A DNA stretch of 64,000 bases. Source: Sialis fuliginosa. Lineage: Eukaryota > Arthropoda > Insecta > Megaloptera > Sialidae. The notes under the pieces are model-generated. The model made no database searches and was not told the DNA's origin. It saw only the letters and a program-made list of their open reading frames with translations. Positions within the stretch are counted from its first letter, which is position 1. Each line of letters opens with the position of its first letter. Positions 1 to 64,000 of the stretch are shown piece after piece. The translations under genes and the position numbers were made by a program. Location of the stretch: the NCBI GenBank assembly GCA_961205875.1, contig OY540813.1, forward strand, positions 31,591,001 to 31,655,000. Reading direction: 5' to 3'.

Positions 1-61
1 ACTTAAGAAATAAATATTATGCTTAAATATTTCATACAAAATATTATCTAATTGATATATA

Positions 62-465
62 CAGTGATTCCAAGATGGTTAAGCCATAGGAAATTTAACA
101 TAGAGACAATTAGAAGTGTTGTAGTAGCCTTTGGTCAAATTTAACGATGTTGGTGCATTTTTGAAATGCCCTCACAAAATTTAATAAAATAGTAATTAGT
201 ATTGTGTTTTCAAATTTATATCTGTCAAAAAATATTATTATAATTTTATCTAGGATGCTTACTTTAATTTCATTAATGTATTTTATTCTTTATTAAAGTT
301 AAAAACAAAACACTGTTGATTAATTTAAAATTTATCAGTTAGTTTCGAGGCGGCATTTCAAAATGCACCAATCACACATCGTTCAATTTGACCAAAGGTT
401 ACTACAACATTTCTAATTGACCCCATGTTAAATTTCCTATGTCTTAATCAACTTGGAGTACACTG
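62..465. mobile_element. TA-flanked MITE with long inverted repeats
   Basis: The two ends are inverted copies of each other for about 115 bases, beginning CAGTG and running through 'CATAGGAAATTTAACAT' and 'TTTGGTCAAATT'. A TA dinucleotide lies directly outside each end (60-61 and 466-467), the target duplication expected of Tc1/mariner-type transposition. The interior is AT-rich and codes for nothing. It is therefore a non-autonomous element moved by a transposase encoded elsewhere. The arms differ at roughly one base in ten, so it is not a recent insertion. Confidence 0.8.
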
Positions 466-467
466 TA

Positions 468-1440
468 TATATGATTTACTATATTTCTAATTTTTAACCA
501 TTTCAAAATAAAAAAATTAAAAAAAACTCTGAGCTGTTGGAAAAAGAGCAATCTAGCCGGTAAGAACTGCATCTTCATAATAAAAAACAAAAACATACGA
601 TAAAAATCGATTACCTACATTCAACTTAACCTATTTCGTTATATTTATATTAATTTAAATTATTAAATAAATAAATTCATAATTTAGAAATACAACTAAT
701 AATATAATAACTAATAAACACACATTTGATTTTAAATTCTGGCCGTACTTATTATATGAAAAAATAAACTATATCAATAAACAAAAACTAAATTTATTTA
801 ATAATGTAAATAAATACTTTTTAAATACAGTAATTTTAGTGTACATGTTGACCGTTTTCACAATGAATATATGATTGTCAATATACAATATTTAATCATA
901 AAAGTTAAACATATGTTTTTGTGTGATTTTTTAAATTGCTAATTATTATGCATATATACTTTTGTTGTATTTTTTGTTTATTGGCAAATACAAATGCCAT
1001 GTAATTATTTACAGATTTTAAATGAAAAAATATAATTTTAAAATGAGTTATATTTTTAGTAAATACCTAATATAGGTAATCACTGATAAATATACCATTT
1101 TATAAGCAATAAATTTTATTCATTAAGTATGTATGTAAATGTTATTAGCAGAAATATATCACATTAAGATTAACGATATGAAACCATAGAGATAATTTAA
1201 CATAGAAAAGGTGAACCATAGCACTTCATGTAAGTGGAAGCGACGTTTAAATAATAAGAGAAAGAATACACCGTTCCTAAGCGAGAGTAAGTAGGAAGTT
1301 TATGCGCGTGATTGGATAATGCATTTTGAACATGTGTTTAACAAAGAAGGAATATGTCACTATCCTTTCTTTCTCTTTCTAGCGAAAGTTTGTTTTTTCA
1401 GCTGCCTTACTCACAATATGTAAGAAACCCATTAATTGTA
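468..1440. other. AT-rich intergenic stretch
   Basis: No open frame, RNA gene or clear repeat terminus was recognised. The sequence is AT-rich with short homopolymer runs. A small GC-richer patch around 1230-1330 has no identifiable function. Confidence 0.5.
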
Positions 1441-1449
1441 AAATGTTGA

Positions 1450-1725
1450 TGCCTGAACATATAAAGTATTTGTTTAGGTGCAAAAACAAATTAGCCAGCT
1501 AACGCTATCTGCGAGGTGTCTAATTGTTATGATATTGCTCGATATTTTAAAGCAGCGGTAATAAATGTTTAATAATGTAAATGATATGCATTTTATGAGG
1601 TACACTTGGCAGCGCTTATTTTAAGTCGTTGATTGTACTTATCGTGCACACGTCAAGGTTATCATATGTACGATTTCATTCGCTACTTCTGTGAATGTGT
1701 TGTCATTTATATTAAGTGCCTATCG
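1450..1725. mobile_element. Copy of the 'AGCTAACGCTATCTGC' MITE family
   Basis: This stretch shares 'AGCTAACGCTATCTGC', 'GCTCGATATTTTAAAGCAG' and 'GAGGTACACTTGGCAGC' with copies near 23.6 kb and 63.0 kb and, in part, 12.7 kb. Related copies begin near 'TGCCCGATATTATAAAG', so this one appears to start at the degraded version near 1450. Its right edge is unclear. No coding capacity. Confidence 0.6.
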
Positions 1726-1727
1726 AT

Positions 1728-2165
1728 TCAAAAAATCTGACAAAATTCCAGAATGCAACTTTTAATTAGTACTTCAAATGAAAATTATAACGAACACTGT
1801 CAAAAATATTTTGGACCCCTCCCATTGACAGAAAAGTGTACTGGCAATTTTTTCACTTACCCCATTAAGTGGGGTGTCTTTAGATAGGTCTCCTAAAATG
1901 CAACAAAATGTTAAAAGACCTTTTGATTTTAACCCTTCAGTTACGATTAGGTTATATATTTGCTTTTCAATGTGGTTAACAGAAAAAAAATCTGAGAAAA
2001 TTTCGGAATGTAATTTTTAATTAGTACTCTCAATGAAAATTATAACGAACATTATAACAAAAATAGTGTATGAAACATTTTGGAATAACTCTTTTTTATA
2101 AATCGTAGTGAGAATGACTACGGAACCCTATCATGTGCGTGCCCAGCACGCACTTGGTCGTTTTA
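1728..2165 (-). repeat. Dispersed repeat A, minus orientation
   Basis: Read on the minus strand, it begins at 'GTGCGTGCTGGGCACGCAC' and 'GGGTTCCGTAGTC', then passes conserved blocks such as 'GGTTAAAATCAAAAGGTC' and 'TTTTAGGAGACCTATCTA'. Other copies lie at 17.1, 18.5, 21.4, 40.2 and 56.1/58.7 kb. It is short and non-coding with no obvious terminal inverted repeats; a SINE or degenerate non-autonomous element is possible. The repeat class is not settled. Confidence 0.7.
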
Positions 2166-3133
2166 ATTTCTCTTAAATACATAATAATAAATAATTTCTC
2201 TTAAATATTATGATTAGATTTTCAATAATTTTGATATCTTGTTCACCAAAACTTGAAGCAATATCGCACCTTTATTTACAGAAATAAATAACACTAGATT
2301 TTGAAATAATTAAAAAACCTAATGGGTACAATAATAAAAAAAATCATTTTTTTAAGGAGTAGATTAGGCTGTTGTCTATTATTTAATATAAATTAAAATA
2401 ATTTTCAACAGTTTTGTATCATTACTTAATTAAAAATCGTCAAAAATTATACCTAATTTTAAAACGAATTTTAATACAAAATAATAATTATGATGTTATT
2501 ATTATGTCAGTATAAAGTTAAAAATATTAAAATAGATAACTATTGTCATCAAAAAATTCAAAAGAATTTAGCACAATAACAATTATACTGTTTGATAATA
2601 ATTACAATAATACAGAAGAATTTAACAATATTTGATCAAAACATTTATATGTTTCTAGTAAAAGCTTCGTTAATAGGTTTTTTGTAATTTTTTCTATTGT
2701 CTTTATTTCAAAAAAAAAAAATGAAAATACTTATGTGAATATAATTTGGTTAATGCTCTGTTTATCAGTAAATATACAGAATGGTATTTATTTACATAAC
2801 GATGAAAAATCAGGGGAATATATATCGTATAATTTTTGAGTGTTTATCTGAAAATAGTCCGGTGATTTTCATTGAATACTATTGTTTTCTGTATTATAAA
2901 AACGTGGAAAAAATATCTATGGGATACTGTTTAAAGAGTAGATATTCATAATCATTTTCACATAGAACAATAGCAAATACAATAGAAAACAGCTGAAACA
3001 CATTTTTTTAATTACTAAATTATAGTTCCGATAATTTTCAAATCCATGACGGATTTTAAACATTTAATTATAAGAAAACTATAACACGCATCACAATAAT
3101 TACTATGATCACTTTATATACATACAATCACAA
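2166..3133. other. AT-rich intergenic stretch
   Basis: I see only AT-rich sequence with A-runs and T-runs. No gene, tRNA or terminal inverted repeat pair was recognised. Confidence 0.5.
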
Positions 3134-3135
3134 TA

Positions 3136-3435
3136 CAGGGTGAGTCATGTCAGGTGGAACAAAGTTGAACAGTTGATCGAGGAAAATATGTCAAGTAAAA
3201 AAGTTCATATGAACATGTGCCTAGAAATTCTTCGTGAGGAGGCTACAGGACCCCAAAGATTTTCCTAAAATTAGTTTATATTTAATATCTGGAGAACCTA
3301 TTGCGATACAGTAAAGAAATTTGATACCCGGTTTAGTATCTTAGAATATCAACCAATGATTATTTAGACCAGGGATGTATGAGGCCAATGATTTTTATCT
3401 AGTATTTTTTGTTCTTAATTTTTTCCTACGTTTGG
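3136..3435 (+). mobile_element. Single arm of a 'CAGGGTGAGTCAT' foldback
   Basis: It matches the left arm of the complete foldback at 56214-58685, including the terminus CAGGGTGAGTCAT, 'AGGTGGAACAAA', 'ACATGTG' and 'AATTAGTTT'. Only one arm is present and the match fades just before the Helitron that begins at 3452. A TA precedes the terminus. It is either truncated or a solo arm left by deletion. Confidence 0.65.
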
Positions 3436-3451
3436 CACTTTTATAAGGTTA

Positions 3452-4074
3452 TCCTTAATATATATAAAGCTCAACGTCTCTCTGTCTGTCTGTCTGTCCG
3501 TTATTGCGCTTATTACTCGAGATTTACATGGTTTCTTTTATAATTCATAGGTACATTCTCTGGCCAGGTTATAGGCTATATTTTGTTATGACCTGCAAAA
3601 CATTAATAAAATAATAAAAATAAATAAATTATTTCATCGTCATAAGTACTTAATGTAGATATAATTTGCCCTTTACAGCATCCAATTTGGTCGTATAGTT
3701 TAGAAAATATCGAAATATATGTTATACGGGAACATATTATTCGCGCGATGAGGACCCGTGTCGCAGGGTGCGGCGAGGGGCGTGCCGAGTAGACGCATGG
3801 CAGAGGGAATGATCACAGGCCGGTATTCTTTTGATTGTCAATTGTTTATTTTGTTTTCAATAATTAACTTTCAAATTTAAATAGAACAAAAATTATTTTT
3901 ACTTTTTGTTCTGATTCGCTTTTGTTAGGTAAGTATTTTAAGTGTTATTTGGTTTTTATTACAATAATTACTAATCGTGTTTGTACTTATGTTAATTCAA
4001 CTATATACTTATTTTTTAAATCCTAAACAATATTTCCGTAGTCCACGCGAGCGAAGCCGCACGGGCCCAGCTAG
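3452..4074 (+). mobile_element. Non-autonomous Helitron
   Basis: The 5' end is A|TCCTTAATATATATAAAG followed by a CTGT run (3480-3500). The 3' end has the hairpin-forming 'CACGCGAGCGAAGCCGC' and finishes in CTAG before a T. TC start, hairpin near the end, CTAG end and insertion between A and T are the hallmarks of Helitrons. No replicase-helicase is encoded, so it depends on an autonomous partner. A longer relative lies at 34562-35342; this copy lacks an internal piece of roughly 240 bp present there. Confidence 0.85.
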
Positions 4075-4699
4075 TTATACATATAATAACATGTCCTGAC
4101 TGACTGACTAATTCATCATCGCCGAGACGAAACCCCTGGACCTAAAAATGTGAAATTTCAGAGGTGTCTTCCTTTTAGCATGTAGGCACCCACAAAGAAG
4201 GTATTTTTCTAAATTCAATCCTAAAGGGGTAAAATGAGGTGTAGAAGTTTGTATGGAAAAAATATTTTTTTGGTGGAATTTACTTGAAACTTAAAATAAA
4301 TACTCTACAATACAAATAATAAAATAAAATAAAAATTTCAGCATTTCCAAAAAAAAGGGGTTGTAAGGGAGTGTTAATTATTTTTTTTTTAATTTTGATA
4401 CATTTATCTACATAACTGTTTATGATATTAAAGTAATTCTGGACAAAATAATATTAAATAAAAATTTCGACATTCAACCCTAATGGTGGGGCTAGACGGG
4501 GTGGGTTTTTACAATTTTTAACTATAATCCGTGATATTTATAATTTTGCATAAAGAATAAAAAACAAACAAAAAAATTTTATATTCACACCCTGTCACGT
4601 ATGGAGGGTTGTAATTAGTTTCATTCAATCAAGTGAGAAAAATACCACAGGGGTGGGAATTTCGAAATCCACGCGAGCGAAGCCGCGAGTATTAGCTAG
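4075..4699 (+). mobile_element. Second Helitron abutting the first
   Basis: Immediately after the CTAG of the previous element comes 'CATGTCCTGACTGACTGAC', a 5'-end style seen in Helitrons of this type. The 3' end is 'CCACGCGAGCGAAGCCGCG' and then CTAG before a T (4696-4699). It is about 620 bp and codes for nothing. The exact first base is uncertain because the two elements touch. Its body resembles the fragment at 23791-24225. Confidence 0.75.
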
Positions 4700-4728
4700 T
4701 CCTGTATATACATAGGTTCTTACTTATA

Positions 4729-5716
4729 TGGGTAGTTCTACAAACGTGGGAATATTGGACGGCCCGACTTATTTCGTATATTAATATTTTGAAAAATACA
4801 TTTTTCTAGATGTAAACTGTAAACTATTACTGCGCCTAGCATGCCCCTTAAAATAACCCCGTTTCGAAATATATTTTTTATAAAAAATAACACTTAAAAT
4901 GTGAAATTCTCAGTCTCCTGGCATGTCAATTCTCGGAAGTGAAAGTTAGCAGACTAAATAAGTATTGTTTCTGAATGTATAAAAAAAAATTTACACTGCA
5001 GTAGTAATCTATAATATTGGTACTTTTTTATTGTGTAAAAAATTGAATTTTGTCCTTCGAATTTTTCATCATTCTCCTGTCAAACCAAAACACTTAAAAA
5101 ATATAGAGAATTTATATTCCGATCAAAACATCGTTTGTCATAGTAATTAATTGAAATATAATAAATAAAATAATGTACATATTTTAACTTAATTAAAAAT
5201 AACTCAGTTAACGTTGTAAGCGAGATCGTACTTTGTCCAGTCAATTTCTCAGTATCCTGGTCAGTATTTTCGTGAAAAATACTGTGGATATAAGTAATTT
5301 TTTAGTTGTATGAGTTGTACATATGTTGTCTTGTGATAGAGGACTTGTTTTTTTTATAAAACGTTATTTTGCTGATTTTTAAGGAATATAAAGAAAGTAT
5401 AAAGAATTCTCAATCCCCTGGTCTCAGTCTCCTGGCAGCTCTAAAAACGGGATTAGACTTAAGTAATGTAAATAAATTAGGTAAATATCATTAGAATATT
5501 GTTGTAAATAACTTCGCATGTTTTTTAACAACTTTTATTGTTTATAAAAAATTTAATTTGTTATAAACAAATAAAAATATTTTTTGACTGGCAACTTTCA
5601 GATAGTGTGAAAAATATCATCAACTTGAAATAAAACTACTTGCCAAAGCTTATGCATCAAAAAAATTTCGTGCCGGAATCAACTCTATTTTCTTCCTTCG
5701 TGTGTAGAACTACCCA
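4729..5716. mobile_element. TA-flanked MITE with repeated internal motif
   Basis: The ends are inverted copies: TGGGTAGTTCTACA on the left and TGTAGAACTACCCA on the right, each bordered by TA. The interior carries a recurring motif close to CTCAGTCTCCTGG near 4908, 5243, 5404 and 5424, plus a weaker version near 5075. Such reiterated internal motifs are often transposase-binding sites. No protein is encoded. Confidence 0.75.
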
Positions 5717-5959
5717 TATATTATGTAAAAAAATAGGACATAACATGATAACTAGCATTTTGGCCATTTCTTAGTAAATTATTTCGATTTAGTATTGTGT
5801 GTACTTTAATTTGATCTATTTATTTAAAATAATATTGGTATTCATTCATCAATAAATAGTAATTTAATGATATATGTATAAATAAAACAAACTTTTAAAT
5901 AGCTTTCCTAAGAAATATTTTTGTAGTGTTACCTATATCATGTTTGACCTAGAACCATC

Positions 5960-6535
5960 GATTTCTACGTACTTCGTATATTTATCCATACATAATGACA
6001 TTTTTAATGTAATAAAAACACATATTTTTCAATTTTCGAAGTTATACTTCTTTAGGCGCACCGAGATACATTTTTACAAAAGAATTCATGCGTCTTAATG
6101 TTCGGATGTGACGCTTCGGAAATCTTCGAGTAAACTCGAGGAGCTGAACGAGGGAGGGAGAGTTTTCGCAAATACATAATGCTCCCACTTAGATTTGGGC
6201 GCGTGAATAATTTTTGCTCACGATCACGCACATTCACGAGAGAACATTTTTTAATCACGCCCGCTCACTCACGGTTACAAAAAAAAGTATTCATCATCAC
6301 GCACGCTCACGAATCGTATTTTTTTATTCATGCTCGTGACACGATTTAATGTAATTGTTGTAAATTAAATTTTGAAATGATGAAAATTAATGTTTTGTAG
6401 GTACGTGCAATACATTGTGTATATTTTATATTCTTATCATTTCTTCTAAACTGCATTTCTAGTACAAGTAATAGCAAACAAAACAATAAGAAAATAAAGG
6501 GGATTTACCATCTGTCCCGTGCGGAAGAAACCTAC
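5960..6535. repeat. CACG-rich tract and unassigned intergenic DNA
   Basis: From about 6190 to 6345 the sequence repeats CACG/CGTG words such as CTCACG, CACGC and TCACGA, which is unusual in this AT-rich setting. The flanking 6040-6190 block contains 'GAAGTTATACTTCTTTAGG'. A 68-codon minus-strand frame here is compositionally unremarkable and was not accepted as a gene. The tract may be an old transposon end or a cluster of E-box-like sites. Confidence 0.4.
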
Positions 6536-6536
6536 T

Positions 6537-7933
6537 AGTATAGGAGCCAGCTGCAAAATGGGTGAAGATTTAACAACCGTCTGCCGTTGTGGTTTTTTTG
6601 AAGTACTCACTCAGATAAGCTCGGAAGATGAATCCGGTTCACCAGCTTGTGGGGATTTAATAGTTAGGGCCCACCAAAAATAAACAAAAAAAAATCACGT
6701 AACAACCGTTTGAATGAAACGGTTGCTTATAGTAGACCCCAATTAAAGATGTTTTGGATATACAACAGAAATTTTTGCGTAAGGGTTTAATTACAGGGGC
6801 CTCTCAAAATTTCGACCCAAAAAAATCAGATAACAACCGGACCAGACCTGGTGCAAAATGTTTATTTGGACGTATACTAACATAAAAACATAATGGCAGA
6901 ATTTTTTATGTAGGGACTTCGGTGCCATAAGGCCTACAAAGGGTCAGAATTGGGCCCTAATCTTAAAAATGCTGTAAAATCTAAAATACCGAATGAAAAT
7001 TTCTGCCGCGCGGTGCATGCCTTTGTTATGAACTATAAAATAGATATATACACATGGCAGAAGTTTTTATTCATGCAGTTCCCCCTCCCAGCTCCCCCAA
7101 AAGGTAAATTTGGATTAGTAATAAAATGCACTAAAAAAATCATAACAAATAGGCCTATAGAGGCTTATAAACTTATAAAATGATAATATATTATTGTATT
7201 TAATGTTAGACACCCTCCGTGCCCCCCATCATACAATAATAAATTATCATTTTAAAAGTTCATAAACCATTATAGACCTAATGTAATAATTTTTTAGCGA
7301 ATTTTATTACTAACCCAAATTGTCTCTTGGGGGTGAGGGGGGCCACGGGGGGTGTCTAACATTAAATACAATAATATATTATCATTTTATAAGTTTATAA
7401 GCCTTTATAGGCCTATTTGCTATGATTTTTTTAATGCATTTTATTACTAATTTTAATTTACCTTTTGGGGGAGCTGGGAGGGGCAACTGCATGAATAAAA
7501 ACTTCTGCCATGGGTATATATCTATTTTATAGTTCATAACAAAGGTATACACCGCGCGGCAGAAATTTTCATTCGGTATTTTAGATTTTACAGCATTTTT
7601 AAGATTAGGGCCCAATTCTGGCCCTTTGTAGGCCTTATGGCACCGAAGTCCCTACATAAAAAATTCTGCCATTATGTTTTTATGTTAGTATACGTCCAAA
7701 TAAACATTTTGCACCAGGTCTAGTCCGGTTGTTATCTATCTAAGCAACCGTTTCATTCAAACGGTTGTTACGTGATTTTTATTTTTTTATTTTTGGTGGG
7801 CCCTAACTATTAAATCCCCACAAGCTGGTGGACCGGATTCATCTTCCGAGCTTGTCTGAGTGAGTACTTCAAAAAAACCACAACGGCAGACGGTTGTTAA
7901 ATCTACACCCATTTTGCAGCTGGCTCCTATACT
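6537..7933. mobile_element. 1.4 kb palindromic foldback element
   Basis: The two halves are inverted copies of each other for about 600-690 bases, starting AGTATAGGAGCCAGCTGC and ending with its complement. A spacer of about 120 bases (roughly 7223-7345) separates them and itself holds a third, weaker copy of the innermost arm segment. Each arm carries a similar 77-codon frame, but the two differ at many amino acids, as expected for non-coding drift. No clear target duplication was seen. Transcription would produce a very long hairpin RNA. Confidence 0.8.
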
Positions 7934-8050
7934 ATACGTCACTGTCTGATATGAAATTTTTCATTTATTTATTATTATATTTTATTATTATATTTCATTT
8001 ATTTCTACATACTCTACTGTTTTAAATCAACAATTAAATAAAAATACATA

Positions 8051-8594
8051 CAGGCTGTGGCATTTAAAGTGTTACAGATTATTACAAAAAATGTTTATTT
8101 TGGTCTAATAAAACGTGAAAAATTATTTTAGAATTTTTTTTAACATTTCGTTTTTTTTTTGTTTTTGCTAAAATAAAATGTAGATATAAAAAGTTCTGAA
8201 AAGTTTTTTAAATTTTTTAAATAATTCTCCAAGCTTTATTAAACCAAAATAAACATTTTTTATGTCTAGCACTTTTTTTTTAAAGTTTATGGTTTCTGAA
8301 TAAAAAATTCTTGAAAGTTCAAAATCTCGAATTATTTTGTTAGAACCTTGGAAAAGTTAGGTTGTTCAAAAAAAAGTTTTCAATGAAAGATTATTAAATA
8401 AAAACTATAGGTTCCTATTTAAAAAAAATGATGTTAACCTTCAAATATTCTTGAAGGTCACGTTAAAATAGCAAATAAATATATATATATCCAATTACCC
8501 CCTTACAACCAAACATTTTTTGATTGAAACATTTTTTTCAAATGTGCGATGGTTCTGAGATAATAATCTGTAACACTTTAAATGCCCCACCCTG
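8051..8594. mobile_element. Foldback MITE, 'CAGG..TGGGGCATTTAAAGTG' family
   Basis: The terminal inverted repeats, CAGGCTGTGGCATTTAAAG on the left and the complement of CTTTAAATGCCCCACCCTG on the right, are bordered by TA. The arms extend far inward, so the element folds back on itself. A larger relative lies at 60807-61692. No coding capacity; a Tc1/mariner-type transposase is the probable mover, judging from the TA duplication. Confidence 0.8.
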
Positions 8595-8639
8595 TATACA
8601 CCAATTATATAAGTTGTACGTAGTTAAAACAATAGAATA

Positions 8640-8880
8640 ATTGCGTCAATCGTGAAAAATTGACACGAGACATTAGACACAGACAGATCGTGGCGGCGGG
8701 GCATTTAAGGCGTCTCATGCATATTACAAGAGAGCGCGTCCATTATTCAGCACAGGCCGTGGTGGGTAAGACGCGCGTCATCACGCCTCACTCACACACA
8801 AATCTTCTTCAATGCATGCGACCGATTCGCAACTTTTATATCACTAACGTATTTCACAGAACAAAAAACAGCTAAACTTC
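8640..8880. promoter_or_regulatory. GC-richer island, possible regulatory DNA
   Basis: About 200 bases are clearly richer in G, C and CpG than the surroundings (for example 'GTGGCGGCGGGGCATTTAAG' and 'AAGACGCGCGTCATCACGC') and match no repeat seen elsewhere in the window. In AT-rich insect DNA such islands are often exons or conserved enhancers. A 71-codon frame crosses it but shows no recognisable domain. Function is inferred from composition only. Confidence 0.3.
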
Positions 8881-8910
8881 TAACTACACAAACAGTGGTA
8901 CCTATATACT

Positions 8911-9553
8911 CAGGCCCGGATTTACCATGCAGGCAGAGTAGGTAGTTGCCTAGGGCGGCAAGAATTGAAGGACGGCAAATTTTGGCGGAAACTTTGAAAA
9001 CTTGTTATATTCGTGGGAATTGAATTTCCCGCCTATTTCGTTGGCACGCGTACAAACATTATAATGGAAAATGCCCGAATCGAGAAAGTAATCGATTTAT
9101 ATAAGTCTCGATATTGGCCTAATATCGAATATTCGATAAGTTTCTGTATCGAAAATCATCTTATTTTCTCCTACAGTATATTGTGATACACATAACCTCC
9201 TCTGTCATTATTACTAAACATTGGTGAACAATTATTAACGTCATTGTTAATTTATTGTTAACAGTACGTGTGACAAGTTTCAACGGCATCAATTTCAGGT
9301 TTGTTATCTTCACAAGTGTTTTTCTTACAGACAGATTTCTAAAAAACGACATCGCAAATAAACAATGATTCTTGTGTAACAGTTTACGTGATTTTCTATA
9401 TCGTAGCGAAAACTTGTATGGTCAATATGCAAATTATCGATTCTGAGAACCGAAAATGGGAAGTTTAAAATGCGTAAAAATAGTGTAGCGGTGGAGGGAC
9501 GGCGGCAATTTTCGCAACTGCCTAGGGGCGGCAAATTTCTAAATCCGGGCCTG
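8911..9553. mobile_element. hAT-type MITE, 'CAGGCCCGGATTTA' termini
   Basis: It begins CAGGCCCGGATTTA and ends with the inverted TAAATCCGGGCCTG; 'CTAGGGCGGC'-type subterminal repeats sit just inside both ends. The flanking octamers TATATACT and CCTATACT agree at six of eight positions, consistent with a decayed 8-bp target duplication typical of hAT elements. The interior contains minus-strand frames of 63 and 83 codons without recognisable transposase motifs. Confidence 0.8.
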
Positions 9554-9651
9554 CCTATACTAGAAACTTTTATCAAGGTCGATTAAATCGTAAAAGGGAC
9601 TCTTCTTTTATAAATATCTACAAAAGTATAAATATACCGTGTGTTAATATA

Positions 9652-9835
9652 CAGGATGATTCAGCACTGTCGTGCTAAACTTGAACATTACATTGGGAAG
9701 AATATTTTACGTAAAAAACATTTTTTGAACATGTGTCCGGGAATTTTTCGTGAAGGGGCTACCAGTCCTCTATAGATTTTACTCAAATTTAGTTTTTATT
9801 TAATATATGACCCCCCCCAAGTAAGTAATTTGATT
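9652..9835 (+). mobile_element. Single arm of a 'CAGGATGATTCAGCACTGTC' foldback
   Basis: It matches the left arm of the foldback at 42488-43934, sharing CAGGATGAT, 'CAGCACTGTCGTGC', 'ACATGTGTCCGG' and 'TTAGTTTTTATTTAATAT'. The opposite arm is absent, so this is a remnant. A TA precedes the terminus. Confidence 0.65.
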
Positions 9836-10337
9836 GATATTGAAAAGAAAATTTAAAAAAATAATATTAGATTTCAAAAGAAGTTTTGAACAAAACTTAC
9901 GTAATGCAACTTGTGTAAGTTTTTTTTATATAATAATACTCCCATGGTCCCATGCTTAGGCAAGGAAAGATAAAGGACAAATAACACATTACCTATCGTT
10001 GTTACCATATCGATCCATGAATCATTGGCATATAATTCGGATTTTAAAATAAATATTAATTGTTTCGAATTATAAAATGAATTAATAATAAATGTTTTAT
10101 ATTGTCTTTAAATGTATTTTAGTGATAATTGATTAACAGAGAAACGTCTATTTGGAACTATATAAATTTTTGCATATTATAAATTTTCATCTGGATAACA
10201 TGCATGGAAATGACAAAAGTGTATTTAAGAAAAAATGGCCGCCGTAAAATTTGGGTTGTTATGTATCGATAGTCTTTCCTAATCTAAGGTCCCATGCAAC
10301 GCCGAATAATACAGATAAATATATTTCTATACTCGTA

Positions 10338-10343
10338 TTTTAT
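10338..10343 (-). terminator. Polyadenylation signal AATAAA
   Basis: On the minus strand an AATAAA hexamer lies about 36 bases after the stop codon of the four-pass membrane protein gene. The position suits a short 3' untranslated region. Such hexamers are common in AT-rich DNA, so support comes mainly from location. Confidence 0.45.
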
Positions 10344-10379
10344 TTTAAAATATACAAACAAAATAAATAAAAATATTAA

Positions 10380-10958
10380 TTAATTATCTTCATCTTCATC
10401 ATCATCATCTTCATCAATTCGTTTTCCTCTTCTTCTTCGTGGTGCTTTTAATTCTCTCCAATAACTCGCAACAACGTTCAATAGAACAAATAAATTTATC
10501 GTATATAGTAAACCTTCTAACAGAGCAATCCAGGCCAATACGATATCCTCATCAACTGTAACGTATACATAAACAAATACTATCATAAATGGTCCCACAG
10601 CAAGCATCATTGCTGTAGCCAGTATCCAAACTTTCAGCATTTTTTTCCGCTTCTTCGGTAATATAACAGCTAATAAAACAATTCCTAGCATAACTAACAG
10701 TATATTTGATAAATACTTCCATGATATGATTAGTATCGCTATTGGCCGGGCTGATTTTCCGCTTAACCGATATCCATGTGTTGTACCATATTGTATTTCA
10801 TCATAATCTACATTTCCTTGGGCATGTTTATTTATAGGTTTTAAAAAGTAAATGTTATATAAGATGCTGTCTATTATAGGTACAACTATCAAAAATACTC
10901 CAGTCACTGTTGCTCCAACCTTGAGTTTGAGACCACAAAACGTTTTGAAATCACACAT
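10380..10958 (-). CDS. Four-pass membrane protein of unknown function
   Basis: This is the one long intact frame in the window: 192 residues from the only in-frame ATG, preceded by AAA and ending in TAA. The frame stays open a little upstream but without an ATG, and a 'TTTAG' just before the start could be a splice acceptor after a 5' untranslated exon. Counted from this ATG, hydrophobic segments lie near residues 14-38, 75-100, 109-133 and 139-164. Between the first two is a polar loop of about 35 residues. The tail runs RRRRGKR and then a block of Asp and Glu. Both ends are probably cytosolic. Four helices with a short Cys-containing N-terminus (CDFKTFC) resemble uncharacterised insect tetraspan families in the DUF4728/LAPTM style, but that is only similarity of layout. 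The lack of introns within the coding part allows a retrocopy. Function is not known. Confidence 0.75.
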   Translation of the reverse strand: MCDFKTFCGLKLKVGATVTGVFLIVVPIIDSILYNIYFLKPINKHAQGNVDYDEIQYGTTHGYRLSGKSARPIAILIISWKYLSNILLVMLGIVLLAVILPKKRKKMLKVWILATAMMLAVGPFMIVFVYVYVTVDEDIVLAWIALLEGLLYTINLFVLLNVVASYWRELKAPRRRRGKRIDEDDDDEDEDN

Positions 10959-11009
10959 TTTATCTAAATCAAAGATAATCCGAAGAATAGCTAAATAATG
11001 CAAACATAG

Positions 11010-11690
11010 CTGCTCAAATGTCGATTGTTGATTTTCTAATTCTTATTTATAAACTTTAAGCTATATGTTTCATGTCACAACAAGTTACAATGTGTAACAA
11101 TTTTTTACTTTTTTTAAATTAAAATTACAATTGTCAAAAATGTCATAATCATTTATTAAACAAATGAACAAAAATTAACAAAATATGATTTGTATAAACA
11201 TTTGATACATTTATTTATATCACTAAAAAAAATTATTGACTTGGGGACTGGGGATAACATCTTAAGGGAATACTGTGCATTTTGAGTATGCAGCGATTTT
11301 TTTTTTCGTAGAGGGGTCGGTCGTGAGTTTTCGGGACTGTGATCGATGCCTTATTGGTGCAATTTTGAAAATAAGGGTGCAGTTAGTCTTTTTGTTTATC
11401 TCCGTAACTATGAGTCTAACAAAAATTTTGTAAAGAGTATTTTTGTAGGTATACCGACTCTCCGTAACTATTATTAGTATATTCATTGCATTTCATTTAT
11501 AATAAAAAAGTTGTGAGCAAAAAAACGATGAAAAAATAAGGGATGAAATAGTTTGAGGCAAGATACATATTGTATTCTCAGTTTTACAAAAAAAATGCTT
11601 CATAACTTTTTTATAGAGCGTTTCCTAACAAACAATGTAATCTATTTATTTTTTTATTCGGTTTATGTTTATTGATGTTTCAGCGTTGCC
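11010..11690. other. Intergenic stretch upstream of the membrane protein gene
   Basis: On the minus strand this is the upstream side of the four-pass protein gene. A 'GTTTATAAATAAG' lies about 100 bases before its ATG and could act as a TATA-like element. Further out, a block around 11275-11500 has no recognised counterpart in the window. No gene was recognised. Confidence 0.35.
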
Positions 11691-11696
11691 AATAAA

Positions 11697-12095
11697 ATTA
11701 TTATTTATTTATTTTAACAGAGGCGGTCGCTCTGGCTCCCGCGAGCACGTAGGCCATTGGCCCATTGTACTACCTCCGACGTTTTGCTTTACCCCCTTGA
11801 TAATAGCCCCGTCCCTTTAATAAAGTTCACAAGTGTTGTCATTGGGAATTTAGCAATTTCTCCCGGTTCAACAAAATAGTCTTCCAGGTATCTCAGACTT
11901 CTGTCCATTAAGATAGTTTGTTTTGTTTCTTCATCCTCTTCACATTTCCTATACAGATACTAGTGTTTCCCACTCCTATTGCATATGTCTCCTAAGGTGT
12001 TAACAGTCCTACTGCTTCCCTCAGCGTGTTCCTATCCAAGCTCAGAAGTTGTCCAGATCGTTCCCGATCTGGCCCGTCTCTTTGCCCAAGAGAAG
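11697..12095 (-). pseudogene. 3' end of a dead non-LTR retrotransposon (RNase H-like C-terminus)
   Basis: On the minus strand one frame reads 'LLSLDRNTLREAVGLLTP', closely resembling the start of the C-terminal RNase H-like part of jockey/CR1-type ORF2 proteins. After a frame shift it continues 'LYRKCEEDEETKQTILMD', which carries the usual Cys and acidic run, and ends 'KGTGLLSRG' at a stop codon (11789-11791). A short 3' untranslated segment and an A-rich tail with repeated TAAA (11691-11715) follow. At least one frameshift and stops between the blocks make it non-functional. The reverse transcriptase and everything 5' are missing, as expected of a 5'-truncated insertion. Confidence 0.7.
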
Positions 12096-12290
12096 TAAGT
12101 ACAGGGTATGTGAGGTACGTACTACGTAGGTATAAAAAATTATTGATATGAAGAATAGTTTCAAATAAAAGTTGTTCGCTATAAAATTCCCTACAACCTC
12201 CATGATGAAAATACGGTTGCTTCAAATTATACAAAATAATTTTTTTTAAATACATAAATAACCTCCTAATACGTGTCCTTATGAACTATA

Positions 12291-12480
12291 GAGCAGTGGT
12301 CTTCAAACTTTGTCGACTCAAGGAACCGTTAGAACTATAGAGTTTTTTTCGGCGAACCCTTTCCCATCATTAAAAAAACATATCTTATATCAGAATCACA
12401 AACATACACATAGTATAAAAATGTTTTTGAGATAAAATAATATTTTATAATTATTTTTTCTGCGGAATGTATAAGATAAG
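12291..12480. mobile_element. hAT-like terminus, solo end
   Basis: The sequence CAGTGGTCTTCAAACTTTG followed by a segment with 'GGAACCGTTAG' and 'CGGCGAACCC' has the look of a hAT terminus. No inverted partner with CACTG was found downstream, so it is a fragment with an undefined right edge. Confidence 0.4.
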
Positions 12481-12653
12481 ACCCGCTCTACACACCAGCT
12501 ATTGGGGATATCGCTTAGGGCGTCAAGTTTTAAAGGGAGCAATATTACATTTCTAATTACCATTTTAGTGGTAATTTTACTTTTTATTTAATCTTGGAAA
12601 AAGATAGATTACATACGTCAATTATTAACTTACCAAGACCGTCAGCAACTCTA

Positions 12654-12812
12654 ATGCCCGGTATTATAAAGAATGTGCTCGCATTAGAAGAATTAGCTTG
12701 TGGCTAACGCTATCTGCTAGACATTGTATACAAATGACAACAAACTCATTTTTATTTATATTACTATTACTGTTCTAGAATCCTGAGCAAATTCTTTATA
12801 ATATCGAGCTTA
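12654..12812. mobile_element. Short MITE, 'TGCCCGGTATTATAAAG' termini
   Basis: The left end TGCCCGGTATTATAAAGAAT and the right end ATTCTTTATAATATCGAGC are inverted copies. Inside is 'GGCTAACGCTATCTGC', linking it to copies near 1.5, 23.6 and 63.0 kb. At about 160 bases it is the most compact member. It encodes nothing. Confidence 0.7.
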
Positions 12813-12814
12813 AG

Positions 12815-13690
12815 TCCGCCTGTTTTTATTAGTCGTATGTCATATTATTGTTTAAATGAATAAAATGTATTAACTATTGCAAAAAAACACAAAAAATAAT
12901 GCCCAGTAATTATAACAATTACATAAATAATTTTTAGAAATATTATTTCTTCATTATTTCACATTTTATTAAAATTATTATCTTACAATTAAAAAACAAA
13001 CAACATAAAAAACATTCCATTAAATCAAAACCCACCATAAAATTCCGCATACCTTTTTTCAACTAAAATAATGCCAAATAAAAAGTGTAATTTTTACTTC
13101 ATTACAAAGACAATAATATTTTCATCTTTTTTAACGATCGAGATAATAAAAATGTGCTGGTGCGTATGACCACCGGATATAAAATTAAAATCACAATCCC
13201 AAAAAAACTGGAAAAAGTCCATCAAACCGACAAGCTTTCTGAAATAACTTCGCCGTACTAAAGGGGGGGTGTTGTATATATATGTATACAAGCAACCCTT
13301 TCAACCATAAAACAGGGTATTATATCAACATCCCTACACAGTTACTGGCGTTTTGTTTATAAAGTTTTATCTTAAGTCCGCTTTAAAAATATTTACGCTT
13401 GTTTTAAACATTTCACTGTTTTATAAAACCGCAAATTTGAAATATGTGTTGTGTATAAGTGTACATATTATTATATGAACTGTTACATTAATTGCAATAT
13501 GTATTGCTGTTAGTAGTTTTGCTTTATGATAACGCTATTTGATTTAATGTCTATTTTATATATTTTAATGTAAATATATATATGATTTTAATATATTAAT
13601 ATAATTATTAATTTTACCTACTTTTAGGATTTTTGGTCAATCTTTTTAAATTTTTAAATTAATTAATAAAGGACGGCGCATATTTCTTAT
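12815..13690. other. AT-rich intergenic stretch
   Basis: No gene, repeat terminus or RNA was recognised. A 65-codon minus-strand frame (13094-13291) shows no domain and is considered chance. Confidence 0.45.
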
Positions 13691-13699
13691 GGGAAATGG

Positions 13700-14290
13700 C
13701 TTTCGGTCAAAATCGCAAAATTTTTTATATATTGTAGTTAATGTGATGCTGATCAAAAACTCTCATAGACACAACTTCGAAAAATGAGCCATTTCGGCGA
13801 TAAAAATTTTTAAAGATGAAAAATTGAAATTAAAGTTTTATTTTCAGTTTTATTTGTTTAATGCTTTTTTCGCTATTTAAGTTTTTAACTAATAATAAAT
13901 AAACTTTATTTAAAATAACTTTATTTAATATCATATATGGATCTTGACTTCTGGGTGGAAATCGCATCAATTTGGTTTAAAAGTGCACTTTAGAAGAGCC
14001 CTGAAGATGTCCACTGCAATGTGTGACAAAAAGTTGACCGATAACACAACCATATTGACGCGACTTACACCCAGAAGCCAATATCACCATGGAAACCTCA
14101 AAATTAATATTGTAAACGATGAAAATAAATAGTAGTAATCGCTAAAAACTAAATTGTTATATTTATATAGATTTTAAATAAAAAAATTTTATCACCGAAA
14201 CGGCTCATTTTTCGAAGTTGTGCCTGTGAGAGCTTTTGATCAGTATCATAATATAAACTACAACATATCAAAAATTTTGCGATTTATGTC
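13700..14290. mobile_element. Foldback element enclosing a hammerhead-like hairpin
   Basis: The outer arms (around 13705-13815 and 14180-14290) are inverted copies containing 'TTCGAAAAATGAGCC' and its complement. Inside, 13935-14100 is a second, independent hairpin starting 'ATATGGATCTTGACTTCTGG', closely related to the free-standing hairpin at 32025-32150. The inner hairpin has thus been captured by, or is the core of, the outer foldback. The 62-codon plus frame across it is not considered a gene. Confidence 0.7.
13997..14036 (+). ncRNA. Degenerate hammerhead-like core (CTGAAGA half kept)
   Basis: CTGAAGA (14001-14007) fits the CUGANGA box of hammerhead ribozymes. It is followed by GTCCAC, the loop TGCAAT and GTGTGAC, which can pair as stem II with one bulge. 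The next bases should be GAAAC, but the sequence reads AAAAA, so cleavage is not expected. The related copy at 32076-32099 keeps GAAAC. Hammerheads of this kind are known from Penelope-like and other retroelements. The assignment rests on motif shape alone. Confidence 0.4.
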
Positions 14291-14299
14291 ATTTTATAA

Positions 14300-15050
14300 A
14301 TTAACGAAGTAGAAATGATGTAAGTAGATATGTATAATATTATTGTCTAGTACGTTATTTTCATTTCAATTATTTTTATTTAGGTATATCAATCTGAATA
14401 TAATTCTGTAGTTTAAATTTTACCTGAATTTCGCAAAAAAATCTATTCGTCGATGTTTATTTTTAGATTTTGCGTATTTATTGAATCTTGTGATAAGTAC
14501 CTACAATCTACATATCTCTCAATTTCCGTTTAATAGAAAAAAAAATGACTAGTGCGAGTAGAACTTGCCCCCTGAGGGTTCCGTACCGTTATATAGAACT
14601 TATTTATTATCCCAGTTTATCAAAAAAAAATTCAAAAATTACAAAAATATTAAATTATACAATTTTGTACATATTGAAAAATAAACATTGAAAACAAATA
14701 TATCCATAAAATATTATACAGAAGAACAATATACATATTTAAATATTTCCTCTGTTTACAATGAAAATTTTAAAAAAATCAGTGATATGTGTTTCTTAGT
14801 ACATAGTAAACACTATATTTTATTTATTGTTTATAATTCCCTTAAACAAGGTAAGATATAGGACTAATAACACATTACCTAACGTTGTTACAAAGGATTA
14901 GGTATTTAAATCAATAATACACAAAATATTATGCGTTTCAATAGTAATACCGTTTGATAAAATAGAAAACTGATACAGAAACAATATAACAAATTCCTAA
15001 ACAAGCTTCACGCGATGCCTTACAGCTAAAGGGCCCTAACGAAAATTGAA
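14300..15050. other. AT-rich intergenic stretch
   Basis: No gene was recognised. A short stretch near 14560-14590 ('CCCCTGAGGGTTCCGTACC') resembles one end of dispersed repeat A and may be a very short fragment of it. Confidence 0.4.
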
Positions 15051-15059
15051 CTTCCTAAT

Positions 15060-15350
15060 CTGAGGAAGGGTATGAGAAATGGAGGTGACAGAAGGGTTGA
15101 AGCACACCGGCGGCACGTGGGGGCGGTTGGGGAGGGGGGGGAGGGGGGGTTGCGAGGGTTGCGCCGCGCCATGATTGCTTCAGTTAATATTTAAACGGGT
15201 AATTAATGCAAGAAATTACCTATTATGAATATGATTCAACTTGTGACTGTTACAACAATAATTGGAAGTGAAATATGGAGATTGGCTCCGGGCGCTTTTC
15301 TGAACGAACTGAGCGAAATAACGGGACGGATTTGAGAACTCACACTTACA
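15060..15350. promoter_or_regulatory. G-rich and CpG-rich island
   Basis: From 15100 to 15165 the plus strand is dominated by G runs (several of four or more), enough to form a G-quadruplex, followed by 'GCGCCGCGCCATGATTG'. A second GC-richer block, 15280-15340, contains 'GGCTCCGGGCGC'. Homeodomain-type TAATTAAT words lie between them. This looks like regulatory DNA, but no transcript start can be assigned. Confidence 0.3.
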
Positions 15351-15363
15351 TACACGCATCACA

Positions 15364-15367
15364 TACA

Positions 15368-15418
<51 letters not shown>

Positions 15419-15420
15419 TG
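15364..15420. repeat. (AC)n-(AT)n microsatellite
   Basis: A run of CA dinucleotides passes directly into a run of TA dinucleotides. It is a simple repeat. The Cys-Val-rich minus-strand frame over it is an artefact. Confidence 0.95.
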
Positions 15421-15462
15421 ATAACAGTAACGTGAAATGTTGGCGGTTAAGTTATACTAAAT

Positions 15463-16411
15463 CAGGGCTGGGCAACCCGCGGCCCGCGCTCTTATGTGCG
15501 GCCCGCGGCCACATTTGAACAAATTATGTTTTTATTATACATATTTAATTTAAATATCAGATGTTTCAGAATTACTGAGGTTGGTTTTAATTTCTTATTG
15601 ATTTCTTTAAAATATTGTTCTATTTAAATGACTTAACTAATCGTTTGAATTGATAATTTTATTTTTTAATAAAATACAAATTGGAATTTGAAATCTTTTT
15701 TTGAATAAATAAAACCATTATTTATTAGTATTTTAAATACTTGATACCATATAGATATATTTTGTTGTTGATATTTTTTTTTTAATTTACTATGATTGAA
15801 CACATGCTTGTTTTTCCCCTTGAATCGTATGAGACAAATTGCAACCCCCATTATCTGTAACGGGGTGAACTATTGAGTTTTTTTTTCGCTATTTATTTAT
15901 TATACAAAATCGTAAATATCTCGGTTTCTATGCGAGGTAGTAGGTAATTTTTCCCTTAAACTTCTACACATATATAGAATTTTTCGCATCGGATCAAATA
16001 ATATTAATTACTACTCTTCATCTGAGTCTGAGGCGAAATATTGAAGGTCGGCTATATGTATAAAATCCTATGAAAATTAACTCTACATTTTTTATGCTAA
16101 TACATTTAAGAGTTTAGAGATGGGGGGGGGGGGGGGTAAAAGTCATTATATTATAAAATTGATTATACAAGCTATCTATTGGCTTTTTATTTTTTGCTCT
16201 ATGATTATTAGGTAGTTCCGGAGATATAAGCTTTCAAAGTGTGACATATTTTCGTTACATTCGTGTTTCCGAGTTTATTCCCTAATATTGCCGGGGAAGA
16301 CGTAGTTCTACTTAAAAAAATTGATTAAAAAAAAATTCAAAACCGGAAAATCTAAAATCTATTTTAGGTCGTCAATGCGACCCGCGGTGCAATTTGGGTT
16401 GATCAGGCCTG
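15463..16411. mobile_element. hAT element with exact 8-bp target duplication
   Basis: It starts CAGGGCTGGGCAACCCGCGG and ends with an inverted counterpart finishing in CAGGCCTG. The octamer TACTAAAT flanks both ends exactly (15455-15462 and 16412-16419), the duplication size typical of hAT. Near the right end are 'CGACCCGCGGTGCAATTTGG' and a G run (16121-16138). No complete transposase frame exists, so it is non-autonomous. Confidence 0.9.
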
Positions 16412-16419
16412 TACTAAAT

Positions 16420-17105
16420 TTTTTAATTATTTACCATATCAAAGTATGTATACTTATATACTTTTTAATAAAATGCCATTATTATGATATCATTCAATAT
16501 TAATAATACAATAATAAGAAATTTTAATACTTAATTAATTAAATGACATGATACATGATTTTTTTGTAATTTTTTGCCTTTTTTTGGTATTACAGATTTT
16601 AAAAATTATCCAACTTACTTAGAATAAAAAAAATATAATGCATTTTATAGATGATTTTATTCTCTGTAAATTGAATCTCTTGATATGAATTTGTAAGTAT
16701 AACCAATTGCCCACAATGTTTAAATAAACACAAAATAATGCATTTTACAACATGAAAAGAAAGATTGCCATGGATTGATTATTTCAACAAGTATATTAAA
16801 CTTGTATCTTTCAAAGTACCTATATGTTAGATATTACATCATTGATTTCATATTTTAAAATAATTTTAAATAATTATGGGTATCAATTTTTTTATGTGCT
16901 AGCAGTATTAACCAATGTTAAAATCTCCTTGAGTGAAGGAGAGCTAAAAACTATAGTATAAGGGCCCCTAGAAAGATTTTTCCCACTTAAATCCGCCACT
17001 GCTTTCAAGGCTTAAACATTTAGCTCTAGCATCTGCAATTAAAAAAATATTCTAATTATAATTTCAGTTCTTTTCTACCAACCTATAGGGCGATAAATTA
17101 AAAAA
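16420..17105. other. AT-rich intergenic stretch with a hAT-end fragment
   Basis: Mostly AT-rich sequence without genes. Around 16965-17002 'ACTTAAATCCGCCACTG' is the inverted form of the CAGTGGCGGATTTA terminus seen at 54760, so an isolated hAT end is present. Confidence 0.5.
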
Positions 17106-17107
17106 AA

Positions 17108-17690
17108 ACACAGCAAGGTGCGTGTTGGGCACGCACATGATAGAGTTCCGTAGCTCTTCTCACTAACATTCTTTACTTGATAATACGTATTAAGAGCTTT
17201 TTCATGTTGACGAAAGATGTACGTGTTGGTAGGACGATTTATAAAAAAAAGTTATTTTTAAACAATTTTTGCTACAGTTTTCGTTATAGTTTTCATTGAA
17301 AGTATTAATTAATGGTTAGATTCTGGAATTTTTTCAGATTTTTTACATCGATATTTTAGATATAAGAGGGAGGAAGGCGCTCTCATAACGACTTTGAACG
17401 CAAATAATTTGTGTCTGAAGGGTTAAAATCAAAAGGTCCTAAAACATTTTTTGTTGCATTTTAGGAGACCTATCTCATGGGTGAAATAATTTTTGAGTAT
17501 ACTTTTTAGTATGTGAGAGGGGTGTTCAAAATTGTTTTTTTCAAAAATCTCATTTCTGTTTCTGGGTCATCAATCTACATCCGTATACCAAATTTCATCT
17601 TAATAGGTATATAATTTATATAGACAGACAGACGGATGGACAGAGTGAAACTATGAAAACCTAAAAATCATCACCTAAGATTTTTATAAA
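17108..17690 (+). repeat. Dispersed repeat A, plus orientation
   Basis: It opens with 'AAGGTGCGTGTTGGGCACGC' and 'GAGTTCCGTAGCTC', passes 'GGTTAAAATCAAAAGGTCC' and 'TTTTAGGAGACCTATCTCA', and closes with 'ACAGACAGACGGATGGACAG' and 'GAAACTATG'. This is one of the fullest copies and helps define the family. No protein is encoded. Confidence 0.75.
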
Positions 17691-17814
17691 GAAATCAGTA
17701 CCACATAAATAATGATTTCGATAGTCGATACCGTTATAGAGAGCAGCACGTCATCATACAAAATCTCCCCCATCTTTTCTTATGCTCCAATCAAACTTAA
17801 ACAATCGTCTATAA

Positions 17815-17843
17815 ATACACACACACACATAATGGGCTTTGTA

Positions 17844-17874
<31 letters not shown>

Positions 17875-17890
17875 AGGTGTGTGTGTGGCG
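17815..17890. repeat. (AC)n / (GT)n microsatellite pair
   Basis: A short CA run is followed, after about 20 bases, by a long GT run on the same strand. The two runs are complementary and can pair. His-Thr-rich minus-strand frames here come from the repeat. Confidence 0.9.
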
Positions 17891-18075
17891 TGCATGCAGT
17901 GATCGGCGCTTGCGCGGCGGTGCAAGGCCACGCCACATGAATAATTGATTGGGCGGCGCGCGGATGTACGCCATAACAATGGCGACGTCTCTGACAATCG
18001 CAACGCGGCGCCGCGCGCGCCTCGGCGCCCCCTGGACATCATCTCCACAGAGCAGGTATGTGTTGCGTGAGCGCC
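17885..18075 (+). promoter_or_regulatory. CpG-rich island with a possible first exon
   Basis: The GC and CpG content is far above the background, with 'GCGGCGCCGCGCGCGCC' at its core. Homeodomain-like (ATAATTGATTG) and Sox-like (AACAATGG) words lie at its left side. The block matches none of the repeats seen in the window. It could be a promoter with a first exon (see the next entry) or a conserved enhancer. Confidence 0.4.
17979..18055 (+). CDS. Candidate first coding exon (weak)
   Basis: An ATG in the context AACAATGGCG opens a frame reading MATSLTIATRRRARLGAP and continuing WTSSPQS. It then meets a good splice donor, AGCAG|GTATGT. The exon would end two bases into a codon (phase 2), the same phase as the candidates at 41713 and 49242. 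The peptide is rich in Arg and Ala and unrecognised, so this may equally be non-coding CpG-rich DNA. If real, it would be an alternative or unrelated first exon. Confidence 0.2.
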
Positions 18076-18510
18076 AGACGGATCGCATTCAAAACAAAAA
18101 CGATGTTAAACGCTATAGATTGAAAAAATTAAAATTTAATGCCTGGGGTATTATAAATGTTTCCAAGTAAAGTAAAAAATTTTCTTTGTGTAAAACCAAA
18201 TTGTAAACAGTTAGTTGTATTTGGATTGCGCACTGATTTGAAACGCTTCATATCATGCTTATTGTTAAATCCATCAATATACTGTACAATGAAAATATTT
18301 TTATATACTTACATAGGTCGTTTCATAGGCAATATAAATGTTTTAATAATTTTTGTTTGTTTGTTCCTATATGACACGATATTTTGGACTTTCATTGTAC
18401 AAATGCTTAAGATCCTAAAACTCGTTTAGGCTATAATATAAATATTTACGGCAATCCCGTATAAAGGAAAATGTATAATTTATATTCTATACATTGTCAA
18501 TATATAAATA

Positions 18511-19048
18511 AAACGGCTAAGTGCGTGTTGGGCACGCACATGATAGGTTTCCGTAGTCATTACGATTTATAAACAAGAGTTATTTCAATTATTTTTATAA
18601 ACTATTCTAGCTACAGTGTTCGTTATAATTTTCATTGATAACTAACTAAAAGCTACATTCTAGATTTTTTTTTTAGATTTTTTGCATCGATAGTTTAGAA
18701 AGTAGAAGGGGGGAGGGGACTCTCTGATACGACATTTAAATGCAAATATATCATGACTGAAGGGTTAAAATCAAAAGATCATTTGACATTTTTTGTTGCA
18801 TTTTAGGAGACCTATCTAATGACATCCCACTCAATGGGGTAAGTGAAAAAAAAATGTGAAATCACTTTTCAGTCTATGGAACTGGGATCCAAAAACAATT
18901 TTTTTTCAAAAAACTTATCATTTCTGTTTTTGTGTTATCAGTCTTCGTCCGTGTACCAAATTTCATCTTAATCGGCTTAAAATTTTTGAAGACGGACAAG
19001 GTGAAACTATAATGTTTCCTAGTTTTCTACGGAAACCTAAAAAGAATT
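18511..19048 (+). repeat. Dispersed repeat A, plus orientation
   Basis: It starts 'CTAAGTGCGTGTTGGGCACG' and 'GTTTCCGTAGTC', carries the conserved 'TTTTAGGAGACCTATCTAA' and 'CTCAATGGGGTAAGTG' blocks, and ends near 'TTTTCTACGGAAACCTAAA'. The two ends, TTTCCGTAG and CTACGGAAA, are short inverted repeats, suggesting a DNA-type element for the family. Confidence 0.75.
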
Positions 19049-19049
19049 G

Positions 19050-20005
19050 AAAAGAAAAAAATTGTCATGGAATTTTTTTTTTCATATCTATAGGCATGTG
19101 AGGTGTTGATTGTGTTGAAATGTAGATCTCAATTAGTAGAACATGATACTATTTTTATACTTTTTTGTAACTCAAAAATGCACCTGTAGCTCCAAACAGT
19201 CCACGTAGTACGTACTTCAGAACCCTTATGGCATATACCCGTGTATGTCTTGACTTTTAAGCTTTGACATACCATAATTGTATTGTATAGATATTTATAA
19301 AATTAGCATATCTTATCATATACATATTACATATATACTCTCCCGAACGGTTTTGATATGTTTACATTATTTATAAGCTATTCTATAATAAATCAATTAA
19401 TAAAATCTCATTTAATCCTTAATATATCTTCATGATTTTTATTTAATATAAAATAATTTCACAAATGTCATTATAAATGCAATATTAAAGATTTAAAAGT
19501 TAAAGTTTACAATATGTGTGCATAACAAAACCAAACAAAAATTTTTTTTTTCAATATAATTCAAAACCTTTTCACCGAAAAACAAAAAAATAAATAATTA
19601 TAAAAATTATAATTAAAATGATACATAAATATTTAATAAGGCATGTATTGTATGATTATTTTTACCAATCACATTCCCGTCATTTTAAATTTTAGGGGAA
19701 AAACCACTCTCTCTCTCTCTTCATTACTTTACACGTCATTGAATATCACCAGTATTAATTACTTTAGTGCGTTTATAAAATTGCATAAAACAAATAACTG
19801 AAATATAAAATGCAATACATAATAAATCGCGACCAGTTTTATAAACAAGGTACAATGAATATTTACGTGCGTGTGTGTGGGAGGGTGAGGTGGGGGGGGA
19901 GGTATTAACAAATCACGGATATAAATGTAGAGATTCCCTTACAACAAGTGACCTCAATATTTGTATGCAATTATCAGAGGGACTGTTTTTTAAATTATAT
20001 ATTAA
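19050..20005. other. AT-rich intergenic stretch
   Basis: It contains a short CT run (about 19707-19720) and a small G-rich patch (19870-19905). No gene or element terminus was recognised; a 63-codon frame at 19875 has no domain. Confidence 0.45.
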
Positions 20006-20009
20006 AACA

Positions 20010-20197
20010 GGTGGTAGCATAGACATAGACATAGAGACATGGATTGCGCATTTTGTACAACCGTAATCTGTCTTTGGTCACATAAGTGAATATCCCAACG
20101 CATATTCTATCTTTTTAAGTCATGTTTAACTAATTACCCAACGCATGCCCTATCTCTTTCTTTTGTGACAACTCTGTTTATGTTCTATGGGTGGTAG
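20010..20197. mobile_element. Short MITE, 'GGTGGTAGCATAGACATAGA' family
   Basis: The left end GGTGGTAGCATAGACATAG and the right end 'TTATGTTCTATGGGTGGTAG' are imperfect inverted copies, with the repeated word 'CCCAACGCAT' inside. The termini relate to the larger element at 45888-47556, which also carries CATAGACATAGAG. No coding capacity. Confidence 0.55.
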
Positions 20198-20199
20198 TT

Positions 20200-21410
20200 T
20201 TTTTAAATATATGTATATTATGTAAGGTTATGGAACGGTTTTTACAAAATTTTTCTTTGCGCTCAAATAAAATATCTACATATATAAATTATTACATAGA
20301 ATATTTTAATGCATTATTTGATCGGCCTATGTTTTCTCTATAACGTCATGCTTCCAAAATTCAATTAAATATAATATTTTTCACTAGTTTTCTCTAAGCA
20401 AAACTAGTTTTATCTAAATTTGTAGTTTGCAATAACATATACCATTTTTATACCTTGCCAGTTGGGCATCAAATTCATGGAGAATATAGAAATGTATGTT
20501 TTATATTGGCATATAAATAATAAAAAATAATTTTAAAATTTCGAGAGTTAATTAAGTGTGAAATATCTAAAGAAATGGTGATCTACAAACTGCAATTAAT
20601 TGAGAGATAATAATTACCGTGTGGCAAGGGGATGAGAAGATAAAAGAAATTTGTTTAAAGAACAAAGAAAGCATACCCATGAGGATAGGAGCTGTTATAG
20701 CTGCCAAACGACAAATTACTAAATATAGACATTTATTCCTAGAATATTTGGTTTATTTTTTTCAAAACAAAATGATTTTTTGCATAGTTTTTATAATTTA
20801 TTGAAATTTATATCAAGTATTTCGTACTTCTCTTATTTGATCAAAAATGTTTTAATTCATAGCAAAGTACCTACTATATTATGTATTTAATATAAAGCGA
20901 ATATGGAACAGTAAATTCGTCACATATTTCACGGTGCCAAATGTGAGCTAACCTCGCTGTCACTAGTATTGTCATTACGTAAAACTTACTGATGTGTGCA
21001 GGGCCCACATACTCCTGGGACCATAGTTAATACAAAATACTGTTTTAACTGTTGCTGATATACCAGACCCGTACTTAAAATCAATCGCAAATTTAAAACG
21101 TATTTTCTCTAAAATCTCAGTTTGTTAATGATATAAAATACATAATACTTTTACAAGTAATACGAGATGCAAAGAAAATATTCATATGTAATGTATATTT
21201 TCTAATTCCTCTTATATTATTTTAGAAATATATCGAAACAATGAATAGTGGTTTAGAATCCATCGTAACTAATTACAAAATTTTATAATATTTTATAATA
21301 TTCCGCAAAAAAAATTTATTTAAAAAATTTTGAGAAGCGTTATTATGAAATATCGATCTTTTAGAATTTTAACGAAACAAATATACATACTGACATAGAA
21401 AAGAACAACC
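20200..21410. other. AT-rich intergenic stretch
   Basis: No gene was recognised. A somewhat GC-richer segment at about 20920-21030 has no identified role. The 61-codon frame at 20619 has no recognisable feature. Confidence 0.45.
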
Positions 21411-21411
21411 A

Positions 21412-21872
21412 TAAAAACGGGTTCCGTAACCATTCTCACTACGATTAAAAAAAAAAAAAAAGTAATTTCAAAATTTTTCATAAACTAGGTATTTTTGCTA
21501 TAATTTTCATTGAAAGTTCTAATTAAAAGTTTTTCCAGATTTTTTACATTAGAGGGGGGGAGGGGGGGCTCTGAAAATGACTTTAAAAAACTGAAAGGTT
21601 AAAATCAAATAGTTAAAACATTTTTCGTTTCATTTTAGGAGACCTATCTAAAAATGGGATAAGTGAAAAAAAATTTTAGTACACTTTTCAGTCTATGGGT
21701 CCCAAAAATATATTTTTTAATATAATCATGTCTGTTTTTGTGTCATCAATCTACGTCCGTATGCCAAATTTCATTTTGGTATATAAATAAGAGGTTGGAA
21801 GGACTGTGGCATACAGACAGAAAGACAGAGCGAAACTATAAGAGTTCCTAGTTTTCTACGGAACCCTAAAAA
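21412..21872 (+). repeat. Dispersed repeat A, plus orientation
   Basis: It runs from 'AAACGGGTTCCGTAACC' to 'TTTTCTACGGAACCCTAAA', so its terminal TTCCGTA/TACGGAA words are inverted. The conserved inner blocks 'TTTTAGGAGACCTATCTAA' and 'TCATCAATCTACGTCCGTAT' are present. It is slightly shorter than the 17.1 kb copy. Confidence 0.75.
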
Positions 21873-22035
21873 TGATCTGCTTTAATATAAATTTTTTAAT
21901 TCAATACAAAATATTTCAAAAACAACTGATAAATTAAATATTCGTAAATATTAGTTAAAAATTTCAAGCTCTTATTATATTTAAAAGTTTAAAAAAATGC
22001 AAATGTATTGTAACACAGTTGTAAAGAACACTAAT

Positions 22036-22100
22036 AAATACACTCCTGTGCTAAGCTGAGTGGTAGAGTAGCGAGGGTTCGATTCCCGTCGACCCTAGGG
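22036..22100 (+). repeat. tRNA-like promoter remnant (SINE head?)
   Basis: 'CTAAGCTGAGTGGTAGAG' resembles an A box and 'GGGTTCGATTCCCG' matches the B box of RNA polymerase III promoters almost exactly. Only about a dozen bases separate them, too few for an anticodon arm. It is therefore not a working tRNA and is best read as a shrunken tRNA-derived SINE head or pseudogene. Confidence 0.5.
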
Positions 22101-22104
22101 AGAT

Positions 22105-22855
22105 CTATTGATGCTCATTTCAGTTCGCTCTAATCGCTTACAGATCGACATCATTTCTATTCATAGTTTTTTTAGCGACCGACAATAAAATTACATTGTT
22201 GACTGAATACAACTGTTATATTGGGTGTAAATAAACATGAGGCGGCAACGCCTTTTTAAAAATCATGAATATTATTTATTTAGAAAAACTGTTATTAACT
22301 CGAATGTTTGATTGTTATAAAATTACAAAATAATTCAAAGAATGTACAGTATGTAGTATAATGTAGGTACATTTGTCTTCATGTGAAAATGATATGTACT
22401 CGTAAATCACTTGGTATATTATGGATTATAGATTTTGAGACAGTCCACATCCAAAAATACACGTATAAAATATAAGTTATAGGTACTTATTTACCATAGG
22501 CACGTTCAGGGTGAAATTTTAGTAATGCAACGAAATTCACGTGCACCATGAAGATAAGTTAGGTTAGGTATGTATTAAGGTGTCCGTTTATAATGAAATA
22601 TTAACGGGATGCCCACACAATCTGTTCTTTGTGAACAAAAAGTAAAGTAGCCGCAAACTCATCGTTGACAATTAATATTTAAATAGATGCACTTTAAATT
22701 TAACGTGTATTTTAAATAGCAATTTTCACGTTTTTCTGAAAATATAACTTTTCTCCCAATCTTTCCCATTTTGTCTTGTATACTATAACTTTTTCTGATA
22801 GCTAGCAATTTTTTAAAGAAGACAATGTAGTTTTTAAATTAATTTATACATTTCT
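22105..22855. other. Intergenic stretch
   Basis: AT-rich with no gene recognised. 'GTTAGGTTAGGT' near 22559 is only two units of the insect telomere word and is not a telomere. Confidence 0.45.
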
Positions 22856-22859
22856 TGCA

Positions 22860-23588
22860 AAAATCTAAAAAACATTTTTAAAATCTGCCAAGTAAATGCT
22901 GCATCGTGCTAAATTCACCAAAGGTAGTTAATTGTTGAATAATTTAAATAAAAACCGATAGTGTTCAGATAAATTGCCTGGCATTGGTTAATCATTTAAT
23001 TTTTATACAATTTTACTAAAAAATATTAGTTCGAAATTTTTCATATATTTTTTATTTTTTAACAATTTCAATCTAAATCTAAATTTATGCTAACTTCAAA
23101 ATGACATTTAAAACGGCAATATGACATTTAATATGTCAAAGCAAATGTCAATTTGGGATAACAAAACACGATATTTTAAAGCAAATTGAAATAAATCTTT
23201 GTAAGGGAATATTTTAAAACAAACATTGTAGACTTATATTATACGAAATTGAATGCTCTACAAAAAATATGCTATAAAATGTTCACGTAACAACGTTCTT
23301 GAGATATCTTGAAAAAATAAATATTTTGAGATGTCACTCCTCTTCCTTACACACGATTTTGATATTTTTGAAATGGTACTGTCCTCAAGCCAGACCCAAC
23401 CATTCAACCAAGTTTCATTAATATCGGTTCAGTTGTTCGTGAGTTATGCGTGTAACAAGAATTCAGGGGACATACACGGCCATAGGCAGACACGGAACGA
23501 AAAGTGTTTGTCTTAACCTGAAAACGGAGACCAATTTTTTGTCTCATTCTAAAACGGTCACAAAGCTTCTCGTATCTTCGATATTGCG
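22860..23588 (-). mobile_element. Truncated copy of the hAT-like element at 54.8 kb
   Basis: On the minus strand it matches 54838-55500 over most of its length, including 'CGATATTATTGAAACTT'-type sequence, 'GACAGACACGGAACGAAAAG' (plus-strand form here) and 'TTGTTGAATAATT'. Its end towards 23590 is cut by the MITE that begins there, and the CAGTG termini are missing. A 61-codon plus frame and an 84-codon minus frame have no transposase features. Confidence 0.6.
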
Positions 23589-23590
23589 AG

Positions 23591-23787
23591 CTTCCAGCTA
23601 ACGCTATCTGCTTGTTATTGTTATTAAATTGCTCGATATTTAAAACACTTGGCAGCACTTATCATATGTACGATTTCATTCGCTACATCTGTGAGTGTGT
23701 TGTCATTTATATTCAGAGCCTAGCAGATAGCGTTAGCTGGAAGCTAATTTGCTTTTGCACTCAAGCAAATTCTTTATAATATCGAGC
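23591..23787. mobile_element. MITE with 'GCTTCCAGCTAACGCTATCTGC'-type ends
   Basis: GCTTCCAGCTAACGCTATC at 23589 and its inverted copy at about 23724-23745 form perfect long termini. The element then continues to 'AATTCTTTATAATATCGAGC', the outer end seen in the 12.7 kb copy. This member seems rearranged, with the inner terminus duplicated in inverted form. Confidence 0.65.
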
Positions 23788-23790
23788 ATA

Positions 23791-24225
23791 AATAAAACTA
23801 AGTCCTTCACCGCGTCTGTCTGTCTGTGCACGATTTTATCAGTAACTACTGAACGGAATTTATTCCGGTTTCCACTAATGAATAGAGTGCTTCACAACAA
23901 AGGCTTAGAAATAAAAATGTATCTATTCATTGATTTTTGATATATTTATCTGCACAGCTGCTTAAGTTATAAAGGTATATTCGGGCAAAATTATCTTCAA
24001 TAAAAAATAAAAAATACGACATTAAACCCCTAATGACGGGGGTAGACAGAGGGTGGATTTTTGCAGGCATCTTTAAAAAATAGAACGCGTATTTTATATT
24101 ATTATCAATTATATAGTATAAATTATTCATAATCACTCTTATATACATATATTTATGTGAAGGGTAACAATTTAAAAACTGATTAAACTTTAAAAAAATC
24201 CTAAATGTCACAAAATCAGTCTAGT
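23791..24225 (+). mobile_element. Decayed Helitron
   Basis: 'TAAATAAAACTAAGTCCTTC' followed by a CTGT run and 'TCAGTAACTACTGAACGGA' is the 5'-end style of the Helitron at 49946-50190. Farther in, 'CGACATTAAACCCCTAATG' parallels the Helitron at 4075-4699. A weak CTAG before T occurs near 24222, but the terminal hairpin is not recognisable. It is an old, perhaps chimeric copy. Confidence 0.55.
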
Positions 24226-24427
24226 TTTTCCAACACACAATATACCATGTACGTTTTTAATTACTATTTTGCTCCAGAAAAAGTGAATTATCGTTCAATC
24301 TATTTCTACAATCAAAAGTGAGAGTTGATATTTTGATCCAACATAAATTTATTGCAGTGACCTATACTACAAATGGTTACCATGGCAATAGAGCGTAAAC
24401 AAATGCAACGAACTGAATGCACATGAG

Positions 24428-25215
24428 ATATAAAGGATGAGTAAAAACTATGGAATATTGCTTTTATTTTATAAAATATTCATTATTTTAAACAAATGTT
24501 TTAGTACAAATTTTTAGAGTAATTATTTCCTATGTAATGCTAATCTTCAACAATAATTGGTTCAATTACATTACTATGGCATCCAACTCTATTTTTTAAA
24601 TGACAACATATCTTTTTTAATGATTCTATGAATAGATCTTATTTTCTTGCATACAACCCTGTAAAATTTTAATGATATTGCATACGATAAATTTTGAGAA
24701 AAATTAACTTTTATAATCTCAGATCACATTAACTGCAACTTAACCAAGTAAGCGTTGAAAAATAAATTAATTTAAAACCAATTTTAATAGCACTTTACAA
24801 TGCAAAAAAAATCTAATAACCTAATAAATTAATTTATTTGGTCGTTACGATTTTTTTATACTTACAAGTTTAAGTCATTTTTCAAGGCTTACTTGGTTAA
24901 GTTAATGTGATCTGAGATTATAAAAGTTAATTTTTCTCAATTTTTTTCGTTTGCAATCCCATTAAAATTTTACAGGGTTGTATGAAAAAACATAAGATCT
25001 ATTCATAGAATCAATAAAAAAGATATGTTGTCATTTAAAAAAAAATAGAGTTGGATGCCATAGTAATGTAATTGACAGCATAATTTTTTTTTGAAGATTT
25101 ACATTACATAGGAAATAATTAGGTACTCTAAAAACTTGTACTAAAACAATTTTTTTAAATATTGAATATTTTAGTAAATAAAAGCAATAATCCATAATTT
25201 TTACTCACTTGTATA
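24428..25215. mobile_element. Foldback element, about 790 bp
   Basis: The left arm beginning 'GGATGAGTAAAAACTATGGA' is the inverted copy of the right arm ending 'CATAATTTTTACTCACTTG'. Complementarity continues inward past 'CAGATCACATTAACT' to a small loop near 24800. The arms are about 370 bases each and over 80 percent matched by eye. No coding capacity and no clear target duplication. Confidence 0.8.
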
Positions 25216-25217
25216 TT

Positions 25218-25440
25218 GTCGATAAATATAGAAGAATCATTACCATCGTGTTATCGCGCAAATATTTATCTTTATTTAAAAATATATCTATACGAATTTT
25301 ATATCCATTGGAACGTTGTCTCTCATCACAAAATGATATAGTAGAGATATTTTTATGATCTAAATAGAGATGATTTAGTTTTGAGATTGATGTCTACGTT
25401 GCCATATAGAGTAAAGCGGGGTAAATCGGTAAATACAATA
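25218..25440. other. Intergenic stretch
   Basis: AT-rich with no feature recognised. Confidence 0.4.
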
Positions 25441-25452
25441 CTGGGGTAAAAG

Positions 25453-26041
25453 CAGGGGTGTGCTGGAGCCGGTTGTTAAATTATTCCGCGAATAAAATTC
25501 AGGCCATTTTTGTTTTCGTTTTCACGCGGTATCTATTGGTTTTGTTTCGGTTCTACGCTCTATCGTAAAGTATTTGTATTATATACGCTGCATACCGTTT
25601 TTTGCTCTTTTCCTCAGTTCTCCCAATCGTTTTTAAATTTGTGTTCCTAAAAATGTAAGAATAAAAAAGAGCTTTAAGACGCTTCACACACTGGCAATTC
25701 AACAGCGCGACTTGTTTAGCCGCACTGTTGAATCGCACAGTACGCGATAATCGCGCTGCTAAATCGCCAGTATGTATAGGTTTTGCGATTTACGTATAAA
25801 ACAATAAAAAATAGCTAAATGTCGCTATATTAAAAGGCATCTAAAAGTGCATTCGTTCTATTTTTTTTAGTACTTGTGCATTATATCCCCGGCTATTGCA
25901 GTTATGCAAGTCTCATGTTTTATATGATTTGGTCAGCGGCAGGTTTAGTTATATTTATTAGTGTATATCCGGTTTCTATTTTCATAGGGCTGGTTTTTTT
26001 TATAGCGAACCGGTTGTTAAATGTTTGGCAGCACACCCCTG
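25453..26041. mobile_element. hAT MITE with exact 8-bp target duplication
   Basis: The element starts CAGGGGTGTGCTGGAGCCGG and ends with the inverted CAGCACACCCCTG. GGTAAAAG is repeated exactly on both sides (25445-25452 and 26042-26049). 'CCGGTTGTTAAAT' occurs in inverted form inside each end. The centre (25676-25782) holds interleaved hairpins built from 'CAACAGCGCGA'-like words. It is non-autonomous; the 61-codon minus frame is not a transposase. Confidence 0.9.
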
Positions 26042-26049
26042 GGTAAAAG

Positions 26050-26448
26050 TAATAATAAATGTAATTGCCATCTCTTGAATGCTTTAAATACATTATTTAC
26101 TATATACCTACTTACCAGTTCATATCTCAGAAAGTTCCTATCTCGCATCTCAATATAATAAAAATCAAAAATTCAAATTGAATATAATTCACTAGTAAAT
26201 AGTACTACACTCTATTTATTTCTTGTTTAACTTTTGACGTATTTGACGTTTAAATTTGTATAATATAATTGGTCGATGTACAAATAAATTATTATTATTA
26301 TTATTACATTAGCCCCGAATCGCTGAGGTAAATGTAATATGGCATCACTCTATTTTTATTTGAAGTTAAAATATTTAGAAAATCTAATTTAAAAATATAC
26401 ATATAATTTTTTAATAATATTCCTTTTAATATTAATATTGCATTCTTT
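26050..26448. other. AT-rich intergenic stretch
   Basis: It contains a short (ATT)n run near 26292-26307. No gene was recognised. Confidence 0.45.
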
Positions 26449-27093
26449 CAGGGACTTGAATCTGAACCCGAACCCGAACCCGAACCGTAAACCCGAAAAA
26501 CCCCGTATTTTTCATTAACCTGAACTCGAACCGAACCGTTATATCTCAAAGTCAACTAACCTGAATCTGAACCCGAACCTTTTCATGGATAATCGGTTAC
26601 CATATATTTTTAAAAGGTCCAATAAATTATTTTTAATATTTTAATATTTTCCTCCAATAATTTTTGAAAGAGATTATAAAATGTACTTATATTGGAAATC
26701 TGTTTTAATTTTATGGTTATGTGACATATCAAGTCAACTACTAAAATTTACATATTTTTTACTTTCTTTTTTAATTCTGAAATATAGAAATTTCAATCTT
26801 TAAAATGTATTTTTATTTTTTGCCCTTATTTCTAGCAATATTTTAATGGTTATTAATCTTTTTTTCTTCTTCAGAAAATGTTTTATTTGTTAATTATAAT
26901 TTTTGTTCGAACAAAATAATTTTCTTTTAACTACAAACTTGAACCCGAACCCGAACCTAAAGCCTAAAAAAATAACGGTTTTTGAACCCAAATAGTTTGC
27001 AACATGTTGAACCCAAACCCGAACCCGAACCGAAATTTATGTTTGAACCTGAACCGAACTCGAATCATAAATAAATTCTGGTTCAAGTCCCTG
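26449..27093 (+). mobile_element. hAT MITE copy A with CCCGAA repeats
   Basis: It begins CAGGGACTTGAATCTGAACC and ends with the inverted GGTTCAAGTCCCTG. Both ends are lined with tandem GAACCC units (26467-26490, 26940-26957, 27008-27030). It is the inverted twin of 28328-28986. The flanking octamers CATTCTTT and ATCAAGAG do not match, so this copy has lost its target duplication or was rearranged. Confidence 0.8.
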
Positions 27094-27296
27094 ATCAAGA
27101 GTCTAGTTTTCCCCCTTTGCTAGTTAATACTTCGCAAGACTGCGTGGATTACCAAGAGGAACAGAATTTGCCTTAGAGTGATCAGGGCAAACGACAGGAG
27201 ACCCGGGAAACATGTGTTCGGCCCCGAGATTCACACATTGGGAAAAATTTTACCAATAATTAGCATTTAATAATAATAAATTATCTTACATTTAAA
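27094..27296. other. Short unassigned spacer
   Basis: About 200 bases between copy A and the central foldback, GC-richer near 27130-27240 (for example 'GACAGGAGACCCGGGAAAC'). No match to another part of the window was found. Confidence 0.35.
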
Positions 27297-28222
27297 TTAA
27301 TAAATAAATTGATTACCTCTAATCTGTATTTGTATTGTACAGTTCAATTATTTGGTATTTTAGGAACATTTTGATAATTCATAATATAAAAAATACATAA
27401 ATCGTGTACACTCTGCAAGTTATAACGCGATTTTTTAAAATTATTTATTGTTTAATAACTTTTTACTCTACATATAAACAAAAAAATAAAAAATTATTGG
27501 GATTCGAACTCGGGACCATTAGTTTACAAAATCTGTACCAAACGGTACTTTATATCGAAAAATCAAAAGAGATACAATAATTCGGTTTTATTGAGAGGAT
27601 TCCAAAACATATTTGATATTGTCGATCCGAAATTACTATCCGAGATATGAATTATTTTCAATTTTATAATAATGCCTTTTTCTCGTGAACTCTCTAGGTA
27701 TTCTTCTGATCTTTTTGAAACTTGGTAGAAAAATCGATCTTGTAAATATCTCAATTAAGTTCGTTGGTTAGCGGAATTCCTTCATGAATTTCAAAATGGC
27801 GGCCATTAAAATTGAAAATAATTCATATCTCGGGTACTAATTATCGGATCAATAAAATCAAATATGTTTTGGAATCCTCTCAATAAAGCCAAATTATTAT
27901 ATATCTTGCAATTTTTCGATATACAATACCATTTCATTGATATTTTAAAATTTACAAAAAATTATAGAAGATCTTATAAATAATGGGTCCTGAGTTCGAA
28001 TTTTTATTTTTTGTTTATTATGTAGAGTAAAAAGTTAATAAAGAATAAATAATATAAAAAATCGCGTTATAACCTGCACATGATTTATGTATTTCTTGTT
28101 TTATGAATTATTAAAAAAAGCTCCGAGGCGATTTTTTTTCTATTTTGTCTTATAATATTCCTAAAATACTAAAGAATTGAACTGTGTGAACAGATCAGAG
28201 ATAATCAATTTTTTTATTTAGG
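27297..28222. mobile_element. Foldback element between twin hAT copies
   Basis: The left arm ('AATTGATTACCTCTAATCTG', then 'GGGATTCGAACTCGGGACC', then 'TTGAGAGGATTCCAAAACAT') is the inverted copy of the right arm. The centre is near 27770. 'GGGATTCGAACTC' resembles an inverted pol III B box and is present, mutated, in the other arm. Arms are about 400 bases each. No protein is encoded. Confidence 0.75.
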
Positions 28223-28327
28223 TTGGCTTCCAGAGCACCGTGAATGGTTGAATGTACATATCTCTTTACGTTTTAAAAAATTGCAAATCTCGTCGTATCT
28301 CGTTAGATGTAAAATTTTAGTTTAAAT

Positions 28328-28986
28328 CAGGGGCTTGAACCGGAATTTATTTATGGTTCGGATTCAGTTCGTGTTCAAACATAAATTTCGGTTTGGGTTC
28401 GGGTTTGGGTTCAACGTGTCGCAAACTATTTGGTTTCAAAAACCGTTATTTTTTTAGGGTTCAGGTTCGGGTTCGGCTTCAAGTTTGTAATTGAAAGAAA
28501 ATTATTTTGTTCGAAAAAAAATTATAATTAACAAATAAAACATTTTATGAAGAAGAAAAAAAACATTAATAGCCATTAAAATATTGCAAGAAAAAAGGGC
28601 AAAAAATAAAATTACATTTTAAAGATTGAAATTTCTATTTTTCGGATTTTTTTTGCAAATTGAAATGTAATTCAGTAATAGAATTAAAAAAGAAAGTAAA
28701 AAATATGTACATTTTAGTAGTTGATTTGATAAGTCACATCATACCATAAAATTCAAACCAGTATTAGTAAATTTTTATAATCTCTTTTAAAAATTATTGG
28801 AGGAAAATATTAGAATATTAAAAACAATTTATTGAACCTTTTAAAAATATATGGTTACCAATGAAAAGGTTCGGGTTCAGATTCAGGCTCGTTGACTTTG
28901 AGATATAACGGTTCGGTTCGGGTTCAGGTTAATGAAAAATACGGGTTTTTTCGGGTTTACGGTTCGGGTTCAGGTTCAAGTCCCTG
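28328..28986 (-). mobile_element. hAT MITE copy B, exact 8-bp target duplication
   Basis: It starts CAGGGGCTTGAACCGG and ends GGTTCAAGTCCCTG, with GTTTAAAT repeated exactly outside both ends (28320-28327 and 28987-28994). Internal GGGTTC runs mirror the GAACCC runs of copy A, of which it is the inverted relative. This copy establishes the family as hAT. Confidence 0.9.
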
Positions 28987-28994
28987 GTTTAAAT

Positions 28995-30345
28995 ACATAT
29001 ATTCAAATACGATATTAAAGCTTGTTCCATTAAGTAGACAGTATAGGCATATTAATACGCATGCATGTTTTTTTAATCAAAATACTCAAATTATGAAAGT
29101 GAATTATAAGTACGAAGATAATGAGATTAAAAACAATTACATTGTCATTAAAGATTTTTAATTTTCAAAACGAACACACACACAAGATAATAATAACAAT
29201 AACAGTTTTTCCTCCCCTAAAAACAGTAACACTAAATATAAAAATGATCGTACTACTACAATAATGTTGCCCCGTTCTTTGTCGATTATTAACCGGCTAT
29301 TTTAAAGCACTCATCATTTGATAACGATTTCGCTAATGCAATATCATATACGCAACTGGTACAGGGTGTAATGGACATAATTCGAGGGGTGGGAAAGCCA
29401 TTGTTTGGCATTACGGGATCACAGCCCCGTCTCTCTACCCTCGGAAACCATAAGCTCTTTAATGTGTATGCTAGGTTTGGGTACATGCATAAAATTATGT
29501 GTAAAGTATTATGTGTTTGCATGCATTTTATCTCATTGCGCTTGTGTGTGTGTCCGTGAGTATGTTAATCAAAGGTTTTAAGTAGATCAAATTGTGTATA
29601 TATAATAATACTTATTTTTTATTGTTCTTAAAGATTTTACGTAACACATGATATTAATAATGTGACACATTTTATCAATTTGCAACTTCTATGTAGAATA
29701 TTTAAAGTACCTTTTAGAATAGTAGTCTCCAAACTACGGCCTGTCGCACAATAAACAGTTCATAATTTTTGTGTAAACAATAATGTTTTTTAATTTTTAT
29801 AATTAAATCTATCTATCAAACCCGATTTTATAAAAATATTGCTAAAAATATACAATGTTAATAACATTATCTGAAGAAATGTTTGATAATATACATAGGT
29901 ATGGTTGAAAACAAGATTGATAGCTCCTAATTGTTAATTCATTTTTCTAATATCAGGTTCGTAACCTTTGAGTAATACATTTGCCCCCAATAAGTTGGAA
30001 AAACATTTAACTTATAAACTGTTTGTTAAATTAAATTGATCATTTCTCAATGTTATATATCACGATTCTTAAAAACTTTTAATTTAATTTTATTGTTAGA
30101 AATAAAAAACATAAAGTTGAAAAATTAAAGTAGATAATATAAAATTTTAAGAAACCATGTTTTTTAAAACTAGTGGTTTTGTATAATGAAAACCAACTTT
30201 TCAAAATAAATTATGTATTTTAGGGTGATCCATAAAATACGTCACCCAAAATACAAGCATTTTCAATCCCCCACTTCCCCTTTACCACACTGCGTCACAT
30301 TTTTTTGCACCCCCTACCTAATAATACGTCACAAAACTTTTTTTC
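28995..30345. other. Intergenic stretch with a GC-richer patch
   Basis: Mostly AT-rich. The part 29365-29530 is GC-richer ('CAGCCCCGTCTCTCTACCC') with homeodomain-like ATAAAATTATG. 'AGTAGTCTCCAAACTACGGCC' near 29720 resembles a solo hAT end, and 'GGGTGATCCATAAAATACGTC' at 30223 looks like another isolated transposon terminus. No gene was recognised. Confidence 0.4.
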
Positions 30346-30349
30346 GATA

Positions 30350-31292
30350 TGCAAACTTTTAAAATTCGTATATATACAATATGTATGTATATATTTTTTT
30401 TAAATCAAATACTTCAACCAAATATCATTCGTAATGTAGCTATGGATCCTAAGTGAACAAAAAAAAAATTTTTATCCAAAATTCGACAGTTTTCAAAAAA
30501 TTAAATTTTTGTCCAATTTTAATGTAATTTACAGAATTTGTAGATTTATCTATCTTTTTTATTGTGTCCAAATTTTAACTTAATTGAATGAAAATTGGTG
30601 AAATGGTACTAAAATCAACCGTGAGTCAAAATTGATGGTTACGGTTATTTTCGCTCCTGGCGTATGTATGACTCGTTAAATAAATTCTGTGAACAGAGTA
30701 ATGGATGCATTATTATTTATTTAATATTTTTTGAAAACATTAATTATTATGTCAATAAAATCGCTGAAAAGAAGTTTCTCTTACACAGAATGATTTTTTT
30801 TTTTTTGGGGCAAGATCTTTAAGTATATATATTTTTTAATTTTGTAACAGTGTCATTGTTTTTCATTTAGAAACTCGAATAAATATTCAGTTCATTACTC
30901 TGTTCATAGAATTTATTTAACGAGTCATGCATAACTACCAATTTTGACACGCGCAGTGATTTTAGTACCATTTCGCAAATTTTCATTCGATTACGTTAAA
31001 AATTTTAATTAATAATGAAAATAAGTAAAGCTACAAATGTAGTAAATTGCATTAAAATTTGACAAAAATTGTTTGTGTAACAGCACTTTGAATTTTGAAA
31101 ATTGCCGAATTTCGGCTAACAAATTCGTTTTAAACATGATTTTCGAAGGGAATACCTTTATGAAAATATTTAATTTAAGGTTTTTTTAGTTCAATTCGAA
31201 TTCATTGCTACATTACGATTGATATTTGTGTGAATTATTTGATTTTTGAAAAAATATACAAATTTGAATATTAAAACGTTTTTGTGCAATTT
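30350..31292. mobile_element. Foldback element, about 0.9 kb
   Basis: 'CATTCGTAATGTAGCTATGG' in the left arm and 'GCTACATTACGATTGATATT' in the right arm are inverted copies. The inner blocks 'ACTCGTTAAATAAATTCTGT' and 'AGAATTTATTTAACGAGTCA' pair as well. Arms are around 380-450 bases and moderately diverged; the edges are approximate. Confidence 0.7.
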
Positions 31293-31499
31293 TGCAAAAA
31301 CAAGAGCTAATTGAACAAAATGATTGTATTCAGCGTGTCCAAATTACCCTTAAAATGTTATACCCTGTAGCAAACATGATTTTTTTTTGTCGGCCATTGT
31401 AATAATTGAAACGGTGTGTTGATACTTCATTACATTATTATTGTCGTATAAGAAAGTAAAATAAATATGAGATACCACTGAAGTAGAAAGCATTTTAAA

Positions 31500-31750
31500 C
31501 TATCAGTGCTGGCCACAAAGAAAACCAGAATAAGAACACCGGACATGGTCGTGTATGTCTGACCACCGCCGCAGTGCTGGAGCGCACCCGGAATCGGACG
31601 GCTCCGAGTAGGTAGGGGGAGATGGAGGTACACAACACCGGAGGAGTACGGGGCGGTGGTGATGATTTCCCCGGAGGTCACTTCCTGCTCTCCCGGACTT
31701 CGCATCCGGAGAAAACGGTGTTTTCCACCGCACGGTCGAATATTAGTCAC
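31500..31750. other. GC-rich block, origin unknown
   Basis: About 250 bases are much richer in G and C than the surroundings, with 'GGAGCGCACCCGGAATCGG' and 'CTCCCGGACTTCGCATCCGG'. Frames of 60-106 codons exist in several phases, as expected when stops are rare in GC-rich DNA. A fragment of a retroelement 3' region or a regulatory island are both possible; no domain was recognised. Confidence 0.35.
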
Positions 31751-31754
31751 GCGA

Positions 31755-32020
31755 AAATATTTAATTCCGATATGTTATTTGCGCCAATGTTGGTACACTT
31801 TGATCCATCGTACAGGAAATTCAAGCGGTGTATTTTAAAAACCTATTAATTACAGCGGTCAATTGTTATGAAAATATTATTTTGTAAATAAAGTTAATTC
31901 CATATTTCTGCAAAATTCTTTTGTTTGTTATTTAAATTATTTTACATAAGTATAAAATTCATTCATCACACTAAATTTAATTATTAAGTATTAATATAAG
32001 TCTTGAGGCTTCCGCGGTGA
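31755..32020. other. AT-rich intergenic stretch
   Basis: Nothing recognised. Confidence 0.4.
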
Positions 32021-32021
32021 T

Positions 32022-32152
32022 CTTGATATGGATCTTGGTTTCTGGGTGTAAGCCGCGTCGATTTGGTCGTGTTATGTCCACTGCAATGCGCGACGAAACG
32101 TTGGCCGATAACACGACCAAATTACACCTAGAAGCTAAGATCCATACCAAGT
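32022..32152 (+). repeat. Hairpin repeat with hammerhead-like centre
   Basis: 'TATGGATCTTGGTTTCTGGG' and its inverted counterpart near 32128-32148, then the exact 13-base pair TTGGTCGTGTTAT / ATAACACGACCAA, form a long stem around a 30-base centre. The same unit occurs inside the foldback at 13.9-14.1 kb, showing it is a mobile repeat in its own right. It may come from a retroelement whose ends carry ribozymes. Confidence 0.65.
32076..32104 (+). ncRNA. Degenerate hammerhead-like core (GAAAC half kept)
   Basis: GTCCAC, loop TGCAAT, then GCGCGAC can form most of stem II, and GAAAC (32095-32099) follows at exactly the place the hammerhead core requires. The CTGAAGA box expected before GTCCAC is missing: the preceding bases GTGTTAT belong to the outer stem. 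The relative at 13997-14036 keeps CTGAAGA but has lost GAAAC. This copy should not cleave. Confidence 0.4.
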
Positions 32153-32154
32153 AT

Positions 32155-34010
32155 TAATAGACTTATTTTTTATACATACCTACATGAAATGTATGTAATA
32201 ATAAGCAAGGTATAATAGATAGAGTCTAAAGAAAACATTAAAAAATTCGAAATTTCAATGAAATTAAGGTCTCTGAATGTAGTAGTATGGCCATTATCTC
32301 AATAACATCTGTGTGTCTGTCAGTTTGTCTGTGAATAAAAAACCATTGTTGATTTAAAAATTACACTATCTACTCTAAAACTAAACAACATATTTTAATA
32401 CGGTAAAAACCATTTAATAGCAGGTTTATTCATAATTCTGATCTTGCCCAGCAAATTATAAAAGAAAACTTCAGAACTTTTTAAAACTACCAGATATGCC
32501 CCATTTTCGAGATAAATACATTGTAGTTGACATTTTCTACAATTTCCTATCAAAATGCAAATTTACAAAGATCAGTAATAACTGCACAATCATTTGATAC
32601 TGAAAATATTAAGTAGGTATTTATAAAACAGATTCAAAATATACGGGTTCAATGTCCAGCTATGCAAAAACCCGTTCTTCACTAATTCCACTGCACCTTA
32701 TTTATAATTTATATCTTGTCCATTTTTCCAGATTTCTTTTAAATATGATCAAATTTTTTAGATTATTTTTAAAACAGTTTGTAAAAGAAAGAAAATGTTT
32801 TAAATTAAATTTTTAATTAATATATTTGTATCTATAATACAAAAAATCCTTTTTTCACTAATATTTCGTATAATATTGTATGAAAGGTCTTGTGGTGGCC
32901 ACAGCAATTTATTTAAATTAATTGACAAATAAAAGAATGGTTCTATAATTTACTATAGGTAGTTAAAATGAAGTTTATAGTATAATATAAAACTAAATAA
33001 TATATTATTAATATTGTCGGTTATTTATATTTATACCAAAGTTAATAAATTTAAATATTTCAGTAAAAAAGCTACTTTCATTCCCGGAAAATTAGTTTTC
33101 AGTCAGAAGAATTAAATGCTTAATAATGACCACTAAATTTTATCATATATCATAAAATATAAACTAAATATTTATTCTAAAATACCATGCATAGTTAGTT
33201 TTCATCGTAGTTATTAAATAAATATTCGCATTTAATCCAGTTGTTGAATAATTTATCAAAAATTAAACTAACCCTAACGCAGATGAAAATATCGGTGCAA
33301 ATATAGAATTTAATCCTATTAATCTATTTCAGTCCAATGGAATTGTGATTTTTGCTTTTACATTTTACATGATAGCTATGTACTTTTTTATAATTGGGTT
33401 TTACATTCATCAATATTCATGCATTTCATAACATATTGAAAAAGTTTAAAGAAAAATTGCTGTGAGGGATATAATATGATTTCTATTTAAAAAATTGTCA
33501 TTCGAAAAATTATTATTATAATTATGAATTTTAGTTATATTAATTAAGTGTTGAATGCTTCCCTAACCCCATCTTTGGTAAAATAAAATTCCTTTCAACC
33601 GAAATTGAATAATTTTTATATTTCATAATACAATACATAATAAGTTAATATAATTAATAACAAATGTGGCGTAACTCCACTAATGTTTAAACTGAGATAT
33701 TAAAGAGTTTGCGTTTCAATAAAATTAAAAATATACGTGTACGATATCAATATGCCACATTGACTAAGTGTTTCTAAGAGAGTTAAATTTATAATTACTA
33801 TTAAAATAACCCCAATTATATTAAATGAATAATATGTGTTTTTTTACCACAAATGGAGTTAAGCCTCTTTCAAAATCAACAATTACATTTGTTATTAATT
33901 TAAAAGAACTCAACTCCATTTGTTGTTAGTTAAAATGCTTCAAATTAAAAAAAAACAAACATCTTTATTTTATATTATTTCTTTATAACTCTTAAAAAAT
34001 GGAGATTGTA
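32155..34010. other. AT-rich intergenic stretch
   Basis: No gene was recognised in about 1.85 kb. A possible short inverted pair, 'ACAAATGTGGCGTAACTCC' near 33660 and 'CAACTCCATTTGTTGTTAG' near 33910, may mark a decayed MITE. Everything else is low-complexity AT-rich DNA. Confidence 0.45.
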
Positions 34011-34012
34011 AT

Positions 34013-34560
34013 ATCTGGAAAACTATGGATTTTTAGGGAAAATATTTGGTTCAAAAGTTTCAAGATTTAGAGGGTCAAAATCAATGGAGGTAACAATTTT
34101 GACCTTGAGTGGAGTTTTGAAGGTCATTTTGGGGTCAACAAATTTTTTTCAATTGAAATTATTTATTTTTTTGAAGATTCGTATTTTGCAGAAAAAAAAC
34201 AACTTTTGTCTGAAAAGTTTTATTAAAAAATTTCAATTTTAACATATTTTTTTTAATTTTGTAACATTAAAAAAAAATGTTTGCTTTAAAAAATTATGAA
34301 ATTGTAAAAAAAAAATTTTTTTTACTGCATTTTTTTCAAACATTTAAGATGATAATTTCAAAATTTTTGATCACAAAAAAATTTTTTTGATGGAAAAAAA
34401 ATTTTTAAATTACGTTAAAATTGAAATTTAAAAAAAACTTTTCAGACAAAAGTTTTTTCTATTTTTTTGCAAAATACGAATCTGCAAAAAAATAACTAAG
34501 TTTCTATTTAAAAAAAAATTTCTGACCCCAAAATGACCTTAAAACCTTCAATAAATATAA
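34013..34560. mobile_element. Palindromic element, partly truncated
   Basis: 'CTGGAAAACTATGGATTTTT', 'TTTTGGGGTCAACAAATTTT' and 'TTCGTATTTTGCAGAAAAA' in the left half recur inverted in the right half, which stops early near 34550. The same element lies at 63395-64000, where its end reads 'AATCCATAGTT'. The Helitron fragment begins directly after it. Confidence 0.7.
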
Positions 34561-34561
34561 T

Positions 34562-35342
34562 TCTTTTTATAATTCATAGGTACGTTCTCTGGTCACGTTA
34601 TAGGCTATTTTGTTACGTTAGGTAACATGACAACTAAGCAGTGACGATAATAGTAAATCAAGTCGGAGAAAACTTTGCCGTCGGCGCGCTACTTTGCAAT
34701 ACGCTGCCTAAACCGTTCAATATTGAACAAAATAATGTATTAAAGAATTGTGTAGAATCAAAAGATCTTCTATAAAGTCAGCGACACCATATGTATAACT
34801 TTTATATTTAAGTCACAATGACTGTTTTTATGTTACAAAGAAAATTAAAAATATTTGGGTTTTCGTTGACTTATGACCTGCAAAGCATTAATCTTTATCG
34901 AAATAAATGATTTCATTGTCATAAGTACTTAATGTAGATATAATTTGCCCTTTACAGTATCCAATTTGGTCTTATAGTTTAGAAAATATCATGAAATATA
35001 AATACGGGACATATTATTCGCGCGATTGGAACCCGCGGAGTATGGTCAGGAGGGAGCATGCCGAATAGACGCAGGGCAGAGGGAATGATCACAGGCCGGT
35101 ATTCTTTTGATTGTCAATTGTTTATTTTGTTTTCAATGATTAACTTTTAAATTTAAATAGAACAAAAATTATTTTTACTTTTTGTTCTGATTTATTTTTG
35201 TTAGGTAGGTAATTTAAGTGTTGTTTGGTTTTTATTGCAATAATAACTAATCGTGTTTGTGTTTAATTCAACTATATATTTTTTTAAATCCTAAACAATA
35301 ATTCCGTAGCCCACGCGAGCGAAACCGCGCGGGTCTAGCTAG
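34562..35342 (+). mobile_element. 5'-truncated Helitron
   Basis: It shares several hundred bases with the Helitron at 3452-4074, from 'TTTTATAATTCATAGGTAC' to the 3' hairpin 'CACGCGAGCGAAACCGCGC' and the terminal CTAG before T (35339-35342). The usual 5' start is missing where the palindrome at 34013-34560 joins it. About 240 bases here (roughly 34618-34870) are absent from the other copy. Confidence 0.75.
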
Positions 35343-36342
35343 TGATTTCATAAATTCATAAGATGAAAACCCTCAATTAATAAAAAATAAACTAATTTTT
35401 AGGGTATCGTCAAAACAGACACATGATTAGCGAAGTTCCTTCTGTCCATCTGTAAAATCGTCCAGCGTCCGCAACAAATTAAAAACGACCGGTTTGTTTC
35501 AGCTGAAAAGACTATTGAAAAAAGTTTTATGATAAAAATATTATTATATATATCGATCCTAAAGAATTTCAGGAAAATACTTTCCACCCCCTAAAACCCT
35601 TCCTTGGAGGAGGAGGGGTAGTTTTCAGCAAAATCAAATGGAACGATATATCCAAAAGTACATCATTTTAAAGATCATAAAAAAGTAAGAAACTTTTGTA
35701 AAAAAAATTTTCATACATTCAATTGTTTAGAAAATATGGCGATTTGTTCCCAAATTTTAGGGTTTTATTAAAAATTCTCCAGTTTCTTTAAATATTAATG
35801 AAATTTTTTTTTAATTTATTTTTTAGAAAGTAGAAATAATGAACTTTCTATAATGATATATGATTATTTAAGATTTGGATAGTTTAAAGTGTCATACGCG
35901 ACATACCAAAAATGCAAAAGTTCAATTGGGGATAACTGTATGAAAACGTCGGTGCGTATATATGTGATCTCATCAGGCTTAAACCACTGGACGTATCGAC
36001 GCCATATTCACACCATATGTTCGTTTGGTGCTCCGATAAGTTTATATTTTTTTGGACCCGGTAAGTGGTGCTGGGGTCGAGATATTTACGAAAATGTGTA
36101 TTTATGGTCCGATTGGGCTCATATTCAGAATGTGTTAGTTACGTGAAAAGAAATATTTTTACAAAAAATGGACACGGTAGGTGGCGCTGGACTCAAGATA
36201 TTTATGAAATGAAATTTTTTAAACAAATTATTTTTGGATAGAACAACATTTTCCGAGTCAGCTAAAATAACAATTATAACCCTTCATACCTGACTGGGTG
36301 TAAAATATTAACTCTCGAGCGAAGCCGGAGTGTGTCCGCTAG
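35343..36342 (+). mobile_element. Helitron of a second family, abutting
   Basis: It ends 'CTCGAGCGAAGCCGGAGTG' and then CTAG before T (36339-36342), a related but different 3' end. It begins directly after the previous Helitron's CTAG. The block 35545-35900 matches the palindromic element at 45000-45836 ('GATCATAAAAAAGTAAGAAA'). Frames inside (62 and 85 codons) show no helicase or Rep features. Confidence 0.65.
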
Positions 36343-36344
36343 TA

Positions 36345-38230
36345 TATATGTTTAATTTCCTATCCATTCCGGGAAAAATAACAATAATTTCTAAAAAATA
36401 TTATTTGTAAAATTAAAAAAAAAACACTACGTCACAAAAAAATTGTTTTCTGTATGCATAAGCAATAAGCGGGGTATCAAAATATGAATTTAAGTTAATT
36501 AAATATTGGAAGAAATATGTGCATTTCATTCCAGGAAAAATAGTCATATATATCATATATTTAATTCCTATTACACATGATAATAATTATTCAAAATATA
36601 AACTATCTCTATAAAGTAGAAACAAACATCACTTGCCATCGTACCCTCTGCAATTCATACAAATTGAAATACCTCATCACACATCTACATTTTTTGGTGT
36701 TACAATACATGCATCATTGTGTGTTCAATGCGGTCGCACGTAATAAATTATAATTATAAAATTAATCAATAAGCCAAAACTAAACCACAGAAAAACTAGA
36801 TAGATAAACAATGTATGTGAACATGCAACTAACTATACCGCCATCACCATCTGTCGGCGCGGACGCGAACTACACAACCGGTCAAATCTCAATTCCACAG
36901 TTACCACCGGTGCCGGTGGTGGCGCGAGTGGGCTCTGAATAACTAAACAATCAGATTAATATTTATCAACGACTTCATTCAAAAACGTTTAAAAAACATG
37001 CAATTAATGTCTGGAATTTGTTTTGCCACACTTTTCACACCTTTGGTGTTGGATTTTTGTGTAATTTGTGAATAAATTATTTTTTATTTGTTTTACTTTC
37101 TTAGAGCGATTCTTAAACAAAATCTTTGTTTAAATAGGAACTTGACTATTTATTTTGTATCAATAATACAAAATTTTAAATTTTGAATGTAAACAGGACC
37201 GGCCTAAGTGAGTCTCACGTCCTGAGACGTGGGTGGGTTGGAAACAACAATAGATTTTATTTAAATATTACATTGTTTCCAAATTCCAACCCTACTTTTC
37301 ACTTCACAACAAAATACCTATTTAATTTATAAAAAGTGTTTTTTTTAATGCTCTGAAATTCGATATATATTTATATAGGTCTTAATGAAAATTTCAATTA
37401 TATATTACTTATTTACATACATTAGATATTATTACGTCATCTAATGATACTTGATAAGATAAGAATTGACAAGATTTATTATTATAAATAATACAGGGAC
37501 TCTCAAAATGTTTCAAGTGTTGTATTTTCTGCTGGGATCTTGCATTCTAGACAAACTTTCTTTGTGGATTTTTTTCCTTATTTTGAAAAATACAGGTAGT
37601 TTGTTCTTGGTTATTTTTATAACTTTGCTTATAAAACATTCTGTATAAGACTAAATCAACTAATTTTTGGTATACGGTAGTTTTACATCAAGCAGGACTC
37701 GATCACCAAATTTCATTCCGAAATTCGAGAAAATTTTGTTCATTATACCTCTTATTACAACTATCTTGGAACACACTGTATGTATCAAGTATATCATTTT
37801 TATAAAGGGAATAATATAATGTTAAATTTTATTAAAAAAATATATTTTTCAAAATATCTCTGAATTCGAAATTCGAATATTTTTCTAGCAATATCCTGGA
37901 AGAAATACTGATACTATGTTAATTTAATCGTCCTTCTATAACTCAAATAATAACAAAATTAGCAATGATCACTCGGTTTCCATGATCACCTGTATATATA
38001 ATGGCTACGGCCGTATAAAAAATTAAAAAGGATTGTAAATAAAATCATTGTACCTGATTTGCCTTTATGATATTTTGAAATTACACATCTTTATGTAATC
38101 ATTTGTTTTAAGGATATACCTATCAATATTTTTATTTTAATCGCAACAAAATATTTGTTTACAAAATAACCGCGATTTACTATGCACTAATAATAATGTT
38201 GTTATACCTATATATATTTACAAATTTGGC
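36345..38230. other. Intergenic stretch with a GC island at 36.83-36.95 kb
   Basis: Mostly AT-rich. At 36830-36950 the DNA is GC-rich and includes the dyad ACCACCGGTGCCGGTGGT. A short dyad at 37205-37240 contains 'CTCACGTCCTGAGACGTGGG'. These may be regulatory sites. No gene was recognised. Confidence 0.4.
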
Positions 38231-38339
38231 ATATTAAAACAGAATATAGATATGTGATGTATATAAATGTATATACAAAAACCACCACCGCTGATAGTGT
38301 CCGTGGTGGAAACTTCCCGTGGAAATATACAAATGATAC

Positions 38340-38485
38340 ACGACATGAATGATTGATTGCGAACACGTCCGCGCTTCCTCGGGATCGGTCATTCCAGAGC
38401 GCCCATTGGTCATCCCGCCGCGGGCTAACTCACCGCGTACGCGTGCCACAATCACACCGAGCGGCACACACACACACACACATGT
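38340..38485. promoter_or_regulatory. GC-rich island with CCAAT-type box
   Basis: 'GCGCCCATTGGTCATCCCGC' contains an inverted CCAAT box inside a CpG-rich block, and GATTGATTG lies at its left edge. It ends in a CA microsatellite (38464-38482). The composition suggests regulatory DNA or a promoter; no convincing first exon was found. Confidence 0.3.
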
Positions 38486-38683
38486 TAATTAACAATTTAA
38501 AAAACATTCAAACTGTAATAGTCATGGGCGCAAGCTGTACTTGCACACTCCTGTCAAAAAAGAAAAAACATGAAAAAATTAAGAAATACAATTTTTATTT
38601 TGAAATTTACTCTTTGAATAATCCGTTTAAATCGCCTTGGTTGTTGTCCAAATATTAAATGTAACTAATGATTGATATTATCA

Positions 38684-39304
38684 TGTCCGATATTATAAAG
38701 GACTTAGCAAATTTGCTAGCTAGCAAGCACTTTCAAATGAGATATCAAACTTATATGACAGTTCTTTTGGAGTTTGTTGAAGACTTTGACAAGTTTCGCG
38801 CACGCGTTGTAGGTAAATACCAACGCAACGGCGTATTTACCATGGGGCCATGGCCTAGGGCGGCAGACCGAGAGGGGCGGTAGATTTTTTTTAGCATATC
38901 TAAGCAAAAAATGAGTAGCAAGACTAATCAGTTTTTTTTATTTATATAAACTTCTCACTTTTCAGTTCATATAGGAATTTTGACTGTTCAAAATATATTA
39001 TATTTACCAGGGCGACAATTTTTTTGCCCAGAACGGCAACTATTTTTTACCCAGGGCGGCATTTTTTTTGGCCCAGGGCGGCACTTAACGTAAATACGCC
39101 ACTGTACCAACGGTATTAAAACAGTGGTGATATTATGAAAATTATTTTGTACAGTCAAAGATGCCAACTGTGTTACAATTAGTTGAAGTGTCACTACTCT
39201 AAATTCCATAGCTAATCCATAGATACTAGTACAGAATTAATACCCCATTTGAAAGTGCTTGCTACCTAGCAAATTTTGCTAGCTCCTTTAATTATAAAGG
39301 AGCT
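38684..39304. mobile_element. MITE, 'TGTCCGATATTATAAAGGAC' family, middle of nest
   Basis: The left end TGTCCGATATTATAAAGGAC and the right 'CTCCTTTAATTATAAAGGAG' region are inverted. 'TTGCTAGCTAGCAAG' and 'CTTGCTACCTAGCAAATTTTG'-like words mirror each other inside. The same family, inverted, lies at 43558-43893. It is split by the 279 bp hAT at 38826. Its right junction carries two extra palindromes (39278-39350). Confidence 0.75.
38826..39104. mobile_element. 279 bp hAT MITE, exact target duplication
   Basis: TACCAACG is repeated exactly at 38818-38825 and 39105-39112. Inside it the element starts CAACGGCGTATTTAC and ends with the inverted GTAAATACGCCACTG. 'CTAGGGCGGC' and 'CCCAGGGCGGC' words follow both ends, relating it to the element at 8911-9553. 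It is the innermost and youngest layer of this nest. Confidence 0.92.
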
Positions 39305-39350
39305 AGCGCAAGACTGATGTCCGGTATTAACCGGACATCAGTCTTGCGCT
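39278..39350. repeat. Two adjacent perfect hairpins at a MITE junction
   Basis: GCTAGCTCCTTTA pairs exactly with TAAAGGAGCTAGC across a four-base loop. It is followed at once by AGCGCAAGACTGATGTCCGG pairing exactly with its complement across TATTAA (39305-39350). The second hairpin is made of target DNA plus the MITE tip in inverted form. It looks like fill-in or template-switch DNA from insertion repair. Confidence 0.85.
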
Positions 39351-40237
39351 TTTTGCACAAAAATTATTGAAAAAAAAATTACCCACACGTATTAGACCAA
39401 GACTCGCTGCAAAAAAACTAGCCTTTCGAGTAACAGGGTAAAATGTTTTTGAAATGTTAGTACCCATAGCGACCATGAGAAAAATCATTCACAAGTGCCT
39501 GGCCGGAACTTGTGAAAACAATTTTTAGCTGTCCCCTCTTCCGGGAAATTTTTTGTACAGCAATTATACCAATAAAGTAACAGTTTGAAATTACTGCCAA
39601 AATTTAGTATTTCTAAAGTTATATAAAAAAAATATTTATTATATTACTGTTGTAATATTTTGGCACAAAACTTTTTAAATTTTTTTTGACTCATTACTAT
39701 ACCAATCGAGTAACAGCTTCAAACTATGACCAAATGAAATTTTATATATTTTTCTATTGAAAATTAAATTTGTGCCATGTCAATGCCTGTTAAAAATGTC
39801 TGGCACAAAACTTTTTATTTTTCTCAAAGGCTATAGCCAGGCAAACATACAAAATCGGCCTTTGGATAAATTTGGTTGATTTTTTTTTTGGAAGTCACAT
39901 TCTATGTAATTTTCAACCTGACCAAATATTAGCTTCCAAAAAAATATAGTTTTCGAAAAAAAATATTGTTTTTTTATTTTCAACCGCTAGAGGCGAGATG
40001 CATATTAAAATACCCGCGTGATATTAATTTTAAATAAATTTAATTTTATATACCTAGATGCACCCCCATGAAAGAAATCCTGCCGGCGCCCATGGTAATA
40101 GTATCTGTTTTTCGAAAAAGTTTTCCAAAAAAAAAAGCATTTCATCTTGATTAACCTTATACATTTATGGTGGGTTGCATGAAGCAAAAATGATCACGAT
40201 TAGTTAATCGTAATCCTAAATCTAATCACAGTCTATC

Positions 40238-40622
40238 TATAAAAATTGTATACCTATTTAGATGAAATTTGGTATACGGACGTAGATTGATGACCCAAAA
40301 ACAGAAATGATCAGATTTTTTGAGAAAAACATTTTTTTTAATCCCCTTTTCATAGACTGGAAAGTATATTCAATTTTTTTTCATTTATCCCATTGAGTCT
40401 CCTAAAATTCAACAAAAAATGTCATATGACCTTTTGATTTTAAATTTTCAGTCACGATATATTTGCTTTTCAATGTGGTTATCAGAGCGTCCTCCTTCTA
40501 ATTTCTAAACTATATCGATGCAAAAAAATCTGAAAAAATTCCAGAATGTGGCTTTTAATGAGTACTTTCATTGAAATACATAACGAATACTGCGGCAAGA
40601 ATAGTTTTGTTGCACGCACGTC
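40238..40622 (-). repeat. Dispersed repeat A, minus orientation
   Basis: On the minus strand it carries 'GGTCATATGACATTTTTTGT', 'GAGTTCCG'-less shortened 5' sequence and the 3' block 'ATCTACGTCCGTATACCAAA'. Near 40615 the family's 'CGTGCGTGCAACAA'-like end is altered. A shortened copy. Confidence 0.65.
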
Positions 40623-40624
40623 AT

Positions 40625-41110
40625 CTCCTGAATAGGTAGCGTGGGTGGTAGCCGCTCTTGCCATCAATGAACGGGTCCTTTTGTGCGAGCCTAAAAGTCG
40701 CTCAGTTCCCTAGCATATAGCCAATGAACTGGATAAGGCGGATAGGATAGGAAATCATGTAAAACTTAACCTAAATTTCGATTATCAGTTACAATTTTAT
40801 TATAAAAATTAAAAAAAACTAAATACAAAAAAAAAACAACAACATTACACTTCACTTCCCCAATTTACCTACATATTACCCAACAATTAAATATCACAAA
40901 TTCATACTAAGCGTTTCATTTAAATGCGATGAGAATAAAAACCCCAAAACAATTATAATAATAGACTTAAGTTTGCTGACGAAAAGTACATTGCATAGCG
41001 ATATTAAAGATGACATTTACTTAAACTAAAAATATACACCTTAACCACAATAAAACAATCATCCAGTCTGGAACTGTTAGGCTCCTGATGAGGACTTTTT
41101 CATTCAATAA
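40625..41110. other. Intergenic stretch
   Basis: No gene was recognised. It is slightly GC-richer near 40620-40740 and AT-rich after that. Confidence 0.4.
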
Positions 41111-41114
41111 CATT

Positions 41115-41430
41115 GAACATTGAACATTAATTATAGATGATAATAATATTCTCTACAGTATTTATCTAAAATATATTATTTTTTTAATTATTCGAAAAAT
41201 TCGGAAATTGACAAGAGTAAACATCTGTTTCCAGTTGCAAAATCGATTTCAAAAATATGTGATATTCTTAAAATATAAAAATTCGCTTTTATACGATTTA
41301 TCGTACTTGAGTTACATCGTCTACGGACTGACAGACCGACACACAAACATCATGGCGAAAATAGTCAAAATGGATTCAGGGAAGGTCAAAATAGATAATT
41401 CCATCAAAATCTGGAATTCAATGAAATCCA
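41115..41430 (+). repeat. Dispersed repeat B
   Basis: It shares 'CGATTTATCGTACTTGAGTT', 'CATCATGGCGAAAATAGTCA' and 'GGATAATTCCATCAAAATC'-like words with 51483-51740. Both have GACAGAC-type runs before the CATCATGG block. This is a non-coding interspersed repeat, perhaps a SINE or the 3' region of a larger retroelement. Confidence 0.6.
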
Positions 41431-41489
41431 ACCAATCATTTAATGACAATACATCAAGTAACAAATTGTGTATTAGCCGCTAGCACGAG

Positions 41490-41759
41490 ACACTAGTGCG
41501 AACTACAAGACGCGGCGTCATCAATATTCAAGGAGGCGCAGGGGCTCCGGCGTCAAATTTATGTTTCCATGTTTATAGCCTCGCGGGAGGCGTGCGGTCA
41601 TTCCTTTCTTTAATTTCCGACCCGCTACGGTTTATGTCTGCGCGAAACGTGTCTGCAATGTACGCAGTACCACTACATACCACCACCCCCTCGCCCCCTT
41701 TCTGCTGCCGCCATGGCCGAGTTGGATATCAAAAAACAATTGTTGCAGATTATTGTTAG
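41490..41759 (+). promoter_or_regulatory. GC-rich island, promoter-like
   Basis: About 230 bases have high GC and CpG content ('GCCTCGCGGGAGGCGTGCGG') and TTTATG words typical of posterior-Hox or Caudal sites. The island ends in a pyrimidine-rich CCACCCCCTCGCCCCC tract and a near-ideal start context, GCCGCCATGG. It matches no repeat in the window. Confidence 0.4.
41713..41759 (+). CDS. Candidate first coding exon
   Basis: The ATG sits in GCCGCCATGG, the best translation-start context in the window, at the downstream edge of a GC island. The frame reads MAELDIKKQLLQIIV and then meets a usable splice donor, TTAG|GTGCGA, leaving two bases of an Arg codon (phase 2). Unspliced, it would stop three codons later. 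The peptide was not recognised. No partner exon was identified. The same phase as the exon at 49242 would allow both to join a common downstream exon. Confidence 0.35.
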
Positions 41760-41761
41760 GT

Positions 41762-42480
41762 GCGATTCTTGAAAAAGTTTTTTTATTAGAAATATTTTTA
41801 AAATAATCAAATTAGATCGTTTTTTTACCTAAGGTAGAAAAAAAATTGAATGAATGCCGAAACTCACAAATATCGATAGCTTTGGTAGTCATCTATAACA
41901 GAAAAAGTGTTTTTATACCAGATTAATAATGGTCATTACTCTAAATAAAAAGATGATATTTCCTTTTTTCTTGAATATCTAGAATTTTACCGCCAAAACC
42001 AGAAATAACCAGAGTTTGAATGATAATTATCTATAAAAGCGTAGCTAGGGTTTCTTGCGCCTTCGGCAAGACCATCCTCCCCCCCAGACCCAGGGGGGCG
42101 GTTTTAATAACTCCTGGTTGCGGCTGTAATTATCTATGATAATTATGAGATAATTCTCTTCATAAAAATAAAACATGTTTTTATTTTTTCACGATACTTA
42201 ATTAAAATAATAGTGAAAAATCGGAATTCCTGGCAACTCAAATGCGTGAATGTGTGAAAAAGTGTAATAATAAAAATATTTTTATTAAAAATATCTCACT
42301 TGGGAACCACGGGACTTTCTTATACGTAATCCTAACTTATTAAAACATTTCTAACAAACTAATAAGATAGAATAAAATGAATAATATAGATAATATTATT
42401 CTCTACATTACCGGGTGTTCCAGACCACCTGTCCACTATGTTTTACGCTTGAAGATAGAGTTGATGTATGATAAAACATT
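41762..42480. other. Intergenic stretch
   Basis: AT-rich except for 'CCCCCCCAGACCCAGGGGGG' around 42080-42105. 'GCGTAGCTAGGG' near 42038 resembles a solo hAT end. If the exon at 41713 is real, this is intron. Confidence 0.4.
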
Positions 42481-42487
42481 TACTATA

Positions 42488-43934
42488 CAGGATGATGCAC
42501 TGATTCAGCACTGTCGTGCCAAACTTGAACGGTACATCGAGAAAAATATTTTAAGCAAAAAACATTATATAAACATGTGTCCGGAAATTTGTCATGAGGG
42601 GGCTATAGCCCTCCAAAGATTTTACTCAAAATTAGTTTTTATTTAATATCTTGAGAACCCATTGTGCTATAGTTATGAAATTTGATACAGGGTTTAGTAT
42701 TAATAAGTGTTATCTATATCCAGTATCAACCAATAGTAATTTTGACCAGGGTTGAAATTTGAATAAGACTGTATGAGACAAAATACACAAAAATATACTT
42801 TGCTCATTTATTATAGGATAAACCGTTTACGAGCTATATAGATGCAAAAGAAAGCATGCAGAATTTTACTTAATACGGATGCTTCAAATTAAACAAACTA
42901 ATTTTATATTTCTGTTCTTTTATTAAAAGTAAGAAAAAAGTTCATGTACATATATCATCTAATACGTGTCCTCTTAGACATATAGCCAGTTCTATTAATG
43001 TTGCAAATAATTTACTAACATAACTAGAAAGTGATACTTAAAATGGCTATTTGTTGGTAAGGATGAATTTTTGGAGGTATATTTTTATTATTTTTTTGTC
43101 TTATTTTTTATCATAGAACAAGAATATAAAAATATTTTTTGTAATTTGAAGCATCCGTATTAAGTAAAATTCTGCATCCTTTCACTTGCATCCATATTTC
43201 TCGTAAACGGTTTATCCTATGATAAATGAGCAAAGTATATTTTTGTGTATTTTAGGCCATACAATCTTATTCAAATGTCTAATTTAAGAAAAAATTAAAG
43301 AACAAAAAAATACTAGATAAAAATCGATGGGCCCACTGGCCCCATACAGCCCTGATCTAAATTATAATTGCTCAATACTGGAAATCGATAAAAAATATTA
43401 AACTCTGTATCAAATTTCATAACTTTAGCACAATGGGATCTCCAGATATTAAATAAAAACTAATTTTGAATAAAATCTTTGGAGGGCTGTAGCCCTCTAA
43501 TGAAAAATTTCCGGACACATGTTCATATAATATTTTTTGCTTAAAATATGTCTCTTATGCCCGGTATTATAAAGGACCTAACAAAATTTGTTAGCTAGCA
43601 ATTACATTCAAATGGGGTATTAATACTGTACTAGTATCTATGGATTAGTTATGAAATTTAGAGCAGTGACACTTCAACTAATTGTAACACAGTTGGCATC
43701 TTTGACCGTACAAAATAATTTTCATAACATCACCACTGTTTTAATACCGTTTGTATTTACCTTCAACGCGTGCGCGAAACTTGTCAAAGTCATCAACAAA
43801 CTCCAAAAGAACTGTCATATAAGTTTGATATCTCAGTTGAAAGTGTTTGTTAGCTAACAAATTTGTTAGGTCCTTTATGATACCGGACATTAATTTACTA
43901 TTCAAGTTTGGCACGACAGCACTGAATCATCCTG
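42488..43934. mobile_element. Foldback element split by a MITE
   Basis: The ends CAGGATGATGCACTGATTC and its inverted counterpart GAATCATCCTG are bordered by TA. Long arms ('ACATGTGTCCGGAAATT', 'GCATCCGTATTAAGTAAAAT') pair around a centre near 43010. The right arm is interrupted at 43558-43893 by the TGCCCGG MITE. It is related to, but distinct from, the foldback at 56214-58685. The 89-codon frame at 42377 is arm sequence. Confidence 0.8.
43558..43893. mobile_element. MITE inserted in the foldback's right arm
   Basis: It begins TGCCCGGTATTATAAAGGAC and ends with the inverted 'GTCCTTTATGATACCGGACA'. 'TTGTTAGCTAGCAAT' and 'GTTAGCTAACAAATTTG' mirror each other inside. It is the inverted relative of 38684-39304 without the 279 bp hAT. 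Comparing the interrupted arm with the intact left arm shows the insertion. Confidence 0.8.
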
Positions 43935-43938
43935 TATA

Positions 43939-44987
43939 CCGGGTGGACCATTTTAACCTTTAATGGAAAATAACTCGACCGGTAAACAAAATAATAAAAA
44001 AAGTTTTATACAAAAGTTGTTGGGCAAGGAGGGGGACGTGCGACCATGATCTTGAATTTGACCTTGACCTTGACCGTAGGGGTTATTTGAAGGCCAACTA
44101 TAATTTTTCAAATAGAAATGCCTATTTTCGACCCCGGATTCGGAAAGAACGGGAAATTCTACAATAGGATATGTAGATTGATAAGTTCAAATGTCATTTT
44201 TTGAGGTCATTTCATGGTCAAAAGGAACTTGTACGTGTATTCATGCGAAAATCGTATCTGTACACGGGTATCTAAACGTTGGCGTAGGAAACAGAATAAA
44301 GTGTAATTTTGATAGGAAAACAATTGAATTTTCCATGGGGGCGTGATAAAACTAAAAGGGGGGCGCGAGCATATCGAGAAAAAATGAGAAAAAATATTAT
44401 TAAAAAATTTATTTAATTTACTGAAAGAAAATCAATAAAATACATTGATACAATCCTATTTATAGGTGTATTTTATTTTTTGTTATGTCGCAGAACGTTT
44501 TTTTAGCTTTTCTTTCAGTAAATTAAAGAAATGTTTTAGTAATATTTTTTCTCGATATGCTCGCGTCCCCCTTTTAGTTTTATCACGCCCCCATGGAAAA
44601 TTCAATTGTTTTCCTATCAAAATTACAATTTATTCTGTTTCCTACGCCAACGTTTAGAGATACCCGTGTACAGATAGATTTTCGCATGAATACACATACA
44701 AGTTCCTTTTGACCTTGAAATGACCTCAAAAAATGACATTTAAATTTATCAATCTACATATCCTATTTTAGAATTTCCCGTTCTTTCCGAATCCGGGGTC
44801 GAAAATAGGCATTTCCATTTGAAAAATTATAGTTGGTCTTCATATAACGCCTACGGTCAAGGTCAAGGTCAAATTCAAGGTCATGGTCGTACGTCCCCCT
44901 TCTTGCCCAATAACTTTTGTATAAAACTTGTTTTATTATTTCGTTTACCGGTCGAGTTATTTTCCAAGGTTAAAATGGTCCACCCGG
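43939..44987. mobile_element. Foldback element, 'CCGGGTGGACCATTTTAACC' termini
   Basis: The two halves are inverted copies, beginning CCGGGTGGACCATTTTAACC and sharing 'AAGGTCAAATTCAAGG'-type sequence and 'TTTTCGACCCCGGATTCGG'. TA borders both ends. It abuts the previous foldback with only TA-type bases between. The arms are about 480 bases. The 60- and 63-codon frames are arm sequence. Confidence 0.85.
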
Positions 44988-44999
44988 TATATCGACCCT

Positions 45000-45836
45000 A
45001 AAGAATATCAGGAAAATATTTTCAACCCCCTAAAACTTTCCCTTGGGGGGTAGTTTGAGGGGGTACATGCCCGTTTCTCAGCAAAATCAAATGGAACGGT
45101 ATATCCAAAAGTAGATAATTTTAAAGATCATAAAAAAGTAAGAAACTTTTGTAACAAAATTTTTTTCATACATTCAATTGTTTAGAAAATATGGCGCCTT
45201 GTTTCCAAATTTTCGGGTTATTTGAGATTGGATAACGACATATCAAAAATGCAAAACTTAAATTGGGGATAATTCAAAAATTTTAAATGGAATGATATAA
45301 CAATTAGTACTTTATTTTTTTTTTAAATATTTAAATTAACAACTTTTGATAAGAAAATTTTAAATATAAAATTATAATTTATTTTATTTTTTTTACTAAA
45401 ATTTTTAATTTTCTTAACAAAAGTTGTTAATTTGAATATATTTTTTAATATAAAGTACTAATTGATATATCATTCCATTTAAAAATTTTGAATTATCCTC
45501 AATTGAAATTTTGCATTTTTGATATGTCGCATATGACAATTTAAATTATCCAAATCTCAAATAATCATACATCTTTAGAAAGTTCATTATTTCTACTTTC
45601 AAATAAAAATTTAAAAATAAAATTTCATTAACATTTAACAAAACTAGAGCACTTTTAGTAAATCCCTAAAATTTGGGAACAAGTCGCCATATTTTCTAAA
45701 CAATTAAATGTATGAAAATTTTTTTTACAAAAGTTTCTTACTTTTTTATGATCTTTAAAATCATTTCCTTTTGGATATACCGTTTCATTTGATTTTGCTG
45801 AGAAACGGGCATGTACCCCTCAAACTACCCCCACCA
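45000..45836. mobile_element. Palindromic element related to Helitron sequence
   Basis: 'GTTTGAGGGGGTACATGCCC' on the left and 'GGGCATGTACCCCTCAAAC' on the right are inverted, with pairing continuing through 'TTTTATGATCTTTAAAAT' towards a centre near 45390. The arm sequence also occurs once, unpaired, inside the Helitron at 35545-35900. The palindrome may therefore have arisen by inverted duplication of a Helitron segment. Confidence 0.75.
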
Positions 45837-45887
45837 CTCACTAGTTCGGTAACGCTGATCCAACTGCTTAATGTGAAAATTGGCGCC

Positions 45888-47556
45888 ACCCATAGACATA
45901 GAGAATGGACCACGCACCTTACTCGAAAACAGAGTCGTGTCAAAAGAAAGAGATAGAAACAGGTTTGGAATATACTTGTCCTTTTTTTAAACAGGAGTGT
46001 AACTATTTCATTCTTGGCCCCGAACATTAAAAATATTCATAGATATACTATACAGTGCGTTCACGATGAAAGGAACAAATTCGTTTAAAATTCAGGTAAT
46101 TATTTTGTAGAAAAACGCTCAGACCCGTCGATTAGTATTATTAGTTGCGGATTTTTTGACATAAGAAAATTGTATACAGGGTGTCTCAGGAAAAACATAT
46201 GCAGTCATCATTGATTTTTTTAAATAGAACACCCTATATATTATACTATTTTTGAATTGTGCAATAAATTCTGAACACTTTTTGTACAGCATATCATATC
46301 TCTAAAATCAGTGGTTTTCGGAATAATGACGTTTGAAAATTGACATTTTAAATACACACAAGTCAAATAAAATGTCTAAATTGAAAAAATACACCTTGAA
46401 CATTTTTTTAAAAGCCAACAAAAACATCCTGGTATGGCAAAAAGAAAAAACATTGAACTTTTTTTTTCTTTTTTTTTTCTTCTTTTTTTCTTTTTTTTTT
46501 TGCAATACCAGGATGTTTTTGTTGGCTTTTAAAAAAATGTTCAAGGTGTATTTTTTCAATTTAGACATTTTATTTGACTTGTGTGTATTTCAAAATGTCA
46601 ATTTTCAAACGTCATTATTCCGAAAACCACTGATTTTAGAGATATGATATGCTGTACAAAAAGTGTTCAGAATTTATCGCACAATTCAAAAATAGTATAA
46701 TATATAGGGTGTTCTATTTAAAAAAACCAATGATGACTGCATATGTTTTTCCTGAGACACCCTATATACAATTTTCTTATGTCAAAAAATCCGCAACTAA
46801 AAATACTAATCGACGGGTCCGAGCGTTTTTCTACAAAATAATTACCTGAATTTTAAACGAATTTGTTCCTTTCATCGTGAACGCACTGTATATAAAGAGG
46901 TTAAAAAACAAAAAATAATTAACGTTATAAAAAATTTTTATTTAAAAAAAACAATAATTGATTTCTAAATAATATAAGTTTCGAATTTTTTGACCCAATT
47001 TTAATATCTTGTTCTTTTTTCGTAGCTTCGTAATGTAACCTAATACCAAAAAAAATATTTAAAATTTTGTTAAGTAAATCTTGTATGTGCTGTTTGTAAA
47101 TGCAGCAATCCACCTCATCATTTTGTAGCAACCACATGGGAATTGATTTAAAACTATTTTTTATTAATATATATTTAATATTTTTGTTAGCAAAAATGTT
47201 ATTTTTCCGGAATATCCGTTCATAATTTTGCAAATTTCTATCAGATCAATTGATGTTTTTTTTTTTAAATTTCCTCGATGAAATATGAACCATTATAGTA
47301 TGTTTATTGTTTATATTATTTACTTTTCTAATAAAAAACTTATTGCACAAAAATCACAAGTTAGATATACAAAAATATATCGGACAGAAATACTACCCTG
47401 AACTGTGGTAAGCTACCAATCAGATTCTCAGAAAAAGAGATAGATATATTCCAAACTACACTGCATCTCTCTCTCACTTTTTGAACAGATGTTACACCAT
47501 TGTGTTAATATAGAATGCACTGTCCATTCTCTATGTCTATGGCGCCACCCATTTTA
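45888..47556. mobile_element. Element with 'CATAGACATAGAGAATGGAC' ends, containing another
   Basis: GGCGCCACCCATAGACATAG on the left and CTATGTCTATGGCGCCACCC on the right are inverted, as are 'GGTTTGGAATATA' and 'TATATTCCAAACTACACTG' farther in. The nearly perfect palindrome at 46053-46888 sits inside it. The small MITE at 20010 has similar termini. The 102-codon minus frame at 46925 shows no transposase motif. Confidence 0.65.
46053..46888. mobile_element. Nearly perfect 836 bp palindrome
   Basis: From CAGTGCGTTCACGATGAAAG the sequence repeats almost base for base in inverted form, ending CTTTCATCGTGAACGCACTG, with TA on both sides. Arms of about 390 bases differ at only a handful of positions by eye. 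A pyrimidine-rich loop (46458-46500) separates them. Near identity suggests recent formation or ongoing arm conversion. The 86- and 104-codon frames on the two strands are mirror images and not genes. Confidence 0.9.
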
Positions 47557-47559
47557 CAA

Positions 47560-49020
47560 AGCTAAGGATTAAATACATATTTTCGATATTTTCATATCTC
47601 GTGTACAAACCACAAATTTACAGTTGGTAAACATTAAGCTTAGTTTTCATACTGCTAGGTCGCGACACATGTACTATATGAAATATGAACAGTGACTTTG
47701 GTCGGTAAAGAAGAAATATGTTTTACAGATAAATTTTATATTTTGTACATACTGTAATTTCATTGTTATATTTCTTATCGTATTAGTATTATAATTCATC
47801 AAAAAGAATGAAATAATTGTTTGGAAAGAAAAATTTGAAAAATATATTTTGAACATTTTATCATTTATTTTAGTAATACAGATATAAATAACAGGTATTA
47901 GATTTATGTAGATATATGTAGGTACATTATAAATATCAATAACAATTTGTTGTTTATCGTTATATTCGTTGTTTATAGTATATATTCTTACAAATTATTA
48001 TTTATCCACTTATATGCTTATAGTTTAGTGTCGGTTTCTAAAATTATTGCTGTAAAAATAATAAAATAAATACATATATAATAAATAATGTACTTATACT
48101 ATACTTGTATGTATTTCAATAAAATTAAAAAATTTTATTCATTTAATTATTGTAATTCTAATTTCAATTTTTAAACAAAATAAAAAATAATAAAAATATA
48201 CGCATGCTCTTAGGTGAGCGCGGGCAAAGAATGCGTGAGAGTATAGATCTGTAAATGTCAAAGGCAGTAGCGTTACAATAAGGCAATCATTTAAAAATTT
48301 AAATAATTTTTTAAATTCCATTTTGGCCTTATAATAAAATTATATACAGCCAGTTATTTACTTATTCCCTCACCAAACAAAGATTATTGACGGGAAATGG
48401 CAGGTAGGTACATACAAATAAAATTTTGATTGTTTGATTTTTTTAATTTATAACCAGCTTTTTTGAATCTCATTAATATTTATATTAAAAATAAACAAGT
48501 TTGTACCAAAGTAATATAATTTTAAGCATTTATTTAATTTTACTTTAAATAAAATTAATTTTATGATACATTTTATTAACCCATTTGTTCTCTCGATTAT
48601 TTTTTACAAAAGCAAATGAAATAAATCTATAGATTATTTTCAAATTTTTTTTCACATAGATTTGACAAGAATCGATTTTGCGTTATATTTAGTCTAATGA
48701 GTACAATGGGGACTAATGGGTTAATTTTTGTTGTTTCTATCGAATAAAGTTAATCTTTAATTTCACCGCGCCTATGATCAGCCCCCGTAGTATTTCAACA
48801 TCAAAGTGTACTGCCGTAAGGCTACGTATAATCTTCCCATTAATGCGGTATACACGTAATGATTACAAACATTCCGCTATATTGTATTCAATACAGGTAA
48901 AACAGAAAACCACCGGTTTGTTTAGAGGCCACATGAAAACAATAACTTAGTGACGTTGGTTACGTATAGTTGTCTACATTTACGTTATATCACAATATTT
49001 GAATAAACAGAAACATCTAG
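47560..49020. other. Intergenic stretch upstream of the 49.2 kb exon
   Basis: AT-rich to about 48760, after which composition becomes more balanced. 'ACCACCGGTTTG' and 'GTGACGTTGGTTACGTA' (about 48911-48966) could be promoter-proximal factor sites, the latter CRE-like. No coding sequence was recognised. Confidence 0.4.
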
Positions 49021-49044
49021 GCGACAGAATATTTCCTTTCCATT

Positions 49045-49074
49045 TATAAAACAAAAACGTTTCGAACGTCAGAC
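49045..49074 (+). promoter_or_regulatory. Core promoter: TATA box and initiator
   Basis: TATAAAA at 49045-49051 is followed 26 bases later by TCAGACG (49069-49075), close to the arthropod initiator TCAGT. The spacing is right for transcription to start at the A at 49071. The resulting leader of about 170 bases leads to the ATG at 49242. No clear downstream promoter element was seen. Confidence 0.55.
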
Positions 49075-49241
49075 GCGTAACAATCGAGTCTAGTGTAAGC
49101 TGTCAAACGATACAGACGTGTGTTTAAGGTATAAATATTTATTACCAACATGCTTTCTTCAAAAACAAATATATTTATTGTGTATTGTTGTTAAGTGTTT
49201 ACTTATCTTGGACTTGAACAGACGTGAAAATATTAAACAAA
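49071..49241 (+). other. Predicted 5' untranslated leader
   Basis: It runs from the predicted start site to the first ATG of the exon. It contains another ATG at 49150 in the word ACATGCTTTC, which opens only a very short frame. Composition is more balanced than the flanks. Confidence 0.4.
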
Positions 49242-49348
49242 ATGGAATTTAAATTTAGCGTAAACGATTTGTTCAAAAATTCAATAACGAAAGTACCAGA
49301 CACTCTTTTACCCACTGGATTTGTTGCACAAGACAGAAGGACATTAGT
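49242..49348 (+). CDS. First coding exon of an unidentified gene
   Basis: The ATG lies in AAACAAAATGG, a good insect start context. The frame reads MEFKFSVNDLFKNSITKV and continues PDTLLPTGFVAQDRRTL. It ends at the strong donor TTAGT|GTAAGT, two bases into a codon (phase 2). Read on without splicing it stops at once, which supports splicing. A TATA box and initiator lie 170-200 bases upstream. The N-terminal peptide was not recognised: it has no signal peptide or membrane segment, and FSVNDLF is only loosely like short N-terminal motifs of some transcription factors. Later exons were not found in the remaining 14.6 kb, so the first intron may extend past the window. Confidence 0.65.
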
Positions 49349-49940
49349 GTAAGTATATTAATTATGTTGTTTTCAATTGAATTGTTACCATTTTTAAAAT
49401 GGGCGCCATTGTTATAAAATATAAGTCACTAGGTTTTCTCCCAGATTGCTGAACTGTATTATTAACTATTGTTTGAAATGTGCAAAAGTGATTTCACTTT
49501 AATTATATTCAAGTTCATTGTAATAATAGTTTTTAAATTATAAAAGCAGCTTATAGCAATATAACAGTAGGTATATACATAAAAAATAGAAATATTGAGT
49601 ACATTATATTGATTAAAAATAACTTTAATAATAAATTTGTTTTACTTAATATATCGACAGCATCAATAAATAATAATTAATAATTAATGTTCGTCGATTA
49701 GCGTTAATATAAGGTCATAACACATTTTTAATTGAAATGTGTTATTTGCGCAAAATAAGCATGACTGTTATAATGTGATAAATTGTTTATACAAAATACA
49801 TAAATAATAGTACGTAGTTCGTTTCACATAAATTATTTTTAAAAGATTTACTGATTAAAGTTAAAATATTATTTAATTTATTGTTCCAAAACTAATTATT
49901 ATGCATGTCATCTTACATTCATACATACTATATTATATCA
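49349..49940 (+). other. Start of predicted first intron
   Basis: It follows the GTAAGT donor. AT-rich with no acceptor plus open frame that I could support. Confidence 0.4.
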
Positions 49941-49945
49941 TATTA

Positions 49946-50190
49946 TAAACGCATTGGACCCGATGTTACCCGGGGATATAAATTTAATCTGTCATAAACC
50001 GCACGGGAAGAAATTTTTGACTTTACACAAAATATTATATTCACAAATTATACACCTAAACTTTCCTCGTGATACACTATCCATCAGTGCAAACCGAGAT
50101 AAAATCCGTTCAGTAGTTACTGAGAAAATCGTGCACATTGGGACAGACAGACAGACGCCGCGGGGGACTTTGTTTTATACTATGTATAGA
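49946..50190 (-). mobile_element. Short minus-strand Helitron
   Basis: On the minus strand it starts A|TCTATACATAGTATAAAAC, then 'GCGTCTGTCTGTCTGTCCC'. It ends with the hairpin CCCGGGTAACATCGGG and 'TCCAATGC', the 3' end also seen at 53263. The expected CTAG at the very end is mutated. At 245 bases it is a deletion derivative. The 104-codon plus frame is not a gene. Confidence 0.75.
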
Positions 50191-50194
50191 TATG

Positions 50195-51480
50195 CGACCA
50201 TACATATACTACTAGTTTTATTTAATCTCACAAAAATTAATTTAATATTTAAGAAACGCAAATTATAGTTTTCCAATGTGAGTCATAGATATTTTTATTA
50301 TATTGTACTCATCTATATAACTGTATAAGTACATTTTTCTTAAACCACCTTACTATGCTAGTTAACCTCGAGTAAACGTCATAAATGAAATCAAATATTT
50401 TGACTCATATTTGCTAGAATATTAGTTAGTTGCATATGATAATTGATGCTAATGAATTAATATGTACATATTTAATATTGTGATATTCTACATTTACTTA
50501 GTTTTATCTACCTATATAACACCTATCCATACATATTTAACCGATTATTTTTTAATTGAAGTGTTAATATTATTTTATAGAATTATATAGAATGTTACAC
50601 AATATTAATTTAATGACTATTTGAAACATAATGAACCAATACGTATTTTTAAATACCTCGAGTTTAAATACCTCGAGTTACGGTTCTTCGATTTAAGTTA
50701 TGTACGTACATTTTTTATTACCACCATTCCTCGAAGTTGCGGCGCTTGCTTCAATGTTACATCTCTTTAGTGGTATGTAATTATTGACTGATGATCGACT
50801 TCTTATGATAGAAAATAACATTACTTCGACTAGTGAACATTTTCGAAACTGAAGGTGGCTTAACTTTGAGATATAACTGGATCTACTTACCTATCTATAA
50901 ATATCTGCCTTGGGAATATGTAGTATATTTGATTCTTATTTTATTAAAACTTTTTTGACAAACTAACAAGATAGAATAAAATGAATAATAAAGATAATGT
51001 TATTCTCTCCATTATACATATAACAAGTGATTTTTTTTAACGTAATAACTGAAAACGGATGTTTACTCAAGTAAATTTTTGAATTTTCGAATTATTTTTG
51101 AAATAAGAAAAAAATGTTTTAGATAAAAAATGTCGAGTATGTTATTATCTATAATTTATTCCCCATACATTTTTTTCAACATTTATGATTTAGCCGGAAA
51201 GAATTTTTTCATATATAATTATTTAGATTCACCTACACTATTCACTCTCGGTATTACGTATAAGAAAATCCCAATGTACCTATGGCAAACACACACACTG
51301 TTAAATCTCTGTAATACGTATAAGAAAGTCCCATGACACTCATGGCAGATATTTCTCCTCTGTTATGAACCATTTGAATAATAATTTTTTTTTTTTAAAT
51401 TCGTTTTTACGAAAAAATGAATAGAACATAAATGATAGATAATGATATTACCTACAATATTTAACTTGACAGAGTAATTC
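50195..51480. other. AT-rich stretch with a short tandem repeat
   Basis: 'ATTACGTATAAGAAAATCCC' and 'AATACGTATAAGAAAGTCCC' (51252-51332) are two copies of a unit about 60 bases apart; an inverted third piece occurs near 42317. No gene was recognised. It probably belongs to the intron of the 49.2 kb gene. Confidence 0.45.
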
Positions 51481-51482
51481 AA

Positions 51483-51740
51483 TAATCGACGTAGGTAAAC
51501 ATCCGTATCCGGTTGAAAGATCGTTTTCAAAAATAGGACGTTTTCTTCCCAGATAAAAATTAATCTTAAATATAAAATTTCACCCTTCTACGATTTGTCG
51601 TATTTGAGTTACAGCGCTTACAGACAGACAGACAGACAGACGGACACACAGACATCATGGCAAAAATAGTCAGAATGGATTCAGGGTAGGTCAAAATGGA
51701 TAATTCCATCAAAATCCGGATTTCGAAAAAAATCGGCTTC
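51483..51740 (+). repeat. Dispersed repeat B, fuller copy
   Basis: It carries 'ACGATTTGTCGTATTTGAGT', a GACA run (51620-51641), 'CATCATGGCAAAAATAGTCA' and 'GGATTCAGGGTAGGTCAAAA', matching 41115-41430. Non-coding. It is followed directly by a perfect hairpin. Confidence 0.65.
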
Positions 51741-51741
51741 A

Positions 51742-51792
51742 CAATACTTACTTATACCTTATATTTCATATACAAGGTATAAGTAAGTATTG
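51742..51792. repeat. Perfect hairpin with partial tandem copy
   Basis: CAATACTTACTTATACCTT pairs exactly with AAGGTATAAGTAAGTATTG across a 13-base loop. The loop and right arm are then repeated once in tandem (to about 51822). This small structure is probably the end of repeat B rearranged by slippage. Confidence 0.8.
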
Positions 51793-51829
51793 TATATTTC
51801 ATATACAAGGTATAAGAAAGTAAAAATAT

Positions 51830-52198
51830 CAGTCACACAGCCAGTTTTATTTATCATATACATTTTTTCCCCAAATAACAAGCAAAAACCTTATTGGCTT
51901 AATATTGATTTATAATTCATAAGTAAAACTTATTATCACTTCTATAGCAACTGGAATTAGAAATAATGAAGGGTTAAAGAGAATTCCCCTATATAATTTT
52001 CTACACAATTTGAATGAATGTATTCAAGCACAGTGTCGCTTCGTTTGCATTAAATGTAAATATTTCAGTTGGCCAAGGCGAACTGGTCGAGAGTTTTGTG
52101 CTTTTTAAGAAATTAATATAATTCTGTCTGATCGTGTCCGTGAATTCTGTATTTGGAGATCACTGAATGATTGTGTGAAACAACTCCCCAATGCATCC
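51830..52198. other. Unassigned stretch
   Basis: No gene or repeat terminus was recognised. Confidence 0.35.
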
Positions 52199-52274
52199 AA
52201 ACAGGGCTGTACAAGAGACGAGACTTGATTTCGGCAAGTATCGTCCTAGTTTTTACTTTCTTATACTTATGTAT

Positions 52275-53108
52275 ATGGGCGTCGGGAGGGGGATGCAAGG
52301 AGGTGTACTTGCAAGGAGGTGTACTTGCACTCCCCTGTCAAAAAAAACATGAACAAATTAAGAAATACAATTTTTATTTTTAAAATTTACTCTGAATAAC
52401 AGTTTAAGTCGCCTTAATTGTTGTTCAAACATTAAATGTACAATTTTGACCTTATAATACTTGATGAAAATTACGTTTTTTCAAAAAATATGACGCGAAT
52501 AAGAGGTCTACACGCATAATACCGAAGAATATTAAAAAATGGATGTCCTAATAGGTGTATCATCATTATCATCATCAGACTGATGATTGATATTATCAGC
52601 CTTGCGCTTTCTGCACAAAAATCGTCGTATACGTGTCGTTCATTATTTTAAAAAAATTAACGACACGCATGAACGCCGGCAGAATTTCTCTCAGGGGGGT
52701 GCATCTAGATATATAAAATTAAATTACATATAAAATAATTTAAAAAAAAATTAATTTTGTAATAATAAATTTCGCATTGCATGACTAAAAAAAAAAAATC
52801 CTCACTTTTCTATTCTGACCCATGGTGGAAAGATAATAATTCTGACCTGAATTTAAAAATATAAATTGTATTTCTTAATTTTTTAGTTTTTTCTTTTTTG
52901 CCAGGGGGGTGCAAGGAGGTGCACATGTTTTTTAAATGTTAGAACCCATAGCGACTATGAGAAAAATCATTTTGTGCCTGGCCGGAACTTGTTAAATATT
53001 TTTTGCTGTCCCTTCTTCATTGAAATTTTTTGTACAGCAATTATACCAATAAAATAACAGTTTGAAATAACTTCCAAAATTTAGTATTCCTAAAGTTATA
53101 TAAAGAAA
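52275..53108. mobile_element. Second copy of the 38.5 kb outer element
   Basis: 'CTTGCACTCCCCTGTCAAAA', 'AAGAAATACAATTTTTATTT', 'CCTTGCGCTTTCTGCACAAA' and 'CATAGCGACTATGAGAAAAA' match 38525-40105. The site where the other copy holds a MITE is empty here. 'GCAAGGAGGTGTACTT' is duplicated in tandem near 52296-52328. Parts appear rearranged. Confidence 0.55.
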
Positions 53109-53226
53109 AATATGTGTGCCTTATTAAATCTTGTTGTAATCTGTTTTCTTCATCTTCATGTTTTTATGTCTGACAGCTGCTACCTAATCTAAATTTTACG
53201 CGAACGATGTCGCAGGTAACAGCTAG
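53109..53226 (+). mobile_element. Helitron 3' end fragment
   Basis: 'TTTACGCGAACGATGTCGC' followed by CTAG before T (53223-53226) is the terminal hairpin and end of a Helitron. The 5' part is missing or replaced by the neighbouring element. Confidence 0.6.
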
Positions 53227-53262
53227 TTATTGATAGTGCCTTATAACTGAGATCTTGGCATA

Positions 53263-54302
53263 GCGCATTGGACCCGGTGTTATCCGGGTTAATATCCATA
53301 AAATCATAGTCCCCTAAAATATTCAACATGCCCAAAATACACGGTTCACCGCAAATTGCTTTTTTTCTGACTTCATGAAATTTACACAAAAAATTCACTT
53401 TGGAAGTGAAAATTTTCAATCAATATATTTCAAAATATTTAATAACATGTGTCAAAAATCATCCAATTGTTTGACAAAATATTTGAAAGATCATAGTGAC
53501 CTAAATGAATAATTAAAACCATAATAGGCCTAATTTTTAAAAATTATATTATAAATATTATGATCTTACGTGTCACTTATTTCCAAAAAAATGCTTATTT
53601 CTGCAGAAAATAAAGGTTTAATCGCAAAAATTGACTATTTTAAAACTAATTTTGAATTTGACACCAAAACATTCGCAGGTGTCATTTTTGACGTCACGCC
53701 TAAGTAAACACTCCTTGTCAACTATAATAAATTCTTGTTCCATCGGTAATGTTTCTCGGCTTTACTTTTGGTAACACAAAACTGAGCAAATTGATATTTT
53801 AAAACCACAAAATAATTTATAAACAGTGCAGATATTAATGAAACAAAAATGACGTTTACGTAGCCGTGACGTCATCCACTCTGACTGGTGTTTTATAAGA
53901 TAAAAAAAGATAGGATTACTGTATTTTGCGTTTTTATTTTAACAAAAATCATATTAATCTCGCTTTTAATATAAAAATAAATATATTTTTTAGAATCTTT
54001 TAAACTTATTTCATTATTTAAAATCATAATTTCAGTGATTCTTTGTTACTGGCATCATGCCTATTATGTAATTATTTATTCCATGGTTACTATGTTTTTA
54101 TATAAATGCCAGTTGAATGCTGTGACATCACGGAAACAAAACACGACTTGATAACATATTTCGATGTTAAATCTTAGGTTTTCATAAAATATTAATAGCC
54201 CCTATCTAACTATTGGTGAAAACCGCTTGAAATCGGTTCAGTAATTCCCAAGTCTATAAGCCACATATAAACGAACATTAATTTTTTATATAAATATAGA
54301 GA
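53263..54302 (-). mobile_element. Minus-strand Helitron, about 1.04 kb
   Basis: The minus-strand 3' end has the hairpin CCCGGATAACACCGGG and 'TCCAATGCGCTA'. The 5' end reads TCTCTATATTTATATAAA, then 'TTCAAGCGGTTTTCACC'. The 3' end is shared with 49946-50190. The interior has TGACGTCA-type words but no coding frame of note. The base preceding TC is T, not A, so the 5' boundary is approximate. Confidence 0.6.
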
Positions 54303-54759
54303 AGTTGATATCGTCTCGATCTAGTCTCGTTAAAATTTATAAATTCGTCTCGTTCGAATCTAACCCAATTATGTCATTTCGGTTTCATGATCTCGTTTCG
54401 AGACTGTGAGACAGAGAAAAGTCTCGTCTCGGCGGCGTGCAGCGAACGTGTTTTGTAATGCGTATTGCGAAATACAATTATTGTAATCAAATTTAGTATT
54501 GAATTTGCTCGAGTCGTTGTATTCGGTGGCATTTTTTACTTTTTGTCTGTCATGGTCGATTTTTTATTTATTTTGCAATCTACATTTTATTATATTATTA
54601 TATGGGAAATATTTACTGAGTTCTGTGCAATTTCGTACTAAAAAGTAAATCGTTCAAAGGTTGGAGAGATTTTCATTTATTTGCTAATAAATTGGAAAAC
54701 AATTTTATATTTACGACCTGTAAATCCGCTTATAAAATATTGATTTTTTCAACTGAGAG

Positions 54760-55569
54760 CAGTGGCGGATTTATAATTTTACCACCCCCTAAAATCTGCT
54801 TTTTAAAGATGTTTATAAATTATCTTCTTTTGCTTCCTCGCAATATTGAAGATACGAGAAGCTTTGTGATCGTTTCAGATTAAGACAAAAAAAATGTTCT
54901 CCGATTTCAAAATTTTAAATTGATCTTTCCGTTTCACGTCAAGACAAACACTTTTCGTTCCGTGTCTGTCTGTCTGTCCCCTGAATCCTTGTCACACGCA
55001 TAACACATGAACCACTGAAGCGATATTATTGAAACTTTGTGGGATGGTTGGGTCTGGCTTGAGGACGGTCCCATTTCAAAATCATCAAGAACGACACAAT
55101 CATGTTATGTGAAAATTTTATAGAGTATTTTTTGTAGAGCATTACATTTCCTATAATATGTGTCTACAACGTTTGTTGTAAAATATTCCCTTACAAAGAT
55201 TTATCTCAATTTATTTTAAAAATTTGTGTTTTATTTTTCTAAATTGATATTTGCTTGGACATATTAAATTTCATTTTCACATTTGTCAAAAAATTAAAAA
55301 TATACGAAAAAATAATCAGGTGGGTCTTTTAAATTAATATTTTTTAGTAAAATTGTATAAAAATTAAATGGTTAACCAATTCCAGGCAATTTATCTAAAC
55401 ACTGTCGGATTTTATTTAAATTGTTGAATAATTAACTACCTTTGGTGTATTTAGCACGAGGAAGCACTGTGCATTTACTTGGCAGATGTATTTTCAATGT
55501 CCTTAAAACTTGCCGCCTTCTAATTTCTTCCGCTCTTGGCTATAATCTACTCAGGAAAATTCGGCACTG
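54760..55569. mobile_element. hAT-like element, 'CAGTGGCGGATTTA' end
   Basis: The left end CAGTGGCGGATTTA and the right end AAATTCGGCACTG are imperfect inverted repeats. The body 54838-55500 recurs inverted at 22860-23588, showing it is interspersed. No exact target duplication was found. A CTGT run lies near 54964. Frames inside lack transposase features. Confidence 0.65.
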
Positions 55570-55571
55570 AT

Positions 55572-56050
55572 CAGACGCTAAAGGTTTTTGATTTGACCAG
55601 ATTTTATAATCAATAGAAACACTATTATATTATCTTCAATCTGCTTTCTTCTAATCCTCCAGTCGTAACACCTATCTCATGATAAGAGTGGTGGCGCCTA
55701 TTCAATAATATAAAATTTTATTATAACATATTATAATAAATAAATATTTTTTGCCAGTTTCAGAGAAAAATGTTTCCCAGTTTTTTTAGATGTTATATCT
55801 TATGAGTCCAACGTTGGCGTTAAGTTTGACATACTCTATCAACATTAGTCTCATAAATATTAAAGAAACAAAAACAAATATCAAAATGAAACTAACCAGA
55901 TCCTCATTTTAATATTTTAATTCTATGAAAGTATATTAATCCTCATTTAAATTGCTTCAGTTGTGTTGAAATAAAATTAAATGTAGAAAATACAATAAAG
56001 TTAAAAAATAGAAAAGGTGTAATTTCCTAAATAGACAAAATAACATTTAA
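55572..56050. other. AT-rich intergenic stretch
   Basis: No gene or repeat terminus was recognised. Confidence 0.4.
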
Positions 56051-56543
56051 ATAAAATGATAGGGTTCGATAATAATTCTCACTATGATTTATAAAAAAGA
56101 CTTACTTCAAAATTTTTCGTAAACAATTCTTGCTACAGTTATTATTTTCATTGAAAGTACTAATTAAAAATTACATTCTGGATTTAGTTAATTATTATAT
56201 TATATTAATTATACAGGGTGAGTCATATCAGGTGGAACAAACTTGAACCGTGGATTGAGAAAAATATTTTAAGCAAAAAAGTTTATATGAACATGTGTCC
56301 GGAAATTCTTCGTGAGGGAGCTACAGACCTTCGAAGATTTAACCCAAAATTAGTTTTTATTTAATTTCTAGAGAACCCATTATGCTACAGTTATGAAATT
56401 GGATACAGGCTTTGATATTAATTAATTTTATTGATTTCCAATATCAAATAATAATAATTTAGACCAGGGGTGTATGGAGCCCGTGGACCCACCGATTTTT
56501 GTCAAGTATTTTTTTGTTCATGAATTTTTTCCTGAGTTGGGTT

Positions 56544-57830
56544 TAGGGCATGTAAACCGGTTTTAACCAACACCGGTTAACCGGTTTTTTGTTAAAATTT
56601 ACCAAAACCGTAAAACCGGGGTTTTCCCGAAAAACCGAAAGTCAATTATATATATATTTTTTTGTTTCTTTAAGTGATAAATAATTTTATTTTTTTACTG
56701 TTATTCATGAAGTATTTATGTTGTGAATTTATTTAAATTAAAAAGGGGGACATCTATAAAATAACTCGTAATGTGTAAATAAAAATATTATAGCGGAGTA
56801 AATGGAATTTGAGGGTCATTCCTGAAGTATATAATAATATGTTAATAAAGGAGATTATACTATTTCAAGTTCAAATTTAGAATAATAAATTTCAAATTGA
56901 GAATTGTAAATTCCACATTTGAGAAGAAAATAAATAAACAATTTATTTCAATATAATATAATGTTTTATAAAACAAAATATATTTGCTATAGCTGCAATT
57001 ATGGCCTCCACATACTATCACGAGCTCCTGTTGAATTATTGGCGAACCCCATAAGAAATTTTTTCTTGTCCAGCCTTTTTTCGGTCATTCAATTAATAAT
57101 TTAAATACGTAAATATACCATTCGCTGATTTTTATTTTTGCTCGCCGGGCCAGATCCCCCTTAATCCTAGACTCCCAGGCTAGAGCCTTGTATAGAGTTG
57201 CAATTATTATTTAACTTATTATTGTTACGAATATTTATTAATTAAGTTAACATATATTAAATATTTTTAATTTCTTAATTTTATTTAAAATCAGGCCCTC
57301 AATTATTTACTATTGTCCAAATTAACAAATCATAATTAATGCATCATATAATTATATATCATGAGTGACATATCGGATATAATTAACAATAATTTTCGCG
57401 ATATTTTCTCGTTCAATATTTTTTAGCCACTGTAAACGAAACTCAGTTTGAGTCATATTTACTGTCTTCACCTATATCACTTTTAATACTAGCTTTTAAA
57501 CTATCTTTACCAATTTAAAATTAATAGTTCCCAATTTGCAGTTGATAAGTCTCAATTTGAAATTGATTATTTACAATTTGAAATTGAATAGTCTCAATTT
57601 TGAAATTGATTATTCCCAATTTGAAATTGAATCGTCTCAATTTGAACTTGAAAAGGTATAGTTAAATAAGTTTTATTTTTTTAATATTAAAATATTATTT
57701 TATTTAAACAGTTTAAAACATTTTTTAAACTTAATTGAAAAACCCGACTAAAAACCGGTTAACCGGTTTTTCACTTTATGAAAAACCGAAAACCGGTTTT
57801 TGAAATTTTATCGGGTTTTTGTATGCCCTA
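56544..57830. mobile_element. 1287 bp hAT element inside the foldback
   Basis: GTTGGGTT is repeated exactly on both sides (56536-56543 and 57831-57838). The element starts TAGGGCATGTAAACCGG and ends with the inverted GTATGCCCTA, with AACCGGTTTT words lining both ends. An array of 'CAATTTGAAATTGA'-type units fills 57520-57650. No intact transposase is encoded. Confidence 0.92.
57520..57655. repeat. Tandem array of about 32-base units
   Basis: Four to five units resembling 'TCTCAATTTGAAATTGA' follow one another, alternating between TTCCCAATTTG and TCTCAATTTG starts. Each unit is itself partly self-complementary (CAATTTGAAATTG). It lies within the hAT element. Confidence 0.7.
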
Positions 57831-59287
57831 GTTGGGTTCTTGTAGAAGATTATATGATACAAAATACATAAAAATAAGTATTGTTTATTTATAATAAGAT
57901 CAACCGTTTTCGAAAAATATCGAAAAAAGAAAATACTGTAGAATTTTACTTTATACGGATGCTTCAAATTACATAAAATAAATTTATATTCTTGTTCTAT
58001 AATTAAAAATAAGGTAAAAAGTTAATATAAAATATACCACCTAATACTTATCATCATAGAGATATAGCCAGTTGTATTACTGTTACACGTATTTTGCTAA
58101 CCTGATTAAAAAACGAAATTATAAATGGCTGTTTGTTGTTAAAAATGGAGTTTTGGGGGTATATTTATTTTATTTTCATCTTATTTGTAATCATAGAACA
58201 AGAATATAAATTTATTTTGTGTAATTTGAAGCATCCGTATAAAGTAAAATTCTGCAGTACTTTCTTTTTTTCGATATTTTTCAAAAACGGTTGATCTTAT
58301 GATAAATAAACAATACTTATTTTTGTGTATTTTGTATCATATAATCTTCTACAAGAACCCAACTCAGGAAAAAATTCATGAACAAAAAAATACTTGATAA
58401 AAATCGGTCGGTCCACGTGCTCCATACACCCCTGGTCTAAATTATTATTATTTGGTACTGGAAATCGATAACATTAATTAATATCAAAGCCTGTATCAAA
58501 TTTCATAACTGTAGCATAATGGGTTCTCTAGAAATTAAATAAAAACTAATTTTGGGTTAAATCTTCGAAGGTCTGTAGCTCCCTCACGAAGAATTTCCGG
58601 ACACATGTTCATATAAACTTTTTTGCTTAAAATATTTTTCTCAATCCACGGTTCAAGTTTGTTCCACCTGATATGACTCACCCTGTATAGTTTAGAAATT
58701 AAATAACCACATTGAAAAGCAAATATATCGTGACTGAAGGGTTAAAATCAAAAGGTCATATGACATTTTTTGTTGCATTTTAGGAAACCTATCTAAAGAC
58801 ACCCCACTTAATGGGGTAAGTGAAAAAAAATGTGAGTACACATTTCAGTCTATGGGAGGGGTTTAAAATTTTTTTTAGTGTTCGTTATGATTTTCAATGA
58901 AAGTACTAATTAAAAGCTACATTCTGAATTTTTTTCAGATTTGTTGAATCCATAGTTTAGAAATTAGAGGAGGTTGGGACACTCTGATAACCACATTGAA
59001 ATGCAAATATATCGGGACTGAAGGGTTAAAATTAAAAGGTCATCTAACATTTTTGTTGCATTTTAGGAGACCTATTTAAAAACACCCCACTCAATGGGGT
59101 AAGTGAAAAAAATTTTTTGAATATACTTTTCAGTTTATGAGAAGGGGATTCAAACATCTCATTTCTATTTTTGGGTCATCAATCTACATCCGTATACCAA
59201 ATTTTTATACAGACGGACAGAGCGAAACTATAAGGGTTCCTAGTTCCTAGTTTTATAACGAACCCTAAAAACATATAATATATTTGA

Positions 59288-59293
59288 TTTTAA
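59288..59293 (-). terminator. Possible polyadenylation signal ATTAAA
   Basis: On the minus strand ATTAAA lies about 19 bases after the stop codon of the frame at 59312. The distance is short but usable. Chance occurrence is likely in AT-rich DNA. Confidence 0.3.
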
Positions 59294-59311
59294 TGTTTGA
59301 AAATCACTGTA

Positions 59312-59649
59312 CTACTGTTGTAATCTCAGAAGCTTATACATAACATTCATCAAATGGCTGTAGTAGTCATTATTGACAAACAAAGTACTTGCTGTAATCC
59401 AGGTACATAAATCATTTACAACATCCTCACTGACAGTCAATAATCCCACCTGTGAAATGAGTTGATCTTTAATAATCACACCGAAACCACAACTGTCTTG
59501 TAAATCTTCCCCATATTTTAGGCCGCACCTCAAACTAGAGGGCTTTAGACACAAGTATGTGATGTCTTGGATCAATATTATATACAATATTTCATTCTTA
59601 AGTTTTGGCGTATGTCCAAAAGACGAGTGAATATTTAACAATGACCACG
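59312..59649 (-). CDS. Candidate last exon of an unrecognised gene
   Basis: This is an open frame of about 112 codons on the minus strand with balanced composition. It includes 'WSLLNIHSSFGHTPKLKNE', 'SSLRCGLKYGEDLQDSCGFG' and 'VNDLCTWITASTLFVNNDYY', and ends LLRLQQ and a stop. It has no ATG at its start but follows a plausible splice acceptor (TTCGTTCAG), so it would be a terminal exon with the gene continuing to the right. The mix of Leu, Asp, Cys and Trp looks like a folded, perhaps helical, protein rather than random translation. It resembles no family I can name, and no upstream exon was located. A fragment or pseudogene is also possible. Confidence 0.45.
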
Positions 59650-59876
59650 CTGAACGAATTCACAAACATTTTCAGTAAAATATATGCCGAATGTAATAAC
59701 AGATGATAAATGTATTTATATATCGCACTTATTATGAAAATTCCTATTATATTCAACATTTATTGTTGGTCCATGAAATATCGAATGCTTTGCTGAAATT
59801 AAATTAAATACATTATACAAATATAATGCTTCTAAATTAGTTGGGTGGTTTGACTTTAATTAACTGTTCTTCGTTT

Positions 59877-60362
59877 AGGGCTGCACACGTGGCCAGATGT
59901 GACGAGAGTTAGGTTAGGTTTCGAATTATACAAGTGGCAGTCTCATCTTGCGGAAATTAAAGTCACATTGTATCGGTCTCGTCCCATAAACCGGTACATT
60001 GTATACGTGACCGAAATAGAGAACATTTTCGCATAGGTACCTACCTTTTCTAAAAATATATTTTTTCACTTATTTTTATGCAATAAATGAATATATTTTG
60101 AAATATAATGAATCATATGTATTTTATTTTAATTAGTGATTTAATGATAAATATAAAATAGTTAAAATTTATGAGTTATTGATAATCCTTTGAAACCGAG
60201 ACTCTATGCAAAAATAAATAAAGTTGACATTGTCTCGATCTTATCTCGTCAAAATTTCAGTTGGCCTTGTCTCGTTAAAGTTCATACGAGACGAGACTAT
60301 GAATTTAAAAAAATATTTCGTCTCGATTTCATTTCAAGATTGAGAAAAGTCGCGTGCAGCTC
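59877..60362. mobile_element. Element with GTCTCG-rich ends, hAT-like
   Basis: 'TAGGGCTGCACACGTGG' on the left and 'AGTCGCGTGCAGCTCTTA' on the right are imperfect inverted repeats. CTCGTCTC/GAGACGAG words recur inside, as in the element ends at 52205 and 54430. No matching octamers flank it. It also contains 'GTTAGGTTAGG'. Confidence 0.45.
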
Positions 60363-60364
60363 TT

Positions 60365-60804
60365 ATCATAATTAGAACAATCTCTGCTTCTCTTAATCTC
60401 CGGTGGCGAAACGGGTGATTATTTTAAATAATTTTTAATTAAGATAATATAACGTATACATAGGTATATATATGTACTATTGTACTCTATAATCTATGTT
60501 CATAGAAGTGTGACTGGCGCCTACAATACAATCAAATACTAATAAATTAATATCAATAACTAGCGCAGGCCGCATTGACGACCTAACATTTTCCGAGGAC
60601 CACACGTAAATAAGAAATTTTGTAAAAAAATTTAGATTTTCTGGTTTTGAATTTTTTTAATCATTTTTTTTCGAATACAACTACGTCTTTCCGATAATAT
60701 TAAAGAATAACCTCGGATGCCCGAATATAACGAAAATATGTCACATTTATATCTCCGGAACTAATAATCATAGAGCAATATATAAAAAGTCAATAAATAG
60801 CTTA
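60365..60804. other. Intergenic stretch
   Basis: 'GGCCGCATTGACGACC' near 60568-60583 resembles the subterminal sequence of the hAT at 15463-16411, and 'ACTACGTCTTTCCGATAATA' also matches that element's interior. A truncated relative of it, inverted, is therefore present. Confidence 0.5.
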
Positions 60805-60806
60805 TA

Positions 60807-61692
60807 CAGGGTGGGGTATTTAAAGTGTTACAGTTGATTATCTCAGAACCATCGCATATTTTAAAAAAATGTTTCAACCAAAAAATGTTTGGTTGTAAGG
60901 GTGTAATCGAATAGTCATATTTATTTGCTATTTTAACGTGGCCTTCAAGAATATTTGAAGGTCAACATCATTTTTTTAAATAGGAACCTATAGTTTTTAT
61001 TTAGTAATCTTATTCTACGTGAAAAAACACGAATCTTTTATTGAAAACTTTTTTGAACAACCCAAGCTTTCCAAGGTATCTAACAAAATAATTCGAGATA
61101 TTGAACTTTCAAGAATTTTTTACTCAGAAACCACAAACTTTAGAAAAAAAAGTACAGGATGCACAAAATATTTATTTTGGTCTAATAAAGCGTAGAGAAT
61201 TATTTTAAAAAATTTAAAAACTTTTAAAAACTTTTTCTATTTATTTTATTTTAGCAAAAACAAAAAAAATACGAAATATTAAAAAAAATCTAGAATAATT
61301 CTCCAAGTTTCATTAGACCAAAAAAAACATTTTTTGTATCTTGTACTTTTTTTCTAAAGTTTATGGTTTCTGAGTAAAAAATTCTTGAAAATTCAAAATC
61401 TCGAATTATTTTGTTAGATACCTTGGAAAGCTTGGGTTGTTCAAAAAAAAGTTTTCAATGAAAGATTCATATTTTTTCACGTAAAATAAGATTACTAAAT
61501 AAAAACTATAGGTTCCTATTTAAAAAAATGATGTTGACCTTCAAATATCCTTGAAGGCCACGTTAAAGTAGCAAATAAATATTACTATTCGATTACCTTC
61601 TCACAACCAAACATTTTTTGGTTGAAACATTTTTTTCAAATATGCGATGGTTCTGAGATATTCAACTGTAACACTTTAAATGCCCCAACCTG
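60807..61692. mobile_element. Foldback MITE, second copy of the 8.05 kb family
   Basis: It starts CAGGGTGGGGTATTTAAAGT and ends with the inverted copy reading ATGCCCCAACCTG, bordered by TA. Arms of over 400 bases pair, including 'TCTCAGAACCATCGCATAT' and 'AATATTTGAAGGTCAACATC'. It is longer and better preserved than 8051-8594. Non-coding. Confidence 0.85.
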
Positions 61693-61694
61693 TA

Positions 61695-62930
61695 TAATCA
61701 ATTTTATAATATAATGATTTAGACTTTGATTCACAAGACTTTTAATGTCATTAATCATCATAGAATATCAAAAACAGAGTTACTATTTGAAATTTAATCA
61801 AAATGACAAAAAAGACTGTTGCATAAGTTATTGAAATCTGTCTAAAATCAGAGGTACCTAACATACCTTACAAATTCTTGTTTTTTGTCCCACTTTGTCG
61901 GGTATAAATATTTTTTGATGACGCGATTCTAAAATCATATTATAAAACATTTAATAATGTTGATCACGAAAACCTAATAAGGACCAAACAACAAAAAGAC
62001 TTTTTATTTATTACAATTTAACGATAAAGTAAAACATTACAATAGTATTATTATCGTGTGTTTAGAAGTGTTCCTTCATCACGCAATTGAAAGAAAAAAA
62101 AACACAATTAGCTATGTTTTTAATCGCGAAATCTTCGTGTCCCTTGTATTTATAACCCCCACGCAGATACGAGAATTTCAATGTGTGTGGGCGTTAGCTA
62201 GTAACAACAAATCTGGAGTGTATAAAATGTTATGTTATTATATTATGTACATTCAAAATGTATGATAGGTATAACATATGTGTCATATTTTCAATAGGAA
62301 TTGTAAAATAATATTTATTCATGTTTAAGGAAAATTCTGTTCCTGGTGTTTGAATAATAACGGAATCGAATGTATTTTATTTTTGAAACGTATTCAAATA
62401 TATTTGTATGTAGTGGCCATAAAATGCACACCCCACTAAATTTTAAATGCATAAATTAATAAGGTTGTCTTCTTCAATTAAATACGGTATATAAAATTAA
62501 AATATAAAAATATCAATAAGTTTGAATAAGATAAAATAGGTAGGGTTAGGTTTCCAAAAATAATCACAACTTATATTGTATTTTTTATTTCATAAAATAA
62601 AAAAATAAATAGTTCAAACCATTAAACATAATTTAAAATACTTACAAAATGTTGATTTTTACAAAAATAAAAGTACATTTCGATTTAAAATTTTATTTCA
62701 TGACATAACCTCATTTTGATATACTCGTATGTATGAAAGTATAATTTTCTTAAATTGATTTGTTACAGAAAGTATATAGAAACTTCAATCAATCTAAAAA
62801 TGCAAACTTACCAAATTTTATCTTGATTTGGTGTAATGTTATGAAACAGAACTCAAGATAAACATTCAATCATTGTAATTTGCAAAAAAGGCATGTCTTA
62901 AATAAAATAATTAAAATACAAAACAACTTG
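61695..62930. other. AT-rich intergenic stretch
   Basis: No gene or element was recognised in about 1.2 kb. The 69-codon plus frame at 62056 has no domain. Confidence 0.45.
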
Positions 62931-62935
62931 TATAA

Positions 62936-63150
62936 TGCCCGATATTATAAAGAATTTGTACGCATATTTGCTTCCAGCTAACGCCATCTACTGGGAGTCA
63001 AATTGTTGTGAAATGGCTCGATATTTTAAAGCAGTGGTAATAAATGTATAATAATGTAAATGCTATGCATTTTATGAGGTACACTTGGCAGCACTTATTT
63101 TAAGTCGCTGATTTCTACTTAATACGCATGCGTCAAAGTCATTATATGAG
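62936..63150 (+). mobile_element. Copy of the 'AGCTAACGCTATCTGC' MITE family
   Basis: It starts TGCCCGATATTATAAAGAAT and contains 'TTCCAGCTAACGCCATCTAC', 'GAGGTACACTTGGCAGCAC' and 'TTATTTTAAGTCGCTGATT', matching 1450-1725 nearly throughout. The right end is not defined. Confidence 0.65.
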
Positions 63151-63394
63151 GCGTTTATTTTGAAAGTGGCCTAAGTCCATTTTCCACTTTTTTTAGTTGT
63201 CTGTAGTAACGTGTATAATTAGAAGTAATTTATCATAAAAAACAATTTTTGGTTAAATATGTATATTCAAAGGAAAAAATTTTTTTGAACACATTAATTT
63301 TCACACTTAATTTAAAGTTAAATATTTTGAATGTGGCCTAAGTCCACTTCAGTATTGATAATGTTGTTAATTTATCACAATGGATGGAAAACAA

Positions 63395-64000
63395 AAAATT
63401 TTTACGGAAAATGTTGGGTACAAAAGTTTTAGGATTTAGCGGGGCAAACCTAATGAAGGTAATAATTTTGACCTTGAGTGGAGGTTTTAAGGTCATTTTG
63501 GGGTCAACAAATTTTTTTAAATGGCAACTTAGTTATTTTTTTGCAGAAAATTAGAAATAATTTTTGTCTGAAAATTTTTTTAAAAAACTTTAATTTTAAC
63601 ATAATTTTTTTTGTTTTTTTTACATCAAAAAATTTTTTTTGTAACCAAATTTAATGAAATTATTATCTTAGATGTTTGAGAAAAAATGCAGTTTAAAAAA
63701 ATAATTTTTTATATTTTCATAATTTTTGAAATCAAAAAAATAATTTTTTAATGTTACAAAATAAAAAAATAAAATGTTAAAATTAAAATTTTTATAAAAT
63801 TTTTCAGACAAAAGTTGTTTCTTTTTTTCTGCAAAATATGAATTTAAAATAAAATAAATAGGTTTCGTTTGAAAAAAATTTGCTGACCCCAAAATGACCT
63901 TCAAACCTCCACTCAAGGTCAAAATTGTTACCTCCATTGATTTAGTCCCCCTAAATCCTGAAACTTTTGTACCAAATCTTTTCCCTAAGAATCCATAGTT
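63395..64000. mobile_element. Palindromic element cut by the window end
   Basis: 'GACCTTGAGTGGAGGTTTTA' on the left and 'CCTCCACTCAAGGTCAAAAT' on the right are inverted, as are 'TTTTGGGGTCAACAAATTTT' and its counterpart near 63880. It is the fuller relative of 34013-34560. The right end runs to or beyond base 64000. The 89-codon minus frame is arm sequence. Confidence 0.8.

Follow-up and report, generated by a model that had tools for sequence, protein, structure and literature searches.

Minimal type I (dimeric) hammerhead ribozymes have reportedly been described in Penelope-like elements (PLEs) by Cervera and de la Pena in 2014 and by Lunse, Weinberg and Breaker in 2017. In one account, PLE hammerheads usually have no non-conserved helix III letters and dimeric action is proposed (PMC7761336). 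Two PLEs are close enough for comparison. In PAc, the Poseidon element of Anolis carolinensis, stem II begins with the start codon, which C3 and G8 precede; the cut falls 26 nt into the ORF and reverse transcriptase (RT) starts 111–118 nt into it, a 30–40-bp tail lies between the two RT starts, and both target strands are cut and extended (PMC11167929). Penelope of Adineta vaga has inverted pLTRs arranged head to head with palindromes at the junction, an optional 31-bp tail on one inverted pLTR and target site duplications (TSDs) of 8–10 bp (PMC3846280). Animal non-LTR retrozymes are tandem repeats of 150–450 bp in which every unit carries a canonical type I hammerhead with loop contacts (PMC7229834).

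We analyzed a stretch of 64,000 nucleotides from Sialis fuliginosa (GCA_961205875.1, contig OY540813.1, positions 31,591,001 to 31,655,000 of the forward strand; hereafter, the window), in which an earlier note had pointed to two related hairpins that each keep a different half of a hammerhead core. Both are present where the note placed them and are 86% identical over 50 bp (arms, 87% over 45 bp). Copy 1 (13932–14103) retains CTGAAGA and stem II with a decayed GAAAC (AAAAAGTT in place of GAAACGTT within 14001–14035), and copy 2 (31997–32148) retains stem II followed by GAAAC (32076–32102) without CTGAAGA, just as they had been read. The box is gone from copy 2 because its sense arm begins at the ATG, from which we number arm positions (+/−). 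The pattern CTGAAGATGTCCACTGCAATG (14001–14021, copy 1) or GTCCACTGCAATGCGCGACGAAACG (32076–32100, copy 2) was matched at up to three mismatches in 0 of 100 shuffles, and GACAAAAAG in copy 1 occupies the place of GACGAAACG in copy 2. Both copies are head-to-head inverted repeats, with sense arms reading MSTAMCDKKLTDNTTILTRLTPRSQYHHGNLK... and MSTAMRDETLADNTT..., and their features are as follows.

13925..13931, plus strand: possible left TSD of copy 1 (TTAATAT), weak, a 7-bp direct repeat
13932..13980, minus strand: inverted arm of copy 1, short form, end near +87, by alignment
14001..14007, plus strand: CTGAAGA box (C3–A9) of copy 1, by the 14-copy alignment; the ATG begins with its last letter, 14007
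14007..14103, plus strand: sense arm of copy 1, from the ORF start MSTAMCDKKLTDNTT... to the tail end, with a 12-bp gap within the tail
14008, plus strand: single extra nucleotide (T) between A9 and stem II, copy 1
14009..14027, plus strand: stem II of copy 1, GTCCAC(TGCAAT)GTGtGAC, pair probabilities 0.99–1.0
14028..14035, plus strand: decayed 3' box of copy 1, AAAAAGTT (family form GAAACGTT)
14104..14110, plus strand: possible right TSD of copy 1, weak, a 7-bp direct repeat
31986..31996, plus strand: left TSD of copy 2, AAGTATTAATA, an exact 11-bp direct repeat
31997..32076, minus strand: inverted arm with tail of copy 2, +34 to +113
32074..32148, plus strand: sense arm of copy 2, ATG to about +85, with a 10-bp gap inside
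32076..32094, plus strand: stem II of copy 2, GTCCACTGCAATGCGCGAC, one A.C mismatch in the upper half
32095..32102, plus strand: GAA-ACGT-T box (GAAACGTT) of copy 2
32149..32159, plus strand: right TSD of copy 2, AAGTATTAATA, an exact 11-bp direct repeat

A direct repeat at least as long as that of copy 2 (11 bp) occurred in 6 of 5000 random placements; one of at least 7 bp occurred in 297 of 5000, which puts the repeat of copy 1 at chance level. The long stems that had been taken to flank the hammerhead are real, the TTGGTCGTGTTAT/ATAACACGACCAA stem folding at −69.5 kcal/mol (z −8.1), but they are arms of the insertion and not hammerhead stems. Judging by the letters, the family cut (GUU^G) is predicted to fall after 32102, where copy 2 should not be cleavable because CTGANGA is missing; both window copies should be dead as ribozymes, since copy 1 is without G12 and the ACGU letters and copy 2 without C3–G8. 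Copy 1 also sits between the 105-bp arms (13710–13811 and 14181–14285, 87% identical) of a larger inverted repeat, 13710–14285, whose midpoint lies within about 20 bp of its own. Long fold-back elements are common in the window, with 204 inverted-repeat pairs of at least 25 nt within 3 kb, many of them nested, 90–98% complementary and up to 404 nt long (for example 6828–7231/7334–7737, 46049–46352/46589–46892 and 56198–56543/58356–58701).

A hammerhead-core descriptor matched one full core in the window (29871) against a shuffle mean of 0.8, and the half-core GAAACGTH matched three times against a mean of 5.2. Taken alone, the descriptor is therefore at chance level in the window, not rarer, and the weight of the case comes from homology to a genome-wide family. 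No further copy in the window was detected with a profile built from the four arms (next matches, E 1.2 and 6.6), and Rfam reported no hammerhead in the window or in either copy. The window has 194 ORFs of at least 55 aa, and the 61 of them compared with Pfam showed neither RT nor GIY-YIG. The absence of any Rfam Hammerhead_1 match in the genome is uninformative, because 14 control genomes were equally silent. Sub-threshold matches to microRNA precursors were dismissed, since any long hairpin yields them.

No relatives turned up when viral and bacterial collections were scanned with exact patterns. Looser patterns gave seven matches there, six of which lacked a complete hammerhead by eye; the seventh is a phage motif, found on the plus strand at 322, 1176, 1747 and 2350 of L007 and at 1044 and 3107 of L009. 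It has CCGATGA instead of CTGANGA (U4 to C) in seven of eight instances and CTGAAGA in one. The same two sequences are common to L009 and L010, and L008 matches the looser pattern and not the stricter one. One instance scores 11.6 bits with Rfam Hammerhead_1 (cut-off 34), and none was found in L007. Related phage hammerheads with core changes are published (PMC3088659).

To define the family, we searched the window's own assembly (392 Mb, 20 contigs) with 31990–32160 as query and scored 40 of 1808 first-look candidates, which gave at least 83 matches in total. The resulting first set comprised 30 retrieved loci, one of which is copy 2, together with copy 1. All 31 copies are arranged head to head; the outer end of one arm lies at +105..113 in 30 copies and that of the other at +79..88 in 28 (this arm is shorter in L023, L033 and L036), a uniform shape that was partly selected because these copies are the best matches to a query shaped like copy 2. 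The blast reference stops at +113, and the actual sequences seem to extend a few bases beyond; for copy 1 the arm ends in this count are not true ends, because the match halts at its gap. Direct repeats of at least 11 bp flank 12 of the 31 copies versus 0 of 620 control placements, and those of at least 9 bp flank 15 versus 7 of 620. They range from 6 to 18 bp, and nine copies have none of 6 bp or more. The centre junctions vary among nearly all copies, L013 and L014 being the same.

A second query held both boxes and did not require a second arm. Of 1119 candidates 40 were scored, giving at least 58 matches in total, and 20 copies were retrieved from these 40 places. An inverted arm was detectable in 15, and none in L076, L080, L086, L088 and L089. 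Twelve of the 15 two-armed copies end at +104..112 and +80..86 (exceptions, L074, L075 and L092), although some arm ends may be cut because the stretches are only 251–341 bp long.

Both CTGANGA and GAAACGT are present within one copy in 20 of 20 second-set copies, which, as the query held both boxes, shows their co-occurrence and not its frequency. The layout reads AGAGCC-CTGAAGA-U-GUCCAC(UGCAAU)GUGuGAC-GAA-ACGU-U^GG, and the 53-nt majority sequence of 14 copies, picked for a sense arm that reaches the box, is GAAGAGCCCTGAAGATGTCCACTGCAATGTGTGACGAAACGTTGGCCGATAAC, again with both boxes. The ancestral repeat with CUGANGA, stem II and GAAAC that the two half-cores had implied is thus borne out. 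The three basal pairs of stem II are kept in 19 of 20 copies, stem I has three pairs in 10, two in 9 and one in a single copy, and GAA-ACGT-T occurs in all 20 (the T as read from the sequences after GAAACGT). The predicted core consists of stem I GCC/GGC, C3–A9, an extra U, stem II, G12 A13 A14, ACGU and H17 = U, with the cut at GUU^G. Since ACGU is self-complementary, stem III would form between two copies. Read in this way, as the dimeric ACGU of PLE hammerheads, stem III allows a GUU cleavage triplet to be placed. The earlier note had named a consensus lacking one box, or a core that no pairing could bring opposite a cleavage triplet, as what would speak against it; neither holds, because the boxes co-occur and the triplet can be placed.

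By its letters, the layout matches published minimal PLE hammerheads, with a helix III made of self-complementary ACGU and a start codon overlapping the core. As described in PMC7761336, these share with the window family CUGANGA, stem II, GAAA, a helix III of conserved letters and a proposed tandem or dimeric action. The window family appears to differ from them in its extra unpaired nucleotide after A9, and its motif lies in a unit of about 140 nt that occurs as head-to-head palindromes.

PLEs with both RT and GIY-YIG domains exist in the window's genome. A GIY-YIG search returned two matches, L041, which looks like a host SLX1-type gene, and L042, with RVT_1 (1.1e-10) and GIY-YIG (1.9e-6). 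L042 appears 5'-truncated, and about 590 nt past its frame it reads GTTA-CTGAAGA-A-GTC(TGTAGTAT)GAC-GAA-ACGT-A-TAA, the layout of the window family with a different, pairing stem I. Searching the genome with the RT piece of L042 gave at least 120 matches (120 of 489 candidates scored), many of them within open frames about 900 codons long. Of the neighboring matches up to 8 kb apart, 48 are in tandem (mostly 3.56 kb apart), 23 head to head and 6 tail to tail. Full PLE units with long open frames, such as L052 and L068, form tandem arrays of about 3.56 kb that often flip head to head at one point. Hammerhead cores of these tandem-array PLEs have GAAAA... in place of GAAACGT, and L052 has a self-complementary AAAATAGCTATTTT at the expected place of stem III.

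In 30 retrieved PLE loci we counted 47 hammerhead-core matches versus 3 in 600 shuffled loci, with both strands scanned and overlapping loci kept for the former and one strand for the latter. Stem II of these cores is GAATG(TT)/(AA)CATTC, GACA/TGTT or GGAAT(G)/(T)ATTCC, all three of which pair. The single extra nucleotide after A9 is present in 47 of 47, unpaired, and is A or T. ACGT after GAA was found in none of the 47 cores of these other PLE families, and a full CTGANGA..GAAACGT with at most one mismatch occurs among the 30 loci only in L044, which is the place of L042. The motif of the window family itself was found in 0 of the 30, and no parent autonomous element was found among them.

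Our data suggest that the two window hairpins are most probably dead insertions derived from a PLE 3' region, made by RT starts at two sites after both target strands had been cut. The inserted unit would comprise a leader of about 26 nt, a minimal hammerhead over the start codon and the first 84–113 nt of the frame, which in the parent PLE would start MSTAMCDETLADNTT. The PLE endonuclease would cut both strands of the target, and RT would start inside the RNA at two places, close to +113 on one side and to +84 on the other. Each cDNA would extend toward the RNA 5' end, stopping early or at about −26, and the two would then be joined head to head at variable points, giving a palindrome whose long stems would be copies of the 3' region, one arm to about +84 and the other to about +113. 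Two-sided, target-primed reverse transcription from two sites, on an RNA with its 5' end near −26, would account for arms that are inverted and have two different ends, for the TSDs, for junctions that vary and for the absence of a longer leader. With its predicted cut at GUU^G, 29 nt past the frame start, the hammerhead may act as a dimer on tandem transcripts, a step taken from the literature. Several points count against this reading: the parent is missing among the 30 PLE loci, pairs within the family show no compensatory change, 9 of 31 copies have no direct repeat of 6 bp or more, 5 of 20 second-set copies are without a second arm and 3 of the other 15 depart from the two ends, ACGT follows GAA in none of the 47 cores of other PLE families, stem I is full in only 10 of 20, and the first set was selected in part for its shape. 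We do not claim that the ribozyme cut halted the cDNAs; of the 30 long arms, 14 end at +34..38, but the query shares that shape, the cut lies at +29/30 and only 1 of 15 second arms in the second set stops at +34..38.

The earlier note had mentioned hammerheads of both PLEs and small retrozymes. The family looks PLE-derived and, as PMC11167929 describes PAc, it resembles that element in having a start codon at stem II, with the cut 29 nt into the frame here and 26 nt in PAc. The likeness extends to a pair of internal RT starts separated by a tail, predicted at about +113 and +84 here and placed 111–118 nt into the ORF in PAc, and to the probable use of both target strands. In contrast, PAc is complete and its protein is known, whereas the parent of the window family was not found, and the PAc start site is described as the same on both strands, whereas the arms here mostly end differently. 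Likewise, Adineta vaga Penelope, so far as described in PMC3846280, shares head-to-head ends, a tail on one side and TSDs, but in that species an ORF usually lies within and self-priming has been proposed, and here only the hammerhead and the ORF start are present. Retrozymes are similarly short units with type I hammerheads, and PLEs are proposed as their helpers (PMC7229834); unlike them, the window family consists of single head-to-head units with a minimal core, and on that account it is not a retrozyme.

As for the template, 44 arms extend to the CTGANGA box, but only 4 of them match the reference past −26, either through the GTGCAC palindrome at the junction or through a few letters. Ten arms extend to GCACTTTTAG, and the 20 nt preceding it have no sequence in common among them (on average 5.6 of 20 positions identical, at most 11). 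From these sequences, the template seems to begin near −26. As there is no common leader past about that point, the template would have been either the short end of an RNA or a unit some 140 nt long. Both observations, as well as the 0 of 30 PLE loci with the family motif, favor a SINE-like unit, complete in itself and about 140 nt long, that would be transcribed from about −26 and mobilized by PLEs in trans, palindromes being its normal form of insertion. We hold this possible, though somewhat short of an even chance, since the unit contains an in-frame ORF start, which a PLE messenger should have at its 5' end, and since a full PLE transcribed from −26, with RT starting at the first and not the second start-codon region, would yield identical products. 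Equally tentative is our proposal that a non-autonomous RNA of about 140 nt, carrying a PLE hammerhead and an RT-landing region, spreads as head-to-head palindromes through RT starts at two fixed sites on two cut strands.

Alternatively, the boxes could have been kept only as an ORF start and RT landing site, in an RNA that is not a ribozyme. An ATG and a frame overlap the core, the stem pairs within the family show decay and no compensation (no two-sided change, with shuffles equal or better), stem I is just 3 bp long and incomplete in half of the 20 copies, and a single extra nucleotide follows A9. We nevertheless regard this explanation as unlikely, because CTGANGA-N-stem II-GAA is retained in other PLE families of this genome with a different, pairing stem II, and CTGAAGA..GAAACGT is retained in L042 with a stem I that has changed and still pairs. 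Insertions of a MITE or of a fold-back DNA transposon with hammerhead-like letters by chance would also be short, repeated, palindromic and flanked by direct repeats, but such an origin is very improbable given direct repeats of 6 to 18 bp, two different outer arm ends, copy-specific centre junctions and a second arm absent in 5 of 20 second-set copies.

The reading we prefer, insertions of a PLE 3' region by two-sided reverse transcription, draws on a ribozyme class and a PLE anatomy that are already known; the short, two-ended palindromic unit may be the new part. Our literature search, which covered part of the literature including PMC12910113, found no description of short PLE palindromes. 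Both the integration mode of Penelope and the function of its hammerhead are still unsettled in print. The role of the PLE hammerhead is called a mystery in PMC7761336, and in PMC11167929 PAc cleavage is seen solely with protein added, with no reads at the cut site. In the family described here, many tiny insertions keep their RT-start ends, their junction and often a TSD, and so provide independent events to read, and the intact copies are material for assays. If the proposed non-autonomous RNA of about 140 nt does spread in this form, its palindromes would preserve in nature the intermediate through which Penelope integrates from two sides, and their ends would let the role of the PLE hammerhead be tested.
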